From contig JAFSCF010000019.1 of assembly GCA_017436905.1 (NCBI GenBank), positions 1 through 64,000 of the forward strand: a stretch of DNA of 64,000 nt, in the 5' to 3' direction. This DNA comes from Clostridia bacterium (GTDB taxonomy: Bacteria > Bacillota > Clostridia > UMGS1810). Of the stretch, positions 1 through 64,000 are shown one piece after another; the stretch's first letter is position 1; every line of letters starts with the position of its first letter. The notes below the pieces were generated by a model. It was given only the letters and a program-made list of their open reading frames with translations, ran no database searches and was not told the origin of the DNA. The position numbers were made by a program, and so were the translations under genes.

Positions 1-33
1 AGTCCTCTGCTCTACCAACTGAGCTACAGAGGC
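1..33 (-). tRNA. tRNA, 5' half only (probably tRNA-Phe)
   Basis: The minus strand reads as acceptor GCCTCTG, TA, D-arm GCTC...GAGC, then anticodon stem GAGGA and C32-T33. The window ends just before the anticodon, so identity cannot be read. It lies 3' of tRNA-Val and tRNA-Asp in the same orientation. Val-Asp-Phe is a common order in Firmicutes, so Phe is an inference only. Confidence 0.8.
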
Positions 34-82
34 AAACATATGCTTGCCGTATATGTTAAGTATGACTGCAAAAGCAATCAAG

Positions 83-156
83 CGACCCGGAACGGGCTCG
101 AACCGTCGACCTCCAGCGTGACAGGCTGGCATTCTAACCAACTGAACTACCGGGCC
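83..156 (-). tRNA. tRNA-Asp (GUC)
   Basis: The minus strand gives acceptor GGCCCGG paired with CCGGGTC (one G-U), D-arm with GTTC/GAAT, anticodon loop CTGTCAC with GTC, T-arm with GGTTCGAGCC, and discriminator G. It is 74 nt without CCA, and CCA is not encoded. It is the middle gene of a minus-strand tRNA cluster. Confidence 0.97.
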
Positions 157-174
157 ATGTGACATAAGCGGAAA

Positions 175-247
175 TGGGAGCAACAGGGCTCGAACCTGTG
201 ACCCTCTGCTTGTAAGGCAGATGCTCTCCCAGCTGAGCTATGCTCCC
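175..247 (-). tRNA. tRNA-Val (UAC)
   Basis: The minus strand gives acceptor GGGAGCA/TGCTCCC, anticodon stem TCTGC/GCAGA with loop CTTACAA (anticodon TAC), T-loop GGTTCGAGCC and discriminator A. It is 73 nt without encoded CCA and is the first gene of the Val-Asp-(Phe) cluster. Confidence 0.97.
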
Positions 248-348
248 ATATCTCCGCTGTCAACGTTATCTATTATACACAGATTGGAACGCATTGTCAA
301 TAGTTTTTTTAAAATTTTTTAATTTTTCATAAAATAAAAAAATTAGTA

Positions 349-377
349 TTGAATTTTGTTTGAAAATGTTATATAAT
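349..377 (+). promoter_or_regulatory. Promoter for HPr gene
   Basis: TTGAAT (349-354) and a perfect TATAAT (372-377) are separated by 17 bases in an AT-rich stretch between the tRNA cluster and the HPr gene. Transcription would begin near 384, giving a leader of about 120 nt before the HPr start at 503. Confidence 0.65.
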
Positions 378-502
378 AATCATAATACAATGAGTAATTA
401 TGTTGTTTAATAAGTGTATTGACATTTGATGGTTTTTTTAGTATCCTATTACTGTTGCCTGCGGGCAGTTCTTATGTCAATAACCTAAAAGGAGCGTTAT
501 AT

Positions 503-772
503 ATGTTTAGCAAAGACGTTATAGTTCAAAATCAGGTCGGTCTTCATGCACGCCCTGCAACCTTTTTTATACAAAAGGCTAATAATTTTAAATCCAGTGT
601 ATGGGTATCTAAAGATGACCGCAAGGTAAATGCAAAAAGTCTGCTTGGTGTTCTTTCGCTGGGCATTATAAAAGGCACTACAATAACTATTATAGCCGAT
701 GGCGAAGACCAGGAAGAAGCAGTTAACACTCTTGTTGAATTGATTAACTCAAACTTTGCTGACGGCCAGTAA
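503..772 (+). CDS. ptsH: Phosphocarrier protein HPr
   Basis: HPr is the small cytosolic phosphocarrier that passes phosphate from enzyme I to PTS permeases and, when phosphorylated on serine, acts in catabolite repression. The 89-residue protein has the active-site motif GLHARPA with His15 and the regulatory NAKSLLGV with Ser46, both at the canonical positions, so it is HPr rather than Crh. ATG 503 is chosen because AAAGGAGC lies just upstream; a reading from TTG 419 would add 28 unrelated residues. It has its own promoter and ends at a bidirectional terminator. No other PTS gene is in the window. Confidence 0.95.
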   Translation: MFSKDVIVQNQVGLHARPATFFIQKANNFKSSVWVSKDDRKVNAKSLLGVLSLGIIKGTTITIIADGEDQEEAVNTLVELINSNFADGQ

Positions 773-793
773 GTTAAGTACTTAGTTTTTAAA

Positions 794-827
794 AGACATC
801 TTCTTTTTTAGAAGATGTCTTTTTTAC
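794..827. terminator. Bidirectional terminator between HPr and RNase M5 genes
   Basis: A perfect 10-bp stem (AGACATCTTC 794-803, GAAGATGTCT 811-820) with a seven-base loop is flanked by an A run and a T run, so it can stop transcription from either side. It sits between convergent genes. Confidence 0.9.
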
Positions 828-1423
828 TATCCTACATTCCTTTTTAAATCGGAAACCATTTTTTTGTATTCATCCCAGCCGTACAAACCATTTAAAACAT
901 CAAGTAACATATTAGCAGATATTCTTGCAGGCAGTTCAAGGTTTTTAAGCAGTTTTTCGCGCAGTATTTTGCTTTCTGCTCCGCCGCTGAGTCCGTCTGC
1001 AAAAAGGTCGGACTTTGATATCAACCTGATGTTTTCAGGCATTTTTTGTTCTGTGATACCCGCATTTTTAAGTGCTTGTATAATAATATTGTCGCTTACG
1101 CCCTCTACACCCAAAAATCCTTCTTTAGACGGTGCTGCTTTGCGGCGCTCTTTACCCTTTATATCAGGTATATATGCGTGCTTGACATTTTTGTTGCCAA
1201 CGAGATTTTTGATATAATTACGTATCTGAAAACCTGCCCTGTCGCTGTCGGTGAAAATTATAATTCCCGTTGTGGCGGCAAAACGGCGAATCATTTCAAT
1301 CTTTTTCTTATCTTTATATATACGAAATCCGTTTGTAGTTATTACAGTGGCATCTACAAGTTGATTTATTTTATTCTGGTCATAGATACCCTCTACAATA
1401 ATGGCTTCTTTTATTTTAAGCAT
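827..1423 (-). CDS. rnmV: Ribonuclease M5 (Toprim and DUF4093 domains)
   Basis: RNase M5 performs the final maturation of 5S rRNA in low-GC Gram-positives. The 198-residue protein has an N-terminal Toprim fold with the catalytic Glu (VEG, residue 11) and the FTDSD acid pair (D59, D61). A C-terminal DUF4093-like half follows, including the conserved GVEGVS stretch. An AGGAG site precedes the ATG, which lies 9 bases after the ldh stop, so the two genes are probably cotranscribed. In Bacillus this gene sits beside rsmA (ksgA); here rsmA is 13 kb away. Confidence 0.88.
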   Translation of the reverse strand: MLKIKEAIIVEGIYDQNKINQLVDATVITTNGFRIYKDKKKIEMIRRFAATTGIIIFTDSDRAGFQIRNYIKNLVGNKNVKHAYIPDIKGKERRKAAPSKEGFLGVEGVSDNIIIQALKNAGITEQKMPENIRLISKSDLFADGLSGGAESKILREKLLKNLELPARISANMLLDVLNGLYGWDEYKKMVSDLKRNVG

Positions 1424-1432
1424 AGTTTTCTC

Positions 1433-2383
1433 CTAAAGTTTAAGTTCGTTATACAGATTTTGCAATTTATCGCACGAATCAGAGAATTTATTAAGTTCTG
1501 CCTTTGAAAGTGGCAGGCGCACAACATCACGTATTCCGTTTCTGTTGACAACAGCAGGAACACCTATATAAACATCTTTCTGCCCGTATTCGCCGTTTAA
1601 CTTTGCAGAAACGGTAAGTACGCTGTTTTCATTGCCGAATACGGCTTGCGTAATTCTGGTCATTGCCATACCTATTCCGTAATAGGTTGCACGTTTCGCC
1701 TCGATTATTTTATACGCCGCCTCACGCACTTCAACGCTGAGTGCCTCCATCTCCTCACGAGTATATTTTCCGCGCGACTCCTCGCATATTTCAAGTACGG
1801 GTTTGGTTGTTACCATCGCCTGTGACCACGGCACAAATTCGCTGTCGCCATGTTCGCCCATAACATATGCATGTACGTTTCTGGGGTCAATGCTGAAATA
1901 ATCGCCAAGAAGATACCTTAAACGGGCGGTATCCAGCGTTGTGCCCGTACCAAAAACTCTGGAACTGTCAAACCCTGAAAGTTTGCAGGTAATTCTGGTC
2001 ATAATATCAACCGGATTTGTAGCGATTAAAAATATTCCGTCAAACCCGCTTTCTATAACGGGAGTAACGATTGATTTAAACACCTCGGCATTTCTCTGGA
2101 GTAAATCTGTTCTGGTTTCACCTGCTTTTTGCGATACGCCTGCGCATATCGCAACTATATCGGCATCACCGCAATCCGAATATTCGCCTGCATAGATGCG
2201 CATATTAGCGCTTGAAAAAGCCAGACCGTGGTTTAAATCCATTGCTTCGCCGATTGCTCTTTTTTTATCTATATCTATAAGAACAAGTTCGTCGCACACA
2301 TTGCGGTTAAGCATTGCATATGCATAACTCATACCGACAAAGCCCGTTCCGATAACTACAACTTTTCTTTTGTCTTGTGTCAT
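1433..2383 (-). CDS. ldh: L-lactate dehydrogenase
   Basis: This enzyme reduces pyruvate to L-lactate with NADH, regenerating NAD+ in fermentation. The 316-residue protein has the Rossmann motif GTGFVG (12-17), the substrate loop QKAGETR (Gln85, which marks LDH against the Arg of malate dehydrogenase), ATNPVD, and the catalytic His178 in GEHGDSEF. The open frame extends upstream to 2425, but the ATG at 2383 is preferred because AAAGGGTG lies seven bases before it and the family starts here. It is upstream of rnmV in a likely two-gene unit. Confidence 0.93.
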   Translation of the reverse strand: MTQDKRKVVVIGTGFVGMSYAYAMLNRNVCDELVLIDIDKKRAIGEAMDLNHGLAFSSANMRIYAGEYSDCGDADIVAICAGVSQKAGETRTDLLQRNAEVFKSIVTPVIESGFDGIFLIATNPVDIMTRITCKLSGFDSSRVFGTGTTLDTARLRYLLGDYFSIDPRNVHAYVMGEHGDSEFVPWSQAMVTTKPVLEICEESRGKYTREEMEALSVEVREAAYKIIEAKRATYYGIGMAMTRITQAVFGNENSVLTVSAKLNGEYGQKDVYIGVPAVVNRNGIRDVVRLPLSKAELNKFSDSCDKLQNLYNELKL

Positions 2384-2458
2384 AATCAACACCCTTTCAC
2401 ATTTCTTTTGAATTATTTTACCCAAATAATATGTGAATAAACGTGATTTTAAAATAAA

Positions 2459-2484
2459 AAGCGAGCGCGCTGCGCCCGCTTTTT
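2459..2484 (-). terminator. Terminator of the SLH gene
   Basis: On the minus strand AAGCGGGCGC, loop AGC and GCGCTCGCTT form a 10-bp GC-rich stem (one G-U) followed by a T-rich tail. It lies directly after the 609-residue SLH gene and before ldh. Confidence 0.88.
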
Positions 2485-2500
2485 TGGTTTGATTAAATTA

Positions 2501-4330
2501 TCAGTTTCTGATAATTATAGTTGTTGCTTCAAACACACCTGACGAGCGTGAACCCATAGCGGTGATTGTCTGACCAACTTCAATATCTTTAAGTTTTTTA
2601 TCTGTAGAGGAATTTGTAGAAATAATTCTTGCGCCGTTCTTTACAAATACCTGCTCTACATTTTCAGTGCCTGAAACAGAGTCAATATACTTAACCTGAA
2701 TAAGGTTATATGAAACATTTACGCCTACTACCTGACCCTGAACATCTGTATCTTCAGCGATAGGTGTGGTATCAATTTTAACAATGCTGTCGCTTTCTAA
2801 TGTGATAGTAGCGTTTGTGTTTATGCGCAAATCATAGATTGTGCCTTCTTCACCGTCTAAAAGAATTTTAGCATTGCGTGCTACGGGGTATTCATATGTC
2901 TGTGTACCAATCTTGATTATGATGGTAGGTGTCTGTGCAATATTGATTGACTGAATGATACCTGTATCAGATGTGGTTGTGCTTGTTGCATCAATGCTGG
3001 TGATTACATTGTATTCAAGTTTGATAGTTGCTTTATCACCAACTAAAATGTCTGTCATTGTAGCACTATCAGCATTTTTTGCTACCTTTACATTAGTTGC
3101 TACGGGATAAATTTCTTCAACATCGTTTGACTTAATTGTCATACTTACGCCGTCTGTAAGGTCTATTGCAGTAATTGTACCCTTAATAGTCTTTTTAGCG
3201 GTTTCTGCATTGATAACTGTAATCTTGTTGTTTTTGATAGTAAGTTTTACATAATCGCCTACAGCAAGGTCTGTAAGTTTACCCTCTTCGCCATTGTATG
3301 TGATTGCAACATTGTCAGCAGTTTTATATGAAACGACATCTTTGTCTGCAGATGCCATATCTTCAACTTTCAAAGTGGTTGCGTCGGTTGCTTTTGCAAC
3401 AGATACGAGTTTACCCGAAATAATACCATCACTCTGTGCAGTAAGGAAATCAACCACATAAAGCATATCGTTCTGGGTGGTAACAACTGCTTCCCAGCCA
3501 ACTTTGATACCGTCGGGAACAATAACATCACCATCGCAACGCAGTGTAACGCTCTTAGGAAGAACAGTGTATGCTTTGTTAGTGTCGTCAGCAAGTTTAA
3601 ATCTGATAGTTCTTGTAGCCTGGTCATATGATGCTACAATACCTTTGAACATATCATAAGATGTTAAATCCTGCAATTTATAAAGCACAAGTGCAGCCTG
3701 CGCTCTGGTAACATTATTTAAAGGGGCAAAGGTGTTATCACCCATACCCTGCATAAGTCCCTGTTTTGTAACATATTCAACGTATTTTCTTGCGTTTGTG
3801 GGTATCTGAAGTGTATCTGTATAGTCAAGAACTGCAGTAACTTTATCTTTTACTTCCTGCTCAGCGCCCATACCTTTTGTTAAAAGCACAGCAACTTCGT
3901 AACGTTTCATACCTTCGTTGGCAGCACCGCCTGCGAGGTAATCGTCAAGTTCGTCTTCAAAGATGATACCTTTGAGAATCAAATAGCAGATTTCGTCTGT
4001 ACCGAACGACAGAGCGTAATCTTCAATTTTTTCTTCATAGAGTTCTTTTGCTTTTTCAACTAATGAAGCATTTACTTCTTCTCGGCTGCCGAGAACACGT
4101 GCAACCAAAGCAAGAGCCTCAAGTTTGGTAACAGTATTTTCAGGTTTGAATGTTCCGTCTGTGTAACCGCTTATGATGCCATCATCAGCCATGGCTGAAA
4201 TTTCGTTTACGCACCATGCGTATTTGCTTGCACTTACATCCGCAAATCCTTTTGCAGATACGGTTGCAAACGATGCACATACTACTGTAAGTGCAACTAC
4301 CATTGCAAGTAATCCTCTAAAATTTTTCAT
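2501..4330 (-). CDS. SLH-domain cell-surface protein
   Basis: This is an exported protein expected to attach to secondary cell-wall polymers through SLH domains. The 609 residues start with a signal peptide (1-26, ending SVSA-like AXA). Three SLH repeats follow within about 29-222, with motif remnants TKLE, KRYE and TRAQ in place of the common TRAE. The rest is a series of beta-rich repeats of about 65 residues, each with a GT-I-x-(S/A)I core, ending in a similar unit. GGAGGAG precedes the ATG. It is 31 bases downstream of tsaD, so cotranscription is possible. The function of the repeat region is not recognised. Confidence 0.85.
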   Translation of the reverse strand: MKNFRGLLAMVVALTVVCASFATVSAKGFADVSASKYAWCVNEISAMADDGIISGYTDGTFKPENTVTKLEALALVARVLGSREEVNASLVEKAKELYEEKIEDYALSFGTDEICYLILKGIIFEDELDDYLAGGAANEGMKRYEVAVLLTKGMGAEQEVKDKVTAVLDYTDTLQIPTNARKYVEYVTKQGLMQGMGDNTFAPLNNVTRAQAALVLYKLQDLTSYDMFKGIVASYDQATRTIRFKLADDTNKAYTVLPKSVTLRCDGDVIVPDGIKVGWEAVVTTQNDMLYVVDFLTAQSDGIISGKLVSVAKATDATTLKVEDMASADKDVVSYKTADNVAITYNGEEGKLTDLAVGDYVKLTIKNNKITVINAETAKKTIKGTITAIDLTDGVSMTIKSNDVEEIYPVATNVKVAKNADSATMTDILVGDKATIKLEYNVITSIDATSTTTSDTGIIQSINIAQTPTIIIKIGTQTYEYPVARNAKILLDGEEGTIYDLRINTNATITLESDSIVKIDTTPIAEDTDVQGQVVGVNVSYNLIQVKYIDSVSGTENVEQVFVKNGARIISTNSSTDKKLKDIEVGQTITAMGSRSSGVFEATTIIIRN

Positions 4331-4361
4331 TCGTTTCTCCTCCTTGTTATATATGTTTTAA

Positions 4362-5369
4362 TTAATTGTTTTCAATATCTAAATATGGTACTGCGTTTAA
4401 AGTCATATCGGCGATATTTCCTTTTAAAAACTCGTAGTAAGCACTTGATGCTATCATAGCGGCATTATCGGTACAGAACGGCAATGACGGGAAGTATATA
4501 TCGTAACCCTTGCTGCGGCTTTCGAGTTCTTTTCTTAATCTTGAATTTGCCGCCACACCGCCTGCCAACGCAATTTTTTTAATTCCGCACTTGTCAGACG
4601 CTTCAAGCAGCCTGTCAACAAGTACCTCTACCACGCTTTTCTGGAAACTTGCGGCAATATCTTCAGTTTTAAACTTCTCGCCTTTTTGCTGTGCGTTGTT
4701 TACATAATTCATAACGCCGGTTTTAATACCGCTAAAACTGAAATCGTAATTACCTTCGCCAAAAGAAACTTTTTTGAACTTAGCAAAGTTTTCGTTACCA
4801 CTTGCGGCACACTTGTCAATTTCAGGACCGCCGGGGTACGAGAGTCCTAATATTCTTGCGACTTTGTCAAACGCTTCGCCTGCGGCATCATCACGTGTTC
4901 TGCCAAGAACTTCAAACTCAGTATAATCTCTAACGTGTACTATGTGGCTGTGCCCCCCCGATGCTACAAGGCATATAAACGGCGGCTCAAGTTTTTTGTG
5001 TTCAATAAAGTTAGCGCATATGTGACCTCGTATATGGTGTACGGGAACAAGAGGCTTATCAAGTGCAAATGCAAGCGCTTTTGCAGCCGATACCCCCACA
5101 AGCAGAGCACCCACCAAACCAGGACCATATGTTACACCAATGGCATCAATATCGTCAAATGTAACGTTTGCCTGCTCCAGTGCCTCTGCCACAACGGCAT
5201 TTACTATTTCAAGATGCTTGCGTGATGCGATTTCCGGCACCACTCCGCCGAATTTTTTATGTATTTCTATCTGGGTAGAGATGATATTTGACAAAATCTC
5301 GCGACCGTCTTTAACAACAGCAGCGGCAGTTTCGTCACACGAGGTCTCTATCCCTAAAATCAATGACAA
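4362..5369 (-). CDS. tsaD: tRNA N6-adenosine threonylcarbamoyltransferase TsaD
   Basis: TsaD transfers the threonylcarbamoyl group to A37 of ANN-decoding tRNAs, working with TsaB and TsaE. The 335 residues show GIETSCDET at the N-terminus, the [10 protein letters not shown] segment, the metal-binding HxxxH (H112, H116) and the late TDNAAMIA motif. It follows rimI by 12 bases in the prfA-tsaC-phosphatase-rimI-tsaD run. TsaC, which makes the threonylcarbamoyl-AMP substrate, is encoded in the same run, but tsaB and tsaE are not in the window. Confidence 0.96.
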
Positions 5370-5381
5370 AGTATCACCACC

Positions 5382-5819
5382 TTAAAAACTCATTGTCATT
5401 ATCAATGCATCTTCGCCATTGTCGCTGTAGTATTTTTTTCTTTCACCCTCAATTTTAAATCCGAGGCTCTCATACAGCGCAACAGCGGCTATATTGCTCC
5501 TGCGCACCTCTAAGGTGATAAGCAGGAAGTCATTCTCTTTACAAATATCAATCAATTGTGAAAGCAGTTTTTTACCAATGCCCTCACGGCGTCTGTCGGG
5601 ATGAGTGGCTATGTTTGTTATATTAGCCTCACCCGCTATAACCGTCATACCGGCATATCCTATAACCTCATTTTCCTCTACACCCACTGCATAAAAGCAA
5701 TTGGGGTTATCTATATCCTGTTCAATAAGTGCTTTGCTCCAAGGATGCGAAAATGATGCTCGGTTAATTGTGTCTATGCCGTCTGTATACTGTTTTTTAA
5801 GCGTATCTATAATCATCAT
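5382..5819 (-). CDS. rimI: Ribosomal-protein-alanine N-acetyltransferase (GNAT)
   Basis: This is a GNAT-fold acetyltransferase that by family and position acetylates the N-terminal alanine of ribosomal protein S18. The 145 residues carry the acetyl-CoA motif region HPDRRREGIGKKLL and the C-terminal ALYESLGF signature of RimI. It overlaps the upstream phosphatase gene by 4 bases and is followed 12 bases later by tsaD, the usual rimI-tsaD pairing. Confidence 0.9.
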   Translation of the reverse strand: MMIIDTLKKQYTDGIDTINRASFSHPWSKALIEQDIDNPNCFYAVGVEENEVIGYAGMTVIAGEANITNIATHPDRRREGIGKKLLSQLIDICKENDFLLITLEVRRSNIAAVALYESLGFKIEGERKKYYSDNGEDALIMTMSF

Positions 5820-6280
5820 AGACTTGCTCCGTTTGATTTTATTTTAGCAATCACAGCGTCTATCGCATCTTTTAACTGATGCGCACATTCTCTGTACTCT
5901 TCCTCGTCGCCGCTGAACGGATCGGATATTTCATCATCACTGCCATAGGCGTATTCGGGGAATGTATAAATTTTATCGCTGTGCTGCGGATAAAGGTCTA
6001 TCAAAGTGTTTCTGTGGCTTAAGGTCATAACAAGTACAAGATCTGCCTCGTCAATATCCTCTTTTGTAACCTGCTTCGACATATGGTCAGAGAGGTCAAT
6101 ATCCATCTCCTCCATAACCTTAACAGCATTTTCGCTGGCGGGTGTGGGCATATATACGTTTATGCCGGCAGTATCTATACTGATACACCCGTCGCCGTCG
6201 TCGTCAATGGCTTTTTCAAACAAGCCGCCTGCCATGGCGCTTCTGCAAGTATTTCCTGTGCATACAAGCAAAATATTCAT
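5816..6280 (-). CDS. Low-molecular-weight phosphatase, probably protein-arginine phosphatase (YwlE type)
   Basis: This is a cytosolic low-molecular-weight phosphatase of 154 residues with the P-loop CTGNTCRS (Cys7 nucleophile, Arg13) and the general acid in SDPFSG (Asp120). Thr11 in the P-loop is the residue reported to give Bacillus YwlE its preference for phosphoarginine over phosphotyrosine. Location next to tsaC (ywlC) and prfA also matches the ywl neighbourhood of Bacillus. The Pro that usually follows CRS is replaced by Ala. Substrate specificity is inferred; no McsB kinase gene is in the window. Confidence 0.85.
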   Translation of the reverse strand: MNILLVCTGNTCRSAMAGGLFEKAIDDDGDGCISIDTAGINVYMPTPASENAVKVMEEMDIDLSDHMSKQVTKEDIDEADLVLVMTLSHRNTLIDLYPQHSDKIYTFPEYAYGSDDEISDPFSGDEEEYRECAHQLKDAIDAVIAKIKSNGASL

Positions 6281-6350
6281 AGTTTAATTCCTGATACCTT
6301 TCTGCCCACATTAATAATATCAACTTATCTACCGTGGGCCGGCAGAATTT

Positions 6351-7352
6351 TTATTTTATGATGTCTGCATCTACGGTTTTATGCCCTGCGGATTTGAAAA
6401 GTCTGTTCTTAACCGCTAAGCCTATGCCGCCCTCGTCGGCAAACTCCGCATATACAGTGTTGACTCCGTGTTCGTCAAATAATCTAAGGTTATAGAAAAG
6501 TCCGTTTGCGTACTCTTCCATACTGTCGCCTGCATTTATAACGTATGCACCGTTATACGTGCCTCCTTTGTAGGTAAGCACGCCAACGTTGTCAGTTATT
6601 CTGCTTTCAATATACTTTCTTACATTTTCTTTACTACCCATAACCACGGTGACATCTGCCTTAGGTGCGTAATGCTTATATTTCATACCGGGGCTTTTGG
6701 GTTTGTCGGTTTCTTTTAATATGCCTTTATTTATGACGATATTAGGCACAACCTCTTTTAACTCCTCGTAAGTAATTTTACCCGGACGAAGAATTTCAGG
6801 CACATCACCGCTTACGTCAACCACGGTAGACTCTAAGCCAACTTCACTTGCACCGCCGTCTATTATATAATCCACCCTACCGTTCATATCATCTATAACG
6901 TGCCTTGCAACGGTGGGACTTGGACTACCCGAAAGATTTGCAGACGGTGCTGCAATAAAACAACCGCTTTTTTTTATAAGTTCGTGTGCTATGGGGTTAG
7001 ACGGCATTCTGATTGCCACAGTATCAAGCCCTGCAGTAACAACTCCGCCGACAAGGTCGGACTTTTTCATAATAAGCGTTAAACAACCGGGAAAAAATGC
7101 GTCCATAAGTTTTTTTGCATCTTCACTCCGGAAAGATGTTAATTTATACACATCTTCGATATGCGCAATATGCACTATCAAAGGGTTGTCGGCAGGTCTG
7201 CCTTTAGCGGTAAATATTGAACGTACCGCCTCGTCATTTAAAGCATCTGCGCCAAGTCCGTAAACGGTTTCCGTAGGAAATACCACTGTGCCGCCGTTTT
7301 TAATACACAGCGCCGCCTCATCAATATTATCTGCCGTAATAATTTTTGTCAT
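6351..7352 (-). CDS. tsaC: L-threonylcarbamoyladenylate synthase (TsaC/Sua5)
   Basis: The enzyme makes threonylcarbamoyl-AMP from threonine, bicarbonate and ATP, the first step of t6A formation. Its 333 residues comprise the YrdC-like domain (about 1-205, with FPTETVYGLGADA and KGRPADNPL) and a C-terminal Sua5 domain (about 215-330), so it is the long Sua5/YwlC form. AAGGAAG precedes the ATG, 12 bases after prfA. A 70-base gap separates it from the phosphatase gene. Confidence 0.95.
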   Translation of the reverse strand: MTKIITADNIDEAALCIKNGGTVVFPTETVYGLGADALNDEAVRSIFTAKGRPADNPLIVHIAHIEDVYKLTSFRSEDAKKLMDAFFPGCLTLIMKKSDLVGGVVTAGLDTVAIRMPSNPIAHELIKKSGCFIAAPSANLSGSPSPTVARHVIDDMNGRVDYIIDGGASEVGLESTVVDVSGDVPEILRPGKITYEELKEVVPNIVINKGILKETDKPKSPGMKYKHYAPKADVTVVMGSKENVRKYIESRITDNVGVLTYKGGTYNGAYVINAGDSMEEYANGLFYNLRLFDEHGVNTVYAEFADEGGIGLAVKNRLFKSAGHKTVDADIIK

Positions 7353-7364
7353 AATTAAACTTCC

Positions 7365-8438
7365 TTAGCCATTTTCGCTGAGTTTTAATTTCTCGCTCTG
7401 GTCAGTTGTAATAAGTGCGTCTATAATCTCGTTTAAATCGCCGTTTAAAACAGCGTCAAGTTTATGAAGTGTAAGACCTATTCTGTGGTCGGTAACCCTG
7501 CCCTGAGGGTAGTTGTATGTGCGTATGCGCTCGGACCTGTCGCCCGTGCCAACCTGACTTTTGCGCTCCGCAGAAATTGCATCGTTATGCTCCTGAAGCG
7601 CCTTGTCGTAAATTCTGGAACGCAGAATTTTCATCGCTTTGTCTTTGTTTTTATGCTGAGATTTTTCGTCCTGACACGAAACAACAATACCTGTTGGAAT
7701 ATGAGTAATGCGCACCGCCGAGTCGGTAGTGTTTACACACTGTCCGCCCGGTCCGCCTGCACGGAAAACGTCTATCCTTAAATCGTTTGCGTTGATTTCA
7801 ACCTCTACCTCTTCAACCTCGGGTAAAACTGCCACAGTAACAGTTGATGTGTGAATTCTGCCGCCTGATTCTGTAGAGGGGATACGTTGTACTCTGTGTA
7901 CGCCGCTTTCAAACTTTAATCTGCTGTAAGCACCGGTACCGTTGATAGAAAAAGAAATCTCTTTAAACCCACCGAGTTCCGTTTCGTTAGACGATAAAAT
8001 TTCAACACCCCAGCGATTCATTTCGGCATACATAGAATACATTCTGAAAAGTGTGCCTGCAAAAAGTGCTGCCTCGTCACCGCCTGCGCCGCCACGTATC
8101 TCTACGATAACGTTTTTATCGTCATTTGGGTCTTTAGGCAAAAGCAGTATTTTAAGTTCTTCTTCCACCGTTACGATTTTATCCTTACACTCGGCAAGGT
8201 CTGCCTCTATAAGTTCTTTGAAATCTTTATCAACATCGCCTTCAAGCATTTCCTTTGCTTCGTCAATATCGCTTTTAAGTTTGTTATACTCTCTGTATTT
8301 ATTAACTATAGGCGTAATATCGGAATGCTCTTTGCAAAGTTTGCGCCATTGGTCCTGGTCTGCAATTATTTCAGGGTCGCTGATTTTATTTTCTAAATCG
8401 GCAAATCGTTCTTCTAAAAACGATAATTTGTCAAACAT
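7365..8438 (-). CDS. prfA: Peptide chain release factor 1
   Basis: RF1 releases the nascent peptide at UAA and UAG codons. The 357 residues include the coiled N-terminal domain, the stop-codon-reading tripeptide in RIPSTES (Pro187-Ser-Thr189, a PxT variant of the usual PAT/PVT) and the catalytic GGQ (231-233). The PxT form distinguishes it from RF2 (SPF). GAGGTGG precedes the ATG. It heads the minus-strand run with tsaC; prmC, often next to prfA, is not present here. Confidence 0.96.
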
Positions 8439-8592
8439 TTATCCACCTCAAAAGTCATTAAAGGTTACATTTCACCTTTTAATTTATTGTACCATAACTT
8501 ATGCAAAAAATAAAGGCTTTTTTTACGTTTTAACCTTAGTGTAATATTTGGAATGATTTTTTGACATTACTGTTACATTGAACGTGGGTTTA

Positions 8593-8636
8593 TTGACATA
8601 TACCACAAAATATTATACATTGTTCTCACAAAGGAG
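8593..8636 (+). promoter_or_regulatory. Possible promoter and ribosome-binding site of the secreted protein gene
   Basis: A perfect TTGACA (8593-8598) is followed at short spacing (15 bases) by TATACA (8614-8619), then AAGGAGG (8630-8636). A second TTGACA at 8561-8566 has no matching -10. The ribosome-binding site is strong; the promoter spacing is below optimum, so the assignment is tentative. Confidence 0.4.
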
Positions 8637-8645
8637 GCGTTTTAT

Positions 8646-9545
8646 ATGAAAAAGTTACTTACAATTCTACTTTGCATTATACTGACTGCAACTACAGTTT
8701 GCGCCGCACCCGACGGAATGTGTGCACAACCTACCGATATAAAAGTAATTCTGCATGGCAAAGAGATTCCCTCTTGCGCAGTAAACAACGCTATGTATAT
8801 AGCGGCTGACGACCTTGGAGAATACGGATACACAGTTACTTATGTTGATGAGGTGCGCACTCTGTTTGTAAATAAAACGCACGCGCCGTCAGATATTATG
8901 CCGAAGCCGTGCAATGTAAAGAACGCATTATCAACTGATATTCAGGTAATGCTCAACGGCGAATTATTAGAAGAGAACAGCAAGTTTGCCTCTAACGGGA
9001 AAATGTATATATGCGCAAACACAATTACATATTATGTTTCGGGACAAAATGTGTTCGATACAGGCATACCGAGATACAAATACAACCTTATGCCGACTTG
9101 GGACGGAGAAAATCGCATTTATTATATAGACGATGCTCCCCTGCCCTCTAAAGAAGAACAAGTAGCAGATTTTCTTTCGTACAACGGAAACAGAGAAGAA
9201 TATTCTACATTTTTAAGTTTTACAGAAACTCGATTGCAAGGAGAGGGATTTGAAATTGTAGGTCTTAGAGTAGGAGGACTTCCTCACGGTTCGAATACAT
9301 TTTGGTATTATTGTGCCGACGACGGAAAATCATATAGCATCAATACCGTTGTATCACCATTCAGAATGCATCAGGCTTGGGGGCAAAGTTCCATAAAAGA
9401 CCCAAGGATTGAGGGCAGACGGCTTTATTTTGAAGGTCAGCGCACAATGAGCCTTATAGACTACTCTCAAGGTATATATTACGGAACATACTACTTAGAC
9501 CTTGATACTACTGTAGTAAACGTGGTTGAAGAAACAAGAAGTTGA
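8646..9545 (+). CDS. Secreted protein with copper-amine-oxidase-N-like domains
   Basis: The 299-residue protein starts with a signal peptide (about 1-20, ending VCA-AP). Two stretches (about 31-80 and 96-150) have the pattern of the copper amine oxidase N-terminal (stalk) domain, a non-catalytic extracellular module common in Clostridia: IKVILHGKEIP...MYIAADDL and IQVMLNGELLE...MYICANT. The C-terminal half is not recognised. AAGGAGG lies nine bases before the ATG. It is the first plus-strand gene of the accessory block and has no obvious terminator. Confidence 0.7.
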   Translation: MKKLLTILLCIILTATTVCAAPDGMCAQPTDIKVILHGKEIPSCAVNNAMYIAADDLGEYGYTVTYVDEVRTLFVNKTHAPSDIMPKPCNVKNALSTDIQVMLNGELLEENSKFASNGKMYICANTITYYVSGQNVFDTGIPRYKYNLMPTWDGENRIYYIDDAPLPSKEEQVADFLSYNGNREEYSTFLSFTETRLQGEGFEIVGLRVGGLPHGSNTFWYYCADDGKSYSINTVVSPFRMHQAWGQSSIKDPRIEGRRLYFEGQRTMSLIDYSQGIYYGTYYLDLDTTVVNVVEETRS

Positions 9546-9692
9546 TGAAACCATATAAAAAGAACCTCCGGTATGTGCGCTTCTCAAATGGAAATAAAAG
9601 TGGTGTTTTTGCGGTATCGGGAATTCAGATGAAATTATCTGAAAGTTTTTTCAAATATTACATATCAAACATATATAAATTTGTAATTTCTA

Positions 9693-9721
9693 TTGCAAAA
9701 GTTAATGATATGTGATACAAT
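9693..9721 (+). promoter_or_regulatory. Promoter of the thiamine operon
   Basis: TTGCAA (9693-9698) and TACAAT (9716-9721) are separated by 17 bases, with an extended TGA just before the -10. Transcription would start near 9728, about ten bases before the TPP aptamer. The 9546-9692 stretch upstream holds no other feature I can support. Confidence 0.75.
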
Positions 9722-9737
9722 ACAGAAAATCGAATAA

Positions 9738-9826
9738 GAAACGGGAGCTTGTATTACAGGCTGAGAGGAAGGTATAACCTTCGACCGAGAACCTGATTTG
9801 GATAATGCCAACGTAGGGACGCCGAA
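9738..9826 (+). ncRNA. TPP riboswitch aptamer
   Basis: The THI-box is complete. GGGAG is followed by a P3 stem AGCTTGT/ACAGGCT and then CTGAGAGG. A small hairpin AAGG/CCTT comes next, then GACCGAG, AACCTGAT, TTGGATAATGCCAA and CGTAGGGA. CTGAGA (pyrimidine pocket) and GATAATGCC (pyrophosphate pocket) are the signature segments. P1 is weak. It lies just after a good promoter and before an intrinsic terminator, so TPP should stop transcription of the thi operon. Confidence 0.95.
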
Positions 9827-9858
9827 AGCGCAGACTTTGGGAAAAACAAAGGATACTT

Positions 9859-9890
9859 GGAAGTTACCAAATCGGTAGCTTCCTTTTTTA
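9859..9890 (+). terminator. Riboswitch-controlled intrinsic terminator
   Basis: GGAAGTTACC (9859-9868) pairs with GGTAGCTTCC (9874-9883) with one G-U, loop AAATC, followed by six T. It is the expression platform of the upstream TPP aptamer. Confidence 0.9.
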
Positions 9891-9963
9891 TTGCTTTTGG
9901 GAGGTGAAATAAAAAATTCCGGATATTCCGGACGGATATTAAGCGAGCGCTTCGTATCTTGTA

Positions 9964-10058
9964 TTTTGCGATGGGAACCCGTGTTTCGGGGTGAGAGGAG
10001 AAAATTAATTCTTGACCGAGCAAGGCTATATGCCTTGTATTATATCGTGAAAAGAGGA
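9964..10058 (+). ncRNA. Second structured leader element: TPP-like half aptamer before thiW
   Basis: Downstream of the terminator is a second element. P1 is TTTTGCGAT (9964-9972) with ATCGT and AAAA (10044-10053, one bulged G). A TGGGA segment follows, then a stem CCCG/CGGG (9978-9989 region), TGAGAGG (9992-9998), a small AGAA/TTCT hairpin, and GACCGAG (10014-10020). This parallels the TPP aptamer's P2-P3 arm with different but pairing stem bases. The P4-P5 pyrophosphate arm is replaced by a plain hairpin CAAGGC/GCCTTG (10021-10037). P1's 3' strand abuts the AGAGGA ribosome-binding site of thiW, seven bases before its ATG. Function is inferred. Confidence 0.6.
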
Positions 10059-10065
10059 ATCTCAA

Positions 10066-10785
10066 ATGACAAATCAAAAAAACTTACTTAAAATGCTTGT
10101 GCTTTCAATGCTGATTGCGCTCGGTGTGGTTATATCACCGATACTAAGAGTTGAAGGAATGTGTCCGATGGCACATTTTATAAACATCATCTGCTCGGTG
10201 TTCTTAGGGCCGTGGTATTCGCTTTTATGTGCCACACTCATCGGAATAATACGTATGGTTACAATGGGAATTCCACCTATTGCACTTACCGGTGCAGTCT
10301 TCGGTGCGTTTCTTTCGGGGGTGTTTTACCGTATGTCAAAGGGTAAAATCATATTCGCTGTAGTCGGTGAAATTATCGGAACAGGTATCATCGGAGCCTT
10401 GGCATCTTATCCTGTTATGACATTTTTGTGGGGCAAGGAAGGATTAAGTTGGATATTCTACATCCCATCCTTTGTGTGCGGAACTTTAATCGGCGGAAGC
10501 ATTGCCTATGTATTTCTGCGTAAACTTGCTGATAATGGTATGCTTTCGCAAATGCAGAATATGCTCGCATCAAGAAGTTATCAGGATAAAAGCACACTTC
10601 TTTCAAACACCGCAACCATTGCAGCCTTTGGGGCAATACTTTTTGTAATTATTGAGGTTACATCGGATATGTTTAAGTTGATATCCCCTGTGTTTGATGT
10701 CCTGTCAATAGCATCCCTCGTACTTTGCGCTGTAATTGCGGCTATATATTACATTTTCAAGAAGGTGAAAATAAGTGATAAATAA
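10066..10785 (+). CDS. thiW: ThiW, thiazole-specific ECF transporter S component
   Basis: ThiW is the membrane substrate-binding component of an energy-coupling-factor transporter thought to import hydroxyethylthiazole. The 239 residues are very hydrophobic, with about six to eight membrane segments and the early family-like stretch ISPILRVEGMCPMAHFIN. It is longer than the usual ThiW (roughly 160-175 residues); the extra part is a C-terminal region with two more membrane segments (about 178-232). AGAGGA precedes the ATG. It overlaps thiM by 11 bases. The shared ECF ATPase and T subunits are not in the window. Confidence 0.88.
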   Translation: MTNQKNLLKMLVLSMLIALGVVISPILRVEGMCPMAHFINIICSVFLGPWYSLLCATLIGIIRMVTMGIPPIALTGAVFGAFLSGVFYRMSKGKIIFAVVGEIIGTGIIGALASYPVMTFLWGKEGLSWIFYIPSFVCGTLIGGSIAYVFLRKLADNGMLSQMQNMLASRSYQDKSTLLSNTATIAAFGAILFVIIEVTSDMFKLISPVFDVLSIASLVLCAVIAAIYYIFKKVKISDK

Positions 10786-11569
10786 AAAAGATATGCAGAA
10801 AAAACCGCTTATTCACTGCATAACCAATCCCATATCCATAAACCAGTGTGCAAATGCAGTGCTTGCAGTTGGAGCAAAACCAATTATGGCAGAGCACCCG
10901 AAAGAGGCTTTAGAGACAACAAAAACAGCAGATGCTTTGATGCTCAATATTGGAAATATTACCGATGCCAGAATGGAAGCAATGCCTATTTCGCTAAAAG
11001 AGGCAACAAAGAAGAATATTCCTGTTGTACTCGACATTGTCGGGCTTGCTTGTTCAAGTCTTCGCAAAAGTTTTGTGAAGAAGTTGCTGAGGGAGGCTAT
11101 ACCGACAGTTATTAAGGGCAATTATTCCGAAATATTTGCTCTGTATAACGAGGAATATCGTTCATCAGGTGTAGATGCAGATGACTCTCTCAGTTCTGAA
11201 AATGCCGAAAAAGCAGCAGTATTCCTCGCAGACAGATACAATACCATTATACTGGCAACAGGTCAAAAAGACATTATTACAGACGGCAAAAGGCTTGTGT
11301 ATATCAACAATGGTACGGGGCTGTTATCTTCCGTTACAGGAACGGGATGTATGCTTGGTGCATTATGTGCTTCGTGTCTTGCAACGGATAATTCCCTTGA
11401 TTCGGTGGTTTATGCCTGTGCGGTATTGGGTGTTTCAGGTGAACTTTCGGAAACGATTGAAGGAAATGGTACATTTATGCAAAATCTTTTAGACAGGCTT
11501 TCTACAGTAACAAAAGTCGATATAGAAAAACATCTGAAAAAGGAGGAAAAGAAATTTGATGCAGTTTGA
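10775..11569 (+). CDS. thiM: Hydroxyethylthiazole kinase
   Basis: ThiM phosphorylates 4-methyl-5-hydroxyethylthiazole, the thiazole salvage step. The 264 residues have the ribokinase-like fold with the N-terminal PLIHCITNPI motif, the VLDIVG segment and the C-terminal TGTGCM motif (188-193) holding the catalytic-site Cys192. The start is GTG at 10775 with AAGGTGA before it, inside the end of thiW (11-base overlap), which implies translational coupling. It uses the substrate that ThiW brings in. Confidence 0.94.
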   Translation: MINKKDMQKKPLIHCITNPISINQCANAVLAVGAKPIMAEHPKEALETTKTADALMLNIGNITDARMEAMPISLKEATKKNIPVVLDIVGLACSSLRKSFVKKLLREAIPTVIKGNYSEIFALYNEEYRSSGVDADDSLSSENAEKAAVFLADRYNTIILATGQKDIITDGKRLVYINNGTGLLSSVTGTGCMLGALCASCLATDNSLDSVVYACAVLGVSGELSETIEGNGTFMQNLLDRLSTVTKVDIEKHLKKEEKKFDAV

Positions 11570-12191
11570 TTCAAGTATGTACTTTATAACGGATAGTTCA
11601 AACTACACGGAGGATGAATTCTTATACCGTGTTGAGCAGGCTCTTTCGGGCGGAGTTACACTACTGCAACTTCGTGAAAAGGATAAAACAACAAAAGAAT
11701 ATATTTCCCTTGCCGAAAAGGTACATACACTTACAAAGAAATATAATGTTCCGCTTATCATTGATGACCGTATTGATGTTGCACTTAGCGCAAGTGCAGA
11801 AGGTGTTCATCTCGGACAAAGCGATATGCCAATTTCTACGGCAAGAAAAATCCTCGGTGATGATTTTATTATAGGAGCAACAACCAAAACCGTTCCGCAG
11901 GCTCTTGAAGCTGCGGAACTTGGTGCAGACTATCTTGGAGTTGGGGCAATCTATCCAACCACAACAAAGGTTAAAACCGTTCTGACCTCCATCGAAACAC
12001 TTGATGCAATATGTAAAACTGTGCCAATCCCTGTAAATGCCATCGGTGGACTTAATAAGGATAATATTGATATTCTTAAAGGCATCCCCATTGCCGGTAT
12101 CTGCGTAGTATCTGCTATTATGAAGGCAGATAATCCAAAACAGGCAGCCATCGAACTTAAGGCAAGAGCAAAGGAACTTGGCTTATGTTAA
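11559..12191 (+). CDS. thiE: Thiamine-phosphate synthase
   Basis: ThiE joins HMP-PP and thiazole phosphate to thiamine monophosphate. The roughly 210-residue TIM-barrel protein shows LLQLREK, IIDDRIDVAL, GVHLGQSD, IGATTKT and the phosphate-binding GVGAIYPTTTK. ATG 11559 is given; TTG 11556 is equally possible because AGGAGG (11541-11546) is nine bases from it and twelve from the ATG. It overlaps the end of thiM by about 11 bases and the next gene by 7. Confidence 0.94.
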   Translation: MQFDSSMYFITDSSNYTEDEFLYRVEQALSGGVTLLQLREKDKTTKEYISLAEKVHTLTKKYNVPLIIDDRIDVALSASAEGVHLGQSDMPISTARKILGDDFIIGATTKTVPQALEAAELGADYLGVGAIYPTTTKVKTVLTSIETLDAICKTVPIPVNAIGGLNKDNIDILKGIPIAGICVVSAIMKADNPKQAAIELKARAKELGLC

Positions 12192-12841
12192 AGGGAGCAA
12201 TATTTGATTTAGACGGAACTATCCTTGATTCGATGTTTATTTGGGACACAATCGGAGAAGATTATCTTCGCTCTCTTGGAAAAGAGCCAAAGGAGAATTT
12301 GAAAGAAACCTTCAAAACTTTTAGTTTAGAACAGGCTGCACAGTATTATAGAGAAAATTATGAAGTTACGCTTTCTGTAAGTGAAATTATAGATAGCATA
12401 AACAAAATGGTACAAAACTATTATAAAGGTGTCGTACTACTGAAACCTGGCGTTGAAGTATTCTTAGAAAAGATGAAAGCAGAAAATATAAGAATGTGCA
12501 TTGCCACAGTTACAGATAAACATCTTGTGGAAGCGGCACTTATAAGACTTGGTGTGCGAGATTATTTTTCTGAAATATTTGCATGTAGCAAAGTAGGACA
12601 CAGTAAAGAAGAACCTCACATATACCGTGAGGCTCAAAAACATCTTGGAACAGATAAAAGCGAAACAGCGGTATTTGAGGATGCGCTTTATGCACTAAAA
12701 ACCGCAAAGGCAGATGGTTTTGTGACTATTGGAGTTTTTGATATTCACGAAGAAAATCAAGAGGAACTTAAAAAGATAGCAGACTGTTATATCGATGACT
12801 ATTCAAAATTTGATAAGTTCTGGAACAGTATAAACAAATAA
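12185..12841 (+). CDS. HAD-family phosphatase in the thiamine operon
   Basis: This is a haloacid-dehalogenase superfamily hydrolase of 218 residues. It has the nucleophile motif FDLDGT (Asp8, Asp10), motif II in CIATVTD, the motif III lysine near HSKEEPHIY and motif IV FEDALYAL. A helical cap lies between motif I and II (about 18-85), the subfamily I arrangement. The 7-base overlap with thiE suggests a thiamine role, such as phosphate removal from thiamine monophosphate or HMP phosphate, but the substrate cannot be read from the sequence. Confidence 0.85.
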   Translation: MLKGAIFDLDGTILDSMFIWDTIGEDYLRSLGKEPKENLKETFKTFSLEQAAQYYRENYEVTLSVSEIIDSINKMVQNYYKGVVLLKPGVEVFLEKMKAENIRMCIATVTDKHLVEAALIRLGVRDYFSEIFACSKVGHSKEEPHIYREAQKHLGTDKSETAVFEDALYALKTAKADGFVTIGVFDIHEENQEELKKIADCYIDDYSKFDKFWNSINK

Positions 12842-12846
12842 AAGAA

Positions 12847-12869
12847 AGCGGTAGCCCGCGGGCACCGCT
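12847..12869 (+). repeat. GC-rich intercistronic hairpin before thiD
   Basis: AGCGGT (12847-12852) pairs with ACCGCT (12864-12869), and inside it GCCC (12854-12857) pairs with GGGC (12860-12863), leaving one bulged A. No T tract follows, so it is not a plain intrinsic terminator. It lies in the only gap of the thi operon, between the HAD gene and thiD. Confidence 0.7.
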
Positions 12870-12923
12870 CTCTGTCGATGAATAAAAATAATGCAAATAA
12901 TTCAGTAAAGGAGCAAAAAAACT

Positions 12924-13736
12924 ATGAGAACAGCATTATCAATCGCAGGCAGTGATTCCTGCGGAGGTGCCGGTATTCAAGCAGATATTAAAACAATGAC
13001 AATGAATGGTGTTTATGCTATGAGTGCAATTTCTGCACTGACAGCACAGAACACAACCGGCGTTATAGCAATTTTAGAAGCAACTCCTGAATTTTTGAAA
13101 CAGCAAATTGACGCAGTATTTGAGGACATTTTCCCCGATAGTGTCAAAATCGGTATGGTATCATCAAGTGAACTTGTTTGCGTAATCGCAGACAGACTAA
13201 AATACCATAAGGCAAAAAACATTGTTGTAGATCCTGTTATGGTGGCAACAAGCGGCTCATCACTTATGAAAACAGATGCAGTTAAAACATTTATAGATAA
13301 ACTTTTACCGATTGCAACACTCGTTACGCCGAACATTCCCGAAGCTCAGGTATTATCCGGGCTTTCTATTAAAAGTAAAGAAGATATGCTAAAGGCTTCA
13401 AAAATAATCGGTGATGCACACGGCTGTACAGTACTTTTAAAGGGCGGTCATAACATCAATGATGCAAATGACCTTTTATATGAAAACGGAGAATATCATT
13501 GGTTTGAAGGTAAGCGAATAGACAACCCCAACACGCACGGAACGGGATGCACATTATCAAGTGCTATAGCATCAAACCTTGCAAAAGGCTTTACTCTTGC
13601 TGAGTCAGTACAAAGAGCAAAGGAATATATTTCAGGTGCTCTTTCAAACGGGCTTAATTTAGGGCAAGGCTCAGGGCCGATGATGCATAACTTTAACCTT
13701 AAATCGTACTTTGCCGAAGAAAAAATATCTGATTGA
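12924..13736 (+). CDS. thiD: Hydroxymethylpyrimidine/phosphomethylpyrimidine kinase
   Basis: ThiD phosphorylates HMP and then HMP-P to HMP-PP, the pyrimidine substrate of ThiE. The 270-residue ribokinase-fold protein has GSDSCGGAGIQAD (9-21), VDPVMVATSG, LVTPNIPEAQVL and the late GTGCTLSSAIA motif. AAGGAGC precedes the ATG. It closes the intact part of the thi operon. A broken thiC start follows 14 bases later. Confidence 0.95.
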   Translation: MRTALSIAGSDSCGGAGIQADIKTMTMNGVYAMSAISALTAQNTTGVIAILEATPEFLKQQIDAVFEDIFPDSVKIGMVSSSELVCVIADRLKYHKAKNIVVDPVMVATSGSSLMKTDAVKTFIDKLLPIATLVTPNIPEAQVLSGLSIKSKEDMLKASKIIGDAHGCTVLLKGGHNINDANDLLYENGEYHWFEGKRIDNPNTHGTGCTLSSAIASNLAKGFTLAESVQRAKEYISGALSNGLNLGQGSGPMMHNFNLKSYFAEEKISD

Positions 13737-13750
13737 AAGGAACTGATAGA

Positions 13751-13822
13751 ATGAGAAATTATACAACACAAATGGAGGTTCTTTTTTCTTATTTTACTTC
13801 AAGAAGTGTTCTCAAGGTTTGA
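13751..13822 (+). pseudogene. thiC: Remnant of the thiC start
   Basis: After thiD there is AAAGGAA and, seven bases on, an ATG opening a 23-codon frame that begins MRNYTTQME. That is the N-terminus I know from clostridial ThiC (phosphomethylpyrimidine synthase), where YTTQM is followed by AA and a long protein. Here the match stops after about nine codons (near 13779). The frame then runs into the 3' end of the oppositely oriented SLH gene and stops. This looks like a rearrangement breakpoint inside thiC. The recognition is from memory and needs a search. Confidence 0.7.
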
Positions 13823-14427
13823 AGGTCATAGCCATTCGTACCGTCCATTATTGCATATTCTTTTTCTGCGCCGAATCCAACTACTTTCATAAGGGGAATA
13901 TCAAGTGCATTACAAAGAATCAAAGCAGCATCACCACGTGTTATATTATCCTGCATTTTTGCCGCCACATTTTTTGTTACACCACGCATTGTCGCTACAT
14001 GTATATAACCATTTGGATATCCGCCCATAGAATCCGCCTGCACATTATAGCCCAAAACAATTAAAACCATTTTAATAAATTCCTGATTTGTTACTTTTTC
14101 ATCAGGGTTAAATGCAGTATTGATTTCATCATCAATTATCCCTGATTTCTTTGCGTATGTCACCTCTTTGGCAGCCCAATGTTTTTCCATATCCGTAAAT
14201 TCAACACGCACATCTTCTAATCTGTTGGCATCAATACCAAGCATTCTGAAAACCATACATACAGCCTCGGCTCTGGTTATATCATCATTTAGCCGCATAT
14301 CACCATTCGTGTCACCGTTCATTACACCGTATTTTTTAAGTTCAACAGAATTCTCACTTTCGGCAAAAGCGCTCATTGTAGAAAACAACATCACAAAGCA
14401 TAAAATTATTGATACAATTTTTTTCAT
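13789..14427 (-). CDS. Small secreted SLH-domain protein
   Basis: The 212-residue protein has a signal peptide (about 1-22, ending AFA) and almost nothing but SLH repeats. These are a first partial one with ITRAEAVCMVF, a second with FTDMEKHWAAKEV, and a third with the GGYPNGY segment and ITRGDAALIL. It could be a short cell-wall-anchored protein or the truncated anchor of a larger one. GGAAAGG precedes the ATG. Its promoter shares a palindrome with the divergent XRE gene. Its 3' end abuts the thiC remnant. Confidence 0.8.
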   Translation of the reverse strand: MKKIVSIILCFVMLFSTMSAFAESENSVELKKYGVMNGDTNGDMRLNDDITRAEAVCMVFRMLGIDANRLEDVRVEFTDMEKHWAAKEVTYAKKSGIIDDEINTAFNPDEKVTNQEFIKMVLIVLGYNVQADSMGGYPNGYIHVATMRGVTKNVAAKMQDNITRGDAALILCNALDIPLMKVVGFGAEKEYAIMDGTNGYDLQTLRTLLEVK

Positions 14428-14470
14428 TCATAACATCCTTTCCAAAAAACTTATTGATATTTGACAATCG

Positions 14471-14499
14471 ATTGCATATTTGCACCTATATAGGTGCAA
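14471..14499 (-). promoter_or_regulatory. Promoter of the small SLH gene
   Basis: On the minus strand TTGCAC (14494-14499) and TGCAAT (14471-14476) are 17 bases apart. The -35 lies inside the 28-bp palindrome. Confidence 0.45.
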
Positions 14500-14503
14500 A
14501 TAT
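14476..14503. promoter_or_regulatory. 28-bp perfect palindrome, probable operator
   Basis: The half-site ATATTTGCACCTAT is followed directly by its exact reverse complement, giving 28 bases of perfect dyad symmetry. It covers the -35 hexamers of both divergent promoters, so one protein bound here could repress the XRE gene and the SLH gene together. The neighbouring XRE protein is the obvious candidate ligand (inference). Confidence 0.75.
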
Positions 14504-14508
14504 ATTCT
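14480..14508 (+). promoter_or_regulatory. Promoter of the XRE regulator gene
   Basis: TTGCAC (14480-14485) and TATTCT (14503-14508) are 17 bases apart, with the -35 inside the palindrome. A separate TTGACA at 14461 has no well-spaced -10. Confidence 0.5.
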
Positions 14509-14568
14509 ATCATCATTTTATAATGTTGTCAAGAACTTTGTTCCCAAATAAGTGCAGAGGTGATAGAA

Positions 14569-14796
14569 TTGAATATTGATATAGAAAAGAAAATCGGTAA
14601 AAACATTAAAACACTTAGAGAAAAAAGCGGACTGACTCAGGATATGTTAGCCGCGAAATTACAGACAAATGGTTGTGACGTTACACGCAGCGCACTAGCC
14701 AAAATTGAGGTAGGACAACGTCATTTGTATCCTGATGAAATAATTTTGATTAAAGAAATTTTAAATGTAGAATACGAACACATTTTCAAACTATAG
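14569..14796 (+). CDS. XRE-family helix-turn-helix regulator
   Basis: This is a small DNA-binding protein of about 75 residues with a single Cro/C1-type helix-turn-helix: IKTLREKSGLTQDMLAAKL followed by the recognition-helix region VTRSALAKIEVGQR. There is no added effector domain. A TTG start at 14569 is preferred because AGAGGTGAT ends about five bases before it; a GTG at 14560 would add three residues but has no ribosome-binding site. It lies next to a perfect palindrome and probably regulates itself and the divergent SLH gene. Confidence 0.85.
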   Translation: MNIDIEKKIGKNIKTLREKSGLTQDMLAAKLQTNGCDVTRSALAKIEVGQRHLYPDEIILIKEILNVEYEHIFKL

Positions 14797-14799
14797 CAA

Positions 14800-14826
14800 A
14801 AATAACCTCCTTAAAGGAGGTTATTT
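14800..14826. terminator. Bidirectional terminator between XRE gene and rsmA
   Basis: AAATAACCTCC and GGAGGTTATTT form a long stem around a short TTAAA loop, with A and T runs on either side, between convergent genes. Confidence 0.88.
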
Positions 14827-15687
14827 TTATTTTATATTATCGCTTATTTTAGCATATTCTTCAATGGAAAGTGTTTCGCCACGGCGGCGTGGGTCTATAC
14901 CGAGGTTTTCGAGCATTTGCGAAAGTTCGTCTTTACTCATAGAAAATGCGTTGCTGTTTGAAAGTGTGTTCAAAAGCGTTTTTCGTCTTTGTGCAAAAGC
15001 GGCTTTTACAACTTTAAACAGCATTTTCTCGTCATTAACTTTTACCGACGGTTCGGTGAGCAAATCAAGGCGTATAACCTCTGACGTTACCTTTGGCGGC
15101 GGCATAAACGAGTCAGGCGGTGCTATTGCAACAGGCGTTGCGATGCATCTGTACTGAACAGAAAGCGTTATAGCACCGTAATCTTTACCACCGGGGGCAG
15201 CGGCAAGGCGGTCGGCAACTTCTTTTTGTATCATAACTGTTATAGAGTCAATATTGAATCCGCCCTCTATTAAAAGCATAAGAATGGGCGTAGTTATGTA
15301 ATAAGGCAGGTTTGCCACAACTTTGATTTTACTGCCATCGCCAAATTCATCTGCAATAAGTGTGTTTAAATCAATCTTTAAAATATCACCACGGATAATT
15401 TTAAGGTTATTGCACTCAGCAAGGTTTTCCGTTAAAATATCAGCCGCCATATCGTCTATCTCTACCGCTACAACCTTTTTTGCAGCGGCACACAAACGCT
15501 GGGTAAGTGTGCCAAACCCGGGGCCGATCTCAAGTACGTATGTATTTTCATCAATGCCTGAGCCGTCCACGATTTTATCTAAAACGTCCTCGTCTATTAA
15601 AAAGTTCTGACCGAGTGATTTTGAAAACCTGAACCCTTTTTCAGCAAGGATTGATTTAATTACTGCAGGTGACGCTAAATTTCGCAT
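14827..15687 (-). CDS. rsmA: 16S rRNA dimethyladenosine transferase RsmA (KsgA)
   Basis: The enzyme dimethylates A1518 and A1519 of 16S rRNA late in 30S assembly. The 286 residues contain FSKSLGQNFL, the SAM-binding EIGPGFGTLT (53-62) and the catalytic NLPYYITTPI (126-135). It is last in a minus-strand run after noc, separated by 14 bases. Its usual partner rnmV is elsewhere in the window. Confidence 0.96.
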   Translation of the reverse strand: MRNLASPAVIKSILAEKGFRFSKSLGQNFLIDEDVLDKIVDGSGIDENTYVLEIGPGFGTLTQRLCAAAKKVVAVEIDDMAADILTENLAECNNLKIIRGDILKIDLNTLIADEFGDGSKIKVVANLPYYITTPILMLLIEGGFNIDSITVMIQKEVADRLAAAPGGKDYGAITLSVQYRCIATPVAIAPPDSFMPPPKVTSEVIRLDLLTEPSVKVNDEKMLFKVVKAAFAQRRKTLLNTLSNSNAFSMSKDELSQMLENLGIDPRRRGETLSIEEYAKISDNIK

Positions 15688-15701
15688 ATAGTATTACCTT
15701 T

Positions 15702-16529
15702 CTAACTTGTTTTGGGAATTTTAATTACATATTCATAATAATCGTCAAATTCCGTCTGCTGTGACACGGCACATATGCCAGATTCTATCATAACAGAAAC
15801 TGCACGGTTTATGGTATTCATAAAAATACGCACGTCTTTCATTATGCCCGTGCGTTTGGGAACAGACTTAGGTTCCGGTTCCTGTTTGACAGACAAAAGT
15901 CTATCTATGTACGCATCGGTTTCACTGACGTTATATGAATTATCGCATATTTTTTTAAGCGCTTCAAGTTGCTTGTCCTCATCGGGTATACGCAAAAGCG
16001 CTCTTGCGTGGCGCTCAGTAAGGTTATGATTGCAAATCGCCGTTTTAATGCTTTCGGGCAAGCGCAAAAGTCTTAGTTTATTTGCAATGGTAGACTGATT
16101 TTTTCCAAGTTTTGCGGCAATCTGCTCCTGAGTAAAGCCGTGTATGGCTATGAGTGCGCTATAGGCTTCTGCCTCTTCCATAAATGACAAATCCTGCCTT
16201 TGCAAATTTTCAACCAAAGCAACGGCGGCACTGTCGCTGTCGCTCATTTCAACAACGATGGAGGGAATTTTTTCAAGTCCTGCGTGTTTTGCGGCACGCA
16301 GACGTCTTTCACCTGCAATAAGTTCATAAAGTGTAGGCGAAACTTTACGTACAGTAATCGGCTGCAATATGCCGTATTGTTTGATTGACTGGCTCATTTC
16401 TTCCAATGCGGGACCGTCAAAATTCTTTCTCGGCTGAAACGGATTTGGCAGAATTTTATCTACGGGTATCTGCGCAATATTGTCCTTTGGAAGATATTGC
16501 TCTTTAATCATTGATATCATATCCATCAT
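15702..16529 (-). CDS. noc: ParB-family nucleoid occlusion protein Noc
   Basis: This is a ParB/Noc DNA-binding CTPase-type protein of 275 residues. The N-terminal domain has the CTP-binding GERRLRA (73-79) and ENLQRQDLS (107-115), followed by a helix-turn-helix (about 131-154, FTQEQIAAKLGKNQ). The short N-terminal region with basic and hydrophobic residues and the position next to rsmG match Noc, which prevents division over the nucleoid, rather than ParB, which normally follows parA. Assignment between the two paralogues rests on context. Confidence 0.85.
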   Translation of the reverse strand: MMDMISMIKEQYLPKDNIAQIPVDKILPNPFQPRKNFDGPALEEMSQSIKQYGILQPITVRKVSPTLYELIAGERRLRAAKHAGLEKIPSIVVEMSDSDSAAVALVENLQRQDLSFMEEAEAYSALIAIHGFTQEQIAAKLGKNQSTIANKLRLLRLPESIKTAICNHNLTERHARALLRIPDEDKQLEALKKICDNSYNVSETDAYIDRLLSVKQEPEPKSVPKRTGIMKDVRIFMNTINRAVSVMIESGICAVSQQTEFDDYYEYVIKIPKTS

Positions 16530-16635
16530 TTGTATGCCTCCTGATTTTGTAATAAATTGGAATATTTTTCCACAAATTCAGTATAACATACATTTCCTGT
16601 GATGGGAAATAAAATCGTTCGTAAAATATCGACAA

Positions 16636-17331
16636 TTAAAGCGGCATTTTAGCAGGTTTCGGGGCACTTCTTGGATACTTTTGCGGGATTGGCGCAACTT
16701 TTTTTATAATTACAAGATTATGCTGTAAATCTGTTGTGGGAATATCGTAGGGCACTACCCTTTCAATCTTGCCACCGAGGATTTTAATTGCGTTTTTCGC
16801 TGTTGCGATTTCCTCTTCTGCGTTAGGACCTTTCATACTTACAAAATATCCGCCGACTTTAACAAACGGCAGGCACAGTTCGCTGAGTGTCGAAAGATTT
16901 GCCACAGCACGAGATACCGCCACATCAAACTTTTCACGCAAGGCAGCATCTCTGCCGCCGTCTTCGGCTCTTGCATGAACGGTGGTGATATCGGTAAGTT
17001 CAAGTTCTGATATGACCTCATTTAAAAAGTTAAGCCTTTTAGCAAGCGAGTCCAGCAATGTAACCTTTAAACCACTGTTGGCAATCTTTAAAGGTATAGC
17101 AGGGAAACCTGCACCCGTACCTACATCTATTAAAGATGCACCGTTTGATAAAACGTCGCTTTTAACGCACATTAAAGAGTCTAAAAAATGCTTGGTTACA
17201 ACATCATATTCCTCTGTGATAGCGGTTAAGTTAATCTTTTCGTTCCAATCTAAAAGCAGTTCAAAATATTTTTCAAACTTATCAGCCTGAATATCCGAAA
17301 CACCGTATTCAAAAAGAAGTTTTTTGTCCAT
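16636..17331 (-). CDS. rsmG: 16S rRNA (guanine527-N7)-methyltransferase RsmG
   Basis: RsmG (GidB) methylates G527 of 16S rRNA. The roughly 231-residue protein has LLLDWNEKINLTAI, the SAM motif IDVGTGAGFPAIPLKI and the SRAVANL segment typical of the family. The frame opens at 17388, but ATG 17331 is chosen because AAAAGGAGA precedes it and the extra residues would lie inside the ileS terminator. The C-terminal tail PKYPRSAPKPAKMPL is rich in Pro and Lys. Confidence 0.94.
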   Translation of the reverse strand: MDKKLLFEYGVSDIQADKFEKYFELLLDWNEKINLTAITEEYDVVTKHFLDSLMCVKSDVLSNGASLIDVGTGAGFPAIPLKIANSGLKVTLLDSLAKRLNFLNEVISELELTDITTVHARAEDGGRDAALREKFDVAVSRAVANLSTLSELCLPFVKVGGYFVSMKGPNAEEEIATAKNAIKILGGKIERVVPYDIPTTDLQHNLVIIKKVAPIPQKYPRSAPKPAKMPL

Positions 17332-17342
17332 ATTATCTCCTT

Positions 17343-17380
17343 TTAAAAACAAAAACGGAGCGGATTGTATTCCGCTCCGC
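17343..17380 (-). terminator. Terminator of the divIVA-ileS unit
   Basis: On the minus strand CGGAGCGGA and TCCGCTCCG form a perfect 9-bp stem with loop ATACAA, followed by TTTTTGTTTTT. It starts about a dozen bases after ileS and ends next to the rsmG ribosome-binding site. Confidence 0.93.
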
Positions 17381-17391
17381 AGTATCATACA

Positions 17392-20187
17392 TTATTCAGA
17401 AATAGCCTCCGCACATCTTGCGCAAAGTGTGGGGTGCTCGCTGCTTGAGCCGACTGTATCGCTGAACATCCAGCAACGCTCGCACTTTTCGCCCTCTGCA
17501 GCTGTAACCTTAATTGAAAGGTTTGCAACCTCTTCGGCTTTATATGCGCTGTCGTCGCTGCCTTTTTCTACACAAACGCCCGAAACAATAAATATTGTTA
17601 CAAGGTCGTCTTCGTTTGCTTTTAAGAAATCGTATGTTGCACCGTCTGCAAAAAGTTTAACGTGAGCATTGAGTGAATGTCCGATAACTTTTTCGCCTCT
17701 TGCAAGTTCAAGCGCTTTACTCACATCAGAACGAACTTTAAGCAGCAGCTCGTATTTTTCGTTAAGTTTTTCGTCGTTGAGCAGTTCGCATCCGCAAGAG
17801 ACAGGCATATCGTTAAATACAATACTGTAGAGATTATCGCTTTCTGTGTGCGGCATCTCTGCCCAGATTTCCTCTGATGTGAAGCAGAGAACGGGCGCAA
17901 GCAGTTTAACCAAAATACCCAAGATTTTATAAATTGCTGTCTGTGCGCTTCTGCGTTCTGCACTAGACGCTTTTGATGTGTAGAGTCTGTCTTTGATAAC
18001 GTCAAGGTAGAAGTTACTCATATCTACAACGCAGAAGTTATGAATTGCATGATAAAGAATGTGGAAATCGTACGAATCATAACCGTTGCGAACACGTGAT
18101 ACAAGCGCATTAGCCTTGGAAAGTGCCCAACGGTCAATTTCCATAAGGTCAGCAGTTTCAACCATATCTTTATTAGGATCAAAGTCGTACAAGTTACCTA
18201 AGATATAACGAGCAGTATTTCTTATCTTGCGGTAACTTTCGGAAAGTTGCTTCAGGATATTTTCGCTCATACGCATATCTGTTTTGAAGTCCGCCGTAAC
18301 AACCCACAGACGGAGAATATCAACACCATATTTTTTAGCAACTTCTAATGGGTCGATAACATTTCCCTTTGACTTGGACATCTTTTTGCCCTCGTCGTCT
18401 ATGGTCATACCGTGAGTGAGAACTTCTTTATAAGGAGCCTTGCCTGTTACAGCAACGCTTGTAAGCATTGATGACTGGAACCAGCCTCTGTACTGGTCGT
18501 TACCCTCAAGATAAAGGTCTGCAGGCCACTGAAGGTCGTCTCTTTGCTCGCATACAGCAAAGTGTGATGAGCCGGAGTCAAACCAAACGTCCATAATATC
18601 ATGTTCTTTTGTAAACTCTGTGCAGCCGCACTCGTGGCATTTATAGCCCTCGGGCAGGATTTCGTTTGCGTCCATTGCATACCACGCAGAGCAGCCTTTC
18701 TCTCTGAACAGGTCGGCAATTATCTTGATAGTTTCGGGGTTAATGATTTCCTTGCCGCAATCTTTACAGTAGAAAATCGGGATAGGTACACCCCACAGAC
18801 GCTGACGTGAAATACACCAGTCGCCACGGTCTTCTATCATTTTTCTTATTCTCTCTTCGCCCCACTTTGGTACCCATTTAACAGAGCCAACAGCGTCTAA
18901 AGCGTCCTTTTTGAATGCGTCGATAGATGCAAACCACTGCTCTGTAGCACGGAAGATAATGGGCTTGCCACATCTCCAGCAGTGCGGATACTGGTGGATA
19001 ATAGGCTCTACTTTAACAAGCGAGTTTGTAGAGAGAAGTTGGTCTATAATTTTCTGGTTGGATTCTTCATAGAACAAGCCTGCAAACTGACCGGCTTCTT
19101 CTGTAAGGTAACCTTTGCTGTCTACGGGAACAACTATCGGCAGGTCGTAGTCTTTGCACGCAACATAGTCCTCTGCACCATGACCGGGAGCGGTGTGTAC
19201 ACAGCCTGTACCTGCATCTAAAGTAACATGGTCGCCAAGGATAACCAAAGAATCTCTGTCTAAGAACGGATGGCGGCATGTAATATTTTCAAGTTCTGCA
19301 CCGGTAAATGTTTTAACTATTTCGTAGTCGTCTGCCTCAGCAATACCTGCAAATGCAGCGGCAAGGTCTTTTGCTACAACATAATACTCGCCTTTGGCTG
19401 CCATAAGGCAATATTCAAAGTTGGGGTTCAGTGCGATAGCAACGTTACCGGGGAGTGTCCATGTGGTGGTTGTCCAGATTACGAAAAAGATTTTATCTTT
19501 ATCGAATCCGTCAAACACACCTTTATCGTCATTCACCTGGAATTTTACGTAGATTGAATTTGTTTTATCTTCAGCATATTCAATCTCTGCTTCAGCAAGT
19601 GCAGTTTCGCAATCTGTACACCAGTAAACAGGTTTTTTACCTTTATAAATAAAGTTTTTCTCTGCCATTTTGCCGAAAACTTCAATCTGTTTAGCCTCAA
19701 ACTCCGGCTGTAAAGTAATATACGGATTTTCATAGTCGCCAATAGCACCCAGACGCTTAAACTGCTCTTTCTGGTTATCGATATACTTCATAGCGAATTC
19801 ATGGCACATCTCTCTGAATTTAACAGGGCTTAATTCCTCTTTATTAATCTTGAGTTTTTTGATAGCCTGAATTTCAATAGGCAGACCGTGTGTATCCCAA
19901 CCGGGCACAAACGGAGCCTGATAGCCTGTCATATTTTTATAGCGAACTATGATATCTTTTAAGATTTTATTGAGTGCATGGCCTAAGTGGATATCACCAT
20001 TGGCAAAGGGTGGGCCGTCGTGAAGCACAAACTTGGGCTTACCTGCATTATGCTCCATAAGTTTATAATACAAGCCGTCCTCGTCCCATTTTTTTACCAT
20101 GTCGGGCTCCTTCTGCGGAAGGTTAGCACGCATAGAAAATTCTGTTTTTGGAAGATTTAATGTTTTACCGTAATCCTGCTGTTCCAA
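17392..20187 (-). CDS. ileS: Isoleucyl-tRNA synthetase
   Basis: This class I synthetase charges tRNA-Ile and edits misactivated valine. The 931 residues have PPFANGDIHLGH with the HIGH variant HLGH (67-70), the editing domain in the middle (GTGCVHTAPGHG), KMSKS at about residue 601, and a C-terminal zinc site made of CERCW and CARC near 905-925. That layout is the bacterial, mupirocin-sensitive type. It follows divIVA by 21 bases and ends at a strong terminator. No T-box leader is present between divIVA and ileS. Confidence 0.97.
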   Translation of the reverse strand: MEQQDYGKTLNLPKTEFSMRANLPQKEPDMVKKWDEDGLYYKLMEHNAGKPKFVLHDGPPFANGDIHLGHALNKILKDIIVRYKNMTGYQAPFVPGWDTHGLPIEIQAIKKLKINKEELSPVKFREMCHEFAMKYIDNQKEQFKRLGAIGDYENPYITLQPEFEAKQIEVFGKMAEKNFIYKGKKPVYWCTDCETALAEAEIEYAEDKTNSIYVKFQVNDDKGVFDGFDKDKIFFVIWTTTTWTLPGNVAIALNPNFEYCLMAAKGEYYVVAKDLAAAFAGIAEADDYEIVKTFTGAELENITCRHPFLDRDSLVILGDHVTLDAGTGCVHTAPGHGAEDYVACKDYDLPIVVPVDSKGYLTEEAGQFAGLFYEESNQKIIDQLLSTNSLVKVEPIIHQYPHCWRCGKPIIFRATEQWFASIDAFKKDALDAVGSVKWVPKWGEERIRKMIEDRGDWCISRQRLWGVPIPIFYCKDCGKEIINPETIKIIADLFREKGCSAWYAMDANEILPEGYKCHECGCTEFTKEHDIMDVWFDSGSSHFAVCEQRDDLQWPADLYLEGNDQYRGWFQSSMLTSVAVTGKAPYKEVLTHGMTIDDEGKKMSKSKGNVIDPLEVAKKYGVDILRLWVVTADFKTDMRMSENILKQLSESYRKIRNTARYILGNLYDFDPNKDMVETADLMEIDRWALSKANALVSRVRNGYDSYDFHILYHAIHNFCVVDMSNFYLDVIKDRLYTSKASSAERRSAQTAIYKILGILVKLLAPVLCFTSEEIWAEMPHTESDNLYSIVFNDMPVSCGCELLNDEKLNEKYELLLKVRSDVSKALELARGEKVIGHSLNAHVKLFADGATYDFLKANEDDLVTIFIVSGVCVEKGSDDSAYKAEEVANLSIKVTAAEGEKCERCWMFSDTVGSSSEHPTLCARCAEAISE

Positions 20188-20208
20188 TTTGTAACAACTC
20201 CTAACTTA

Positions 20209-20685
20209 TCATTTAACTTCACTGTCGTCTTCTGCAGCGTTTGCTGCATCAGAAGATTTCAGCGACTCTATCTGTGAGGTCAGCATGCCTATCATGCGGG
20301 CCTTAAAAAGTTCTGTTGAACGCTTGATGTTTTCTGCCTCTTTGGTGGCTTCCATAGCAGAGCGCATAGCGTTTTCTACAATGTCTTTAGCCTGCTTTTC
20401 AGCGGCTTCTACAGTAAGACGCGCTTTTTCGTCTGCAGTTTTGCGCACTTCGTCGCCCGTACTCTGGGCAACAAGCAGTGCATTCTGCATAGTTTCTTCT
20501 ATAGATTTATAATGTTCCAAAGCGCTGTTTAACATATTGATTTTATCATTTAAATCAATATTGTTTTTATACATAGTTTCATAATCGCGCAGTACCAGTT
20601 CCAAAAATTCTTCTACTTCGGCTTTTTTATAGCCCATGGCACCGCTTGTAAACCTTTTATTTTGAATATCTAACGGAGTAAGCAT
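20209..20685 (-). CDS. divIVA: Cell-division protein DivIVA
   Basis: DivIVA is a coiled-coil protein that binds curved membrane at poles and septa. The 158-residue protein has the N-terminal lipid-binding domain (MLTPLDIQNKRFTSGAMGYKK pattern with F and GY, then EVEEFL) and a long coiled coil (about 30-140) rich in Ala, Glu and Lys. An acidic tail follows. It sits between ylmH and ileS, the conserved Firmicute order. Confidence 0.93.
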   Translation of the reverse strand: MLTPLDIQNKRFTSGAMGYKKAEVEEFLELVLRDYETMYKNNIDLNDKINMLNSALEHYKSIEETMQNALLVAQSTGDEVRKTADEKARLTVEAAEKQAKDIVENAMRSAMEATKEAENIKRSTELFKARMIGMLTSQIESLKSSDAANAAEDDSEVK

Positions 20686-20713
20686 GAGTATTCCCCTCTT
20701 TTGCTTTAGTTTA

Positions 20714-21478
20714 TTATATAAAATGTCTTATATTTATTTTTATTCTGCCTTTGCGGGTGGTGAGGCAATCGGTATCTATAACCATTTTACCATATCCTCT
20801 TGCAGATATGACGTCACCTGATTTTATACGGGCAGAGGCGGATTTTGCAATATCGTAATTTACCTGAACTAAACCACGTGCAACAAGGTCGCTCGACACT
20901 TCCCTGCTTTTGCCGATAGCGACAGAAAGCACGCAGTCGAGCCTTAGCGATGCAACAGATGCAGATTGTTGCTTAAACTTACGTTCCACGTGCACATCTT
21001 CAACCTCGCAAATATTACACGTAACATTTGCAGATGCAACCTTATCGAGATTGAGGCAGATAAATTCTGCAACAGTTCTGTCGCAAAACACTATAGTACG
21101 CTCGCCCTCTACGACTATATCGCCAATCTTTTCACGCTTAATCCCAAGAGAAAGCACTGCACCAAGATAATCACGATGCGAATACACACTGCCATCTTTT
21201 GCAACAATCTTTACCGCAACAATGGGATAGTAAGCATCGTCATCTGCATCGGGACAAAAAGCAAAAATCTTGCGCTCGGCATCCTTATATCCGCCAAATG
21301 GCTTTATAACAAAACTGCCCTTGCATTTTGCCGATGCAATAGCGGCTTCTCTGGGATTTAAGAAAGGCGAGTACATTACCACACCCGCTTTTTCGCATCT
21401 TCCTGCCAAATCGAGCAAGTGTGAGATAAGAATTTTCTCGTTACCTTCCAACCCTTGCAGAAGATTGGTTTTGTTCAT
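20714..21478 (-). CDS. ylmH: S4-domain RNA-binding protein YlmH
   Basis: YlmH binds RNA and has been linked to cell division and, in Bacillus, to rescue of stalled 50S subunits. The 254 residues consist of an N-terminal domain and a C-terminal S4 domain (about 180-240) with LDCVLSVAIGKSR and SARIKSGDVISARGYGK. It lies between sepF and divIVA, with one base between its start and the sepF stop. Confidence 0.92.
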   Translation of the reverse strand: MNKTNLLQGLEGNEKILISHLLDLAGRCEKAGVVMYSPFLNPREAAIASAKCKGSFVIKPFGGYKDAERKIFAFCPDADDDAYYPIVAVKIVAKDGSVYSHRDYLGAVLSLGIKREKIGDIVVEGERTIVFCDRTVAEFICLNLDKVASANVTCNICEVEDVHVERKFKQQSASVASLRLDCVLSVAIGKSREVSSDLVARGLVQVNYDIAKSASARIKSGDVISARGYGKMVIDTDCLTTRKGRIKINIRHFI

Positions 21479-21479
21479 A

Positions 21480-21923
21480 TTAGTCTAAATCGAAAATGCC
21501 GTTTGATTTGAGTTCGCTGCTGAAATCACCCATAATACCAACATTATAAGGTGCAAGAAGTAAAATTCCGTTGGCAACTTTCTGCATGCTGCCGTCGAGC
21601 GCGTATACAGCACCGCTTAAAAAGTCTACCATTTTACGTGCATCGTCTTTATCAAGTCTTTCGAGATTAACCACAACGGGTTTTTTGCTCTTTAAATGGT
21701 CTGCAATATCCTGTGAATCATTATAAGATGTAGGCTGAATAACAACAACTTTAAGCTGAGTTGTAGTGTGGATATTAACCACCTTACCTTTTTTTAGGCC
21801 AAAACCGCCCGCTGCGGGTTCTTCCTCATGACGTCTGGGTTCGTAAACCGGAGTTTCCTCTATTACGTCTTCCTCTTCGTTCAATCCCATAACGTTCATC
21901 ATCTTATTCATGAAATTTCCCAT
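21480..21923 (-). CDS. sepF: Cell-division protein SepF
   Basis: SepF polymerises and tethers FtsZ to the membrane at the septum. The roughly 147-residue protein has an N-terminal membrane-targeting helix (MGNFMNKMMNVMGL), a charged linker and the SepF core with VVVIQPTSYNDSQ, VVVNLERLD and the glycine-rich turn before NGILLLAP. ATG 21923 is chosen over the upstream TTG at 21944 because AAGGGGG is properly spaced and the protein then begins with the helix. Confidence 0.93.
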   Translation of the reverse strand: MGNFMNKMMNVMGLNEEEDVIEETPVYEPRRHEEEPAAGGFGLKKGKVVNIHTTTQLKVVVIQPTSYNDSQDIADHLKSKKPVVVNLERLDKDDARKMVDFLSGAVYALDGSMQKVANGILLLAPYNVGIMGDFSSELKSNGIFDLD

Positions 21924-21954
21924 TTGTAAATGCCCCCTTAGCATATTTTATATA

Positions 21955-22641
21955 TTATTGAAAAAGTCCTCTGCCTACACGCACAATATTTGCGCCTTCT
22001 TCAATCGCTATATCAAAATCGTTGCTCATGCCCATAGACAAATATTCCATAATAACATTATCATATTTTTTTGCTGATATGTCAACATATTTTTTATATA
22101 AAGATGAAAAAATCTTGCGTATTTCGCTTTCAGGTGCGCCGAGTGGCGCCATTGTCATAAGACCTTTTACGCAAAGCCCGTCAATACCGGCACAACGCTC
22201 AACCATTTCGTCTACAAAGTTAAGGTTCATACCATATTTACTTTCTTCGCCCGAAACATTTACTTCAAGCAGGATATCTGTAGTAATGCCACGTGCGGCA
22301 GACTGTTTGCCGATTTCCTCTGCCAGACGCAGAGAATCAACAGAATGAATAAGTTTAACTTTACCAACAATACTTTTAACCTTGTTGGTCTGCAAATGAC
22401 CTATTATGTGCCATTTAGCATCGGGGAGTTCTTCGTATTTTGAAAGCAACTCCTGCACACGGTTTTCGCCAAGGCTTGTTATACCCAGGTCCATAATCTC
22501 ACGTATTCTGTCAGCCGGAACAGTTTTGGTTACTGCAAGCAGGGTTATATCCTCTGCCTTTCTTCCGGATTTGGCACAGGCGGCTTCTATACGATTTTGA
22601 ACGCTTAGCAAATTATCTTTGATGTTTCCCATTTTGTCCAC
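21955..22641 (-). CDS. Pyridoxal-phosphate homeostasis protein (YggS/YlmE)
   Basis: This is a YggS/PROSC-family PLP-binding TIM-barrel protein that buffers pyridoxal phosphate. The 228 residues have LLAVTKTVP with the PLP lysine, GENRVQEL, WHIIGHLQTNK, SVDSLRLAEEI, LLEVNVSGEESK, LMTMAP and the late LSMGMSNDFDIAIEEGANIVRVG signature. It is first in the ylmE-sepF-ylmH-divIVA-ileS block, 4 bases after the HlyD-like gene. Confidence 0.93.
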   Translation of the reverse strand: MDKMGNIKDNLLSVQNRIEAACAKSGRKAEDITLLAVTKTVPADRIREIMDLGITSLGENRVQELLSKYEELPDAKWHIIGHLQTNKVKSIVGKVKLIHSVDSLRLAEEIGKQSAARGITTDILLEVNVSGEESKYGMNLNFVDEMVERCAGIDGLCVKGLMTMAPLGAPESEIRKIFSSLYKKYVDISAKKYDNVIMEYLSMGMSNDFDIAIEEGANIVRVGRGLFQ

Positions 22642-22645
22642 CCCG

Positions 22646-23860
22646 TTATCTTACAGCAATATTTTCGCCGACTTCTTTTGCGTCTATTACAACCTCATCA
22701 TAGAGGAGAACAGAACTACCGTCGGAATTGTTTTCCTTTGCGATTGCATAGTTATTATCTTTATAGATAATATCGGCTTTTTTAAATTTCATCAATCCCT
22801 CTGTTACTGTGTATACGCCCTGTGTTCCGTTATTTACACGCACCGCTTTGATGGGGATTTTTATACCGGAATATTTATTTGTTATGAGCGTTATAGGTGT
22901 TTTACGATTTTTCATAGCATCGTCACTATACTCTGTAACGGTTATGCCTACAACGCATTTTTTAGCCGATGCAGGTGAAATAGATGAAATCGTTGCATTG
23001 TATTCTTCTGCACCCTCGCCGATTTTTATATACACAGACTGACCGGTCTTTATTTCAGAAGCCTTTTTTTCGTCAACAAGCATAGCGGCATACCACTCAA
23101 CATTGCTAACGATTTTACACACAGGTTGGTCTGCACCTTCAACCAGTTCGGGTTCGGTATCATTAACAGTTTTAAAATCTTCTACTGTCATATTTGCTAA
23201 TGAAGCACCGTTTAACACTTGTTCAAATCCGTCTATATTGGTTGAATATATGCCCGCCTGCGGTGCATATAAATTCTGTTTTGCAGACGAAAGCATCTGC
23301 TCATACTGTGATTTTTGTGCCTGAAGTTCATCAAGCATAGTGGCAACACTGCCGCTTTCACCGGACACTTCAAGTTTTTTATCGATAAGCACGTTAAGAT
23401 CACCTTTAAGTTCTGATACGTGACGGATATTTTTATCATTTATGCTGATTATAAGGTCTGAAATACGTGTAGAAATATTGCTTTCTATCTTTGCCTGGTC
23501 GCCCTCAAAAACAAGACTGTTTTCCTGTGCACCGGTAATTTCGGCAATACGTGCGTTTACCTGTTTTAGTTTGTTCTGCGTTTCCTTATCTACACTTCCG
23601 GTATACACAGATGCAACCATTTTACCACGCTTTACAACATTATTCTCAACAGCAGCACTTTCAAGCACGCCTGAAGAGTCCGAGGTGATAACCGTTTCAT
23701 TACGGATAATTATTCCATCGTACTCGGCAGAATTTTCAATGGTATCATAGCGCACCATTTCGGTTTCTACAGCAGGGTTTAAAAGTATTACTATGTTCCA
23801 TAGTTGAAATGCCACAAGGCAAAAAATCAAAACGTGCAGCAAAAACTTTTTCATCAGCAT
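22646..23860 (-). CDS. HlyD-like membrane-anchored protein
   Basis: The 404-residue protein has one N-terminal membrane segment (about 5-27). An extracytoplasmic part follows with a biotinyl-lipoyl-like half (YDGIIIRNETVITS...VVKRGKMVASVY), a coiled coil (about 90-195) and beta-rich C-terminal domains, the layout of periplasmic-adaptor (HlyD) proteins. Related genes lie next to ylmE in other Clostridia, so a role in cell-envelope function is plausible. No transporter partner is encoded nearby. Its start overlaps the end of miaA by 7 bases. Confidence 0.75.
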   Translation of the reverse strand: MLMKKFLLHVLIFCLVAFQLWNIVILLNPAVETEMVRYDTIENSAEYDGIIIRNETVITSDSSGVLESAAVENNVVKRGKMVASVYTGSVDKETQNKLKQVNARIAEITGAQENSLVFEGDQAKIESNISTRISDLIISINDKNIRHVSELKGDLNVLIDKKLEVSGESGSVATMLDELQAQKSQYEQMLSSAKQNLYAPQAGIYSTNIDGFEQVLNGASLANMTVEDFKTVNDTEPELVEGADQPVCKIVSNVEWYAAMLVDEKKASEIKTGQSVYIKIGEGAEEYNATISSISPASAKKCVVGITVTEYSDDAMKNRKTPITLITNKYSGIKIPIKAVRVNNGTQGVYTVTEGLMKFKKADIIYKDNNYAIAKENNSDGSSVLLYDEVVIDAKEVGENIAVR

Positions 23861-24789
23861 AGTCCTTTCTTAAATTCTTCGGCATTACGCAAAATATCGC
23901 TTACTGCCATTTTATCGTCGGGGTTTACCCAGTGTATATCTTTGTTTGCACCAAACCACGTAATCTGTCGTTTGGCATATCTGCGTGAATTGCGCTTTAT
24001 AAGCCTTATAGCCTCATCATACGTGCACTTACCTTTAAAATACCATATAACCTCTCGGTATCCGATTGCCTGCATAGAGTTTAACGATGAATTATAACCT
24101 TTCTTCAAAAGACTTTCAACCTCATCAAAAAGCCCTTGCTCAACCATAATATCCACTCGTCGGTCTATGTTTGAATAAAGCAATTCTCTGTCACGCTGCA
24201 TACCTATTATAAATGTATTGTATTTTGAATTTGCCGTGTTTTCCCGCTGAATGGTAATTGATTTACCGGTAACATGGTAAAACTCCAGTGCACGGATAAC
24301 ACGTTTGACATTATTAAAGTGGATATTTTCCGCCGCAGTGCTATCGACTTTGCAAAGCATGGAATGAAGATGCTCCGCTCCTTTTTCTTCGGCAATGGCA
24401 CGCAGTTTTTCTCGGTATTGCTCATCGCAACTGTTATCTTCAAATGCAGCACCTTTTAAAAGGCTGTCTATATAAAGCCCCGTACCGCCACATATAACAG
24501 GCAGTTTGCCACGGGCGAAAACATCTTCTATAGCGTTTTGTGCAAGCGTTACAAAACGGCTTACGTTACACTCATCGTCAGGTTCTAAAACATCTATAAG
24601 ATGATGCACAACTCCGCACATTTCTTCTTTGGTAACTTTAGCAGTACCTATATCCATATATTTATATATCTGCATAGAATCAGCAGATATAACCTCGCCG
24701 CCAAGCAAATCGGCAACTTTTACGGCAAAAGAGGATTTTCCTGATGCTGTAGGACCTACAATTGCTAATACCGGTATCAAAAAATCCAC
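23854..24789 (-). CDS. miaA: tRNA dimethylallyltransferase
   Basis: MiaA adds a dimethylallyl group to A37 of UNN-decoding tRNAs. The 311 residues have the P-loop GPTASGKS (12-19), SADSMQIYKYMDIGTAK, HHLID, ICGGTGLYIDSL and the late tRNA-binding segment with NSRRYAKRQITWF. It follows mutL by 13 bases, the common mutS-mutL-miaA arrangement. Confidence 0.96.
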   Translation of the reverse strand: MDFLIPVLAIVGPTASGKSSFAVKVADLLGGEVISADSMQIYKYMDIGTAKVTKEEMCGVVHHLIDVLEPDDECNVSRFVTLAQNAIEDVFARGKLPVICGGTGLYIDSLLKGAAFEDNSCDEQYREKLRAIAEEKGAEHLHSMLCKVDSTAAENIHFNNVKRVIRALEFYHVTGKSITIQRENTANSKYNTFIIGMQRDRELLYSNIDRRVDIMVEQGLFDEVESLLKKGYNSSLNSMQAIGYREVIWYFKGKCTYDEAIRLIKRNSRRYAKRQITWFGANKDIHWVNPDDKMAVSDILRNAEEFKKGLC

Positions 24790-24802
24790 TCCCTTGTTCA
24801 GT

Positions 24803-26782
24803 TTACACTATTCTTTTAAACTGTTTTTCCAAAGCCTTTTTGCTCATACGCACACATATGGGCCTTCCATGGGGGCAGGTATTGATGCCCTCAAGTTCCA
24901 TAACCTGCGCAACAAGATGCTCCATATCATCATCGGTTAAATGCTTGCCGCCTTTAAGTGCTCGTTTGCAAGCCATAGTATGCAGAGTTTTTTCGTAAAG
25001 TTCGTGCTTTGGAACTTCGGCATTATCGCCTAAAATGTTTATAATCTCGCCGACAGTATCGGCAATGAGCGCATCGTCCATTTCCATAGGTACTTTACGT
25101 ATAATTATATCATTAGAGCCAAAAATGTCAATCTCAAAGCCAACATCGGCAAAAAACTTTAAGTTTGCCTCTGCAACGGCAAAATCGTGGTCGTCTAACG
25201 GCACAGTTACGGGTATCAGCATAGACTGTGCGCAAATTTCGTTGTTTTTCCATTGCTCCATCAGTTCTTCAAACCATATACGCTCGTGTGCGGCGTGCTG
25301 GTCTATAAGGAGCATATCCTCGCCTGCCTGCGCAATTATATACGTGTTAAACACCTGACCGACGAGAGTGAAATCACGATTGGGCAAATACTGCGGTTTG
25401 GGTGCTTCCTCTGCCTTGGGGGGTGCTTCATACTGTTTTTCTGTAACCTCTTCTTTAACTGCCGGTTCGGGAGTTGAAGCTTCTTCAATCTTTTCCACAG
25501 GCGGAACATAAGGTGCTGCGCTCTGCAATTTTTCTTCCTTTTTTACTTTTAATGCTGAATAAGTATTTTCCTGCTTAAATACGTTTGTTTTTGGGGTAAA
25601 TGCAGGTATAGAATTTTCTGCATTGTTTTTCTCCATAGAAATCCGGATTCTTTCTTTAATTTCTTCACGGATTGCATCCTGAGTTATGCTCTGTTTTAGC
25701 GGCAATTCCGTCTGTACGGCAGTTTTATCGTGCGGGGTTTGCATTTCAACCTTTGGCTGAGAAAAAACTTTTTCCTCATCAAGTTCAGGAACATGACGTG
25801 TATTTGTAATAGCCTCTTTTACAGCCCAGTAAACTGCGCTGTATATCTTTTTCTCATTTGAAAAACGCACTTCCATTTTAGTCGGATGCACATTAACATC
25901 AACCAACCCCGGTGCTATATCAATATAAAGCACGCACACGGGGAATTTACCCACCATTACAGAATTTCTGTAAGCCTCTGCAACAGCGGCACTTATTGTT
26001 TTATTAACAATATTTCTTCCGTTTAAGAAAAATACCTGATGGCGTCTGTCTTTTCTGGTAAGTGAAAATGTGCCCGTGCAACCGCTTACTCTAATAAATT
26101 CTTCTTTATATTTAACATCTATCATATTGGCAGAATACTGAGATCCATACACAACGTGAATACAGTCGTTTACACTTCCTGTACCATGGCTTGAAACAAC
26201 GGTTTTACCGTTGCTGATAAGTTTTATGGAAACATCAGGGTGGCACAAAATCATTTTATTAACCACATCGGTAACTGCAGTAGTTTCTGCAGCATCGTTT
26301 TTCAAAAACTTCATACGTGCAGGAGTGTTGAAAAACAAGTTGCGTATAATCATAGTAGTGCCATCGGGACAACCGACTTCGGTATGTTCTATTACCTCGC
26401 CGCCCTCTACAACAACATTTACACCGAAATCGTTTTCTTTAATTTTAGTAAACATATCTACTTTTGCCACAGCCGCAATACTTGCAAGCGCTTCACCACG
26501 GAAACCCAGAGTGTAAATTTTATCAAGGTCTTCTTTTGTGGCGATTTTGCTTGTTGCGTGACGTGCAAATGCGGTTATGGCATCATCTGGGTGTATGCCG
26601 TCACCGTCGTCTGTAACACGTATATAACTCATACCGCCGTTTTTGATTTCAACAGTAATGTTTTTTGCATGAGCATCAACGGAGTTTTCTATAAGTTCTT
26701 TAACGGCGGAAGCAGGTCGTTCCACAACTTCGCCGGCTGCAATCATATTAGCCAGATTTTTATCTAAAATATTAATCTTCAT
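24803..26782 (-). CDS. mutL: DNA mismatch repair protein MutL
   Basis: MutL links mismatch recognition to strand incision. The 659 residues have the GHKL ATPase domain (LIENSVDAHA, DDGDGI, GFRGEAL) and a long linker rich in Glu, Lys and Pro (about 340-465). The C-terminal endonuclease domain has DQHAAHERIWFE (494-505) and CPHGRP (636-641), so this is the self-nicking MutL of organisms without MutH. It follows mutS by 21 bases. Confidence 0.96.
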   Translation of the reverse strand: MKINILDKNLANMIAAGEVVERPASAVKELIENSVDAHAKNITVEIKNGGMSYIRVTDDGDGIHPDDAITAFARHATSKIATKEDLDKIYTLGFRGEALASIAAVAKVDMFTKIKENDFGVNVVVEGGEVIEHTEVGCPDGTTMIIRNLFFNTPARMKFLKNDAAETTAVTDVVNKMILCHPDVSIKLISNGKTVVSSHGTGSVNDCIHVVYGSQYSANMIDVKYKEEFIRVSGCTGTFSLTRKDRRHQVFFLNGRNIVNKTISAAVAEAYRNSVMVGKFPVCVLYIDIAPGLVDVNVHPTKMEVRFSNEKKIYSAVYWAVKEAITNTRHVPELDEEKVFSQPKVEMQTPHDKTAVQTELPLKQSITQDAIREEIKERIRISMEKNNAENSIPAFTPKTNVFKQENTYSALKVKKEEKLQSAAPYVPPVEKIEEASTPEPAVKEEVTEKQYEAPPKAEEAPKPQYLPNRDFTLVGQVFNTYIIAQAGEDMLLIDQHAAHERIWFEELMEQWKNNEICAQSMLIPVTVPLDDHDFAVAEANLKFFADVGFEIDIFGSNDIIIRKVPMEMDDALIADTVGEIINILGDNAEVPKHELYEKTLHTMACKRALKGGKHLTDDDMEHLVAQVMELEGINTCPHGRPICVRMSKKALEKQFKRIV

Positions 26783-26803
26783 TGCTCCGCCTCCTTTTTA
26801 AGA

Positions 26804-29404
26804 TTATTCTTCTCTTAATTTCAGTTGTAATGTATACAGTTCGTTTATAGCCTCTATAGGTGTAAGGGTTGATACATCAAGATTTTTTATTCTCTCAGCA
26901 ATTTCATTCGGAAACTGTGCTTGACTCGATTTATCAGCCACATGTTCCGTTTGCGGTGCATTTGCTTTTATCTGACCGCCCTCAAGGCTTGAAAGCACTT
27001 GCTGGGCACGTTCTGTAACCTCATCGGGCACACCGGCAAGACCTGCAACTTCTATTCCGTAACTGTCCGACGCTCCACCGGAGATAATCTTGCGCAAAAA
27101 TATTATATCTTTACCACGCTTTTTAACTGCAATTGAAAAGTTTTTAACGCCGTCAAGTTTATCCTCCAAAACTTTAAGTTCGTGATAGTGTGTGGCAAAC
27201 ATTGTCTTTGCACCGATTTTTTCCTTGTCGCTTACATACTCAACTACAGCCCACGCAATGGAAAGCCCATCAAAGGTACTGGTACCTCTGCCGATTTCGT
27301 CTAATATAATAAGGCTTTTTGATGTTGCGTTTTTTAAGATGTTTGCAACTTCGCTCATTTCAACCATAAAGGTACTCTGCCCTGCGGCAATATCGTCCGA
27401 TGCGCCGACACGTGTAAATACCCTGTCAACAACACCTATATGGCACGAGGATGCAGGTACAAAACTTCCCATTTGCGCCATCAGGGTAATAAGCGCAGTC
27501 TGGCGCATATATGTTGATTTACCCGCCATATTAGGACCTGTAATAAGCAGGAAACGGTTATCATCCGTATTTAAGTATGCATCGTTCGGCACAAAAAGCG
27601 AAGATGTGTTTGAAATTTCTACAGACGGGTGTCTGCCGTCTTTTATATCTATTACATCGCTGTCGTCAACAACGGGTTTTACATATCCGTTTTCAGCGGC
27701 GACAAAAGCAAGCGAACACAAAGCATCTACTGCAGCAATCATTTTTGCGCAGTTCTGTATACGTTTAAGGTTGTCTACGACCATATTTTTAAGAGTTAAA
27801 AATATATCGTACTCAAGCGCTTCTATTTTATCCTTTGCGCTTGTTACGGAGTCTTCCACACGTTTAAGTTCATCAGTAATATATCTTTCGCAATTAACAA
27901 GAGTCTGCTTGCGTATGTAATCTGCGGGCACTTTGTCTGTATTGGTTTTTGACACTTCTATATAATATCCAAAAACTTTATTATAAGATATTTTAAGTTG
28001 CTTGATGCCTGTTCTTTCACGCTCGGCTTCCTCTATGGAACTCAGTATTCCCGTACCGGAATTTTTCATCTGGCGCAGGCTGTCGAGCTGCGCATCGTAG
28101 CCTTTGCGTATCATACCGCCCTCACGCACACTAAACGGTGGCTCGTCTGCAATAGCGGAAGTAAGTGTTAAGCATACGTCGTCCACAGTATCTAAATTTG
28201 TACCAACATTGGAGAGCAAAGACGAATTTGCGGTTTTAAGCAAATCTTTTATAACCGGTGTGCGTTTTAAACTGTTTGCAAGCGCAAGCAAATCCCTTGC
28301 GTTACCATTACCGTACACTATTTTTGAAGATATTCTCTCCATATCGGCAAAGCCACGCAGTACCTCCTGCAAATCTTCTCTTAACTTAAATCCTCTGTAG
28401 AGTTCCTCTACAGAATCAAGACGCATATTGATTTTAGCAGAATCCATAAGCGGTCTGTCTACCCATTCAGCAAGCAAGCGTGCACCCATAGATGTGCGTG
28501 TTTTATCAAGCACACCCAATAAAGAGCCTTTTTTGGACTTATCACGCATGGTGCTTGTAAGTTCCAGATTTCTTCTTGAAGACAAATCTATCTCCATATA
28601 TTCATTTTTGAAATAAAGCCTTACTTCATTAAGATAACTTAAATTTATCTTCTGCGTTTCTTTAAGGTATGCAAGCGCACCACCAAGAGCACGTATACAA
28701 AGCGGGTGTTTATCATAAGTGAGCGCACCTAAAGCAATCGCATTTTCGCTTATAAGTTCACGTGCAAGATTTATATCAAAATCATCTTCAGGCAGCATAC
28801 TGTCAAAATACGAGAAACGCTTTTTCATTTCGGTAAACACACCGATATTTTCAGCAGACTGCTCGTTCACAATAAGTTCCGCAGGAGCAAAGCACGCAAT
28901 AGCATTGGCAAGGCGGTTTTCAACAATATCGTTATCTCCGTAAGTTGCAAAAACATCACCGGTAGTAGCATCAATAAACACTACACCAAAACCGTCTTCG
29001 CAGTAATACACAGACGCAAGATAGTTGTTCTGTCGTTCGTTGAGTACTCCGTCAAGGTTGACCGTTCCCGGTGTTATAATACGCACCACATCACGACGGA
29101 CAATGGTTTTGGTTTCCTTGGGGTCCTCCATCTGCTCGCATATAGCAACCTTTTTGCCTGCGGCAATAAGTTTTGCAATATATCCGTCTACGCTGTGGAA
29201 CGGTACACCACACATAGGTATACGTTCAGGACCTGAGCCTTTACCGGTTAATGTGATATTTAGTATTTCAGACGCTTCGTAAGCGTCTTCGTTGAACATT
29301 TCATAAAAATCGCCCAGACGAAACATAAGTATACAATCCTCGTGGTTTGCTTTAACCTCAAGGTACTGCTTCATCATGGGGGTGATTTTCTCTGATGTAG
29401 CCAT
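26804..29404 (-). CDS. mutS: DNA mismatch repair protein MutS
   Basis: MutS recognises mismatches. The 866 residues have the N-terminal mismatch-reading GDFYEMF, the lever and clamp regions, the Walker A motif GPNMAGKSTYMRQ, Walker B (LIILDEIGRGTSTFDG) and the FATHYHEL motif, with a C-terminal dimerisation tail. It is the MutS1 type, given the N-terminal reader and length. It heads mutS-mutL-miaA, 25 bases after the NusG_II-like gene. Confidence 0.97.
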   Translation of the reverse strand: MATSEKITPMMKQYLEVKANHEDCILMFRLGDFYEMFNEDAYEASEILNITLTGKGSGPERIPMCGVPFHSVDGYIAKLIAAGKKVAICEQMEDPKETKTIVRRDVVRIITPGTVNLDGVLNERQNNYLASVYYCEDGFGVVFIDATTGDVFATYGDNDIVENRLANAIACFAPAELIVNEQSAENIGVFTEMKKRFSYFDSMLPEDDFDINLARELISENAIALGALTYDKHPLCIRALGGALAYLKETQKINLSYLNEVRLYFKNEYMEIDLSSRRNLELTSTMRDKSKKGSLLGVLDKTRTSMGARLLAEWVDRPLMDSAKINMRLDSVEELYRGFKLREDLQEVLRGFADMERISSKIVYGNGNARDLLALANSLKRTPVIKDLLKTANSSLLSNVGTNLDTVDDVCLTLTSAIADEPPFSVREGGMIRKGYDAQLDSLRQMKNSGTGILSSIEEAERERTGIKQLKISYNKVFGYYIEVSKTNTDKVPADYIRKQTLVNCERYITDELKRVEDSVTSAKDKIEALEYDIFLTLKNMVVDNLKRIQNCAKMIAAVDALCSLAFVAAENGYVKPVVDDSDVIDIKDGRHPSVEISNTSSLFVPNDAYLNTDDNRFLLITGPNMAGKSTYMRQTALITLMAQMGSFVPASSCHIGVVDRVFTRVGASDDIAAGQSTFMVEMSEVANILKNATSKSLIILDEIGRGTSTFDGLSIAWAVVEYVSDKEKIGAKTMFATHYHELKVLEDKLDGVKNFSIAVKKRGKDIIFLRKIISGGASDSYGIEVAGLAGVPDEVTERAQQVLSSLEGGQIKANAPQTEHVADKSSQAQFPNEIAERIKNLDVSTLTPIEAINELYTLQLKLREE

Positions 29405-29429
29405 CTTTTTTATGCTCCTTTAAAATGTT

Positions 29430-29855
29430 TTACCATGCGGTGCCGTCTACATTATCAGCACCTTCTAATCTTACAGTAAGCCTGTGCGGCAGGCATATAA
29501 GGCTCTGCCCCGAAGATGTAATCTTACCTGCTTTAACTTCAATCTTATCCGCACAGTCACTATATGTTACAGCAGCACCGTGCTTGTCTATAACAACAGT
29601 GTTTCTGCCGTATTCGTTATCTATCTCAAGTACTTTTTCATCTGCTAATGTTATAAGGTCATATCTTGCAAACTCTTCGCCGTTTATCTCAATCACACAA
29701 ACATCAGGCGATTGGCCACCTGCTGCAAACGAAAATATAATTACTGCAACAAGTACCACAGCGAGCATTACGAATATATCAGCAGGCAATAATTTTATAC
29801 GATTAAAAATGTCCCGTAGAGCCAAATCCACCGTCACCTCTTTCGGTAACACCAA
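29430..29855 (-). CDS. NusG domain II-like membrane protein
   Basis: This short protein has one membrane segment (about 28-45 of the open frame) and an extracytoplasmic NusG-II-like beta domain (EINGEEFARYDLI...TVVIDKHGAAVTYSDC...LICLPHRLTVRL). Members of this family are common in Clostridia; their role is not established. The start is unclear: the GTG at 29855 would overlap dut by 53 bases, and no ribosome-binding site favours it or the later TTG/ATG codons (29789, 29768). Translational coupling to dut is possible. Confidence 0.7.
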   Translation of the reverse strand: MVLPKEVTVDLALRDIFNRIKLLPADIFVMLAVVLVAVIIFSFAAGGQSPDVCVIEINGEEFARYDLITLADEKVLEIDNEYGRNTVVIDKHGAAVTYSDCADKIEVKAGKITSSGQSLICLPHRLTVRLEGADNVDGTAW

Positions 29856-30255
29856 GTTCGTCCACTACATTGAATTTTGCCTTTGCAACTTCCATAACAA
29901 CAAGTTGGGCGATGCGCTCACCATGTTTTATTGTATATGCTTCACGGCTAAGGTTAATAAGCGACACCATAAGTTCACCGGTGTAGTCGCTGTCTATTAC
30001 GCCAACACAGTTCGGCAACGTGATACCGTGTTTAGAAGCCAGACCTGAGCGTGCAAATATAAACGCTGCAAAATCTGCCGACGGCAACTGAATAGCAATA
30101 CCGGTAGGAATGAGCCTGCGTTCAAGCGGCTGCAGAGTAACATCCTGCGCAAGGCAGGCTGTTAAATCCATACCTGCAGAGCCGGGTGTTGCATAAAATG
30201 GTATGTTCTTCTCTTTATTGGTTTCTAAAAACTTAATTTTTACTTCTGCTATCAT
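29803..30255 (-). CDS. dut: dUTP diphosphatase
   Basis: The trimeric dUTPase converts dUTP to dUMP, keeping uracil out of DNA. The 150 residues contain the five conserved motifs: GSAGMDL, FARSGLASKHGI, NCVGVIDSDYTGE, HGERIAQLVV and the C-terminal RGDGGFGSTG. It follows the U32-family gene by 14 bases. Confidence 0.96.
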   Translation of the reverse strand: MIAEVKIKFLETNKEKNIPFYATPGSAGMDLTACLAQDVTLQPLERRLIPTGIAIQLPSADFAAFIFARSGLASKHGITLPNCVGVIDSDYTGELMVSLINLSREAYTIKHGERIAQLVVMEVAKAKFNVVDELGVTERGDGGFGSTGHF

Positions 30256-30269
30256 TTTAAGTTCTCCTT

Positions 30270-32324
30270 CTATACGCCTCTGTAAAAATGACCTCTTGTA
30301 TACTGCTTATCAAAAGGCTTGCCATTTTCATAAAGGCTGATTATATTTTTAACTTCGTCAGCAGTTTCGGTTGTAAAGTAAAGGTTTGCATATGCCACAC
30401 CGCCTCGATGTATATCGTCCATCTTATCTGCCATATACAACGGTGTGCTGTTTAATATTATATTTGTGCACGAATCCTTATCAGCCACTACAGAAAAACT
30501 TGCACCTTTGCGGTCTTTAAGATAATTAACTTTTCCGTTGCACGCACATTTGCCGTGGGCTGATTTAATTACACAGTTCTGCACCGTCATAACCGGTATA
30601 TAACCATACGCTATAACCTCTACAGGAATATCTTTAGACACAGTTCGTATTGCATTTATATTCATTTCCGGCGATAAACACACGCTGTTAAAACCAGCAT
30701 CTTTTAAAAACTTAACCGACATTGAATTAAATACATTCAGCCTGAAACCACCATGTTTAAAAGTGGCATCATCATAAATCTGCGAAAAGTTTGATGCTGA
30801 TATTCTATCATACCCCTCAGCAACTTTTCCGTGTCGTTCTATAGTAGGCAATGCAACAAAAAATCTGTCGGACATAAATTCTTCTCGGTGTTCATCATAT
30901 ACATTCTTCGGTACATATATACGTGAAACAGAAGTCTTTCGAAGTTCTTTTATCTGCTCATACGTATATCCCGATGCAGTAAATTCTGTTTTGGGGTTAC
31001 TTTTTACAATGTTAAACGAAAAATCTTTAATGTTATCTCTTCCGCTTATATATGCACGCTGATTTTCAATATCAGCAAGCGCTGTTCTGCGCATATTATT
31101 AAGTTCTTTTATAGGAAGGCTTATGCCGTTATCTATATTTATAACGAATTCATCAAACTCAAACGGCGTGCCACCGGTTTTGAGCATTTGCTCACGGATA
31201 CGCTCATCTGTTAAAGCAACTTTTAATGCCGCCTCAACAATGGTTTTGCCCTCAACTGTTGTACTGTTTCCGTCGTTATCCCACACGCACAGTATGGGTG
31301 CCTCGCCAAGATTAGCAGTAAAACTTCCGTTTATTATAATTTTTTTGCCCTCAGATTTTGCAAGTGCGTCTGCACGTGCTTTTGCATTATCGGTAATGTT
31401 TTTATAAACATCGTCATTATTACGGTCGATGTTTAGCATATGTCTGCCTGTGGAATTTTCAAAATACCCTTTTGTAAAGCCACTGCGTGAGAAAACAGAT
31501 TTTAAATCTTCTATATCTTTTTTATCCACATTGCCACCGTTTCTGTATTTGTCATACATATGTGCCGCCATTGATACGTATGCGGAATTTTTCATTCGTC
31601 CCTCTATTTTAAGGGACTTCACGCCGAGTTTTTCCAATGTGCCGATTTCATCAAGCATACACAAATCTTTAAGGCTTAAAAGATATTTTTCGTCGCAAAC
31701 AGTATTGCCATCAGCATCTGTGAGGCTATAAGGAAGTCTGCAAGGTTGTGCACACGCACCACGGTTACCCGAACGCCCGCCTATAAAACTACTCATAAGG
31801 CATTGACCTGAATAACTCATACACAGTGCGCCATGGGCAAAGACCTCTATTTCAGCATTTGTGCCTGCACATATGTTGCCAATTTCACTTTCAGAAAGTT
31901 CACGAGAGAGAACAATGCGAGAAAATCCTGCACGTTCTGCCGCTTTAACACCTTTTAAATTATGCACGGTCATCTGTGTGCTGGCATTCAGTTTAAAATC
32001 GGGAAAACATTCTTTAAGCATAGAAAGCACTCCGACGTCCTGAACAATTAACGCATCAACACCGATTTCATAACAGAACTTTGCAAACTCATAAGCATCT
32101 TTAAGTTTGCTATCCTCTACCAATGTATTTAGCGCAACATAAACTTTGCAGTCACGCACATGGGCATATTTTACGGCATCGGCAATTTCCTCATTTGAAA
32201 AGTTTACTGCGTTCGCCCTTGCAGAAAACGAACTTCCGCCAAGATAAACTGCATCAGCACCGTTATTTACCGCCGCCACAAAATTTTCATACGAGCCGGC
32301 AGGAACCAATACTTCTATACTCAT
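30270..32324 (-). CDS. U32 peptidase-family protein (RlhA/TrhP type)
   Basis: Characterised members of this family (RlhA, TrhP) are iron-sulfur proteins needed for RNA hydroxylation (ho5C in 23S rRNA, ho5U34 in tRNA), not proteases. The 684 residues have the N-terminal TIM barrel (VPAGSYENFVAAVNNGADAVYLGG), the cysteine-rich segment GALCMSYSGQC...RGACAQPCRLPY expected to hold an Fe-S cluster, and a long C-terminal part with further Cys (CVIKSAHGKCAC). Which RNA is the target cannot be told. It overlaps zapA by 4 bases, an arrangement seen in other Clostridia. Confidence 0.85.
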   Translation of the reverse strand: MSIEVLVPAGSYENFVAAVNNGADAVYLGGSSFSARANAVNFSNEEIADAVKYAHVRDCKVYVALNTLVEDSKLKDAYEFAKFCYEIGVDALIVQDVGVLSMLKECFPDFKLNASTQMTVHNLKGVKAAERAGFSRIVLSRELSESEIGNICAGTNAEIEVFAHGALCMSYSGQCLMSSFIGGRSGNRGACAQPCRLPYSLTDADGNTVCDEKYLLSLKDLCMLDEIGTLEKLGVKSLKIEGRMKNSAYVSMAAHMYDKYRNGGNVDKKDIEDLKSVFSRSGFTKGYFENSTGRHMLNIDRNNDDVYKNITDNAKARADALAKSEGKKIIINGSFTANLGEAPILCVWDNDGNSTTVEGKTIVEAALKVALTDERIREQMLKTGGTPFEFDEFVINIDNGISLPIKELNNMRRTALADIENQRAYISGRDNIKDFSFNIVKSNPKTEFTASGYTYEQIKELRKTSVSRIYVPKNVYDEHREEFMSDRFFVALPTIERHGKVAEGYDRISASNFSQIYDDATFKHGGFRLNVFNSMSVKFLKDAGFNSVCLSPEMNINAIRTVSKDIPVEVIAYGYIPVMTVQNCVIKSAHGKCACNGKVNYLKDRKGASFSVVADKDSCTNIILNSTPLYMADKMDDIHRGGVAYANLYFTTETADEVKNIISLYENGKPFDKQYTRGHFYRGV

Positions 32325-32683
32325 CTGCCGCCCTCTAATTTAGCGATACGTATTTTGAGATTCTGAATTTCTTCCTTAAGTGCATAGTTTTCGTCTTTCA
32401 GGCGCTTGCCTGCAGAAGTTGCAGCAAAGTAGTCCTCTTTATACTTTTTAAGTTCTGCCGCAGTTTCCTCCTGCAAATCCTTAACCTTGTGGTAATCATC
32501 ACTCATGTTGATTGCAGATAAAACAGCCACCTGAACATTGTTCAGATGCGGATTAGCAGCAATAGAGCGCATCTTTTTGTCTACATAAAGACACACTTTC
32601 TGCATATATTCCTCGCTCTCTGAACCCACCAGAGTATAATCTGAGCCGCATATTCTGACTACAGTTTTAATTTTATCTTCCAT
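32321..32683 (-). CDS. zapA: Cell-division protein ZapA
   Basis: ZapA binds and bundles FtsZ filaments. The 120-residue protein has the N-terminal globular domain (VVRICGSDYTLVGSESEEYM...VDKKM) and the VAVLSAINMSDDYHKV helix, followed by a coiled coil to the C-terminus. It is first in the zapA-U32-dut run. Confidence 0.9.
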   Translation of the reverse strand: MEDKIKTVVRICGSDYTLVGSESEEYMQKVCLYVDKKMRSIAANPHLNNVQVAVLSAINMSDDYHKVKDLQEETAAELKKYKEDYFAATSAGKRLKDENYALKEEIQNLKIRIAKLEGGR

Positions 32684-32768
32684 ACGGCACCTCCTCTATT
32701 TTATCAAATAATATTATACCACAACACAAGCAAGAATGGTAGTATTTTTTATAAAAAAATGCAAAAAA

Positions 32769-32790
32769 ACGGAGAAATCTCCGTTTTTTC
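32769..32790 (-). terminator. Terminator of glmS
   Basis: ACGGAGA and TCTCCGT form a tight 7-bp stem flanked by A7 and T6 runs. It lies directly after glmS on the minus strand. Confidence 0.88.
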
Positions 32791-32797
32791 ATATATC

Positions 32798-34603
32798 CTA
32801 TTCAACCGTAACAGATTTAGCAAGATTTCTGGGCTTGTCTACATCGCATCCTCTAAGCAGTGCCGTATGATACGCCAGAAGTTGCAACGCAGCAACCGCC
32901 GTAAATGGCGATACCGCCCCGTGCGTTTGGGGAATTTTAATTGTGCAAAAAGCGTCGGGGGTATCAAACGGCGAAATGCACAAAACCTTAGCTCCACGGG
33001 CAATGACCTCGCTTATATTGGAGACTGTTTTACCGTGCAATTTTTTATCCGTACTGACCGCCACAACCAAAGACTTTTCATCTATAAGCGCTATCGGCCC
33101 GTGCTTTAATTCACCTGCCGGGTAAGACTCTGCGTGAATATAGGTAATCTCTTTCATTTTAAGTGCACCCTCATCGGCTGTTACAGAGTCGGCTCCTCTG
33201 CCGATATAGTAAAGATGCTCACAGTTCACAAGTGACTTTGCCGCGTCTTTAATCTTCTCTTCCAACGACAATGTTGCTGTTATATCTTTAGGTAATCTTA
33301 AAAGTGCGTTTTTGAGCAAAGTTAATTCTTCTTTTTGAATATGTTCTGCCAAAAACACAGCAAATATATAAAGTGACGCCAACTGCGCCGTATACGCTTT
33401 TGTAGATGCTACAGAAATCTCAGCGCCGGCACTGGTTAAAAAAGTGAAATCCGCAATTCGTACAGCGCTGCTTCGGGGAGTGTTTGTAACGGCGATTATC
33501 TTAGCACCTTTCTCTTTAGCAAGTTTCATTGCCGCAAGCGTGTCTGCAGTTTCGCCCGATTGGGTTATGGCAATAACAAGCGTTTTATCGTCTATAAGCG
33601 GATTACGATAGCGAAACTCCGATGACACATCTGCTTCCACCGCTAACTTGGCATATTTCTCTATGATATATTTACCAACACAAGCCGCATGATAAGCCGT
33701 TCCGCAGCCTATGATGAAAATTCTTTCAGTATCTTTTATATCGCCATATTCAAGTTCACCAAACAAAGTAGGTTTATCTGCAAAAATATGAGTTGAAATC
33801 ATTTGCCTTAAAACGTGCGGCTGCTGATAAATTTCTTTAAGCATATAATGCCCATATGCTCCGCTATCTGCATTTTCCGTCTGTAAGTCAGTTTGATGAA
33901 TTTCTTTATCAACAGCATTGCCGTTTTTATCATATACAGACACACCCTCTGCAGTCACGGCGGCAATTTCGCCATCGTCGAGTATATACATTTTATCTGT
34001 TTTTCCCGACAGTGCGTTTATGTCGGACGATAAATAATTCTCGCTCTCGCCAATACCAACAACCAAAGGACTGTGATAACTTACAGCCATAATTTTTCCG
34101 GGATAGTCGCTACATAAAACAGCAATGGCAAAACTGCCTTTGAGATCCGAAACGGCGCACCTTACCGCACCGAGATAGTCAAAACTTTCTCTGTAATAAT
34201 AATCTATAAGGTGTGGAATAACCTCTGTATCTGTTTGCGAAACAAATCTGTAACCCTTATCACATAAAAAAGAACGAAGTTCGGTATGGTTTTCTATTAT
34301 TCCGTTATGCACAACCGCTATAGTGCCCGACAAATTTGTATGCGGATGAGAATTAAGTGTGCTTGCTTCTCCATGGGTTGCCCATCTTGTATGTCCTATA
34401 CCGCACGCACCTTCAACAGGAGACTCCCTACAAATTGATTTTAACACGCTTACTCTACCGCAGTTTTTCCTTATAGCAACAGATGTGCCGTGCGAAATTG
34501 CAATTCCTGCAGAATCGTAACCTCTGTACTCTAATTTTTTAAGCCCGTCAATTAAAATATCTGCCGCCTGCCTGCTGCCCGTGTATCCGCATATTCCGCA
34601 CAT
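32798..34603 (-). CDS. glmS: Glutamine-fructose-6-phosphate aminotransferase
   Basis: GlmS makes glucosamine-6-phosphate, the first step to UDP-GlcNAc for peptidoglycan. The 601 residues start MCGICGY with the Ntn nucleophile Cys2, contain the glutaminase domain (GIGHTRWATHG) and two SIS domains (ITQSGETADTL, ESYPAGELKHGPIALI), and end in KSVTVE. It is transcribed alone, with a terminator after it. The upstream region does not show the conserved core of the glmS ribozyme, so regulation is different or not visible. Confidence 0.97.
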   Translation of the reverse strand: MCGICGYTGSRQAADILIDGLKKLEYRGYDSAGIAISHGTSVAIRKNCGRVSVLKSICRESPVEGACGIGHTRWATHGEASTLNSHPHTNLSGTIAVVHNGIIENHTELRSFLCDKGYRFVSQTDTEVIPHLIDYYYRESFDYLGAVRCAVSDLKGSFAIAVLCSDYPGKIMAVSYHSPLVVGIGESENYLSSDINALSGKTDKMYILDDGEIAAVTAEGVSVYDKNGNAVDKEIHQTDLQTENADSGAYGHYMLKEIYQQPHVLRQMISTHIFADKPTLFGELEYGDIKDTERIFIIGCGTAYHAACVGKYIIEKYAKLAVEADVSSEFRYRNPLIDDKTLVIAITQSGETADTLAAMKLAKEKGAKIIAVTNTPRSSAVRIADFTFLTSAGAEISVASTKAYTAQLASLYIFAVFLAEHIQKEELTLLKNALLRLPKDITATLSLEEKIKDAAKSLVNCEHLYYIGRGADSVTADEGALKMKEITYIHAESYPAGELKHGPIALIDEKSLVVAVSTDKKLHGKTVSNISEVIARGAKVLCISPFDTPDAFCTIKIPQTHGAVSPFTAVAALQLLAYHTALLRGCDVDKPRNLAKSVTVE

Positions 34604-34688
34604 TTTCTAAAAAACCGCCTTTCGCTTTTTTAGTATTATTGGCAGAATTAAAATAAAAAATTCCGTCACAATTACAATAAGATGAGCA

Positions 34689-34694
34689 TATAAT
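34689..34694 (+). promoter_or_regulatory. -10 element upstream of the small three-gene cluster
   Basis: A perfect TATAAT (34689-34694) lies 33 bases before the first small gene. The hexamer 17 bases upstream (TCACAA) is a poor -35 match, so the promoter is only partly supported. Confidence 0.4.
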
Positions 34695-34726
34695 AAAATG
34701 ATATATAACAGAAAGGACTGACCTGT

Positions 34727-34981
34727 ATGGATAAACGCAACATAGAACAGATTTCACGCAATATCAGCGACAGCGATAAAGCGATGCTTAAAAGTATAAA
34801 CAACCAAAACTTAAAAGACCGCATAAGCAAAGTAGATTTAGGTGCAGCAGCACAAAAAATGCGTGAGTTAGGGCTTGGCGATGCAGCAAAAAAATTAGAC
34901 AGTATGACTAACGACGACATTATAAATCAGATTTCTAAAAATCCCGAAATACTTGATAAACTTAAAAATCTGTTTAAATAA
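34727..34981 (+). CDS. Small hydrophilic protein of unknown function
   Basis: I do not recognise a named family. The 84 residues are charged and predicted helical, rich in Lys, Asp and Asn, with no signal peptide, Cys or membrane segment. The C-terminal end (INQISKNPEILDKLKNLF) resembles the start of the next protein's MLEDPETLNMLSSLL, hinting at a shared small helical motif. AAGGA precedes the ATG. It is first of three closely spaced plus-strand genes in a minus-strand region. Confidence 0.75.
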   Translation: MDKRNIEQISRNISDSDKAMLKSINNQNLKDRISKVDLGAAAQKMRELGLGDAAKKLDSMTNDDIINQISKNPEILDKLKNLFK

Positions 34982-34992
34982 GGAGGATTCTT

Positions 34993-35316
34993 ATGGATAA
35001 TATGGCAGACAAACTCAAAACTATGCTTGAAGACCCCGAAACATTAAATATGCTCTCTTCTCTATTAGGGAGTATGCAAAGCCAATCTGCTGAAACTGTG
35101 CAGGAGGAAGAGCCGGTTCCACAGACGTCAACCGAGCAGACAGACAATATATTTAAAATAAAGCAAATGCTTGAGCAAACATCAGTTGCAAACGACCCAA
35201 GAATAAATTTGCTCAACTCTCTAAAACCGTATATGGGCAAAAAGCGTATGGCAAAGATGGATCAGGCTATACGTTTGATACAAATATCTAAAATGGCATC
35301 AATATTTAAACCATGA
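34993..35316 (+). CDS. Small helical protein of unknown function
   Basis: The 107-residue protein has an N-terminal helix (KLKTMLEDPETLNMLSSLLG), a low-complexity acidic linker with Gln, Glu and Pro (about 29-48), and a C-terminal basic helical part (DPRINLLNSLKPYMGKKRM). I have seen this C-terminal pattern in uncharacterised clostridial proteins but cannot name a family. AAGGAGG precedes the ATG, 11 bases after the first gene. It is cytosolic as far as the sequence shows. Confidence 0.75.
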   Translation: MDNMADKLKTMLEDPETLNMLSSLLGSMQSQSAETVQEEEPVPQTSTEQTDNIFKIKQMLEQTSVANDPRINLLNSLKPYMGKKRMAKMDQAIRLIQISKMASIFKP

Positions 35317-35333
35317 TGAAAGGCGGAAGAAAT

Positions 35334-35699
35334 ATGTATAAGCGTTATTATGACGGCTACAATTCCTACCAGCGAAGCAACACCTCGTACAGCGGCGAGG
35401 TGGTAATCCCAAAAGAAAGCGTTGAGGAAACTTCTTTAGCAGAAACTATTGCAGAAACCGCATCTGCACCGGAAGATAATATAGAATTTACCGTTCACGA
35501 CAGCGGCACGGCAGTTGCGGCAATACCTAAGACATCAGTTTCGTCAATCGGCGGGCTCAGTAAACTTTTTAACGACATAGATATTGACGATATAATTTTA
35601 TTCGGTGTAATACTTTTAGTACTTAAAGACTCTGCCGATGACCCTCTGCTTATAATTATACTAACCGTAGTCTTTTTAGCGGGATTATTAGATGACTGA
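35334..35699 (+). CDS. Small membrane protein of unknown function
   Basis: About 121 residues: an N-terminal Tyr/Ser-rich stretch (MYKRYYDGYNSYQR), an acidic middle, and two hydrophobic segments near the C-terminus (about 82-92 and 100-116) ending LLDD. It probably sits in the membrane. ATG 35334 is chosen because AAGGCGG precedes it; an ATG at 35313 would overlap the previous gene. It is last of the three-gene cluster, which ends in a strong terminator. Function unknown. Confidence 0.75.
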   Translation: MYKRYYDGYNSYQRSNTSYSGEVVIPKESVEETSLAETIAETASAPEDNIEFTVHDSGTAVAAIPKTSVSSIGGLSKLFNDIDIDDIILFGVILLVLKDSADDPLLIIILTVVFLAGLLDD

Positions 35700-35705
35700 T
35701 ACATA

Positions 35706-35738
35706 AAAACCTCTTATGAATAATTCATAAGAGGTTTT
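35706..35738. terminator. Bidirectional terminator
   Basis: A perfect 15-bp stem AAAACCTCTTATGAA/TTCATAAGAGGTTTT around loop TAA lies between the convergent small-protein cluster and the esterase gene. Confidence 0.92.
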
Positions 35739-35741
35739 CCA

Positions 35742-36527
35742 TTATAACCTTTCTATCCAGTTGACGGCAAGTTTTATCCATTCCCTTACTTCGGGTACAC
35801 CGCCGTCGACACACACATATTCATTTGCAAGCGAAAGCCCATGGCCGCCCCTGGGATATATATGCGCTTCTGCTGATATTTTTTTATCCGAAAGCGCTTC
35901 AAGTAAGTACAGGCTGTTTTCAACCGGAACGCCGGCATCTTCAAAAGTATGCCATACAAATGCAGGCGGACAATCAGATGTAACGTGCTTTTCCAAAGAC
36001 ACCTTTTCCATGATGCCCTCATCGCCGCCGCAAAGGACATCTATAGAGCCTCTATGTGCTTTCTCGCCTGATGTTATAACAGGATATGATAAAATCATTC
36101 CGTTGGGTTTATTTAAGTTGTCTGCTCTTTTAACGGCAGGTTCGCTGCTCCAGTGCACACCAAGGCTTGCTGCAAGGTGTCCGCCGGCGGAAAAGCCGCA
36201 CACAATTATTTTATCGGTATCAACATGCCATTCCTCGGCATTTTCACGGACTGTAACAACTGCTTTTGACAAATCCTCAAGCGCTGCAGGGTAAAGTTCA
36301 TTTACAGAATAATACACAACCACTGCATTAAAACCTGCCGCATTAAAATTGAGTGCAATAGGCTCTGCCTCGCGTTTTGAACAATATGCATATCCTCCAC
36401 CGGGGCATATTACAACAGTTGGATATTTAGTATTACCTTGGGGATTGTCCATAGGGATATCTATAATATATGTTTCCATATACACATCGGATTTATTTTC
36501 TCTTAACTGAATTTTTTTATTAATCAT
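35742..36527 (-). CDS. Alpha/beta-hydrolase, acyl esterase type
   Basis: The 261-residue cytosolic protein has the alpha/beta-hydrolase fold of bacterial carbohydrate acetyl- and feruloyl-type esterases. It shows the oxyanion segment CPGGGYAYCSKREAEP, the nucleophile elbow CGFSAGGHLAAS, an acid in the DAGVP region and the catalytic His in PRGGHGLSL. ATG 36527 is chosen because GGAGA precedes it; the open frame extends to 36560. It follows the GH20 gene, so removing acetyl groups from sugars is likely, but the substrate is not known. Confidence 0.85.
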   Translation of the reverse strand: MINKKIQLRENKSDVYMETYIIDIPMDNPQGNTKYPTVVICPGGGYAYCSKREAEPIALNFNAAGFNAVVVYYSVNELYPAALEDLSKAVVTVRENAEEWHVDTDKIIVCGFSAGGHLAASLGVHWSSEPAVKRADNLNKPNGMILSYPVITSGEKAHRGSIDVLCGGDEGIMEKVSLEKHVTSDCPPAFVWHTFEDAGVPVENSLYLLEALSDKKISAEAHIYPRGGHGLSLANEYVCVDGGVPEVREWIKLAVNWIERL

Positions 36528-36552
36528 TGCAATTCTCCATTCCGATAAATTT

Positions 36553-36592
36553 AAAAGCAAGATTTCCGTTCATTGGAAATCTCGCTTTTAGT
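36553..36592 (-). terminator. Terminator of the GH20 gene
   Basis: On the minus strand AAAAGCGAGATTTCC and GGAAATCTTGCTTTT form a 15-bp stem with one G-U and loop AATGAAC, ending in T residues. It overlaps the upstream end of the esterase open frame and supports the later esterase start. Confidence 0.85.
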
Positions 36593-36625
36593 ATACCACA
36601 TAATATTTACCTTTTCAAGTACAAA

Positions 36626-38518
36626 TTAATCGGTAAGTGCAGGTCTGTCAAATGTATTTACAGAGCCGACTTCTATCATGGCATTCGGATAGCCGTCAAA
36701 GTAAAGCCTTTCAGCCTCAAACTCAGGAATTGAAGATATTTCGCCTGTAACATACTGGCTCACACGCCTGATTGCAGTATCCATACGGGCTTTAAGTCCA
36801 CCGAACTTCATATCAAACTGCTCCCAACCAAAAGGTTTATACATCTTATGCCATAAGTCATAATACATAACGTGGAGCGTTTCTATATCGGCTTTTATGC
36901 TTTTAAGTTCGTCAAGCAATGCTGAAAGAACAGATTTATCCCCTTCACGATAAGCGGCGGTTAAGCGGATACCGATATCACACTTTTTATAGAGAATTCT
37001 ATAAAGAACTTTATGGATTTCGAATATGTCGTTCATATCGCCCTGGTCGCTTACTTTTTTAATATCATCATAATATTCGCGGTAATGCGATGCAAAATCA
37101 TAATCGGCAAAGTTTTTATCAAGCAGTCCAAAAAGCACGTCCTGATACAAAATCTGGATTGATGTGTTAATACACAAAAATGCTCGTGTTCTTGCAAAAT
37201 GCTTGATTATATCCTCAACTTCAAAATCATCGCAAGAAAGCAGCATAAACGCATCAAGGTCGTAACCTGTGCACGCATTGAAATGCTCTGCAAACAGTTC
37301 GTCGCTTACTTCGTCATTATATGTAAGTTCAGCCCAAAGTTGGATTGCAGGCAGATTTTCATAGAAATTAGTCTGCGTACCGCCGTTACCCCATATGGTC
37401 ATAAACGCTGTCTGCACACCGTGTTTTTTGCACGCAGAAAGCGCCGCACGTGATGCCATAAATGTTTTCTGAAAATTAGGCACAAGACGGTTCCAACTCC
37501 AGCACGCACCAGCAAATACAATTTCGTGTTCTAAACGTTTATGAGCCTCAATCATGGCATCGTATCTTTCTTCGTGGTCACCCTCGTAGTCCCAGTAAAC
37601 CATCTGCAGATTTTCAGGAATATTGTTTTTAAATTCATCAGGGAACTGTGTTTCGGGGATATAATAGTATTTTTCGTTATTGCAACTTGTAAAGAACATA
37701 TCGCTCCACAGCATAGGTTTATAGTTATACTTATCAACTATTTCAGAAACACGTTTTAAATGTGTGTTCATAATCTCTGTTGACGGAACGTATCCGTTTC
37801 GCTGGAAAAATCCGCCCGTACCAAGGTCAAACGCCTCGTCCATACCGATATGTATTCTGTCTGTTGCAAATATCTCACGGCAGGTTTTAATCATTTCTTC
37901 TATAAGTTCATATGTTTTATCCTCTCCAACCAAGAGTACGGTTGATGTGTCTTTAACATCGCCGAAATCACGCCAGCGCAATGCCGCACCGAGGTGAGCC
38001 AGCGTTTGTATGCACGGAATAAGTTCAATACCGAATTTAAGTGCGTATGCATCGATTTCTTTAAGTTCTTCTTTAGTATACGCACCTCGCATATAACCGA
38101 AATAAGGGTACTTTTCCATTTGATAGGTATCTTCTGTGTAGAGCATCATCATATTGATACCCATAAGCGCAGTTCTTTCAATAATATCTTTTGCGCTTTC
38201 TACAGTAAGTACAGCGCATCTGGAAAGGTCAAGCATATAACCGCTTGTTTTTATTTTTGCTTTTTCGGCAATCGAAAAATCGCTCTCTCCTTTTTTGAGT
38301 CTTGCAGTAAGGAAAGAAAGTGCCCTGAAAAACTCTACCTTATTGCTGTATGTGATTTCATAATTGCCATTATTTCCTACTGCTGAAAGCCCTTCTGCAG
38401 TTTTGGTGACGCTTACACAAATGCCATTATCATCAATATCAAAACCTACTCTTTCAGCCAAAAGAGATAATCCTTCTTTTATATCTGCAATATCACCTTT
38501 AAAATTTAATTTAAGCAT
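36626..38518 (-). CDS. GH20-type beta-N-acetylhexosaminidase (cytosolic)
   Basis: A glycoside hydrolase expected to remove terminal beta-linked GlcNAc or GalNAc by substrate-assisted catalysis. The 630 residues have an N-terminal domain (about 1-88), then a TIM barrel with GYMLDLSR, YTEDTYQM, and the signature HIGMDEAF holding the Asp227-Glu228 catalytic pair. About 260 helical residues follow. There is no signal peptide, so it acts on imported oligosaccharides or recycled wall fragments. GGAAGGTGA precedes the ATG. It lies between the exported-protein operon and the esterase gene. Confidence 0.88.
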   Translation of the reverse strand: MLKLNFKGDIADIKEGLSLLAERVGFDIDDNGICVSVTKTAEGLSAVGNNGNYEITYSNKVEFFRALSFLTARLKKGESDFSIAEKAKIKTSGYMLDLSRCAVLTVESAKDIIERTALMGINMMMLYTEDTYQMEKYPYFGYMRGAYTKEELKEIDAYALKFGIELIPCIQTLAHLGAALRWRDFGDVKDTSTVLLVGEDKTYELIEEMIKTCREIFATDRIHIGMDEAFDLGTGGFFQRNGYVPSTEIMNTHLKRVSEIVDKYNYKPMLWSDMFFTSCNNEKYYYIPETQFPDEFKNNIPENLQMVYWDYEGDHEERYDAMIEAHKRLEHEIVFAGACWSWNRLVPNFQKTFMASRAALSACKKHGVQTAFMTIWGNGGTQTNFYENLPAIQLWAELTYNDEVSDELFAEHFNACTGYDLDAFMLLSCDDFEVEDIIKHFARTRAFLCINTSIQILYQDVLFGLLDKNFADYDFASHYREYYDDIKKVSDQGDMNDIFEIHKVLYRILYKKCDIGIRLTAAYREGDKSVLSALLDELKSIKADIETLHVMYYDLWHKMYKPFGWEQFDMKFGGLKARMDTAIRRVSQYVTGEISSIPEFEAERLYFDGYPNAMIEVGSVNTFDRPALTD

Positions 38519-38544
38519 TTAATTCACCTTCCATATGATGTAAT

Positions 38545-38584
38545 ATATAAAAACCGCCAGAGCCTTAAAACAAGGCTCTGGTGG
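38545..38584 (-). terminator. Terminator of the exported-protein operon
   Basis: On the minus strand CCACCAGAGCCTT and AAGGCTCTGGCGG form a 13-bp stem (one G-U) with loop GTTTT and a TTTTTATA tail. It lies 13 bases after the last SLH gene. Confidence 0.92.
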
Positions 38585-38596
38585 TAGTAAAATCAT

Positions 38597-41251
38597 TTAG
38601 CGCTGGTCTTTGATAATTACGAAACCAACTGCAGCCATAAGGTTGCGGTAGTTTATAACATAATCTCCTGCTACGGCGTCTTTAATAGAACCTGCCGTTA
38701 CAGTACAGCCCCTTGCGCCGATTGTTAAAACAGTAACTTTACCATAGTGCGACTGCGGAATTGCATAATAGTCCTGAACAAATCCCGAATATGATTCATC
38801 ATCAAACATTATTCTTGTAAACATTCCGTCATCTGATATAACCTTACCATATGCAAGTTGAGCATTAGGCTCGTTTACAGACTGACCGTTATACCATGTA
38901 TATTTCCAGCCATCGGCAATGGTATATACTATTTCGAGTTTATCAATCTCGCCATCGGAGTTTGTTCCGTAACGGAAAGTATCGCCTGGTTTAAGAGAAC
39001 TTCTGCTGATGATAGATGTTGAGCCTACCGCTACGCCATTCACTATTGTTTCTTTATATTCGGTAATTGTTTCGGCAAGAGTAAGTTTCTTTTCTACACC
39101 CTCTACCATAACGTGCGCCTGATATACGTCCATTCCGTTTTCGTCTAAAACGCTTGTTGCGCTTATAACCGTAGCAAGGTTTTCACCTCTTGGAATAACA
39201 GAGGAAATATCGTTATCGTATATGATTACTGCTTTTAATCTTGGTGCTTCTGAAGATAATGTATACGCTTCAATAGTGTGTGATGTTCTGTCTTCCATAT
39301 CATTATATGTAATAGCGTTTATCTTTGAATCGGTATATTCGGGGAAGAGTTGGTTACCTTGTGAGTCGTACTGCTCGGGCATTTTAAACACTACTGATGT
39401 ATCATCAAAGATATACTTAGAGTCAAACATACGGCTATAGTAACTTGATGTACCCTTGGGGAAAATAGTTAAAAGTCTGCCGTCTTCATATGTTGCTCTG
39501 TCGGAAGTTGGAGTTTCTATAGCAACAACTGTGCCTTCTTCATTGAGTTTGTAACAGATAATTCCCTGAGGCAACGAAGCAGGGAGATTTTTTATTTCAG
39601 TAGAAACACCGTTGTAGTCTATTTTATCTTCTGCATATACAGTGATTGTTTTGTTCTGTGCGTTATAGATTTTAAATCCGTATCTTTCATTAAAACCGTT
39701 GGCGTCGTATTTACCGGTAAGCAAAAATCCTGCAATAAATCCGTCGTCAACACCCATTTCAATACCAGCAATATAACCGAATACATCTAAATATGCAGTG
39801 ATAGCATCACCTATATTTGCTGTATCGCCTGTATAACCTGCAGGGATTGGGTATAACTTTTCTGCTATTTCGTATACGGTTGAGCCGCCGCTTGTACCGA
39901 TAGATTTAAGTGTACCGTCAGCAATAGATTTAGATACATATACTTTTAAATATTTATCGCCGCTGCTTTTGTAGTATGAAATGGTGTTGCCCTTTAAAAT
40001 ACTGTCAACTGTAATCTCTGCGCCGTCGGCGTTGAGAATCTGCATAATTGTGTATTTATCTTCAGTTAAATCGAGCGAAGCCGAGCCTACTTTCATACCC
40101 TCGTCTGCTATATTTGTAGTGGCATTGACGCTATCAACAACGAAACTTATATAGTTTTCAATTTTAACAACATCGTAAGATCCGTTTAAATCACTGTCTA
40201 CAAGAGTTATCGCACCCTTGTTAAATCCGGTAATATAACTGCTATCGAACGCAACAACGTCGCCATTATACACAAATTTTACGTTTGTGTCAAGATTTGC
40301 CTTTTTAACCTTACCGTTTGCATCACTGTATGTTATTTTAAGTCCGTCAAGACCCAAGAATGTTTCTTTTGTAAGCGACAATACGCTGTTTTTATCAACC
40401 TCAGCATATACAAGCACTTTTTCGGTGCTGTCGTCCGCCTGATAATAAATATACTCTACAGGGCAACCAACCATATCAAAATACTGTGAATCCTCTACAG
40501 TAACCGCAAAGTTGTCAATCCAGATCTGATTTTTGTTTACAGAAGCACCATTAAGATTTGTGATGGCATTTGCATACACAACGCCCTCACCTTTGTACAT
40601 ATCAAGTTTTTCGGTTAAGATTGTGTGCCCCTCTGCCTTCTGCATATTTACAGATGATTCGCCATCACCTTTTATAACACCGTTTTCCATAAGTATATCA
40701 ACGTCTATGGCATTATAGATAAGACGGGCAAGGTCTTCGCCGTAGAAATAAGTCTGGTTTGTATCAAGACCTTTAAGCAGACCTAAATTCTGTGCTGCAA
40801 TTGCATATCCTGTGGGGTATCCGCCGTTTAAGTTGGCAATGTATTTGTATCCTAAAAGGTCTACAGTTACTTTTGCCGCCTCAGTCAAATTAACGGGGCG
40901 TTCAGGACGGAATGTACCGTCGCCATAACCGTTTAAAAGTCCCACCTGCGTAAGCAGAGATATGCCGCTACAGTAATCAGCGTCTGTAGTTACATCATAG
41001 TAATTTTGTGCCGCTGCTGTAGATGCAGGTACTTCGCCGTAAAGACGTGCTACGTATTTTGCAAATACACCTCTGGTAACAGGTGTATTCATTGCAAGGT
41101 AATCATCTAAAATACCAATTGCTTTTAAAAATTTAACTTCAGAGGATTCTGAAACTGTTTCTGTTTCGGTTGCTAATGCAATGGGCACACAAACAACTGA
41201 AGTCATTATCATAACAGCAATTAAGCAAAAAAGTGATATTTTCTTCATCAT
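38597..41251 (-). CDS. Large SLH-domain surface protein
   Basis: The 884-residue exported protein has a signal peptide (about 1-27) and three SLH repeats (about 35-205) with VTRGVFAKYVARLYG, the FRPERPVNLTEAAKV turn and the GGYPTGY segment. A long beta-rich region of unrecognised repeats follows to the C-terminus. It should be wall-anchored by its N-terminus and display the rest. Its ATG overlaps the stop of the preceding SLH gene by one base, so the two are translationally coupled. It is last in the operon, before a strong terminator. Confidence 0.85.
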   Translation of the reverse strand: MMKKISLFCLIAVMIMTSVVCVPIALATETETVSESSEVKFLKAIGILDDYLAMNTPVTRGVFAKYVARLYGEVPASTAAAQNYYDVTTDADYCSGISLLTQVGLLNGYGDGTFRPERPVNLTEAAKVTVDLLGYKYIANLNGGYPTGYAIAAQNLGLLKGLDTNQTYFYGEDLARLIYNAIDVDILMENGVIKGDGESSVNMQKAEGHTILTEKLDMYKGEGVVYANAITNLNGASVNKNQIWIDNFAVTVEDSQYFDMVGCPVEYIYYQADDSTEKVLVYAEVDKNSVLSLTKETFLGLDGLKITYSDANGKVKKANLDTNVKFVYNGDVVAFDSSYITGFNKGAITLVDSDLNGSYDVVKIENYISFVVDSVNATTNIADEGMKVGSASLDLTEDKYTIMQILNADGAEITVDSILKGNTISYYKSSGDKYLKVYVSKSIADGTLKSIGTSGGSTVYEIAEKLYPIPAGYTGDTANIGDAITAYLDVFGYIAGIEMGVDDGFIAGFLLTGKYDANGFNERYGFKIYNAQNKTITVYAEDKIDYNGVSTEIKNLPASLPQGIICYKLNEEGTVVAIETPTSDRATYEDGRLLTIFPKGTSSYYSRMFDSKYIFDDTSVVFKMPEQYDSQGNQLFPEYTDSKINAITYNDMEDRTSHTIEAYTLSSEAPRLKAVIIYDNDISSVIPRGENLATVISATSVLDENGMDVYQAHVMVEGVEKKLTLAETITEYKETIVNGVAVGSTSIISRSSLKPGDTFRYGTNSDGEIDKLEIVYTIADGWKYTWYNGQSVNEPNAQLAYGKVISDDGMFTRIMFDDESYSGFVQDYYAIPQSHYGKVTVLTIGARGCTVTAGSIKDAVAGDYVINYRNLMAAVGFVIIKDQR

Positions 41252-43017
41252 CAGTTACCCACCTCCATAAGTGCATTGTATATAATCTGTGCAGCCTCTG
41301 CACGTGTAGAAGAATCGTGCGGTCTATACTTACCATCTGCGCCGTTGATGAGTTTCATATTAGACATATACGATACGCAGTTCTGCGCATACGGTGATAC
41401 ATCTTCAAAGTCATCAAACATAACTTCAAGAGTATTTATAACTTTTACAAGATTCTGCCCCTGCAGAACTCTGTACAGAATAACCGCCATATCCTGACGC
41501 GAAATAAGTGCGTTGGGGTTAAATGTACCCTCTTCATTACCGAGAACATAACCTTTTTTGACCATTGATGCTATATATTGATAATACCACTGGTCAGGTG
41601 TTACGTCGATAAAGTCTGCGGTGGCGTGGCTATCGTACAAGCCATATGCTTCTACTACCATTTTAACATACTCGGCACGTGTTACCTGATTTGAAGGATA
41701 GAACTTGTTATCGCCACGGCCCGATACAATGCGAAGACCTGCAAGATAAGATACTGCAGGAGAAGCCCAATGGCCGGACATATCGTTGAAAGCAGATATT
41801 ATAGAAATGGGAGTTTCTGAAGGTAAAAGGCTTGAGCCGATGCTTACGTTTGAAGAAGCACCACCACCGCCGTATCCACCGCCTGAACTTCCGCCACCCT
41901 GAGTAGGCGGAACATAAGCGTATGCTGCATTTACAAAAGCAGTTTTAAATGCGGCAAGATTTCCCAAAGATGCTTTGATTATGTTTATCTGGTCACAGAT
42001 AAATGTTTTAACAGCGCTGTTGCCGATATATGAATTTTTAGCAGTCAGTTCGTTTTCCGTAGCAAACGCAATATAATCAAGGCTGTTGTCAATAACTGTA
42101 GCGATATCTGTGCTGTAAGTGGTATCTTTGATAGCCTTTAAAAAGATGGTTTCTTTAAAAGTATTTACTATAGATGCCACATCAGCATATGTTTTATTGC
42201 CCATAGCAATCAGCACAGAGTTTTTTCCTGCCGCATCAAAACCGTCGTAAAGTGCTTTGATGCTGGTTTGGGCAGTTATGTCAACCAAGGCAGAATATGT
42301 AGTGAATGCTCTGTTAAGTATAGTTGCATCGTTAGTCTGCTCAAAGATTTTTATAAGCGTATTTTCAGCCAAAGCAGAGGATACAACATCTGTAGTGTTC
42401 TTTATACTTGCTGCATTATTTGCTTTAAACAAGTTAATTGCCGCTGTAAGCACAGCGTTTTGGTTTGCAGGAGAAAGGTCGTTAAACGACGTTAAATCAA
42501 CACCATAATAAGACGGATCTGCAATAACTGGAGCAAAATCTGCAGTTGTCATTGATGCAAGTTGAGTTGCATTATTGATTTTTGCAAGGAAGTCATTAAT
42601 TGCAGTAACATTTGCAGTAGAAATCGCAATGTTTGCAATTATCGGCTGACCTTCAATTTTTATATCTGCCATATAGGTTGCCGCAGGCTCAGAGAACGGA
42701 AACTCAAACTCAAACGTGCCGTTTTCGTCTGCAGATGTCTGCAAAAGAACTGCAAAAACTTCAAGTTCGTTAACTCCGGGGGTATAGTCAGCAGCAGTTT
42801 TGCCGCTTTGCCATATTCTTAAGTTGACAAGTTTATCCTTGGCTTCTTCTATCTCTACACCGCCGAGTGTAACGGTTTGTACCGCTGTCAGCGTTGCATT
42901 ATCGGTAACAATATTTACACTTTGAGAGATATCTGCCGCCGTGGGAGCCGCATATGCCGTTGCTGACATAGAAAGTATCATCAACACCGACAAAATCATA
43001 GAGATTAGTTTCTTCAT
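41251..43017 (-). CDS. SLH-anchored surface protein with N-terminal Ig-like domain
   Basis: The 588 residues have a signal peptide (about 1-23, ending AYA), a beta domain (about 28-135), an alpha-helical middle rich in Asn and Ala (about 135-360), a Gly/Ser linker (GGGSSGGGYGGGG) and three C-terminal SLH repeats (about 395-588) with FNDMSGHWASPAVSYL, VTRAEYVKMV and STRAEAAQII. Here SLH is C-terminal, opposite to the next gene's product. The helical middle has no recognised family. It follows the heparinase gene by 25 bases. Confidence 0.85.
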   Translation of the reverse strand: MKKLISMILSVLMILSMSATAYAAPTAADISQSVNIVTDNATLTAVQTVTLGGVEIEEAKDKLVNLRIWQSGKTAADYTPGVNELEVFAVLLQTSADENGTFEFEFPFSEPAATYMADIKIEGQPIIANIAISTANVTAINDFLAKINNATQLASMTTADFAPVIADPSYYGVDLTSFNDLSPANQNAVLTAAINLFKANNAASIKNTTDVVSSALAENTLIKIFEQTNDATILNRAFTTYSALVDITAQTSIKALYDGFDAAGKNSVLIAMGNKTYADVASIVNTFKETIFLKAIKDTTYSTDIATVIDNSLDYIAFATENELTAKNSYIGNSAVKTFICDQINIIKASLGNLAAFKTAFVNAAYAYVPPTQGGGSSGGGYGGGGASSNVSIGSSLLPSETPISIISAFNDMSGHWASPAVSYLAGLRIVSGRGDNKFYPSNQVTRAEYVKMVVEAYGLYDSHATADFIDVTPDQWYYQYIASMVKKGYVLGNEEGTFNPNALISRQDMAVILYRVLQGQNLVKVINTLEVMFDDFEDVSPYAQNCVSYMSNMKLINGADGKYRPHDSSTRAEAAQIIYNALMEVGN

Positions 43018-43042
43018 CTGTCTTCTCCTTTTCGCTTATATC

Positions 43043-46000
43043 TTATTTCTCATAGTAAGGTATTTTTTCTGTACAGTAGATATGTGTTTCATAGAGTGAG
43101 TTCATCTGGTTGACAGTGTTTTCGTTACACTCTAACTTTACATACTTTGCCTTAACGGGTTGTTTGAACTTGAAGTCTTCAATTCTGTCGGTTTTACCGG
43201 AAGAATCGCCTCTCCACATTTCAGTCCAGTGTTCACCATCTTCGGATACATGGATAGCAAAGTGTTCCTGTCTTATATGTCCGCTTGCCCATGCAAGACC
43301 TACACCTGTAAGGTCGTAAGTTTCAGCAAGTTCATATATAATCCATTCTCCTGCACCGCTGCTGCACCAGTAAGTTGAATAGTTATTGTCAAGACTTACA
43401 TTAGGTTCATTTCCTTCTGCGTTAATCTCACTGCAGGTTGTGGTAATTACGTCTGCTCTGTTTCTGTCATCAACATTGATAATATCAAAATCAGCACCGG
43501 GAACCATATAATAACCACCACGGAAATAGAGAATATAAGTGAGTGAATCATAATCTGCAACGTATTCAAATACGTTTTTCATACATTCGTCCATAGGAAT
43601 GTAGAGTAAATCGTCAAAATATGCAGGTGCAACGGAAAGCGTTACCTTCTCGCCGTTTACAACAGCCTCGGTTGAGCCGATTGTACCTGTTATTTCGCCT
43701 ACACGTCCTTTTGCTGTAAAGGTTGAGCCGTCTATGCTGAACTCGCTGCCGTTTGTATAAGATGCAATGTCTTCTAAAACCAGCATAATAGTTTCGCCCT
43801 CAAGACGACCTCTGCGGTCATACGTTTTATCGTTTATGAAAACATCTACAGGCGTGTAATCAAGTTCTTTAGCATCATCAAGAATATCAAAAACTTTAGG
43901 CTCTATGCCAAATTCGTAATCCCAGTGAACTTTATATGTTCCTGATTTTGTACGGAAACGAAGTACACCGTGCTCATCTGCAACTGTTTCGCTTGCAATT
44001 TCGTTTCCGCTTGCATCTGTAACTGTCCAGCGACCTTCAGCAAGGTTTGTGATAATATATGAGATATCGCCTTCGCCATCTGCCGTTACTGTGAAATCTC
44101 TTGAAACCTTGCCTTCGTTCTTTTTCATAAATACGGCACGGTCTGCAAGGAATACTCCTACAAACTCGCCCTGCTCGTTTGAAGTAACCTCGTGATGAGC
44201 AATACTGTCGTCAGGATCGCTTACCTGAATAACATTTAAGAAGTAATCCTGCGCTTTTTTCTCGGCAGGTTTAACCTCAATTCTCCATGAACCGCTTTCG
44301 TCACCGATTGGCTGACGGTAAATTTCCAGGTTTGCCTGTCCGTCCCAGTATTCCATACCAGGACCGCCGACTTTGTCTATCTGGTATTTTTGCGGCATAA
44401 CAACTGTGTTTGTAAGTCTGCCGCTGTTGTGCCATTCAGTACGGTCGATGGTTACTTTGTTGCCCTCTATTTTAGGTTCTTCTTGTGAGTGGAGCAACCA
44501 CGACTTTGTAAGTGATGCATCCGTAGACTCTACTCTGTCAAAGATAATAAACGCCGCAGGAATTTCTTCATCAAAGAGGTTTAAGAACATATATGAACGT
44601 GTATAGTCTTTAACAAGTTCTTTTTTGTAGCCGTACGAAAGGTCGCTTTCGAGCCAACTGTATTCAGGCTCTTGCTTATCCGGACCGTAGTCATACTCAA
44701 GATTTTCGGCAGTTTTATTTGAGCCGCCCATAAATGAAGAATATGTTTTAATTGAATTGTAAGCACCGGGGCGCATTGTCTGGCCGCCGTATCTGATTTC
44801 TGATTTATTTGCAGGGTCGTATACCATAAGCACGTTATGAGCAATCGGCGTTGTAAGGTAATTCATATAATGGCCTGATCCCCATTGAGAACCCGCAACA
44901 TAAGTTCCGTCCTCTTTAGTATATGCCGGTGCCTCGTAAGAGCCGGAGTCGAGCGCCAGCATACCCTTATAATACAATGTAAAGTTTCCTGTTTCTACAT
45001 GGGTGTGCCCTGAGAAGTATGTTTCCTGAGGTTTCATTGATGCTAAAACCGCAGGTGAGTCTACACCCTCTTCCCAACTTGTACGAGCCATCATATTGCC
45101 GACGGGGGAAGGATAATATTTTGTAAGCGGGAGTTGCATACGGTTATTAAGTTCTACTGTTGTATCGTTCATAATCAAGTACAGCGGAGCAGTAACACCC
45201 GTAAGACTGCTACTTACATAATCTGTAGACGCTTTGTTTTTATAGTACTGCCATTTAAGATATGGGTCTTTATATCTGTTACCAGCCATAAAGTACAGAG
45301 CGTGACTGTTTTTAACGTATGTATTATCAAACACTTTTCTGGTTTCGTCGGAGTCTGTAAAATAGTGTCCGTCGGGTCTGCGCCAGTAAATAGATTTATA
45401 TATTGAATAGTGCGGACCTTCGGGGAACGGTTTCTGTCCGAGCGTTTCAAGCATATATGCACAGAACATTTCCCACACATAACGGAAGTCGCCATAGGTG
45501 GAAACTCCCTGAGTCATCCAATGTGACGGATAATACCAGTTAAGCAGCGGGAAGTAGTTCATATTAAGAACGCCTACAAGGTTATTGTATATAAAAGGCT
45601 TTTCATCATAAACTGCTATAGCAAATGCCAACTGGTCTCTGTAATACGGGTTTTCTACGCTATGACCTGCAGTTGTTGGAATATCCTGAGTTTCAACGTT
45701 AGGAAAACCGCCCTCAAAGTTGAGGGTTATGAGGTCTTCGCATTTTTGGATATATGTCGCTCTCTGTTCAGGTGTGAAAAGGTCGTAACACCAGTCATAT
45801 ACACATGATGTAGAAAATACTGCGTGACCTGCGCTACGCATTGTAGCGTCGCTCGCAAAACTTGTCGCAACCTGAAGTCTTTCAATATGGTTCATAACCA
45901 TCTCTACTGCCTGACGGCCCATTTCAACATCGCCGTTTACAAGGTAAAGAAATGCCTTTGACTGCATGATCTCTAACAGGTCTGCGCTGTATGACGCCTG

Positions 46001-46717
46001 ATCGCCTTTATGCGTGGACTGCGCTTTTTCAAGCAAACGCTCATATGCACCGATATTCTGCGGATGTGTAAGATTTTCTCTTATTCTGGGCAAATCCGAT
46101 TTACGCACGAGGAGTCTTGGGTGCTCGTTCGGCGGAACTACTGCCGGAAGTGGCGCTCTTAAATCGCCCGAGCCATTATCATAGAGTACAGACTCGGTTT
46201 CAGGGATTTCGCCCATTCCCGTAGGCTGAAAGAACGGATCGCTGGTAATAATAACTTTATCCATCATACCGCCCATCTCACGGGCATAAAGTCGGATGGT
46301 GTGTTCACCCGCTTCAAACTTGGCAACAGCAACCTTTTTCCAGTAAAAATCGGTATGCTCAACACCAAAGTGGAATTCATGAACAACATTATCATGAATA
46401 AAATACATAGAGTCGCCATTGTACGCCGCAGGGTTTGCTATGCGGATATACATAGAATAATTAGCGGTTTCGTTAATAGTAATTTTAGCCTCGGTATTTA
46501 CGGGACCAAGGTCTTCGGGTACTCTTGCCACGACAGCATTTGTAACTGTAGCCGCAATATAATTACCGCCCGACGCTTTATCACTATGTTCCACAGAGAA
46601 ACTGCTGTGAATTGTAAAATCTTCCGCCTCGATAGCAATAGTATCTGCTGAAGCAACTATAGTGAGTGAGAGCATCAGCAATACGGCAGATGTGAGCGCA
46701 ATCAAGAATTTCTTCAT
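43043..46717 (-). CDS. Heparinase II/III-family polysaccharide lyase with F5/8 C-type domain
   Basis: This exported protein of 1224 residues probably cleaves uronic-acid polysaccharides. In order: signal peptide (1-24), carbohydrate-binding-like beta domain (about 27-165), helical toroid (about 205-560, starting HPRLLVRKSDLPRI), the heparinase C-terminal beta domain with GHTHVETGNF and YYKGMLALDSGSY, a copper-amine-oxidase-N-like module (about 975-1090), and a C-terminal F5/8 type C (CBM32-like) domain with NYSTYWCSSGAGEWIIYEL. The true substrate cannot be told. It follows its paralogue by 46 bases. Confidence 0.85.
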   Translation of the reverse strand: MKKFLIALTSAVLLMLSLTIVASADTIAIEAEDFTIHSSFSVEHSDKASGGNYIAATVTNAVVARVPEDLGPVNTEAKITINETANYSMYIRIANPAAYNGDSMYFIHDNVVHEFHFGVEHTDFYWKKVAVAKFEAGEHTIRLYAREMGGMMDKVIITSDPFFQPTGMGEIPETESVLYDNGSGDLRAPLPAVVPPNEHPRLLVRKSDLPRIRENLTHPQNIGAYERLLEKAQSTHKGDQASYSADLLEIMQSKAFLYLVNGDVEMGRQAVEMVMNHIERLQVATSFASDATMRSAGHAVFSTSCVYDWCYDLFTPEQRATYIQKCEDLITLNFEGGFPNVETQDIPTTAGHSVENPYYRDQLAFAIAVYDEKPFIYNNLVGVLNMNYFPLLNWYYPSHWMTQGVSTYGDFRYVWEMFCAYMLETLGQKPFPEGPHYSIYKSIYWRRPDGHYFTDSDETRKVFDNTYVKNSHALYFMAGNRYKDPYLKWQYYKNKASTDYVSSSLTGVTAPLYLIMNDTTVELNNRMQLPLTKYYPSPVGNMMARTSWEEGVDSPAVLASMKPQETYFSGHTHVETGNFTLYYKGMLALDSGSYEAPAYTKEDGTYVAGSQWGSGHYMNYLTTPIAHNVLMVYDPANKSEIRYGGQTMRPGAYNSIKTYSSFMGGSNKTAENLEYDYGPDKQEPEYSWLESDLSYGYKKELVKDYTRSYMFLNLFDEEIPAAFIIFDRVESTDASLTKSWLLHSQEEPKIEGNKVTIDRTEWHNSGRLTNTVVMPQKYQIDKVGGPGMEYWDGQANLEIYRQPIGDESGSWRIEVKPAEKKAQDYFLNVIQVSDPDDSIAHHEVTSNEQGEFVGVFLADRAVFMKKNEGKVSRDFTVTADGEGDISYIITNLAEGRWTVTDASGNEIASETVADEHGVLRFRTKSGTYKVHWDYEFGIEPKVFDILDDAKELDYTPVDVFINDKTYDRRGRLEGETIMLVLEDIASYTNGSEFSIDGSTFTAKGRVGEITGTIGSTEAVVNGEKVTLSVAPAYFDDLLYIPMDECMKNVFEYVADYDSLTYILYFRGGYYMVPGADFDIINVDDRNRADVITTTCSEINAEGNEPNVSLDNNYSTYWCSSGAGEWIIYELAETYDLTGVGLAWASGHIRQEHFAIHVSEDGEHWTEMWRGDSSGKTDRIEDFKFKQPVKAKYVKLECNENTVNQMNSLYETHIYCTEKIPYYEK

Positions 46718-46763
46718 ACGATTTCTCCTTTTTATATTCTGTTAATGTAGATTAACTTAATTA

Positions 46764-49700
46764 TCAATCAACTTTAGTGTAATTTATGGCATAAGTAGTA
46801 GCAGGACGAGTGTTAACAGTAAGATAAATAATCCCCTCAGTTTGTGAAGTCGTTGCCACCGAAACATCAAGCACAGTACCAAAAGATGTGCCGGTGCAAA
46901 CTATTTCGGGGATATCGCCTGTAAAATACGGCAATGTTATATTGTATGCAGTAACATTGGGAACAAAATTTTGGAGTGTAACTCCGTTTAATGATACACT
47001 GCTTATAGCAGTATCTTTACTGTCTTTTGACAATGGATTAATATTAGAATTATCCCATGCAAATAGTCTGGGTTCACCGCCATCAGTACCCTGCGGAACG
47101 GTAAGGCTTAATTTTAAACATGTTTCCGCATTATTTGGTTCGATTGTTCCAGTAGTTTTATGAACAGAAATAAGTTGTTCTCCATTATAAAACGCTGCAT
47201 ACAGAGTAACTGAATACTTACTTGATATATTATCAAGTTTTCTTACTTTAGATTTGAATGTGACTTTATTTCCTGCACTGAAATCATCTGTAAAATCACC
47301 GTTTTCGTCAACCCAAGCAGGATTTTCAAGCGAAAAGCCATCGAGATTAATTTTATACGACGGAACATATTCTAAATATAATATATATGTGAGTTCATCG
47401 TAACTTGATTTAAAACTGCATACGTTTTTCATAACTTCAAGCGGAACGTAAAGTACGCCGTCTGTTATTTGCGGTGCTGCAGCGAGTGCAATCTCTTCGC
47501 CATTTACGGTGGCTGATGTATTGCCAACCATACCGTGGATTATTCCGTTTCCACCGCTTGCGGTGAAGGTATTGCCGTCTATGTTATAAGAAGATTTTGT
47601 ATGCTCAGCCAAATCCTCAAGTGCAATCATAACTGTGTTGCCGCTCAGGAGTGCTTTCCCATTGTAGTTTTCGTTGATAAACACACTTACGGGCGTGTAC
47701 GATAAAGTTCTGGCATCGTCTTTTATGTTGAAAGTTTTTGGTGTAATGCCCGACTGTGCACTGTACGACACATTATATTTACCGGCAGGAGCACAGAAGT
47801 GGAGCACGCCGTGTTCAGCGGATATTGCAGATGTTACAACCGTGACGCCTGATGAGTCAGTAACTGTCCAGTTGCCCTCGGCAAGGTTTGTAATGATATA
47901 TGAAATATCACCCGAGCCGCTTGCAGTAACGGTAAAGTTTGTGCTTACGCTGCCTTTATCCTTTTTCATAAATACTGCGCAATCGGCAATGAATACACCT
48001 ACAAAACTGCCCTGCTCATTTGAAGTTACCTCTAAAGGAGTAATGGCGTTGTCATCGTCGCTGACCTGCATTATATTAAGGAAGTAATCTTTTTTAGATG
48101 CAGTTGACGGACTAATTTCTACACGCCATGTACCACTTTCGTCGCCTTTCGGCTGACGATAGATTTTTGCATTGGTTGTTCCTGTCCAGTATTCTTCGCC
48201 CTCGCCACCAACTTTTGTTACGGACGGATTTTCAGGCATAAGAACTGTATTGACAAGTCTGCCGCTGTTGTGCCATTCACTGCGGCGGATAGTTATATTA
48301 TTGCCATTAACATCAGGCTCTTCCTGTGAGTGAAGAAGCCAAGACTTGGTGTAATTTGCGTCAGTAGATTCCATACGGTCAAATACTATAAGCGCTGCAG
48401 GAATTTCATCGTCAAAGAGGTTTAAAAACATATACGAGCGAGAATAATCTGCAACTCTGTCTTCTCTGTAACCTGATGTAAGGTCGCCCTCTATATAACT
48501 GTACTCTGGCTCAAATTTATCTGGACCGTAATCGTAACCGATAATATCGCCGGTTTTATGAGAGCCATTAATGAATTCATCATATGTTGTGAGTGCAGAT
48601 TTAGCACCGTCTTGCATCCATTGACCGCCGAGGTATATTTCCTCCGGCTTAGATGAATCGTAAACAGATAATATGTTGTGTGCAACGGGAGCGGAGAGGT
48701 AATTCATATAATGTCCTGAACCCCAGCCTGAACCGGGGTATCCGTCTTTAGCAGGTGCCTCATAAGCACCTGAATCAAGCGCAAGCATACCTTTATAGTA
48801 GAATTGGAACGAGCCAACCTCACGATGCATATGACCGCCATAGTAATTTTCAAATGGTTTCATAACGGCAATCGCTGTGGGTGAATCTGCGCCTTCGTCC
48901 CAGCCGGTACGGGCGATCATTGCACCTATTGGCGAGCCGTAATACTGGGTATAGGGAAGTTCAAGATTGTTTTTAAGCGGAACGCTTGTGTCGTTCAAAA
49001 GCAGATACAAAGGTGCATTTACACCGGTATAACCGGCATCTGTATACTCGGTTTCGGCTTTATCGTGATAATATCTCCACTTAACTGTGGAGTCTTTATA
49101 AAGATTTCCAATCAAAAACAGCGTAGAGTGGTCTACAGAATGGAAAGTGTTGTTGAATGTTTTGGTAGTTTCGTCGGCATCCATTATAAATCCACCGTCA
49201 GGTCTGCGAAAGTATATGTATTTATATGCCATATTCTGCTGTGATGCGTCAAAGACGGCATCACCTATACCATATTTTAAAATATAAGCAGAGATAACTT
49301 CCCAGTATGTACGGAAAAGTCCGTAAGTGTACACACCCTGATGATTCCATCCTGAGGGATAGAGGTCATTTCTCCAAGGAATATAATTTTCTAAAAGCAC
49401 GCCTGCAAGACTATTATATACAAACGGCTTTTCATCATAAACGGCTATGCTCAATGCAAGTAAATCCTTGAAAATGGGGTTTTCGTCACGGTGTCCGGCA
49501 TTACCTGTAGTGCCGGGGAGTTCAACTATTGGATATCCTCCCTCAAAATAACGTGTGGCAAGGTCTTCGCACTTTTCAATATATTCAAGTTTGTCTTCTT
49601 TTTTAAACAAATCATAACACCAGTCATAAACGCAGGCAGACGCAAATATAAAGTGACCTGCAAAACGCATAGTGGTATCATTTGCGCTGTTACCAGCGAG

Positions 49701-50552
49701 GGTGAATTTACGCATATGATTTAGCACCATGGTAACCGCCTGCTCACCATATGTTTTGTTGGCTTCGTTATCTATAAGGTACATAAACGCTTTAGACTGC
49801 ATAATCTCTAAAAGGTCTGCGCTGTACGACGACTGATTTCCCGTATGAGAACTTTTTGCCAACTCTTTAACACGTGCATATGCGGCGGCATTTTGCGGGT
49901 GGTTAAGATTATTTTTAATTCTTGAAATATCAGATTCATTCACTAAAAGTCTTGGGTGTCCGCTTATGGGCTTAACCTCGGGCGGAGCAATGGGCAGGTC
50001 TGCCTCGTTATATGTAGGCTGAGGCAAAGTTTCAACTTTTCCTTGCGGAAGATACGCAATGTTGTTTGTAATTAAAATCTTGTCAATTTTAGCACCGGAC
50101 TCACGGCTATAAAGACGAATTGTGTATTGCTTACCCGCTTCTAAATTTTTAATGCCGACTTTTTTCCATTGGAAAGACAAATCGTCCGAGCCGAAGTGCA
50201 CATCGTAGAGGTGTCTGTCTGTGCTGTCACCAATTGCAAACCACACAGAGTCACCATTGTATGCAGACGGGTTTGCAACACGGATAAAAATATAATGGTT
50301 AGCTGTGGTTTCAACGCTGAAAGACGCCTCTGCCTCTACACCTCCGAACTGTGATTCGTTGGTAATTTCGGCATTGAAAGCACCTGCCACAATATAAGCA
50401 TTACCCGATGCATCGGAAGAATATTGCTTGCTAAAATTTTTTGTGATTGTAAAATCCTCTGCCTCAAAAGCCAAGGAATCTGCGCTTGCAACAACAATAA
50501 GCAAAAACATAAAAAATATTGATGATATAACTGATATTGAAAGTTTTTTCAT
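46764..50552 (-). CDS. Heparinase II/III-family polysaccharide lyase, paralogue
   Basis: The 1262-residue exported protein is close in layout to the next gene's product: signal peptide, carbohydrate-binding-like domain, toroid starting HPRLLVNESDISRI, beta domain with GGHMHREVGSF and YYKGMLALDSGAY, and a copper-amine-oxidase-N-like module. Its C-terminus differs: an Ig-like module (NLDGFSLENPAW...LFAWDNSN) and a cadherin-like module ending AINYTKVD replace the F5/8 domain. ATG 50552 is chosen over a frame opening at 50639, because the signal peptide starts there and GAAGG precedes it. The 5' side carries two strong RNA hairpins. Confidence 0.85.
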   Translation of the reverse strand: MKKLSISVISSIFFMFLLIVVASADSLAFEAEDFTITKNFSKQYSSDASGNAYIVAGAFNAEITNESQFGGVEAEASFSVETTANHYIFIRVANPSAYNGDSVWFAIGDSTDRHLYDVHFGSDDLSFQWKKVGIKNLEAGKQYTIRLYSRESGAKIDKILITNNIAYLPQGKVETLPQPTYNEADLPIAPPEVKPISGHPRLLVNESDISRIKNNLNHPQNAAAYARVKELAKSSHTGNQSSYSADLLEIMQSKAFMYLIDNEANKTYGEQAVTMVLNHMRKFTLAGNSANDTTMRFAGHFIFASACVYDWCYDLFKKEDKLEYIEKCEDLATRYFEGGYPIVELPGTTGNAGHRDENPIFKDLLALSIAVYDEKPFVYNSLAGVLLENYIPWRNDLYPSGWNHQGVYTYGLFRTYWEVISAYILKYGIGDAVFDASQQNMAYKYIYFRRPDGGFIMDADETTKTFNNTFHSVDHSTLFLIGNLYKDSTVKWRYYHDKAETEYTDAGYTGVNAPLYLLLNDTSVPLKNNLELPYTQYYGSPIGAMIARTGWDEGADSPTAIAVMKPFENYYGGHMHREVGSFQFYYKGMLALDSGAYEAPAKDGYPGSGWGSGHYMNYLSAPVAHNILSVYDSSKPEEIYLGGQWMQDGAKSALTTYDEFINGSHKTGDIIGYDYGPDKFEPEYSYIEGDLTSGYREDRVADYSRSYMFLNLFDDEIPAALIVFDRMESTDANYTKSWLLHSQEEPDVNGNNITIRRSEWHNSGRLVNTVLMPENPSVTKVGGEGEEYWTGTTNAKIYRQPKGDESGTWRVEISPSTASKKDYFLNIMQVSDDDNAITPLEVTSNEQGSFVGVFIADCAVFMKKDKGSVSTNFTVTASGSGDISYIITNLAEGNWTVTDSSGVTVVTSAISAEHGVLHFCAPAGKYNVSYSAQSGITPKTFNIKDDARTLSYTPVSVFINENYNGKALLSGNTVMIALEDLAEHTKSSYNIDGNTFTASGGNGIIHGMVGNTSATVNGEEIALAAAPQITDGVLYVPLEVMKNVCSFKSSYDELTYILYLEYVPSYKINLDGFSLENPAWVDENGDFTDDFSAGNKVTFKSKVRKLDNISSKYSVTLYAAFYNGEQLISVHKTTGTIEPNNAETCLKLSLTVPQGTDGGEPRLFAWDNSNINPLSKDSKDTAISSVSLNGVTLQNFVPNVTAYNITLPYFTGDIPEIVCTGTSFGTVLDVSVATTSQTEGIIYLTVNTRPATTYAINYTKVD

Positions 50553-50581
50553 ATTTTTGCCTTCTTTCTTATAATATTTTA

Positions 50582-50664
50582 GGTTAAGCAGATACGTAAA
50601 TACTTGATTTACATATCTGCCTAACCCCCGAAGACGCACAACTGCGTCCTCGGGAATAGGTTAG
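50582..50664 (-). repeat. Two overlapping RNA stem-loops between exported-protein genes
   Basis: In the minus-strand transcript, hairpin 1 pairs CTAACC and CCCGAGGACGCA with TGCGTCTTCGGG and GGTTAG (50621-50664). Hairpin 2 pairs a 20-base arm beginning GGTTAGGCAGATA with one ending TATCTGCTTAACC (50582-50626). Both use the same GGTTA, so the outer part of hairpin 1 and hairpin 2 exclude each other. The three imperfect positions are G-U in the transcribed strand but A-C on the other. No T tract follows, so this is not a standard terminator. Confidence 0.8.
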
Positions 50665-50671
50665 TTAAAAA

Positions 50672-52654
50672 TTATTTTTGTTTGATGAACATTACAGGAT
50701 GATGGCCTGTAGAAGCACCGCCCCATGCAAGCGGAATTGCAAATGTAGCAGTTCTCTGTCCTTGCGGAACTTCAAGTTCAAGTTTATAAAGTCCGTCAGG
50801 ATGGAACACAGATTCACCTGTAGTATCTGTACCTGCAAATTGCTCTGCAGTAATATAATAAGAATCAGCACAATTCCATGTACTTGTATTTCTTGTTATA
50901 AGATCTTCATCCATAAGTGTGGCATCAGCAATAGCAGGATAACTTGCAACATTAGTTGCATTGGAACTGAAATATAAAGTTGCATCTCTGTTTATAGTGA
51001 ATGTAGCCACAGGAGTCATAGTGTTGTTAATTCCAAAAGCATTTTTCCAGAAATATGCATATCCACCTTCCATTTCAGACGGGAACTTATGAAAATAAGG
51101 GTATGTGTCTACATTACATCTTGTAAGGTATGAACTCCAGAAAGTGCCACCGGCTGTTCCCTGAGGAGCAGCATAGTAATTACCATCGTCACGCACGGTA
51201 AAATTAGGAACAAGCAATGTTGAACTTGGCGCAAGACCATATTCCTGAGGCGCAACCGCTTCGCTACCATCAGCAGCAAGACCTTTAATGGTAACAGATG
51301 TCACCTCAAGCGGAACATCAATAAACGGCATTTCAGCATCTTCCTCTATAAACTCGTAGAAGATATGGGGGAAATCCCATGTTCCTGCGCTTTGCACCTT
51401 TAATGTGGCAGTTACAGATTCCTGACCGGCAGGAACAATAACATCATAGTAATACATGCGATTCTCAAAAGTATGGTTTGCACTTTGCGATGTTTCCTTC
51501 ATAACCTTATATGATGTAGTTGCGGCAGTAGTGTCACCTAATCGCAACTGATTAAATGCATATGTACCCACATGCGTTCCATTCGCATCTTTCCAACTTT
51601 CATTAGCCGACACGTAGAAACGAACACTTTTATTTGTTGTAAATGTAATAGTGTCTTTAGCGGAATATACTGTACCGGGGTTAGTATAAGGAACCATAAT
51701 ATAGTTCATACCGACAAATCTTTCGGGCAAATCCATATAGAACCAGTAAGGAACTTTATTACTATATGAGGAATTTACATAATCTTTAAGACCTGTATAT
51801 ACGTCCACGTCATAAACATCTTTGATTGTTTTTGTATAGTCACCTGTTGCATCGTCATAGAAATCTTCTGCAACAAGATTTGGTTTCACTATACCGTTTG
51901 TAAGTTTCGAGTTGATATTTTCTGATGAATCAGTATAGGTTGCATCAATGTATTCATCCCAAAAAGATAAATTTGTAAGTGATGGCTCTGCTTTAGTATA
52001 ATTTATAACATATGCTTTGGTAGCACCGCCTGTAGATGAAGTAGTGATAGTAATTTTGCCGTCTTCGTACGAAGTGCTGAATTTAGTGGAAATGTCCTCG
52101 GCAGATACCTCTACAGTAGGAGTGCCGTTTGAACTTGCAGGCAATACAACAGTACCAATGCCGTTTTCGTCAAATGTAACTTTTTTGCCGCCAACAACAG
52201 CATACTCTAAATTAGCATTATCCGAACCAAATTCAGCGGGTTTGGAAAGTGCTTCCATATTAAGAATGTCACTCCAGAAATATGTTTGCACAGTGCAGCC
52301 TGCGGGAGTTGCAGGCAGAGTAATCTGCGCCAGAGCGTCATCGTCGGCACCTGCAGCAAGTGTAAGTTTATCAGAAGCAAACTTAATAAGTTTACCGTTT
52401 TGATACGCCAAAAGTATCAAAGTAACATCGCCGGATGCAGCACCCGTATTTTTAATATTTGCTTTGGCTTTTATAACCTGATTGGCTGTGAAATTAGTAA
52501 AATCTGTAATTGTTGAGTTGTCTGCGTTACAATAGTCAAAAGTCACTACATCAAAAGCAGCGGCGGAATCCTCCGCCGCTACCTCTGATTGGGTATATAA
52601 TGAAAAAAACATTGTAACGAGAAGAATAAGTGAAAAAAGTCTGTTTTTCTTCAT
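50672..52654 (-). CDS. Secreted repeat protein of unrecognised family (660 aa)
   Basis: No named family is recognised. The exported protein has a signal peptide (about 1-27), an Ig-like module (about 30-145), a cadherin-like module ending YVINYTK (about 147-222), and two copies of a domain of about 200-220 residues. Copy 1 (about 226-445) has PYWFYMDLPERFVGMNYIM, TITFTTNKSVRFYVS and TWDFPHIFYEF. Copy 2 (about 446-660) is divergent, with YPYFHKFPSEMEGGYAYFW, ATFTINRDATLYFSS and HHPVMFIKQ in the same order. It lies between the related 645-aa gene and the lyases. Confidence 0.8.
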   Translation of the reverse strand: MKKNRLFSLILLVTMFFSLYTQSEVAAEDSAAAFDVVTFDYCNADNSTITDFTNFTANQVIKAKANIKNTGAASGDVTLILLAYQNGKLIKFASDKLTLAAGADDDALAQITLPATPAGCTVQTYFWSDILNMEALSKPAEFGSDNANLEYAVVGGKKVTFDENGIGTVVLPASSNGTPTVEVSAEDISTKFSTSYEDGKITITTSSTGGATKAYVINYTKAEPSLTNLSFWDEYIDATYTDSSENINSKLTNGIVKPNLVAEDFYDDATGDYTKTIKDVYDVDVYTGLKDYVNSSYSNKVPYWFYMDLPERFVGMNYIMVPYTNPGTVYSAKDTITFTTNKSVRFYVSANESWKDANGTHVGTYAFNQLRLGDTTAATTSYKVMKETSQSANHTFENRMYYYDVIVPAGQESVTATLKVQSAGTWDFPHIFYEFIEEDAEMPFIDVPLEVTSVTIKGLAADGSEAVAPQEYGLAPSSTLLVPNFTVRDDGNYYAAPQGTAGGTFWSSYLTRCNVDTYPYFHKFPSEMEGGYAYFWKNAFGINNTMTPVATFTINRDATLYFSSNATNVASYPAIADATLMDEDLITRNTSTWNCADSYYITAEQFAGTDTTGESVFHPDGLYKLELEVPQGQRTATFAIPLAWGGASTGHHPVMFIKQK

Positions 52655-52712
52655 ATGATTACCTCGTAAATCTATATATGTTGATAGGAATTATTTGTGT
52701 TTTGTCAAACTA

Positions 52713-54650
52713 TTATTCAATTGCTTCGTAGAAGATATGTGGGAAATCCCATGTTCCTGCACTACGAACTTTCAATGTAGCAGTTGCGGATGTTTCACCT
52801 TCAGGAACTATAATGTCGTATACATACACATCATTTGTATGACTCTTTTCTGCAGCAGTTGTCATAGCATATAAGTCAGCATACGAAGTTGTAAGTGATA
52901 CAGAATCACCTGGTGCAGTATATTTGAATGTGTATGTTCCATCAAGCACCGCGCCATCATCTATCCAAGCAGAAGGAGCAGATACATAGAAACGTACACT
53001 TCTATCTGTTGTGAAAGTAATGGTATCGTAACCTGCATATACAGTATCGGTGTTATAGGGAACCATAATATATTGCATACCAACAAATTTTTCAGGCATA
53101 TCCATATAGAACCAATATGGATATCTGTTCGAAACGATTGGTGTTACATAATTAGACATATCAGCAAGTGAAGAAACACCCAAAGCATCTCTCAAATTCT
53201 TTGTATATCCCTGTGTACTTTCGTCATAAAAGTCTTCCGCATTAAGGTTAGGTTTTACTGTGCCGAGTTTTACAGGATTGCTTGCTGTAGTTTCAGTATA
53301 TGTGCTATCACTCGTATAAGATACGTTTGTAAGATTTACAACTGGCTCAGTTGCGGGAGTATCTATAAATTCATAGAAAATATGAGGAACATCCCAAGTG
53401 CCAGCAGTTTGCACTCTTAAAGTTGCAGTAGCGGATGTTTCACCCTCAGGAACTATAATCTCATATTTATATACATTTGATGTGAAAGTATAGTTTGCAC
53501 CGGTTGAAGTTGATTTCAAATCCTTATATGATGTAGTTGTAGCATTACTATCACCCATTCTTACCTGATTAAATGTATATGCTCCGTCAAAAACAGCACC
53601 ATCACTAACCCAACTTGAAGGAGATGCTATATAAAAACGTACACTCTTGTTTGTTGTAAATGTAATAGTATCTTGACTCGAATATACAGCACCTGGATTA
53701 GTATAAGGAGCCATAATATAGTTCATACCAACAAATTTCTCCGGAAGGTCCATATAGAACCAATAGGGGTCTCTGCCATTTAAAGTAGGAGTTACATAAT
53801 CTGCAAGTCCGTTGTATACTCCAACACCGTAAACATTGTTAATTGTTTTTGTATAGTCGCCTGTTGCTTCATCATAGAAAAGACTGGCATCAAGATTAGG
53901 TCTTACTGTGCCGAGTTCTAAGTTCGATGCTTCTGTTCCAACAGTATATGTGGTGTCAATGTTCTCATCCCAGTATGATACATTTGTAAGCGCACCAACA
54001 ATCTGAGTGATTGTGTAATTTACAGTATAAACATTTGCGCCAACAGTAATTGTAGCGGATGTTTTATCTGTATTGTAAGCAACATCAGCATCTATAAGAC
54101 CTGTAGCGGTTACTTTTACAGCGGGTTCATCAGATGTGCCTGCAGGAAGAGTTACGTTGTATGTTGTTGTTGCAGCATCAAAACCTGCCACTTCAACTCC
54201 ACCAAGTTTAATACCTGTTACTTTTGCTTCGTCAGATGGTTTGGAGATAGGAGTAATCATATCGCCATTCCAAAGGAAAACTCTGAGTTCAGGGTTAGTT
54301 GTACCTGTAGGAATTGTAAGGCTTAATTCATTTACCTGAGTAGTACCGGCAAAAGGATAAGCCTTTTTAGATGCTGCCACATCTACCAATGCATCATTTG
54401 AGTATACAGCGGCAATAACAGAAGCAGCATCTTCTGTGTTGTTAAGCCCTTTAACTCTCTGCAAAGTAACATTAACTGTTACATCGCCGGCAGCCAAAGT
54501 GTTGCCGCCTGTAGAGTTAAGCACGCTGAACTCTTTAACTTCAAATTTGTCTACTACTGCGTTTGCAGATGCTAAAGTAAATGAACTCATTGCTGTAACG
54601 AGCATCATAAATACCATAACAAGTGCTGCAGTTTTTTTGAATAATCTCAT
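52713..54650 (-). CDS. Secreted repeat protein of unrecognised family (645 aa)
   Basis: A paralogue of the next gene's product. The exported protein has a signal peptide (about 1-28), an Ig-like module ending LRVFLWNGDMITPISKPS, a cadherin-like module ending YTVNYTITQ, and two close copies of the same roughly 200-residue domain (about 220-430 and 440-645). Each has PYWFYMDLPEKFVGM or PYWFYMDMPEKFVGM, DTITFTT, VPEGETSATATL and HIFYE. Ligand or enzyme activity is not evident; there is no clear catalytic motif, so binding or structural function is likely. GGAGGAA precedes the ATG. It is first in the operon. Confidence 0.8.
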   Translation of the reverse strand: MRLFKKTAALVMVFMMLVTAMSSFTLASANAVVDKFEVKEFSVLNSTGGNTLAAGDVTVNVTLQRVKGLNNTEDAASVIAAVYSNDALVDVAASKKAYPFAGTTQVNELSLTIPTGTTNPELRVFLWNGDMITPISKPSDEAKVTGIKLGGVEVAGFDAATTTYNVTLPAGTSDEPAVKVTATGLIDADVAYNTDKTSATITVGANVYTVNYTITQIVGALTNVSYWDENIDTTYTVGTEASNLELGTVRPNLDASLFYDEATGDYTKTINNVYGVGVYNGLADYVTPTLNGRDPYWFYMDLPEKFVGMNYIMAPYTNPGAVYSSQDTITFTTNKSVRFYIASPSSWVSDGAVFDGAYTFNQVRMGDSNATTTSYKDLKSTSTGANYTFTSNVYKYEIIVPEGETSATATLRVQTAGTWDVPHIFYEFIDTPATEPVVNLTNVSYTSDSTYTETTASNPVKLGTVKPNLNAEDFYDESTQGYTKNLRDALGVSSLADMSNYVTPIVSNRYPYWFYMDMPEKFVGMQYIMVPYNTDTVYAGYDTITFTTDRSVRFYVSAPSAWIDDGAVLDGTYTFKYTAPGDSVSLTTSYADLYAMTTAAEKSHTNDVYVYDIIVPEGETSATATLKVRSAGTWDFPHIFYEAIE

Positions 54651-54812
54651 AGTTGTCGTTCCTCCTTTTAAAATTTTATATATATGATTAATGCTTACAT
54701 AAAAAGTGACTTAGATAATAATTGGGAAACTAAAAAACGTTTCCCGAAAAAATTGCTTAAGTTATGTTTGATATGTTCTGGTAAGAACATATCAAAGGGG
54801 TACCCCTTTGAT
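54651..54812 (-). promoter_or_regulatory. Structured 5' leader of the exported-protein operon
   Basis: The leader of about 160 nt holds three inverted repeats. There is a perfect 22-bp palindrome (54791-54812, half ATCAAAGGGGT), an overlapping perfect 10-bp stem GATATGTTCT/AGAACATATC (54770-54793, four-base loop), and GGGAAAC/GTTTCCC (54724-54745). The palindrome begins at the predicted transcription start, so it may be an operator, an mRNA-protecting stem, or both. Confidence 0.6.
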
Positions 54813-54819
54813 TAATTTA

Positions 54820-54825
54820 ATTATA
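54820..54825 (-). promoter_or_regulatory. -10 element of the exported-protein operon
   Basis: A perfect TATAAT on the minus strand (ATTATA at 54820-54825) would place the start near 54813, at the edge of the palindrome. No good -35 is seen at 16-18 bases, so an activator or alternative element may be needed. Confidence 0.45.
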
Positions 54826-55176
54826 CGAATTATTTGCGATACAAAAATACTAAAATCTATGTAAAAAATATGCTTTTATCGTCATGGTGATTTATGTTGA
54901 AATTACCCAAACAAAACATCACCTTACAATAACACTTTACTAAAATTAAAGTGACTTTTCAAGAGGTCAAAGCCAAGTTTGGAAGACCTCACAATTAGTC
55001 GAATAAGTTTTTGTAAGTTGTATACTGCGGTTTTGTGCACGGCTTTACACAAAATCTGTAGTATGCTCGTTTTGTGAGGTTTTATGCGCAAAAACGAATA
55101 TTTTGGTTTTGTAAAAAAGCAACTTTTTTGATTTCAAAAACGGGTTCTTTTGCACATTTTTGTATTTTCCGTACAA
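54826..55176. other. AT-rich non-coding gap
   Basis: No reading frame with a ribosome-binding site is seen. Only weak inverted repeats occur: GAGGTC/GACCTC with inner CCAA/TTGG (54963-54990) and TTTTGTG/CACAAAA (55031-55054). It lies upstream of the exported-protein operon and downstream of the PBP gene and may hold activator sites that I cannot identify. Confidence 0.5.
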
Positions 55177-55215
55177 CAAAAAACACCTTGAAACAAAAAA
55201 TGTTTCAAGGTGTTT
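55177..55215 (-). terminator. Terminator of the PBP gene
   Basis: On the minus strand AAACACCTTGAAACA and TGTTTCAAGGTGTTT form a perfect 15-bp stem with a T5 loop and a T-rich tail. It ends seven bases before the PBP stop codon. Confidence 0.93.
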
Positions 55216-55221
55216 GATCTA

Positions 55222-57471
55222 TTATTCTGTTACTTCTTCAGGCGGTACTGACGGTGACACGGGGTAACCCTCAGGTCCGCTGATTTCAGGTTCAGTTTCC
55301 CCTGTGCTGTTTTCGCCGGCGGCATTTTCGCCATCGGGATTTTCGCCCTCTACGCTATTTTCTGCCTCTACCTCTTCGGGCGTTTTGCCGTGCTCACCGC
55401 TACAATAAGTACGAGGTGCGTTATTTCTGTCGTAATACCTTGTTATTGCGGTGCTGTTGCCCTCTTCGTCAAAGCAATCTTCTGTAGCAAGCATACCCGT
55501 TTCGGAGCATATACTAACTCCGGTTAATCCGCTTGGACGGTTGAAATACTCACTCTTTAACCCCTGATGCGCTTTGGTCATAACCTTTCGCCACAGCGAA
55601 AGCGCAGGGTTTGACGAAAACGACGGCAACTGGCTGTGGCTGTCGTATCCTACCCACACAGCACCAACATAGTGCGGTGTGTAACCTACAAACCATCTGT
55701 CGGTATCGTTATCGGTAGTACCTGTTTTACCTGCAGTATCCATACCCGATATTCCCGAGCCTGCTGCTGTACCACTTGAAACTACGCCTTTAAGCAATTC
55801 ATTTACATAAAACGCAGTAGTCGACTTAAATGCGGTATTGCGCTTCTGTTCTTTTACAAGAACGGTTTTACCAAGGTTATCCTCAACCTTTGTATAAAGA
55901 GTCGGCTCTATATACAAACCGTCATTGGGGAAAGTGGAGTATGCAGATGTCATCTCAAGCACTGTTACGCCGTTAGTAAGTCCACCAAGTGCCAATGTGG
56001 CAAGTGCACGGTCTGTATATGTTTTACCGTCACGTTTTTCACTTGAAATAAGCGTTGAGAAATTAAGACGGTTTGTCATATAATCAAACGATTTATCTAT
56101 AGTCAGTTTCTGCAGCACCTTTATCGCCGGGATATTTGCTGATATATTAACTGCACTGCGCACGGTCATATTACCGTAAAAACCGCCGTAGTGGTTTTTA
56201 GGCGACCATTCGCCAATGGTTATCGGCTCGTCTGCTACTGTAGAATCAGGTGTTATAAGCCCTAAATCTATAGCAGGTGCGTACACTGAAAGCGGCTTGA
56301 TGGTCGAACCCGGCTGACGTGTGGATTGTGTAGCACGGTTTAAACCTCGGCTCAAAGTTTTTTCGCCTCTGCCGCCTATGATTGCTTTTACGTAGCCGGT
56401 GTCCGGCTCTGTAATTACCATTGCCGCCTGAGGTTTTTCGCTTCCGCCGACAGACGGGAAGTTAGCATCATTTTCAAAAACGTCCTCCGCATAGTCCTGA
56501 ACGTCTTTATTAACGGTAGCATAAATCTTAAGCCCGCCGTTATATATCATATTTACTGCTTCGTCCTCGGTATAGTCATACTCTTGGCACAAGTCGTCTA
56601 TAAGTTCTTCTACAATAGCATCGGCAAAATACGACTGGCTTGTACCTTTATTTGTATCGCCTTTTTCAAATTTAAGTTCTTCGGCAATGGCTTCATCGTA
56701 ATCCTCTTGAGAAATGTATTCAAGTTCAAGCATCTTACCAAGAACAACACGCTGTTTTTCTATGTTTTTTTCTTTATTCTCAAACGGGTCATAAAGCGCA
56801 GGGTACTGCGTAATACCCGCAATGGACGCAGACTCTGCCAGGGTAAGTTCGCTGACAGATTTATTAAAATACACCTGAGATGCCGCCTCTACACCGTTAC
56901 AGCCCTGACCTAAATATATGGAGTTTAAATAAAGTTCAAGTATCTGCTGTTTGGAAAGTTTGGTTTCTACCACAAGCGCACGTATAATTTCCTTTATCTT
57001 ACGCATATATTTTCTGTCACGCTCGCCGGTTAAGTTTTTAACCAACTGCTGCGTGATGGAACTTCCGCCGTAGGTTGAGCCGCCTTTGAATACCTCGTTT
57101 AAAACAGCGCCCGTTGTACGCTTCCAGTCTACACCGTGGTGGCTCATAAAACGCTGGTCTTCAATAGCTATAAAGGCATCCTCAAGATAGTTGGGGATAG
57201 TGTCAATATCTGCCCATATTCTGTTTCCGCCAGACGAAAGGTACTCAAACTCCTCCCACTCGTCCGTTTCGGGGTCTTGCCAATACACTACGCTGGTGAG
57301 TTTTAAGTCAAGGTCGCCGTGTGAGTCACCAAACGAAAAATCTATTCCGCTTGCCACCCATGAAACAAATGCTATAACCGACACTATCAATACGATAAGC
57401 GTATATATAACAATCTTTTTAACATTTAATTTTTTCTTCTTTTTTTCAGGGGCTTGTGCTCTGCGTGCCAT
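55222..57471 (-). CDS. Class A penicillin-binding protein (PBP1 type)
   Basis: This bifunctional enzyme polymerises and crosslinks peptidoglycan. The 749 residues have a Lys-rich cytoplasmic start and one membrane segment (about 20-40). The GT51 glycosyltransferase domain shows EDQRFMSHHGVD (catalytic Glu104) and GGSSITQQLVKNL. The transpeptidase domain has STIK after RQPG, an SAN motif and KTGTT. A low-complexity tail rich in Glu, Asn and Pro follows (about 700-749). It is transcribed alone between two terminators or divergent regions. Confidence 0.95.
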   Translation of the reverse strand: MARRAQAPEKKKKKLNVKKIVIYTLIVLIVSVIAFVSWVASGIDFSFGDSHGDLDLKLTSVVYWQDPETDEWEEFEYLSSGGNRIWADIDTIPNYLEDAFIAIEDQRFMSHHGVDWKRTTGAVLNEVFKGGSTYGGSSITQQLVKNLTGERDRKYMRKIKEIIRALVVETKLSKQQILELYLNSIYLGQGCNGVEAASQVYFNKSVSELTLAESASIAGITQYPALYDPFENKEKNIEKQRVVLGKMLELEYISQEDYDEAIAEELKFEKGDTNKGTSQSYFADAIVEELIDDLCQEYDYTEDEAVNMIYNGGLKIYATVNKDVQDYAEDVFENDANFPSVGGSEKPQAAMVITEPDTGYVKAIIGGRGEKTLSRGLNRATQSTRQPGSTIKPLSVYAPAIDLGLITPDSTVADEPITIGEWSPKNHYGGFYGNMTVRSAVNISANIPAIKVLQKLTIDKSFDYMTNRLNFSTLISSEKRDGKTYTDRALATLALGGLTNGVTVLEMTSAYSTFPNDGLYIEPTLYTKVEDNLGKTVLVKEQKRNTAFKSTTAFYVNELLKGVVSSGTAAGSGISGMDTAGKTGTTDNDTDRWFVGYTPHYVGAVWVGYDSHSQLPSFSSNPALSLWRKVMTKAHQGLKSEYFNRPSGLTGVSICSETGMLATEDCFDEEGNSTAITRYYDRNNAPRTYCSGEHGKTPEEVEAENSVEGENPDGENAAGENSTGETEPEISGPEGYPVSPSVPPEEVTE

Positions 57472-57637
57472 ATAAGCGCCTCCCTATTTTAATTGATTTA
57501 GGCGAGTTCGAATACTGACTCATCATAATTGTACCACAAATTTATCAAAATGTATATTACAATTTAAAAACATTTTCTTGCATATTATATCACATTATGG
57601 CAAACACTATTGCAAACATACATTTAGGGGTTTTTTT

Positions 57638-58006
57638 ATGAACAAAAGTTTATATTTTAAAATATGCTCTATCGCCGTAGGAAGTTTTTTAATAATCTGG
57701 TCGGCGGCATTTACTTTATTTATGATTAAAGACAGAAACGAGGCAAAATCCGACATTCCTCAGCACGTGGCAGAAAATGTACAAAAAACAGTACAGAGCG
57801 CCAAACTTAAACACTACCTTGCCAAAGCAGACGGCAACAAGGTCGCCATATACGAAGTGTACACAAACGGGTTTGAAAAGTTAATCGGTATGCCTGATAT
57901 TAACCTTTCGCAAATTCCTGAGCAGGACAGAGTTAGTTTTAAGCAGGGAATTATACTGGCTGACAAAAGTGCACTGGCATCATTAATTGAAGATTTTACA
58001 AGTTAA
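57638..58006 (+). CDS. Membrane protein with BofC C-terminal-like domain
   Basis: About 122 residues: one N-terminal membrane segment (about 8-30) and a short extracytoplasmic domain with YLAKADGNKVAIYEV...LIGMPDINLSQIPEQDR...ILADKSALASLIEDFTS. This matches the pattern of the BofC C-terminal domain (checkpoint control of sigma-K processing in Bacillus spores), but many clostridial members are uncharacterised. ATG 57638 is chosen because AGGGG precedes it; the frame opens at 57578. It is a single plus-strand gene between PBP and nrdG. Confidence 0.72.
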   Translation: MNKSLYFKICSIAVGSFLIIWSAAFTLFMIKDRNEAKSDIPQHVAENVQKTVQSAKLKHYLAKADGNKVAIYEVYTNGFEKLIGMPDINLSQIPEQDRVSFKQGIILADKSALASLIEDFTS

Positions 58007-58033
58007 AAAGAGTGGTTAAAAACCACTCTTTTT
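58005..58033. terminator. Bidirectional terminator
   Basis: AAAAAGAGTGGTT and AACCACTCTTTTT form a perfect 13-bp stem around AAA, between the convergent BofC-like and nrdG genes. Confidence 0.93.
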
Positions 58034-58034
58034 A

Positions 58035-58559
58035 TTACCAATCTAAATCATACAAAACAACTTCGCCCGTTTCAAGTGATTTTTTTATATCGATTATACG
58101 CTGATTAAGCGAGCCTCTAAAACGCATATTCTGCTGACGGTTATTTTTTTCAAATCTGCCGTCAACCAAAACATCGCATTGTTCAAGTAACACTTTTTTT
58201 TCGGGATCAGCAATTATCTGCTCAAACGTATAGCCGCTGTAAACCCAAAAGTTTTTACCATGGTTTTCACGGATATACTTTGCTAAAAAAGCAAGTTCCC
58301 TCGCCTGTTCAAACGGCTCGCCGCCGCTGAAAGTAATATTGGTTAAACCGCTTTTCGTAAGGTCTTCGTACACGCTTTGCAATGTTACTATTCTGCCATT
58401 TGCTTTGTCCCACGTTTCGGGGTTATGACAACCGTCGCAATGATGGGGGCAATAGTTTACAAACAGAACATCTCTAAAACCTACACCGTCAACTGCGGAA
58501 CTGTATGTGATTCCCGATATGGAAATCTCGGAATTTAAGTCTATTCCATTATACTTCAT
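58035..58559 (-). CDS. nrdG: Anaerobic ribonucleotide reductase activating enzyme
   Basis: NrdG is a radical SAM enzyme that creates the glycyl radical on NrdD. The 174 residues have the cluster motif CPHHCDGCHNPETW (CX3CX2C), the GGEPFEQA segment and the later WVYSGYTFE pattern typical of NrdG. It overlaps the end of nrdD by 11 bases, so the two are coupled. Confidence 0.96.
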   Translation of the reverse strand: MKYNGIDLNSEISISGITYSSAVDGVGFRDVLFVNYCPHHCDGCHNPETWDKANGRIVTLQSVYEDLTKSGLTNITFSGGEPFEQARELAFLAKYIRENHGKNFWVYSGYTFEQIIADPEKKVLLEQCDVLVDGRFEKNNRQQNMRFRGSLNQRIIDIKKSLETGEVVLYDLDW

Positions 58560-60756
58560 GTGTAACTCTATCCTTTAACTCGGCTTTCTTTGCGGCGTTC
58601 CAACTGTTTGTGCTGCCTACAAGATAACCCGTGATACGCTGAATTGTATCGATGTTTTCGCTGCCACATTCGGGGCATACGGTAACATTTTCGTCAGCAT
58701 TTTCAAATCCACAGTCAAGACATCTGTTTCTTGTGTGGTTTACAGAACCGTAACCAATATTGTATTTATCCATAAGGTCTACTGTCTGCATAATACATTC
58801 GGGGTTATGGGTTGCATCGCCGTCAAGTTCTACATAGAAGATATGACCGCCCGTCTCATACTTATGGTAAGGACCTTCAACTGCTGCTTTATGCTCAACA
58901 CTACACTTGTACCATACGGGCACGTGTGATGAGTTGGTGTAGTACTCTTTATCAGTTATATCTTTAATTATACCAAAAAGTTCTCTGTCACGCTTTGTAA
59001 ACTTACCACTCAAACCTTCTGCAGGTGTCGCAAGCAGGCTGTAGTTTAAGTTACGCTCATCGGCAATTTCTTTGATCTTTTTATTCATATGTTCAACAAT
59101 CTCAAGACCGAGTTTCTGAGATTCTTCGCTTTCACCGTGGTGTTTGCCGGTAAGCGCAATTAAAGTTTCTGCAAGACCTATAAAACCGATACCGAGTGTA
59201 CCTGACTTGAGTATATCTTTAATCTGCTCGTCATTGGAAAGTTTTTCGCTACCATACCACATTCCGCTCATAAGCATCGGGAACTGTTTCTTTAATGCTG
59301 TACGCTGGAAAGAGTATCTGTCGTAAAGTTGACGTGCGGTTACTTCGATACATTTATCAAGTTTTTCATAGAATGTTGCAATTCTCTCCTTCTCGTCTGC
59401 TATATCCATACACTCAATACCGAGTTTTACGATATTGATTGTTGAGAACGAAAGGTTTCCTCTGCCGATAGATGTTTTATCGCCATGGCGGTTTTCATAA
59501 ACACGTGTACGGCAACCCATTGTGGCAACCTCGTGAACGTATCTCTTAGGATCGTCTGCTCTCCACTCGTCTGACTGGTTAAAGGTTGCGTCAAGATTTA
59601 AGAAATTCGGGAAAAATCTTCTGGCGGTTACTTTGCACGCCAGTTTATAAAGGTCGTAGTTGGGATCTTCGGGCAGGTAACTTACGCCACGTTTTTTCTT
59701 CCAGATCTGAATCGGGAAGATAGGGGTTTCGCCATTGCCTACACCACGGTATGTTGAATTTAAAATTTCTCTCATAATGCAACGGCCCTCGGCAGAGGTG
59801 TCTGTGCCGTAGTTGATTGATGAGAATACAACTTGATTTCCACCACGGCTGTGGATAGTGTTCATATTATGAATGAACGACTCCATAGCCTGATGAACTC
59901 TGTTTACTGTCTGGTTAATTGCGTGCTGCAGATAGCGGTCTTTACCCTCAAGACCGTCAAGCGGTTTTGTGAGGTAATCGTCAAACTTAGCGTCTTTTAA
60001 CTCAGACAGGTCTTCGCCTGTTAAACCTTCTAATTTTTTGATTTCTTCTACAAAAGAACTTCTTACATAAGGTGCAAGGTAAAAGTCGAATGCAGGTATT
60101 GCCTGACCGCCGTGCATCTCGTTCTGGATAGACTCCATAGAAATACATGCAATGATTGCAGCGGTTTCAATTCTTTTTGCAGGGCGGCTTGAACCATGAC
60201 CCGCATGAAAGCCGTTTTCCAAAACCATATCAAGCGGATGCTGCAGGCAAGTTAATGACTTCGTAGGATAGTAGTCGGCATCGTGAATATGGATATAGTT
60301 GCTCTTTACATAGTCTTTTGCTTCCTGAGAAAGCAACATATCTATAACGAACGGTTTTGAAGATTCACTCGCAAACTTCATCATCATACCTGCAGGGGTT
60401 TCTGCATTCATATTGGCATTTTCTTTAGTGATGTCGTTAGCGATTGTATTTACAATACCCATATACATCTCATAAGTTTTTCTGCCACGGGCAATGTTTC
60501 TTTTTTCTCTGTAAAGAATATATGCTTTTGCAACATTCTTATACTGAGATTTCATCAGTTCAACCTCGACAAGGTTCTGGATTTCTTCTACATCAATAAC
60601 ATCAACCTCAAGGTTGGCGAGTTTATTCGCTATCTCCTCGGCGTATTTAACGTCGTTAACAAATTCATGATTCATAGCCTTTAAGATAGCGTTTACTATC
60701 TTGGCTCTATCGAAATTTTCGATTCTGCCGTCTCTTTTACGGATATTCGATACCAT
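58549..60756 (-). CDS. nrdD: Anaerobic ribonucleoside-triphosphate reductase (class III)
   Basis: NrdD reduces ribonucleoside triphosphates to deoxy forms without oxygen. The 735 residues start with an ATP-cone (VSNIRKRDGRIENFDRAKIV) for allosteric control. The ten-stranded barrel follows, then a zinc site made of CLDCG and CPECG, and the glycyl-radical motif RITGY (Gly710). GGAGGAG precedes the ATG. Two NrdR boxes lie in the leader. No class I or II reductase is in the window. Confidence 0.97.
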   Translation of the reverse strand: MVSNIRKRDGRIENFDRAKIVNAILKAMNHEFVNDVKYAEEIANKLANLEVDVIDVEEIQNLVEVELMKSQYKNVAKAYILYREKRNIARGRKTYEMYMGIVNTIANDITKENANMNAETPAGMMMKFASESSKPFVIDMLLSQEAKDYVKSNYIHIHDADYYPTKSLTCLQHPLDMVLENGFHAGHGSSRPAKRIETAAIIACISMESIQNEMHGGQAIPAFDFYLAPYVRSSFVEEIKKLEGLTGEDLSELKDAKFDDYLTKPLDGLEGKDRYLQHAINQTVNRVHQAMESFIHNMNTIHSRGGNQVVFSSINYGTDTSAEGRCIMREILNSTYRGVGNGETPIFPIQIWKKKRGVSYLPEDPNYDLYKLACKVTARRFFPNFLNLDATFNQSDEWRADDPKRYVHEVATMGCRTRVYENRHGDKTSIGRGNLSFSTINIVKLGIECMDIADEKERIATFYEKLDKCIEVTARQLYDRYSFQRTALKKQFPMLMSGMWYGSEKLSNDEQIKDILKSGTLGIGFIGLAETLIALTGKHHGESEESQKLGLEIVEHMNKKIKEIADERNLNYSLLATPAEGLSGKFTKRDRELFGIIKDITDKEYYTNSSHVPVWYKCSVEHKAAVEGPYHKYETGGHIFYVELDGDATHNPECIMQTVDLMDKYNIGYGSVNHTRNRCLDCGFENADENVTVCPECGSENIDTIQRITGYLVGSTNSWNAAKKAELKDRVTHEV

Positions 60757-60773
60757 TTTTGCTCCTCCTCGTA

Positions 60774-60789
60774 AAACTATATATTGTGT
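60774..60789. promoter_or_regulatory. NrdR box 1 (nrdD leader)
   Basis: AAACTATATATTGTGT matches the NrdR consensus (acaCwAtATaTwGtgt) at nearly all core positions. It lies about 18 bases before the nrdD start. Confidence 0.8.
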
Positions 60790-60805
60790 TTTATTGTGTA
60801 AAATT

Positions 60806-60821
60806 TATCTATATATTGTGT
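60806..60821. promoter_or_regulatory. NrdR box 2 (nrdD leader)
   Basis: TATCTATATATTGTGT repeats box 1 with the same core, 32 bases away, about three helical turns, as expected for paired NrdR boxes. NrdR with bound dATP would repress nrdD-nrdG. The nrdR gene is not in the window. Confidence 0.8.
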
Positions 60822-60830
60822 CCAAGACCT

Positions 60831-60859
60831 ATTATAGAATACTTTACAAGAAAAAGCAA
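60831..60859 (-). promoter_or_regulatory. Promoter of nrdD-nrdG
   Basis: On the minus strand TTGCTT (60854-60859) and a perfect TATAAT (60831-60836) are 17 bases apart. The start would be near 60824, so both NrdR boxes lie just after it. Confidence 0.7.
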
Positions 60860-60903
60860 TACCTTTTTGAAAAATTTTTCAACAAATTTTCCAAAAAGGT
60901 ATT
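60851..60903 (-). terminator. Terminator of the 119-aa gene
   Basis: AATACCTTTTTG and CAAAAAGGTATT form a 12-bp stem around an A/T-rich 22-base loop, followed on the minus strand by GCTTTTTC. Its base overlaps the -35 of the nrdD promoter. Confidence 0.72.
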
Positions 60904-60928
60904 AAGGTCGTTTATTTAAGCCATTTAA

Positions 60929-61288
60929 TCAATTTAATTTATTTCCACACTTAGAGCAATAGTCGTCTTCAGCACCGTTTTCAGCATCATATACAGAGCA
61001 TTTTTTTATTGATTTATTTCTTTTAACTTCTGCTTCAACATCTTCAAGTTCGGATTTCAATGCTTTAATTTCGCTGATTAATGAGTTGATTTTATCGCCG
61101 TTATCAAGTTCATATTCAGTGGCAGTATAGTAAAGTTCACCCACTTTTTTATATCTTTCGTTGATTTCGTCTTTAAGTTCAACAACTTTAAGTTTAAGTT
61201 TTGTCTGCTCTACCAGTTCACCGGATACTTTTGCAGCATCTTTGGCGGTTTTTGTAACAACTTTTTTTACAGAATCAAATACGTTCAT
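60929..61288 (-). CDS. Coiled-coil protein with degenerate zinc ribbon
   Basis: The 119-residue cytosolic protein has a Lys/Glu-rich coiled coil (about 10-92) and a C-terminal segment where a zinc ribbon is expected. Only CSVYD...CSKCG remains, so the first CxxC knuckle has lost its second Cys while the second is intact. Such proteins are common in Clostridia with no known function. AAGGAGG precedes the ATG. It follows the 103-aa gene by 24 bases. Confidence 0.72.
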   Translation of the reverse strand: MNVFDSVKKVVTKTAKDAAKVSGELVEQTKLKLKVVELKDEINERYKKVGELYYTATEYELDNGDKINSLISEIKALKSELEDVEAEVKRNKSIKKCSVYDAENGAEDDYCSKCGNKLN

Positions 61289-61312
61289 AATATATCCTCC
61301 TTGATTTTTATA

Positions 61313-61624
61313 CTATTGATTGGCTGGCATTGCGTTGGCCTGTGCTGCTGCGGCTGCCTGCTGTTCGGCTATGGACTGCTGAATATTTTTTATCTGCATC
61401 TCCAGACTTGAGATGCGCTCCTCCTTAGCAGCAAGTTGAGAGTTTAGTTCGGCTATTTCTCCCTTTAAAGCCTCTACCTCATGAGCATCTGTCTGCGTGC
61501 TTGCCACCAGTTTGAAACTTATAAAAAATGACAACGCAAACACAAGTACATAAGCAAGTATATATAATGATACTTTGCCTGCTCTTTTTTTTCTGCCAGT
61601 TTTTGAATTGATGTAATAATCCAC
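61313..61624 (-). CDS. Small membrane-anchored coiled-coil protein
   Basis: The 103 residues have a short basic N-terminus (NSKTGRKKRAGK), one membrane segment (about 19-40) and an extracytoplasmic coiled coil (about 48-90), then an Ala/Gln-rich tail. The layout resembles FtsL/DivIC-type division proteins, but no specific motif supports that. It lies 4 bases after addA. Confidence 0.7.
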   Translation of the reverse strand: MDYYINSKTGRKKRAGKVSLYILAYVLVFALSFFISFKLVASTQTDAHEVEALKGEIAELNSQLAAKEERISSLEMQIKNIQQSIAEQQAAAAAQANAMPANQ

Positions 61625-61628
61625 AGTA

Positions 61629-64000
61629 TCACCTCATTTCGACCGCTTCGCCCGTATCAAACAGATAAATATATTTTTTGTGTACGCTACGGCCCGTAAG
61701 CATTTGCAACGCCTTTTCATAATAATTTATCTGCAGAGCGTATCTTCGGGCAATCTGCTGCCTGAATTCATCGGCAGAAACGCCTTTTCGCCTGTCAGTT
61801 TTATAGTCTACAAGTATCACATTCCCATCTTCATCAGTAAAGTATGCATCTATCATACCCTGAACTACTATTTTTTCAGAAGTTGTTGCTCCGGCAAAAA
61901 TTTCGTCCGCCTCAACAAGTATTTCAAAAGGTACTTCCCTGCAAACGGTTTTCGATTTTACCATAGCACGGCCTACATCGCTGCGGAAAAATTCTGCTAT
62001 AACTTCCGCATTTATAAATGCAGCTTCTTCTTCGGTGATAAATCCAGCGTTTACAAAGTTACGTATCTGTATCTTTATTGTATCGTCTTTTATATCTTCT
62101 GTCAATTCTATTTTTTCCATACACAGATGCATCAGTGTACCGATTGCTGCAGCGCTTACAGAAGAAGCCTCTTTTGAAAAAGCAGGTTTTTTAAGTTCGG
62201 GCATACGGTACAGGCGGTAAGTGTCTTCATCTGCCATATCACTTATGCGTTTTATCTCTGTTACGGTAACATTTCGCGGAAGTTGAGTCGAATTGCCATA
62301 GGGATACTGATACGTAATTCTGCGCAGAATTTCACCCTTATACGGCGAATGTTCGTCTTTTTCGGCAATCTGCTTATATTCGCTGTGTTCGGCCGGAGCA
62401 CTTGATGCAAGTGTATAAATAGGTACAACCTCTGTCCGCACAAATCCGCCGCCGGGAAGTTTTATGCATTTGGGGTTATCATCTTCGTATACAGCCTGGC
62501 AAATCCATTTAAGATACGTTCTGGCTGATGAAACTGATTTTGAATGAATTTCCCCGCCGGCATCTGCACATTCATTGCGGATATCCGTAATGAACTTATT
62601 ATAATAATCGTCAACTGCACCTGTTATAAAAAGTTTTTCACGTGCACGGGTAAGTGCAACGTACAAAAGACGCATTTCTTCAGACAGATTTTCTTCTAAA
62701 ATCTTATCTCTTACAGCATTTTTTATTGCCATTTTATACGAAAAGCGTTTTTTCTCGTCAACATAGTTTATGCCAAGACCAAGTTCGTGGTGCATAATAA
62801 CGGGGGCGGAAAGGTCACGCAGATTAAACTTATTCCCGCATTGGCATACAAAAACCACAGGGAATTCCAACCCCTTACTTTTGTGAACTGTCATTATACG
62901 CACAACGTCATCATTTTCGCCGATAAGTTTAGCCCCTTTGCCGTCGCCGCCCGACATACTTATTTCATCAACATAATTTGCAAAGGCGGAAATATCATTA
63001 CCGTTATTAGCCGAGAATATATGGGCACAATTAATAAACGAACGTATGTTAGCCTTTTTATACGTTGCTCCGGACAACGTACCGGTAAACTCCATATACC
63101 CGGTATCCGAAAGCAGATACCACAAAAATTCGTCAACTGCCATAACAGATGATTTACGGCGGTAATTTTCTACCTTATTTAAAAATGCTTTAACCTTCGC
63201 CGCAAGGGCATCGGTGCATACAGTGTACTTTATAACAGCATCGTAAAAATATCCCGTTCTGTCTGCGGTACGGATTTTTAAAAGTTCGTTATCAGTAAAA
63301 TTATAAACAGGGCTGCGCATAACAGATACCAGATTGATATCGTCAAACGGGTTACTGATAATCTTTATAAAACTAATAAGCGTGCCTACTTCTTCGCAAT
63401 CAAAATATCCTGCTCCCGTATCGCAGAATGCACCTATCCCGTGCTGAGAAAGTGCATCAACAAAATAATCACCGTTACCACCGCGCACCTTACGCAAAAG
63501 AATGGCAATATCTCTGTATTTTAACGGTCGGTATTTGTCAAGCGATTTATCATACACCGTATATCCGCCATCAACCAGACTGCGTATTTTACGTGCTACA
63601 AGTTCAGCCTCAGCAGCAACCACAGCAGGTTTTTCGCCAATATCGTCCTCACCCGTATCATCAGATGTATCGATTATGCACAAATCAACATAATGCATAT
63701 CCTCGTTTACGTCCTCGTACGAAGCACCGTTATACAAATACTCTTCTTCAGTATAATCAAGTTCACCGACGCTCTCGCTCATAATACGTGAGAATATAAG
63801 GTTAACGCAATCGAGCACCTCTGCACGGCTACGGAAATTTTTACTTAGTACAATCTTGTTATAACTTCCGCCGCTTCCGTATGGGGCATATGTGTCACTT
63901 TTCTCTTTAAACAGTTGCGGATTGGCATTTCTGAAACGGTATATACACTGCTTCATATCACCAACCATAAACATATTGGGGGCGCCGTCAGCATCTCTTG
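61629..64000 (-). CDS. addA: ATP-dependent helicase/nuclease subunit A (AddA), 3' part
   Basis: This is the C-terminal part of the UvrD-like helicase-nuclease AddA, which with AddB processes double-strand breaks for recombination. The frame stays open to the window edge, so the N-terminal third including Walker A is missing. Visible motifs are VGDMKQCIYRFRNA, LSKNFRS, TVHKSKGLEFPVVFV, LLYVALTRAREKL and the nuclease motif VLVDYKTDR near the end. The visible part is about 790 residues; the whole is usually about 1200. Confidence 0.92.
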   Translation of the reverse strand, partial: RDADGAPNMFMVGDMKQCIYRFRNANPQLFKEKSDTYAPYGSGGSYNKIVLSKNFRSRAEVLDCVNLIFSRIMSESVGELDYTEEEYLYNGASYEDVNEDMHYVDLCIIDTSDDTGEDDIGEKPAVVAAEAELVARKIRSLVDGGYTVYDKSLDKYRPLKYRDIAILLRKVRGGNGDYFVDALSQHGIGAFCDTGAGYFDCEEVGTLISFIKIISNPFDDINLVSVMRSPVYNFTDNELLKIRTADRTGYFYDAVIKYTVCTDALAAKVKAFLNKVENYRRKSSVMAVDEFLWYLLSDTGYMEFTGTLSGATYKKANIRSFINCAHIFSANNGNDISAFANYVDEISMSGGDGKGAKLIGENDDVVRIMTVHKSKGLEFPVVFVCQCGNKFNLRDLSAPVIMHHELGLGINYVDEKKRFSYKMAIKNAVRDKILEENLSEEMRLLYVALTRAREKLFITGAVDDYYNKFITDIRNECADAGGEIHSKSVSSARTYLKWICQAVYEDDNPKCIKLPGGGFVRTEVVPIYTLASSAPAEHSEYKQIAEKDEHSPYKGEILRRITYQYPYGNSTQLPRNVTVTEIKRISDMADEDTYRLYRMPELKKPAFSKEASSVSAAAIGTLMHLCMEKIELTEDIKDDTIKIQIRNFVNAGFITEEEAAFINAEVIAEFFRSDVGRAMVKSKTVCREVPFEILVEADEIFAGATTSEKIVVQGMIDAYFTDEDGNVILVDYKTDRRKGVSADEFRQQIARRYALQINYYEKALQMLTGRSVHKKYIYLFDTGEAVEMR

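Follow-up and report, generated by a model that had tools for sequence, protein, structure and literature searches.

A conserved leader RNA ahead of thiW shares half of its aptamer-like core with TPP riboswitches

Two structured leaders ahead of the thiW operon

The window analyzed here is the whole 64,000-nt stretch of DNA from a Clostridia bacterium (GCA_017436905.1, contig JAFSCF010000019.1). Its plus strand carries an operon in the order thiW-thiM-thiE-HAD hydrolase-thiD, and two structured leaders lie in tandem ahead of it. The first is a TPP riboswitch with its intrinsic terminator. The second begins about 45 nt past that terminator and ends at the thiW ribosome-binding site. An earlier note on this DNA had described the tandem arrangement and the sequence of 9964-10058, and both were confirmed from the sequence. 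Its boundaries for the element stood only in part: 9964-10058 is as described, but the conserved unit, called the thiW motif here, begins about 30 nt further upstream and includes a hairpin at 9935-9958 that had been missed. In the window this unit is 9933-10019, with about 87 conserved positions. The features of the region are as follows.

9731..9836, plus strand: TPP riboswitch aptamer (RF00059; cmscan 57.0 bits, gathering score 54.3)
9859..9889, plus strand: intrinsic terminator of the TPP riboswitch, a 10-pair stem (9859-9883) and then a T run
9918..9932, plus strand: optional leading hairpin TCCGGATATTCCGGA, from leader sequences and a predicted fold
9935..9958, plus strand: hairpin A, GATA..AAGC-GAGC-GCTT..TATC, a covarying stem with a GGAGCG/CGAGCG loop
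9959..9967, plus strand: linker TTGTATTTT, variable in length; its 3' end could be the 5' strand of P1
9968..9977, plus strand: core GCGATGGGAA with GGGA, the counterpart of TPP G19; GGGA is invariant in 55/55 rows
9978..9990, plus strand: P3 hairpin CCCG-TGTTT-CGGG, 4 pairs, 100% paired
9991..9997, plus strand: junction GTGAGAG, with counterparts of TPP U39-A43, which hold the pyrimidine in TPP aptamers; GAGAG is invariant in 55/55 rows
9998..10013, plus strand: P3a hairpin GAGAA-AATTAA-TTCTT, 5 pairs, 99.6% paired, double changes in all
10014..10018, plus strand: GACCG, 3' strand of a putative P2; ACCG is invariant in 55/55 rows
10020..10038, plus strand: P4 hairpin GCAAGGC-TATAT-GCCTTGT, at the place of the pyrophosphate arm; permutation z -13.6
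10044..10052, plus strand: putative 3' strand of P1, ATCGTGAAA, with partner 9964-9972, as predicted in the minimum-energy structure
10054..10058, plus strand: ribosome-binding site GAGGA of thiW, read from the sequence, 8 nt ahead of the ATG
10066..10785, plus strand: thiW, S component of a hydroxyethylthiazole ECF transporter (TIGR02359, 133 bits, cut-off 84)
10775..13736, plus strand: thiM, thiE, HAD hydrolase, and thiD of the same operon (NCBIfam matches)

The counterpart of the optional leading hairpin has a different sequence in many homologues and is missing in others. Many relatives also have a ribosome-site-like sequence, GGAGGTGA (9900-9907 in the window), between the TPP terminator and the motif, upstream of the hairpin. 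It has no common start codon and is perhaps the relic of a leader from other TPP-controlled thi genes. The HAD-family hydrolase encoded between thiE and thiD (12185-12841) might dephosphorylate a thiamin intermediate. Two tRNA genes lie on the minus strand at the window edge (83-247).

Covariation and likeness to the TPP aptamer

A scan of genome contigs for ThiW gave 80 loci, and their leaders share one recurring pattern. We aligned leaders with MAFFT from sequence only, which gave 55 rows. The consensus of this alignment is hairpin A, a variable linker, GCGAUGGGAA, P3 (NNNG-UGUUU-CNNN), GUGAGAG, P3a with a six-base loop, GACCG, and a variable P4. Standard pairs occupied 98.1% of cells in the 55-row alignment, and 15 of the 20 pairs showed changes on both sides. 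We observed 177 cells with double changes, against a mean of 49 after shuffling, and pairing fell to 39-52% when the partners were slid by 1-3 columns. Because shuffles ignore relatedness, we also mapped the pair states by parsimony on the ThiW protein tree. This gave about 102 compensatory double events and 10 breaks, compared with 2-12 and 37-56 in the slid controls.

Double changes were found in 7 of the 8 pairs of the hairpin A stem, and its loop was invariant at alignment columns 13-16. This hairpin is present in every complete member and therefore belongs to the element. The P3 stem occurs as CCCG, GCCG, CCTG, CTCG, or TCCG. P2 (GG/CC) never varies, and covariation is silent on it either way. 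The P4 hairpin varies among members and is short or missing in some; the permutation value listed for P4 of the window comes from setting its 5' strand against the downstream region with strands exchanged among 48 non-redundant leaders. Thermodynamic stability was only moderate (z -1.9) and was set aside as evidence. The thiW motif is a leader RNA whose conserved helices covary and which goes with a single pathway. The earlier note had argued for a maintained RNA and not a decayed duplicate, and the strong covariation of the helices in homologous leaders, together with the compensatory events on the ThiW tree, bears this out.

We used a covariance model of the motif, built from homologues (R1), in scans for likeness and distribution. 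It scores the window site at 97 bits (E 6e-23), which excludes chance as the origin of the element there. Its other match is to the TPP aptamer's pyrimidine arm, at 32.8 bits (E 1e-6), and nothing else in the 64 kb rises above 9 bits, the score of the next non-TPP match. Across the 80 thiW loci, strong matches (at least 57 bits) are the motif, and weaker ones (20-43 bits) lie upstream, in the stretch of the TPP aptamer. The weaker class-wide matches that were inspected (L151-L163) are TPP aptamers. Rfam 15 at E<=10 found nothing within 9900-10070 of the window and gave no match at the motif in 40 homologous loci. RF00059, which scores 57 at 9731-9836, has no match over its gathering score at 9900-10070. 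Thus, in keeping with the earlier note, there is no full TPP aptamer at the second leader, nor any catalogued family. Neither outcome that the earlier note had named as speaking against its view, a lack of covariation or a TPP aptamer recovered at this site, was observed.

The motif and the TPP aptamer have GGGA, the P3 arm, the UGAGA junction, the P3a hairpin, and ACC in common, in the same order. In the TPP riboswitch, the pyrimidine is held by G42 and A43 through stacking and by G40 and G19 through hydrogen bonds, while the pyrophosphate is held by C77 and G78 (PMC7824784). By our own mapping of that numbering, G19, G40, G42, and A43 fall in invariant columns of the motif (55/55 rows). Another 37 loci, which include divergent ones as well as copies of earlier loci, also have GGGA, GAGAG, and ACCG. 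Unlike the TPP aptamer, the motif has no pyrophosphate-sensor arm (P4-J4/5-P5, with the counterparts of C77 and G78; no GAACCUGAU..GCGUAGGGA), and the variable P4 hairpin sits where the TPP aptamer has that arm. The GGAGCG hairpin upstream is the motif's own and is lacking in TPP aptamers. The likeness to the pyrimidine arm that the earlier note had proposed is thus seen both in the match of the motif model to the TPP aptamer and in the invariant contact bases, and its view that a plain hairpin stands in place of the pyrophosphate arm also held. The motif may either descend from or converge on the TPP pyrimidine-sensor arm.

Distribution and gene context

The motif occurs in many gut bacteria, directly ahead of thiW. 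It was found in 78/80 leaders of the closest thiW homologues, a figure that describes the loci nearest the window's ThiW and not a class-wide rate; class-wide, 16/74 sampled genomes with thiW over the cut-off carry it. Among 391 genomes sampled across the class, 17 have the motif at a score of at least 50 bits. One member (G557) lies outside the class, and in the family of G049 the motif is present in 21/170 genomes. A cultured bearer is [Clostridium] clostridioforme AGR2157 (L080).

Where it was readable, the first downstream gene is thiW or encodes a ThiW-like S component, with thiM in L146. In a few loci the first long reading frame did not correspond to the downstream gene, and these were left out of the gene assignment. 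A TPP aptamer over threshold was detected in 35 of 40 scanned loci, sometimes two. In L059, L065, L067, L068, and L084 (about 1000-1300), two TPP riboswitches in series and the motif put three sensors in one leader. In L197, L199, and L206, the gene behind the motif encodes a ThiW-like S component that is divergent (..AFVLNTFVYFPAMAPFQHFV..) and may transport another substrate.

Full-length ThiG was found in only 3 of 18 bearers (G092, G169, and G362), and ThiC over the cut-off was found in 11. Therefore, most bearers seem to produce or possess the pyrimidine half and must salvage the thiazole via ThiW and ThiM. Neither ThiC nor ThiG was found in the window's genome (88.8% complete), and so for that genome the argument from physiology is only indirect.

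Control of thiW and the candidate ligand

No intrinsic terminator was found on the plus strand of the window after 9950, which agrees with what the earlier note had reported for the second leader. Since there is no terminator and the element reaches as far as the ribosome-binding site, control is more likely to be exerted on translation. For Lachnospiraceae-type members, an unbiased strand-exchange test supports P1 (e.g., AACAGCG/CGCUGUU; z -5.7), and there is support too for P4 (z -6.4) and for a competing helix that loops out the 3' strand of P1 (z -5.2). Together, these helices would have the anatomy of a switch in these members. Formation of P1 and P4 frees a strand that shows weak pairing with the ribosome-binding site (z -2.0). 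This weak anti-Shine-Dalgarno signal would fit better with a switch that is OFF with ligand, and it would favor thiamin, TMP, or TPP over HMP-PP as the ligand.

The P1 that the earlier note had drawn between 9964-9972 and 10044-10052 is the predicted minimum-energy pairing in the window but lacks comparative support in the window's own group (z -1.1). We rejected it as a family-wide helix, though P1 is supported in the Lachnospiraceae-type members. In the window's group, the strand before the ribosome site gave z -3.6 with the linker and z -3.3 with the 3' strand of P4, moderate values that are uncorrected for relatedness; competing helices are weakly supported there. The predicted accessibility of the ribosome site, with P1 forced or blocked, changed in no consistent direction (11 lower, 4 higher; 18 lower, 17 higher). 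In L107 and L140, a T run follows the P4 hairpin and could mark a terminator, and the control mode may thus differ between members.

We lean toward reading the motif as a cis-acting, translational riboswitch candidate that probably binds a ligand and reuses half of the TPP aptamer, with HMP-PP as its most likely ligand. The part that grips the pyrimidine is kept and the part that grips the phosphate is absent, and the motif is thus probably a new RNA sensor for a building block of vitamin B1. We have moderate confidence that the ligand class is an HMP-containing molecule, and the choice of HMP-PP in particular is tentative. The earlier note had already proposed an HMP-containing precursor as ligand and an effect on translation, both of which are plausible. 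That the TPP pyrimidine arm and the GGAGCG hairpin make up a new riboswitch class for HMP-PP or another HMP precursor is a possibility that we would place somewhat short of probable. In such a class, the pyrimidine-sensor arm, paired with the separate GGAGCG hairpin and not with a pyrophosphate arm, would bind an aminopyrimidine (HMP)-bearing molecule, most likely HMP-PP, the co-substrate expected to accumulate when thiazole runs short. In the bound state, P1 and the P4 region beside the ribosome-binding site would be rearranged, and the rearrangement would alter how thiW-thiM-thiE is translated. Combined with the TPP switch, this would turn on thiazole salvage when TPP is scarce and the pyrimidine half is available. 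That the switch is of the ON kind is a guess from metabolism, not from structure. In bearers that must salvage thiazole, HMP-PP should rise when thiazole is missing, and the published HMP-PP riboswitch has been shown to follow this logic (PMC6478431). The gene content of the bearers, mostly without ThiG and in 11 of 18 with ThiC, fits the sensing of an HMP precursor to adjust thiazole salvage.

If this reading is true, the motif would supply the second input to a two-input control of thiazole salvage, in gut Clostridia that are mostly without thiazole synthesis, and it would be a second, structurally unrelated solution to HMP-PP sensing. Were HMP-PP or a relative bound, one aptamer domain would have been split off and given a new partner and a new ligand, a clear example of a riboswitch evolving through the loss of a domain and a change of ligand. 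The motif would also offer a test of whether the pyrimidine pocket works without the pyrophosphate arm.

The same RNA could instead bind the finished product in one of its forms (thiamin, TMP, or TPP) and turn thiW off, as a second feedback switch in which the GGAGCG hairpin perhaps does the work of the lost pyrophosphate arm. A pyrimidine pocket would suit all of these molecules, which have this half in common, and 5 of the 40 scanned loci already have two TPP aptamers in series. The weak anti-Shine-Dalgarno strand freed upon formation of P1 and P4 in the Lachnospiraceae-type members also points this way. However, a TPP switch is already present upstream, twice in some loci, and a further TPP sensor would add little. 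In addition, the pyrophosphate arm is wholly missing, and most bearers are without thiazole synthesis, where a precursor signal would be more useful. We consider a thiamin-compound switch unlikely, though it deserves to be taken seriously.

It is distinctly unlikely that the leader is read by a protein or serves in RNA stability or processing, and that its TPP likeness persists because the junction needs it to fold. The TPP riboswitches of Escherichia coli and Arabidopsis contain a k-junction (PMC10573300), so the conserved junction bases could be structural, and a protein could recognize the GGAGCG hairpin, whose loop is simple and conserved. This would leave unexplained why GGGA, UGAGA, and ACC are invariant in sequence, the pyrimidine-contacting bases included, and why the downstream genes belong to exactly that pathway.

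Membership in the published HMP-PP (thiS motif) riboswitch class is very improbable. The accessible part of the class description (PMC6478431) places its members in the same gene neighborhood (thiW and thiE) and in the same order after a TPP riboswitch. The thiW motif likewise lies downstream of a TPP riboswitch (35/40 loci) and ahead of thiazole salvage genes (thiW/thiM), and the ligand is possibly shared. However, according to that part of the description, thiS aptamers are embedded in an intrinsic terminator that is about 66 nt long, with a pseudoknot and a run of six or more U (Atilho et al. 2019, PMC6478431), whereas the thiW motif has about 87 conserved positions, a TPP-like core, and, in the window, no terminator. 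The class is also marked by a conserved G run and by loop pyrimidines in the pseudoknot. Even a T5 past the core was found in just 15/89 relatives, and few of these are linked to a hairpin. We therefore rejected membership on the terminator, the same feature from which the earlier note had judged the fit to be poor; the motif is set apart from the class by this part of its published description and not by a consensus sequence.

The leader resembles the tandem TPP/HMP-PP gate "NOT A AND B" (PMC9481103) in having a TPP riboswitch first, then a second sensor, and then a thiazole gene. It differs from this gate in that the motif is another type of RNA and control after it looks translational. As a riboswitch candidate, the motif has half of its aptamer in common with TPP riboswitches but departs from each of the two known classes in a feature that defines it. 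Few RNA sensors have been studied as much as the TPP riboswitch, yet a relative that is widespread and carries half of its binding site seems to have escaped cataloguing. The open-access papers searched do not mention such a motif; subscription papers, preprints, and supplements lay outside that search, and an earlier description is possible. In the accessible main text of two discovery surveys (PMC8632094 and PMC11109978), the motif is not described.

A translated leader peptide acting as an attenuator is highly improbable: the ribosome-site-like sequence recurs upstream of the hairpin, but relatives have no consistent start codon or frame, which led us to reject it, the linker lengths differ by non-multiples of three, and it is pairing that is conserved. 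A second TPP riboswitch that arose by tandem duplication and then decayed, which the position directly behind a TPP riboswitch and the tandem TPP pairs of relatives might suggest, is scarcely credible, since the motif has a hairpin that TPP aptamers lack and is ruled out as such a copy by its covariation, with the compensatory changes counted above, and by its conservation in nearly all of the closest thiW leaders and in distant genomes.
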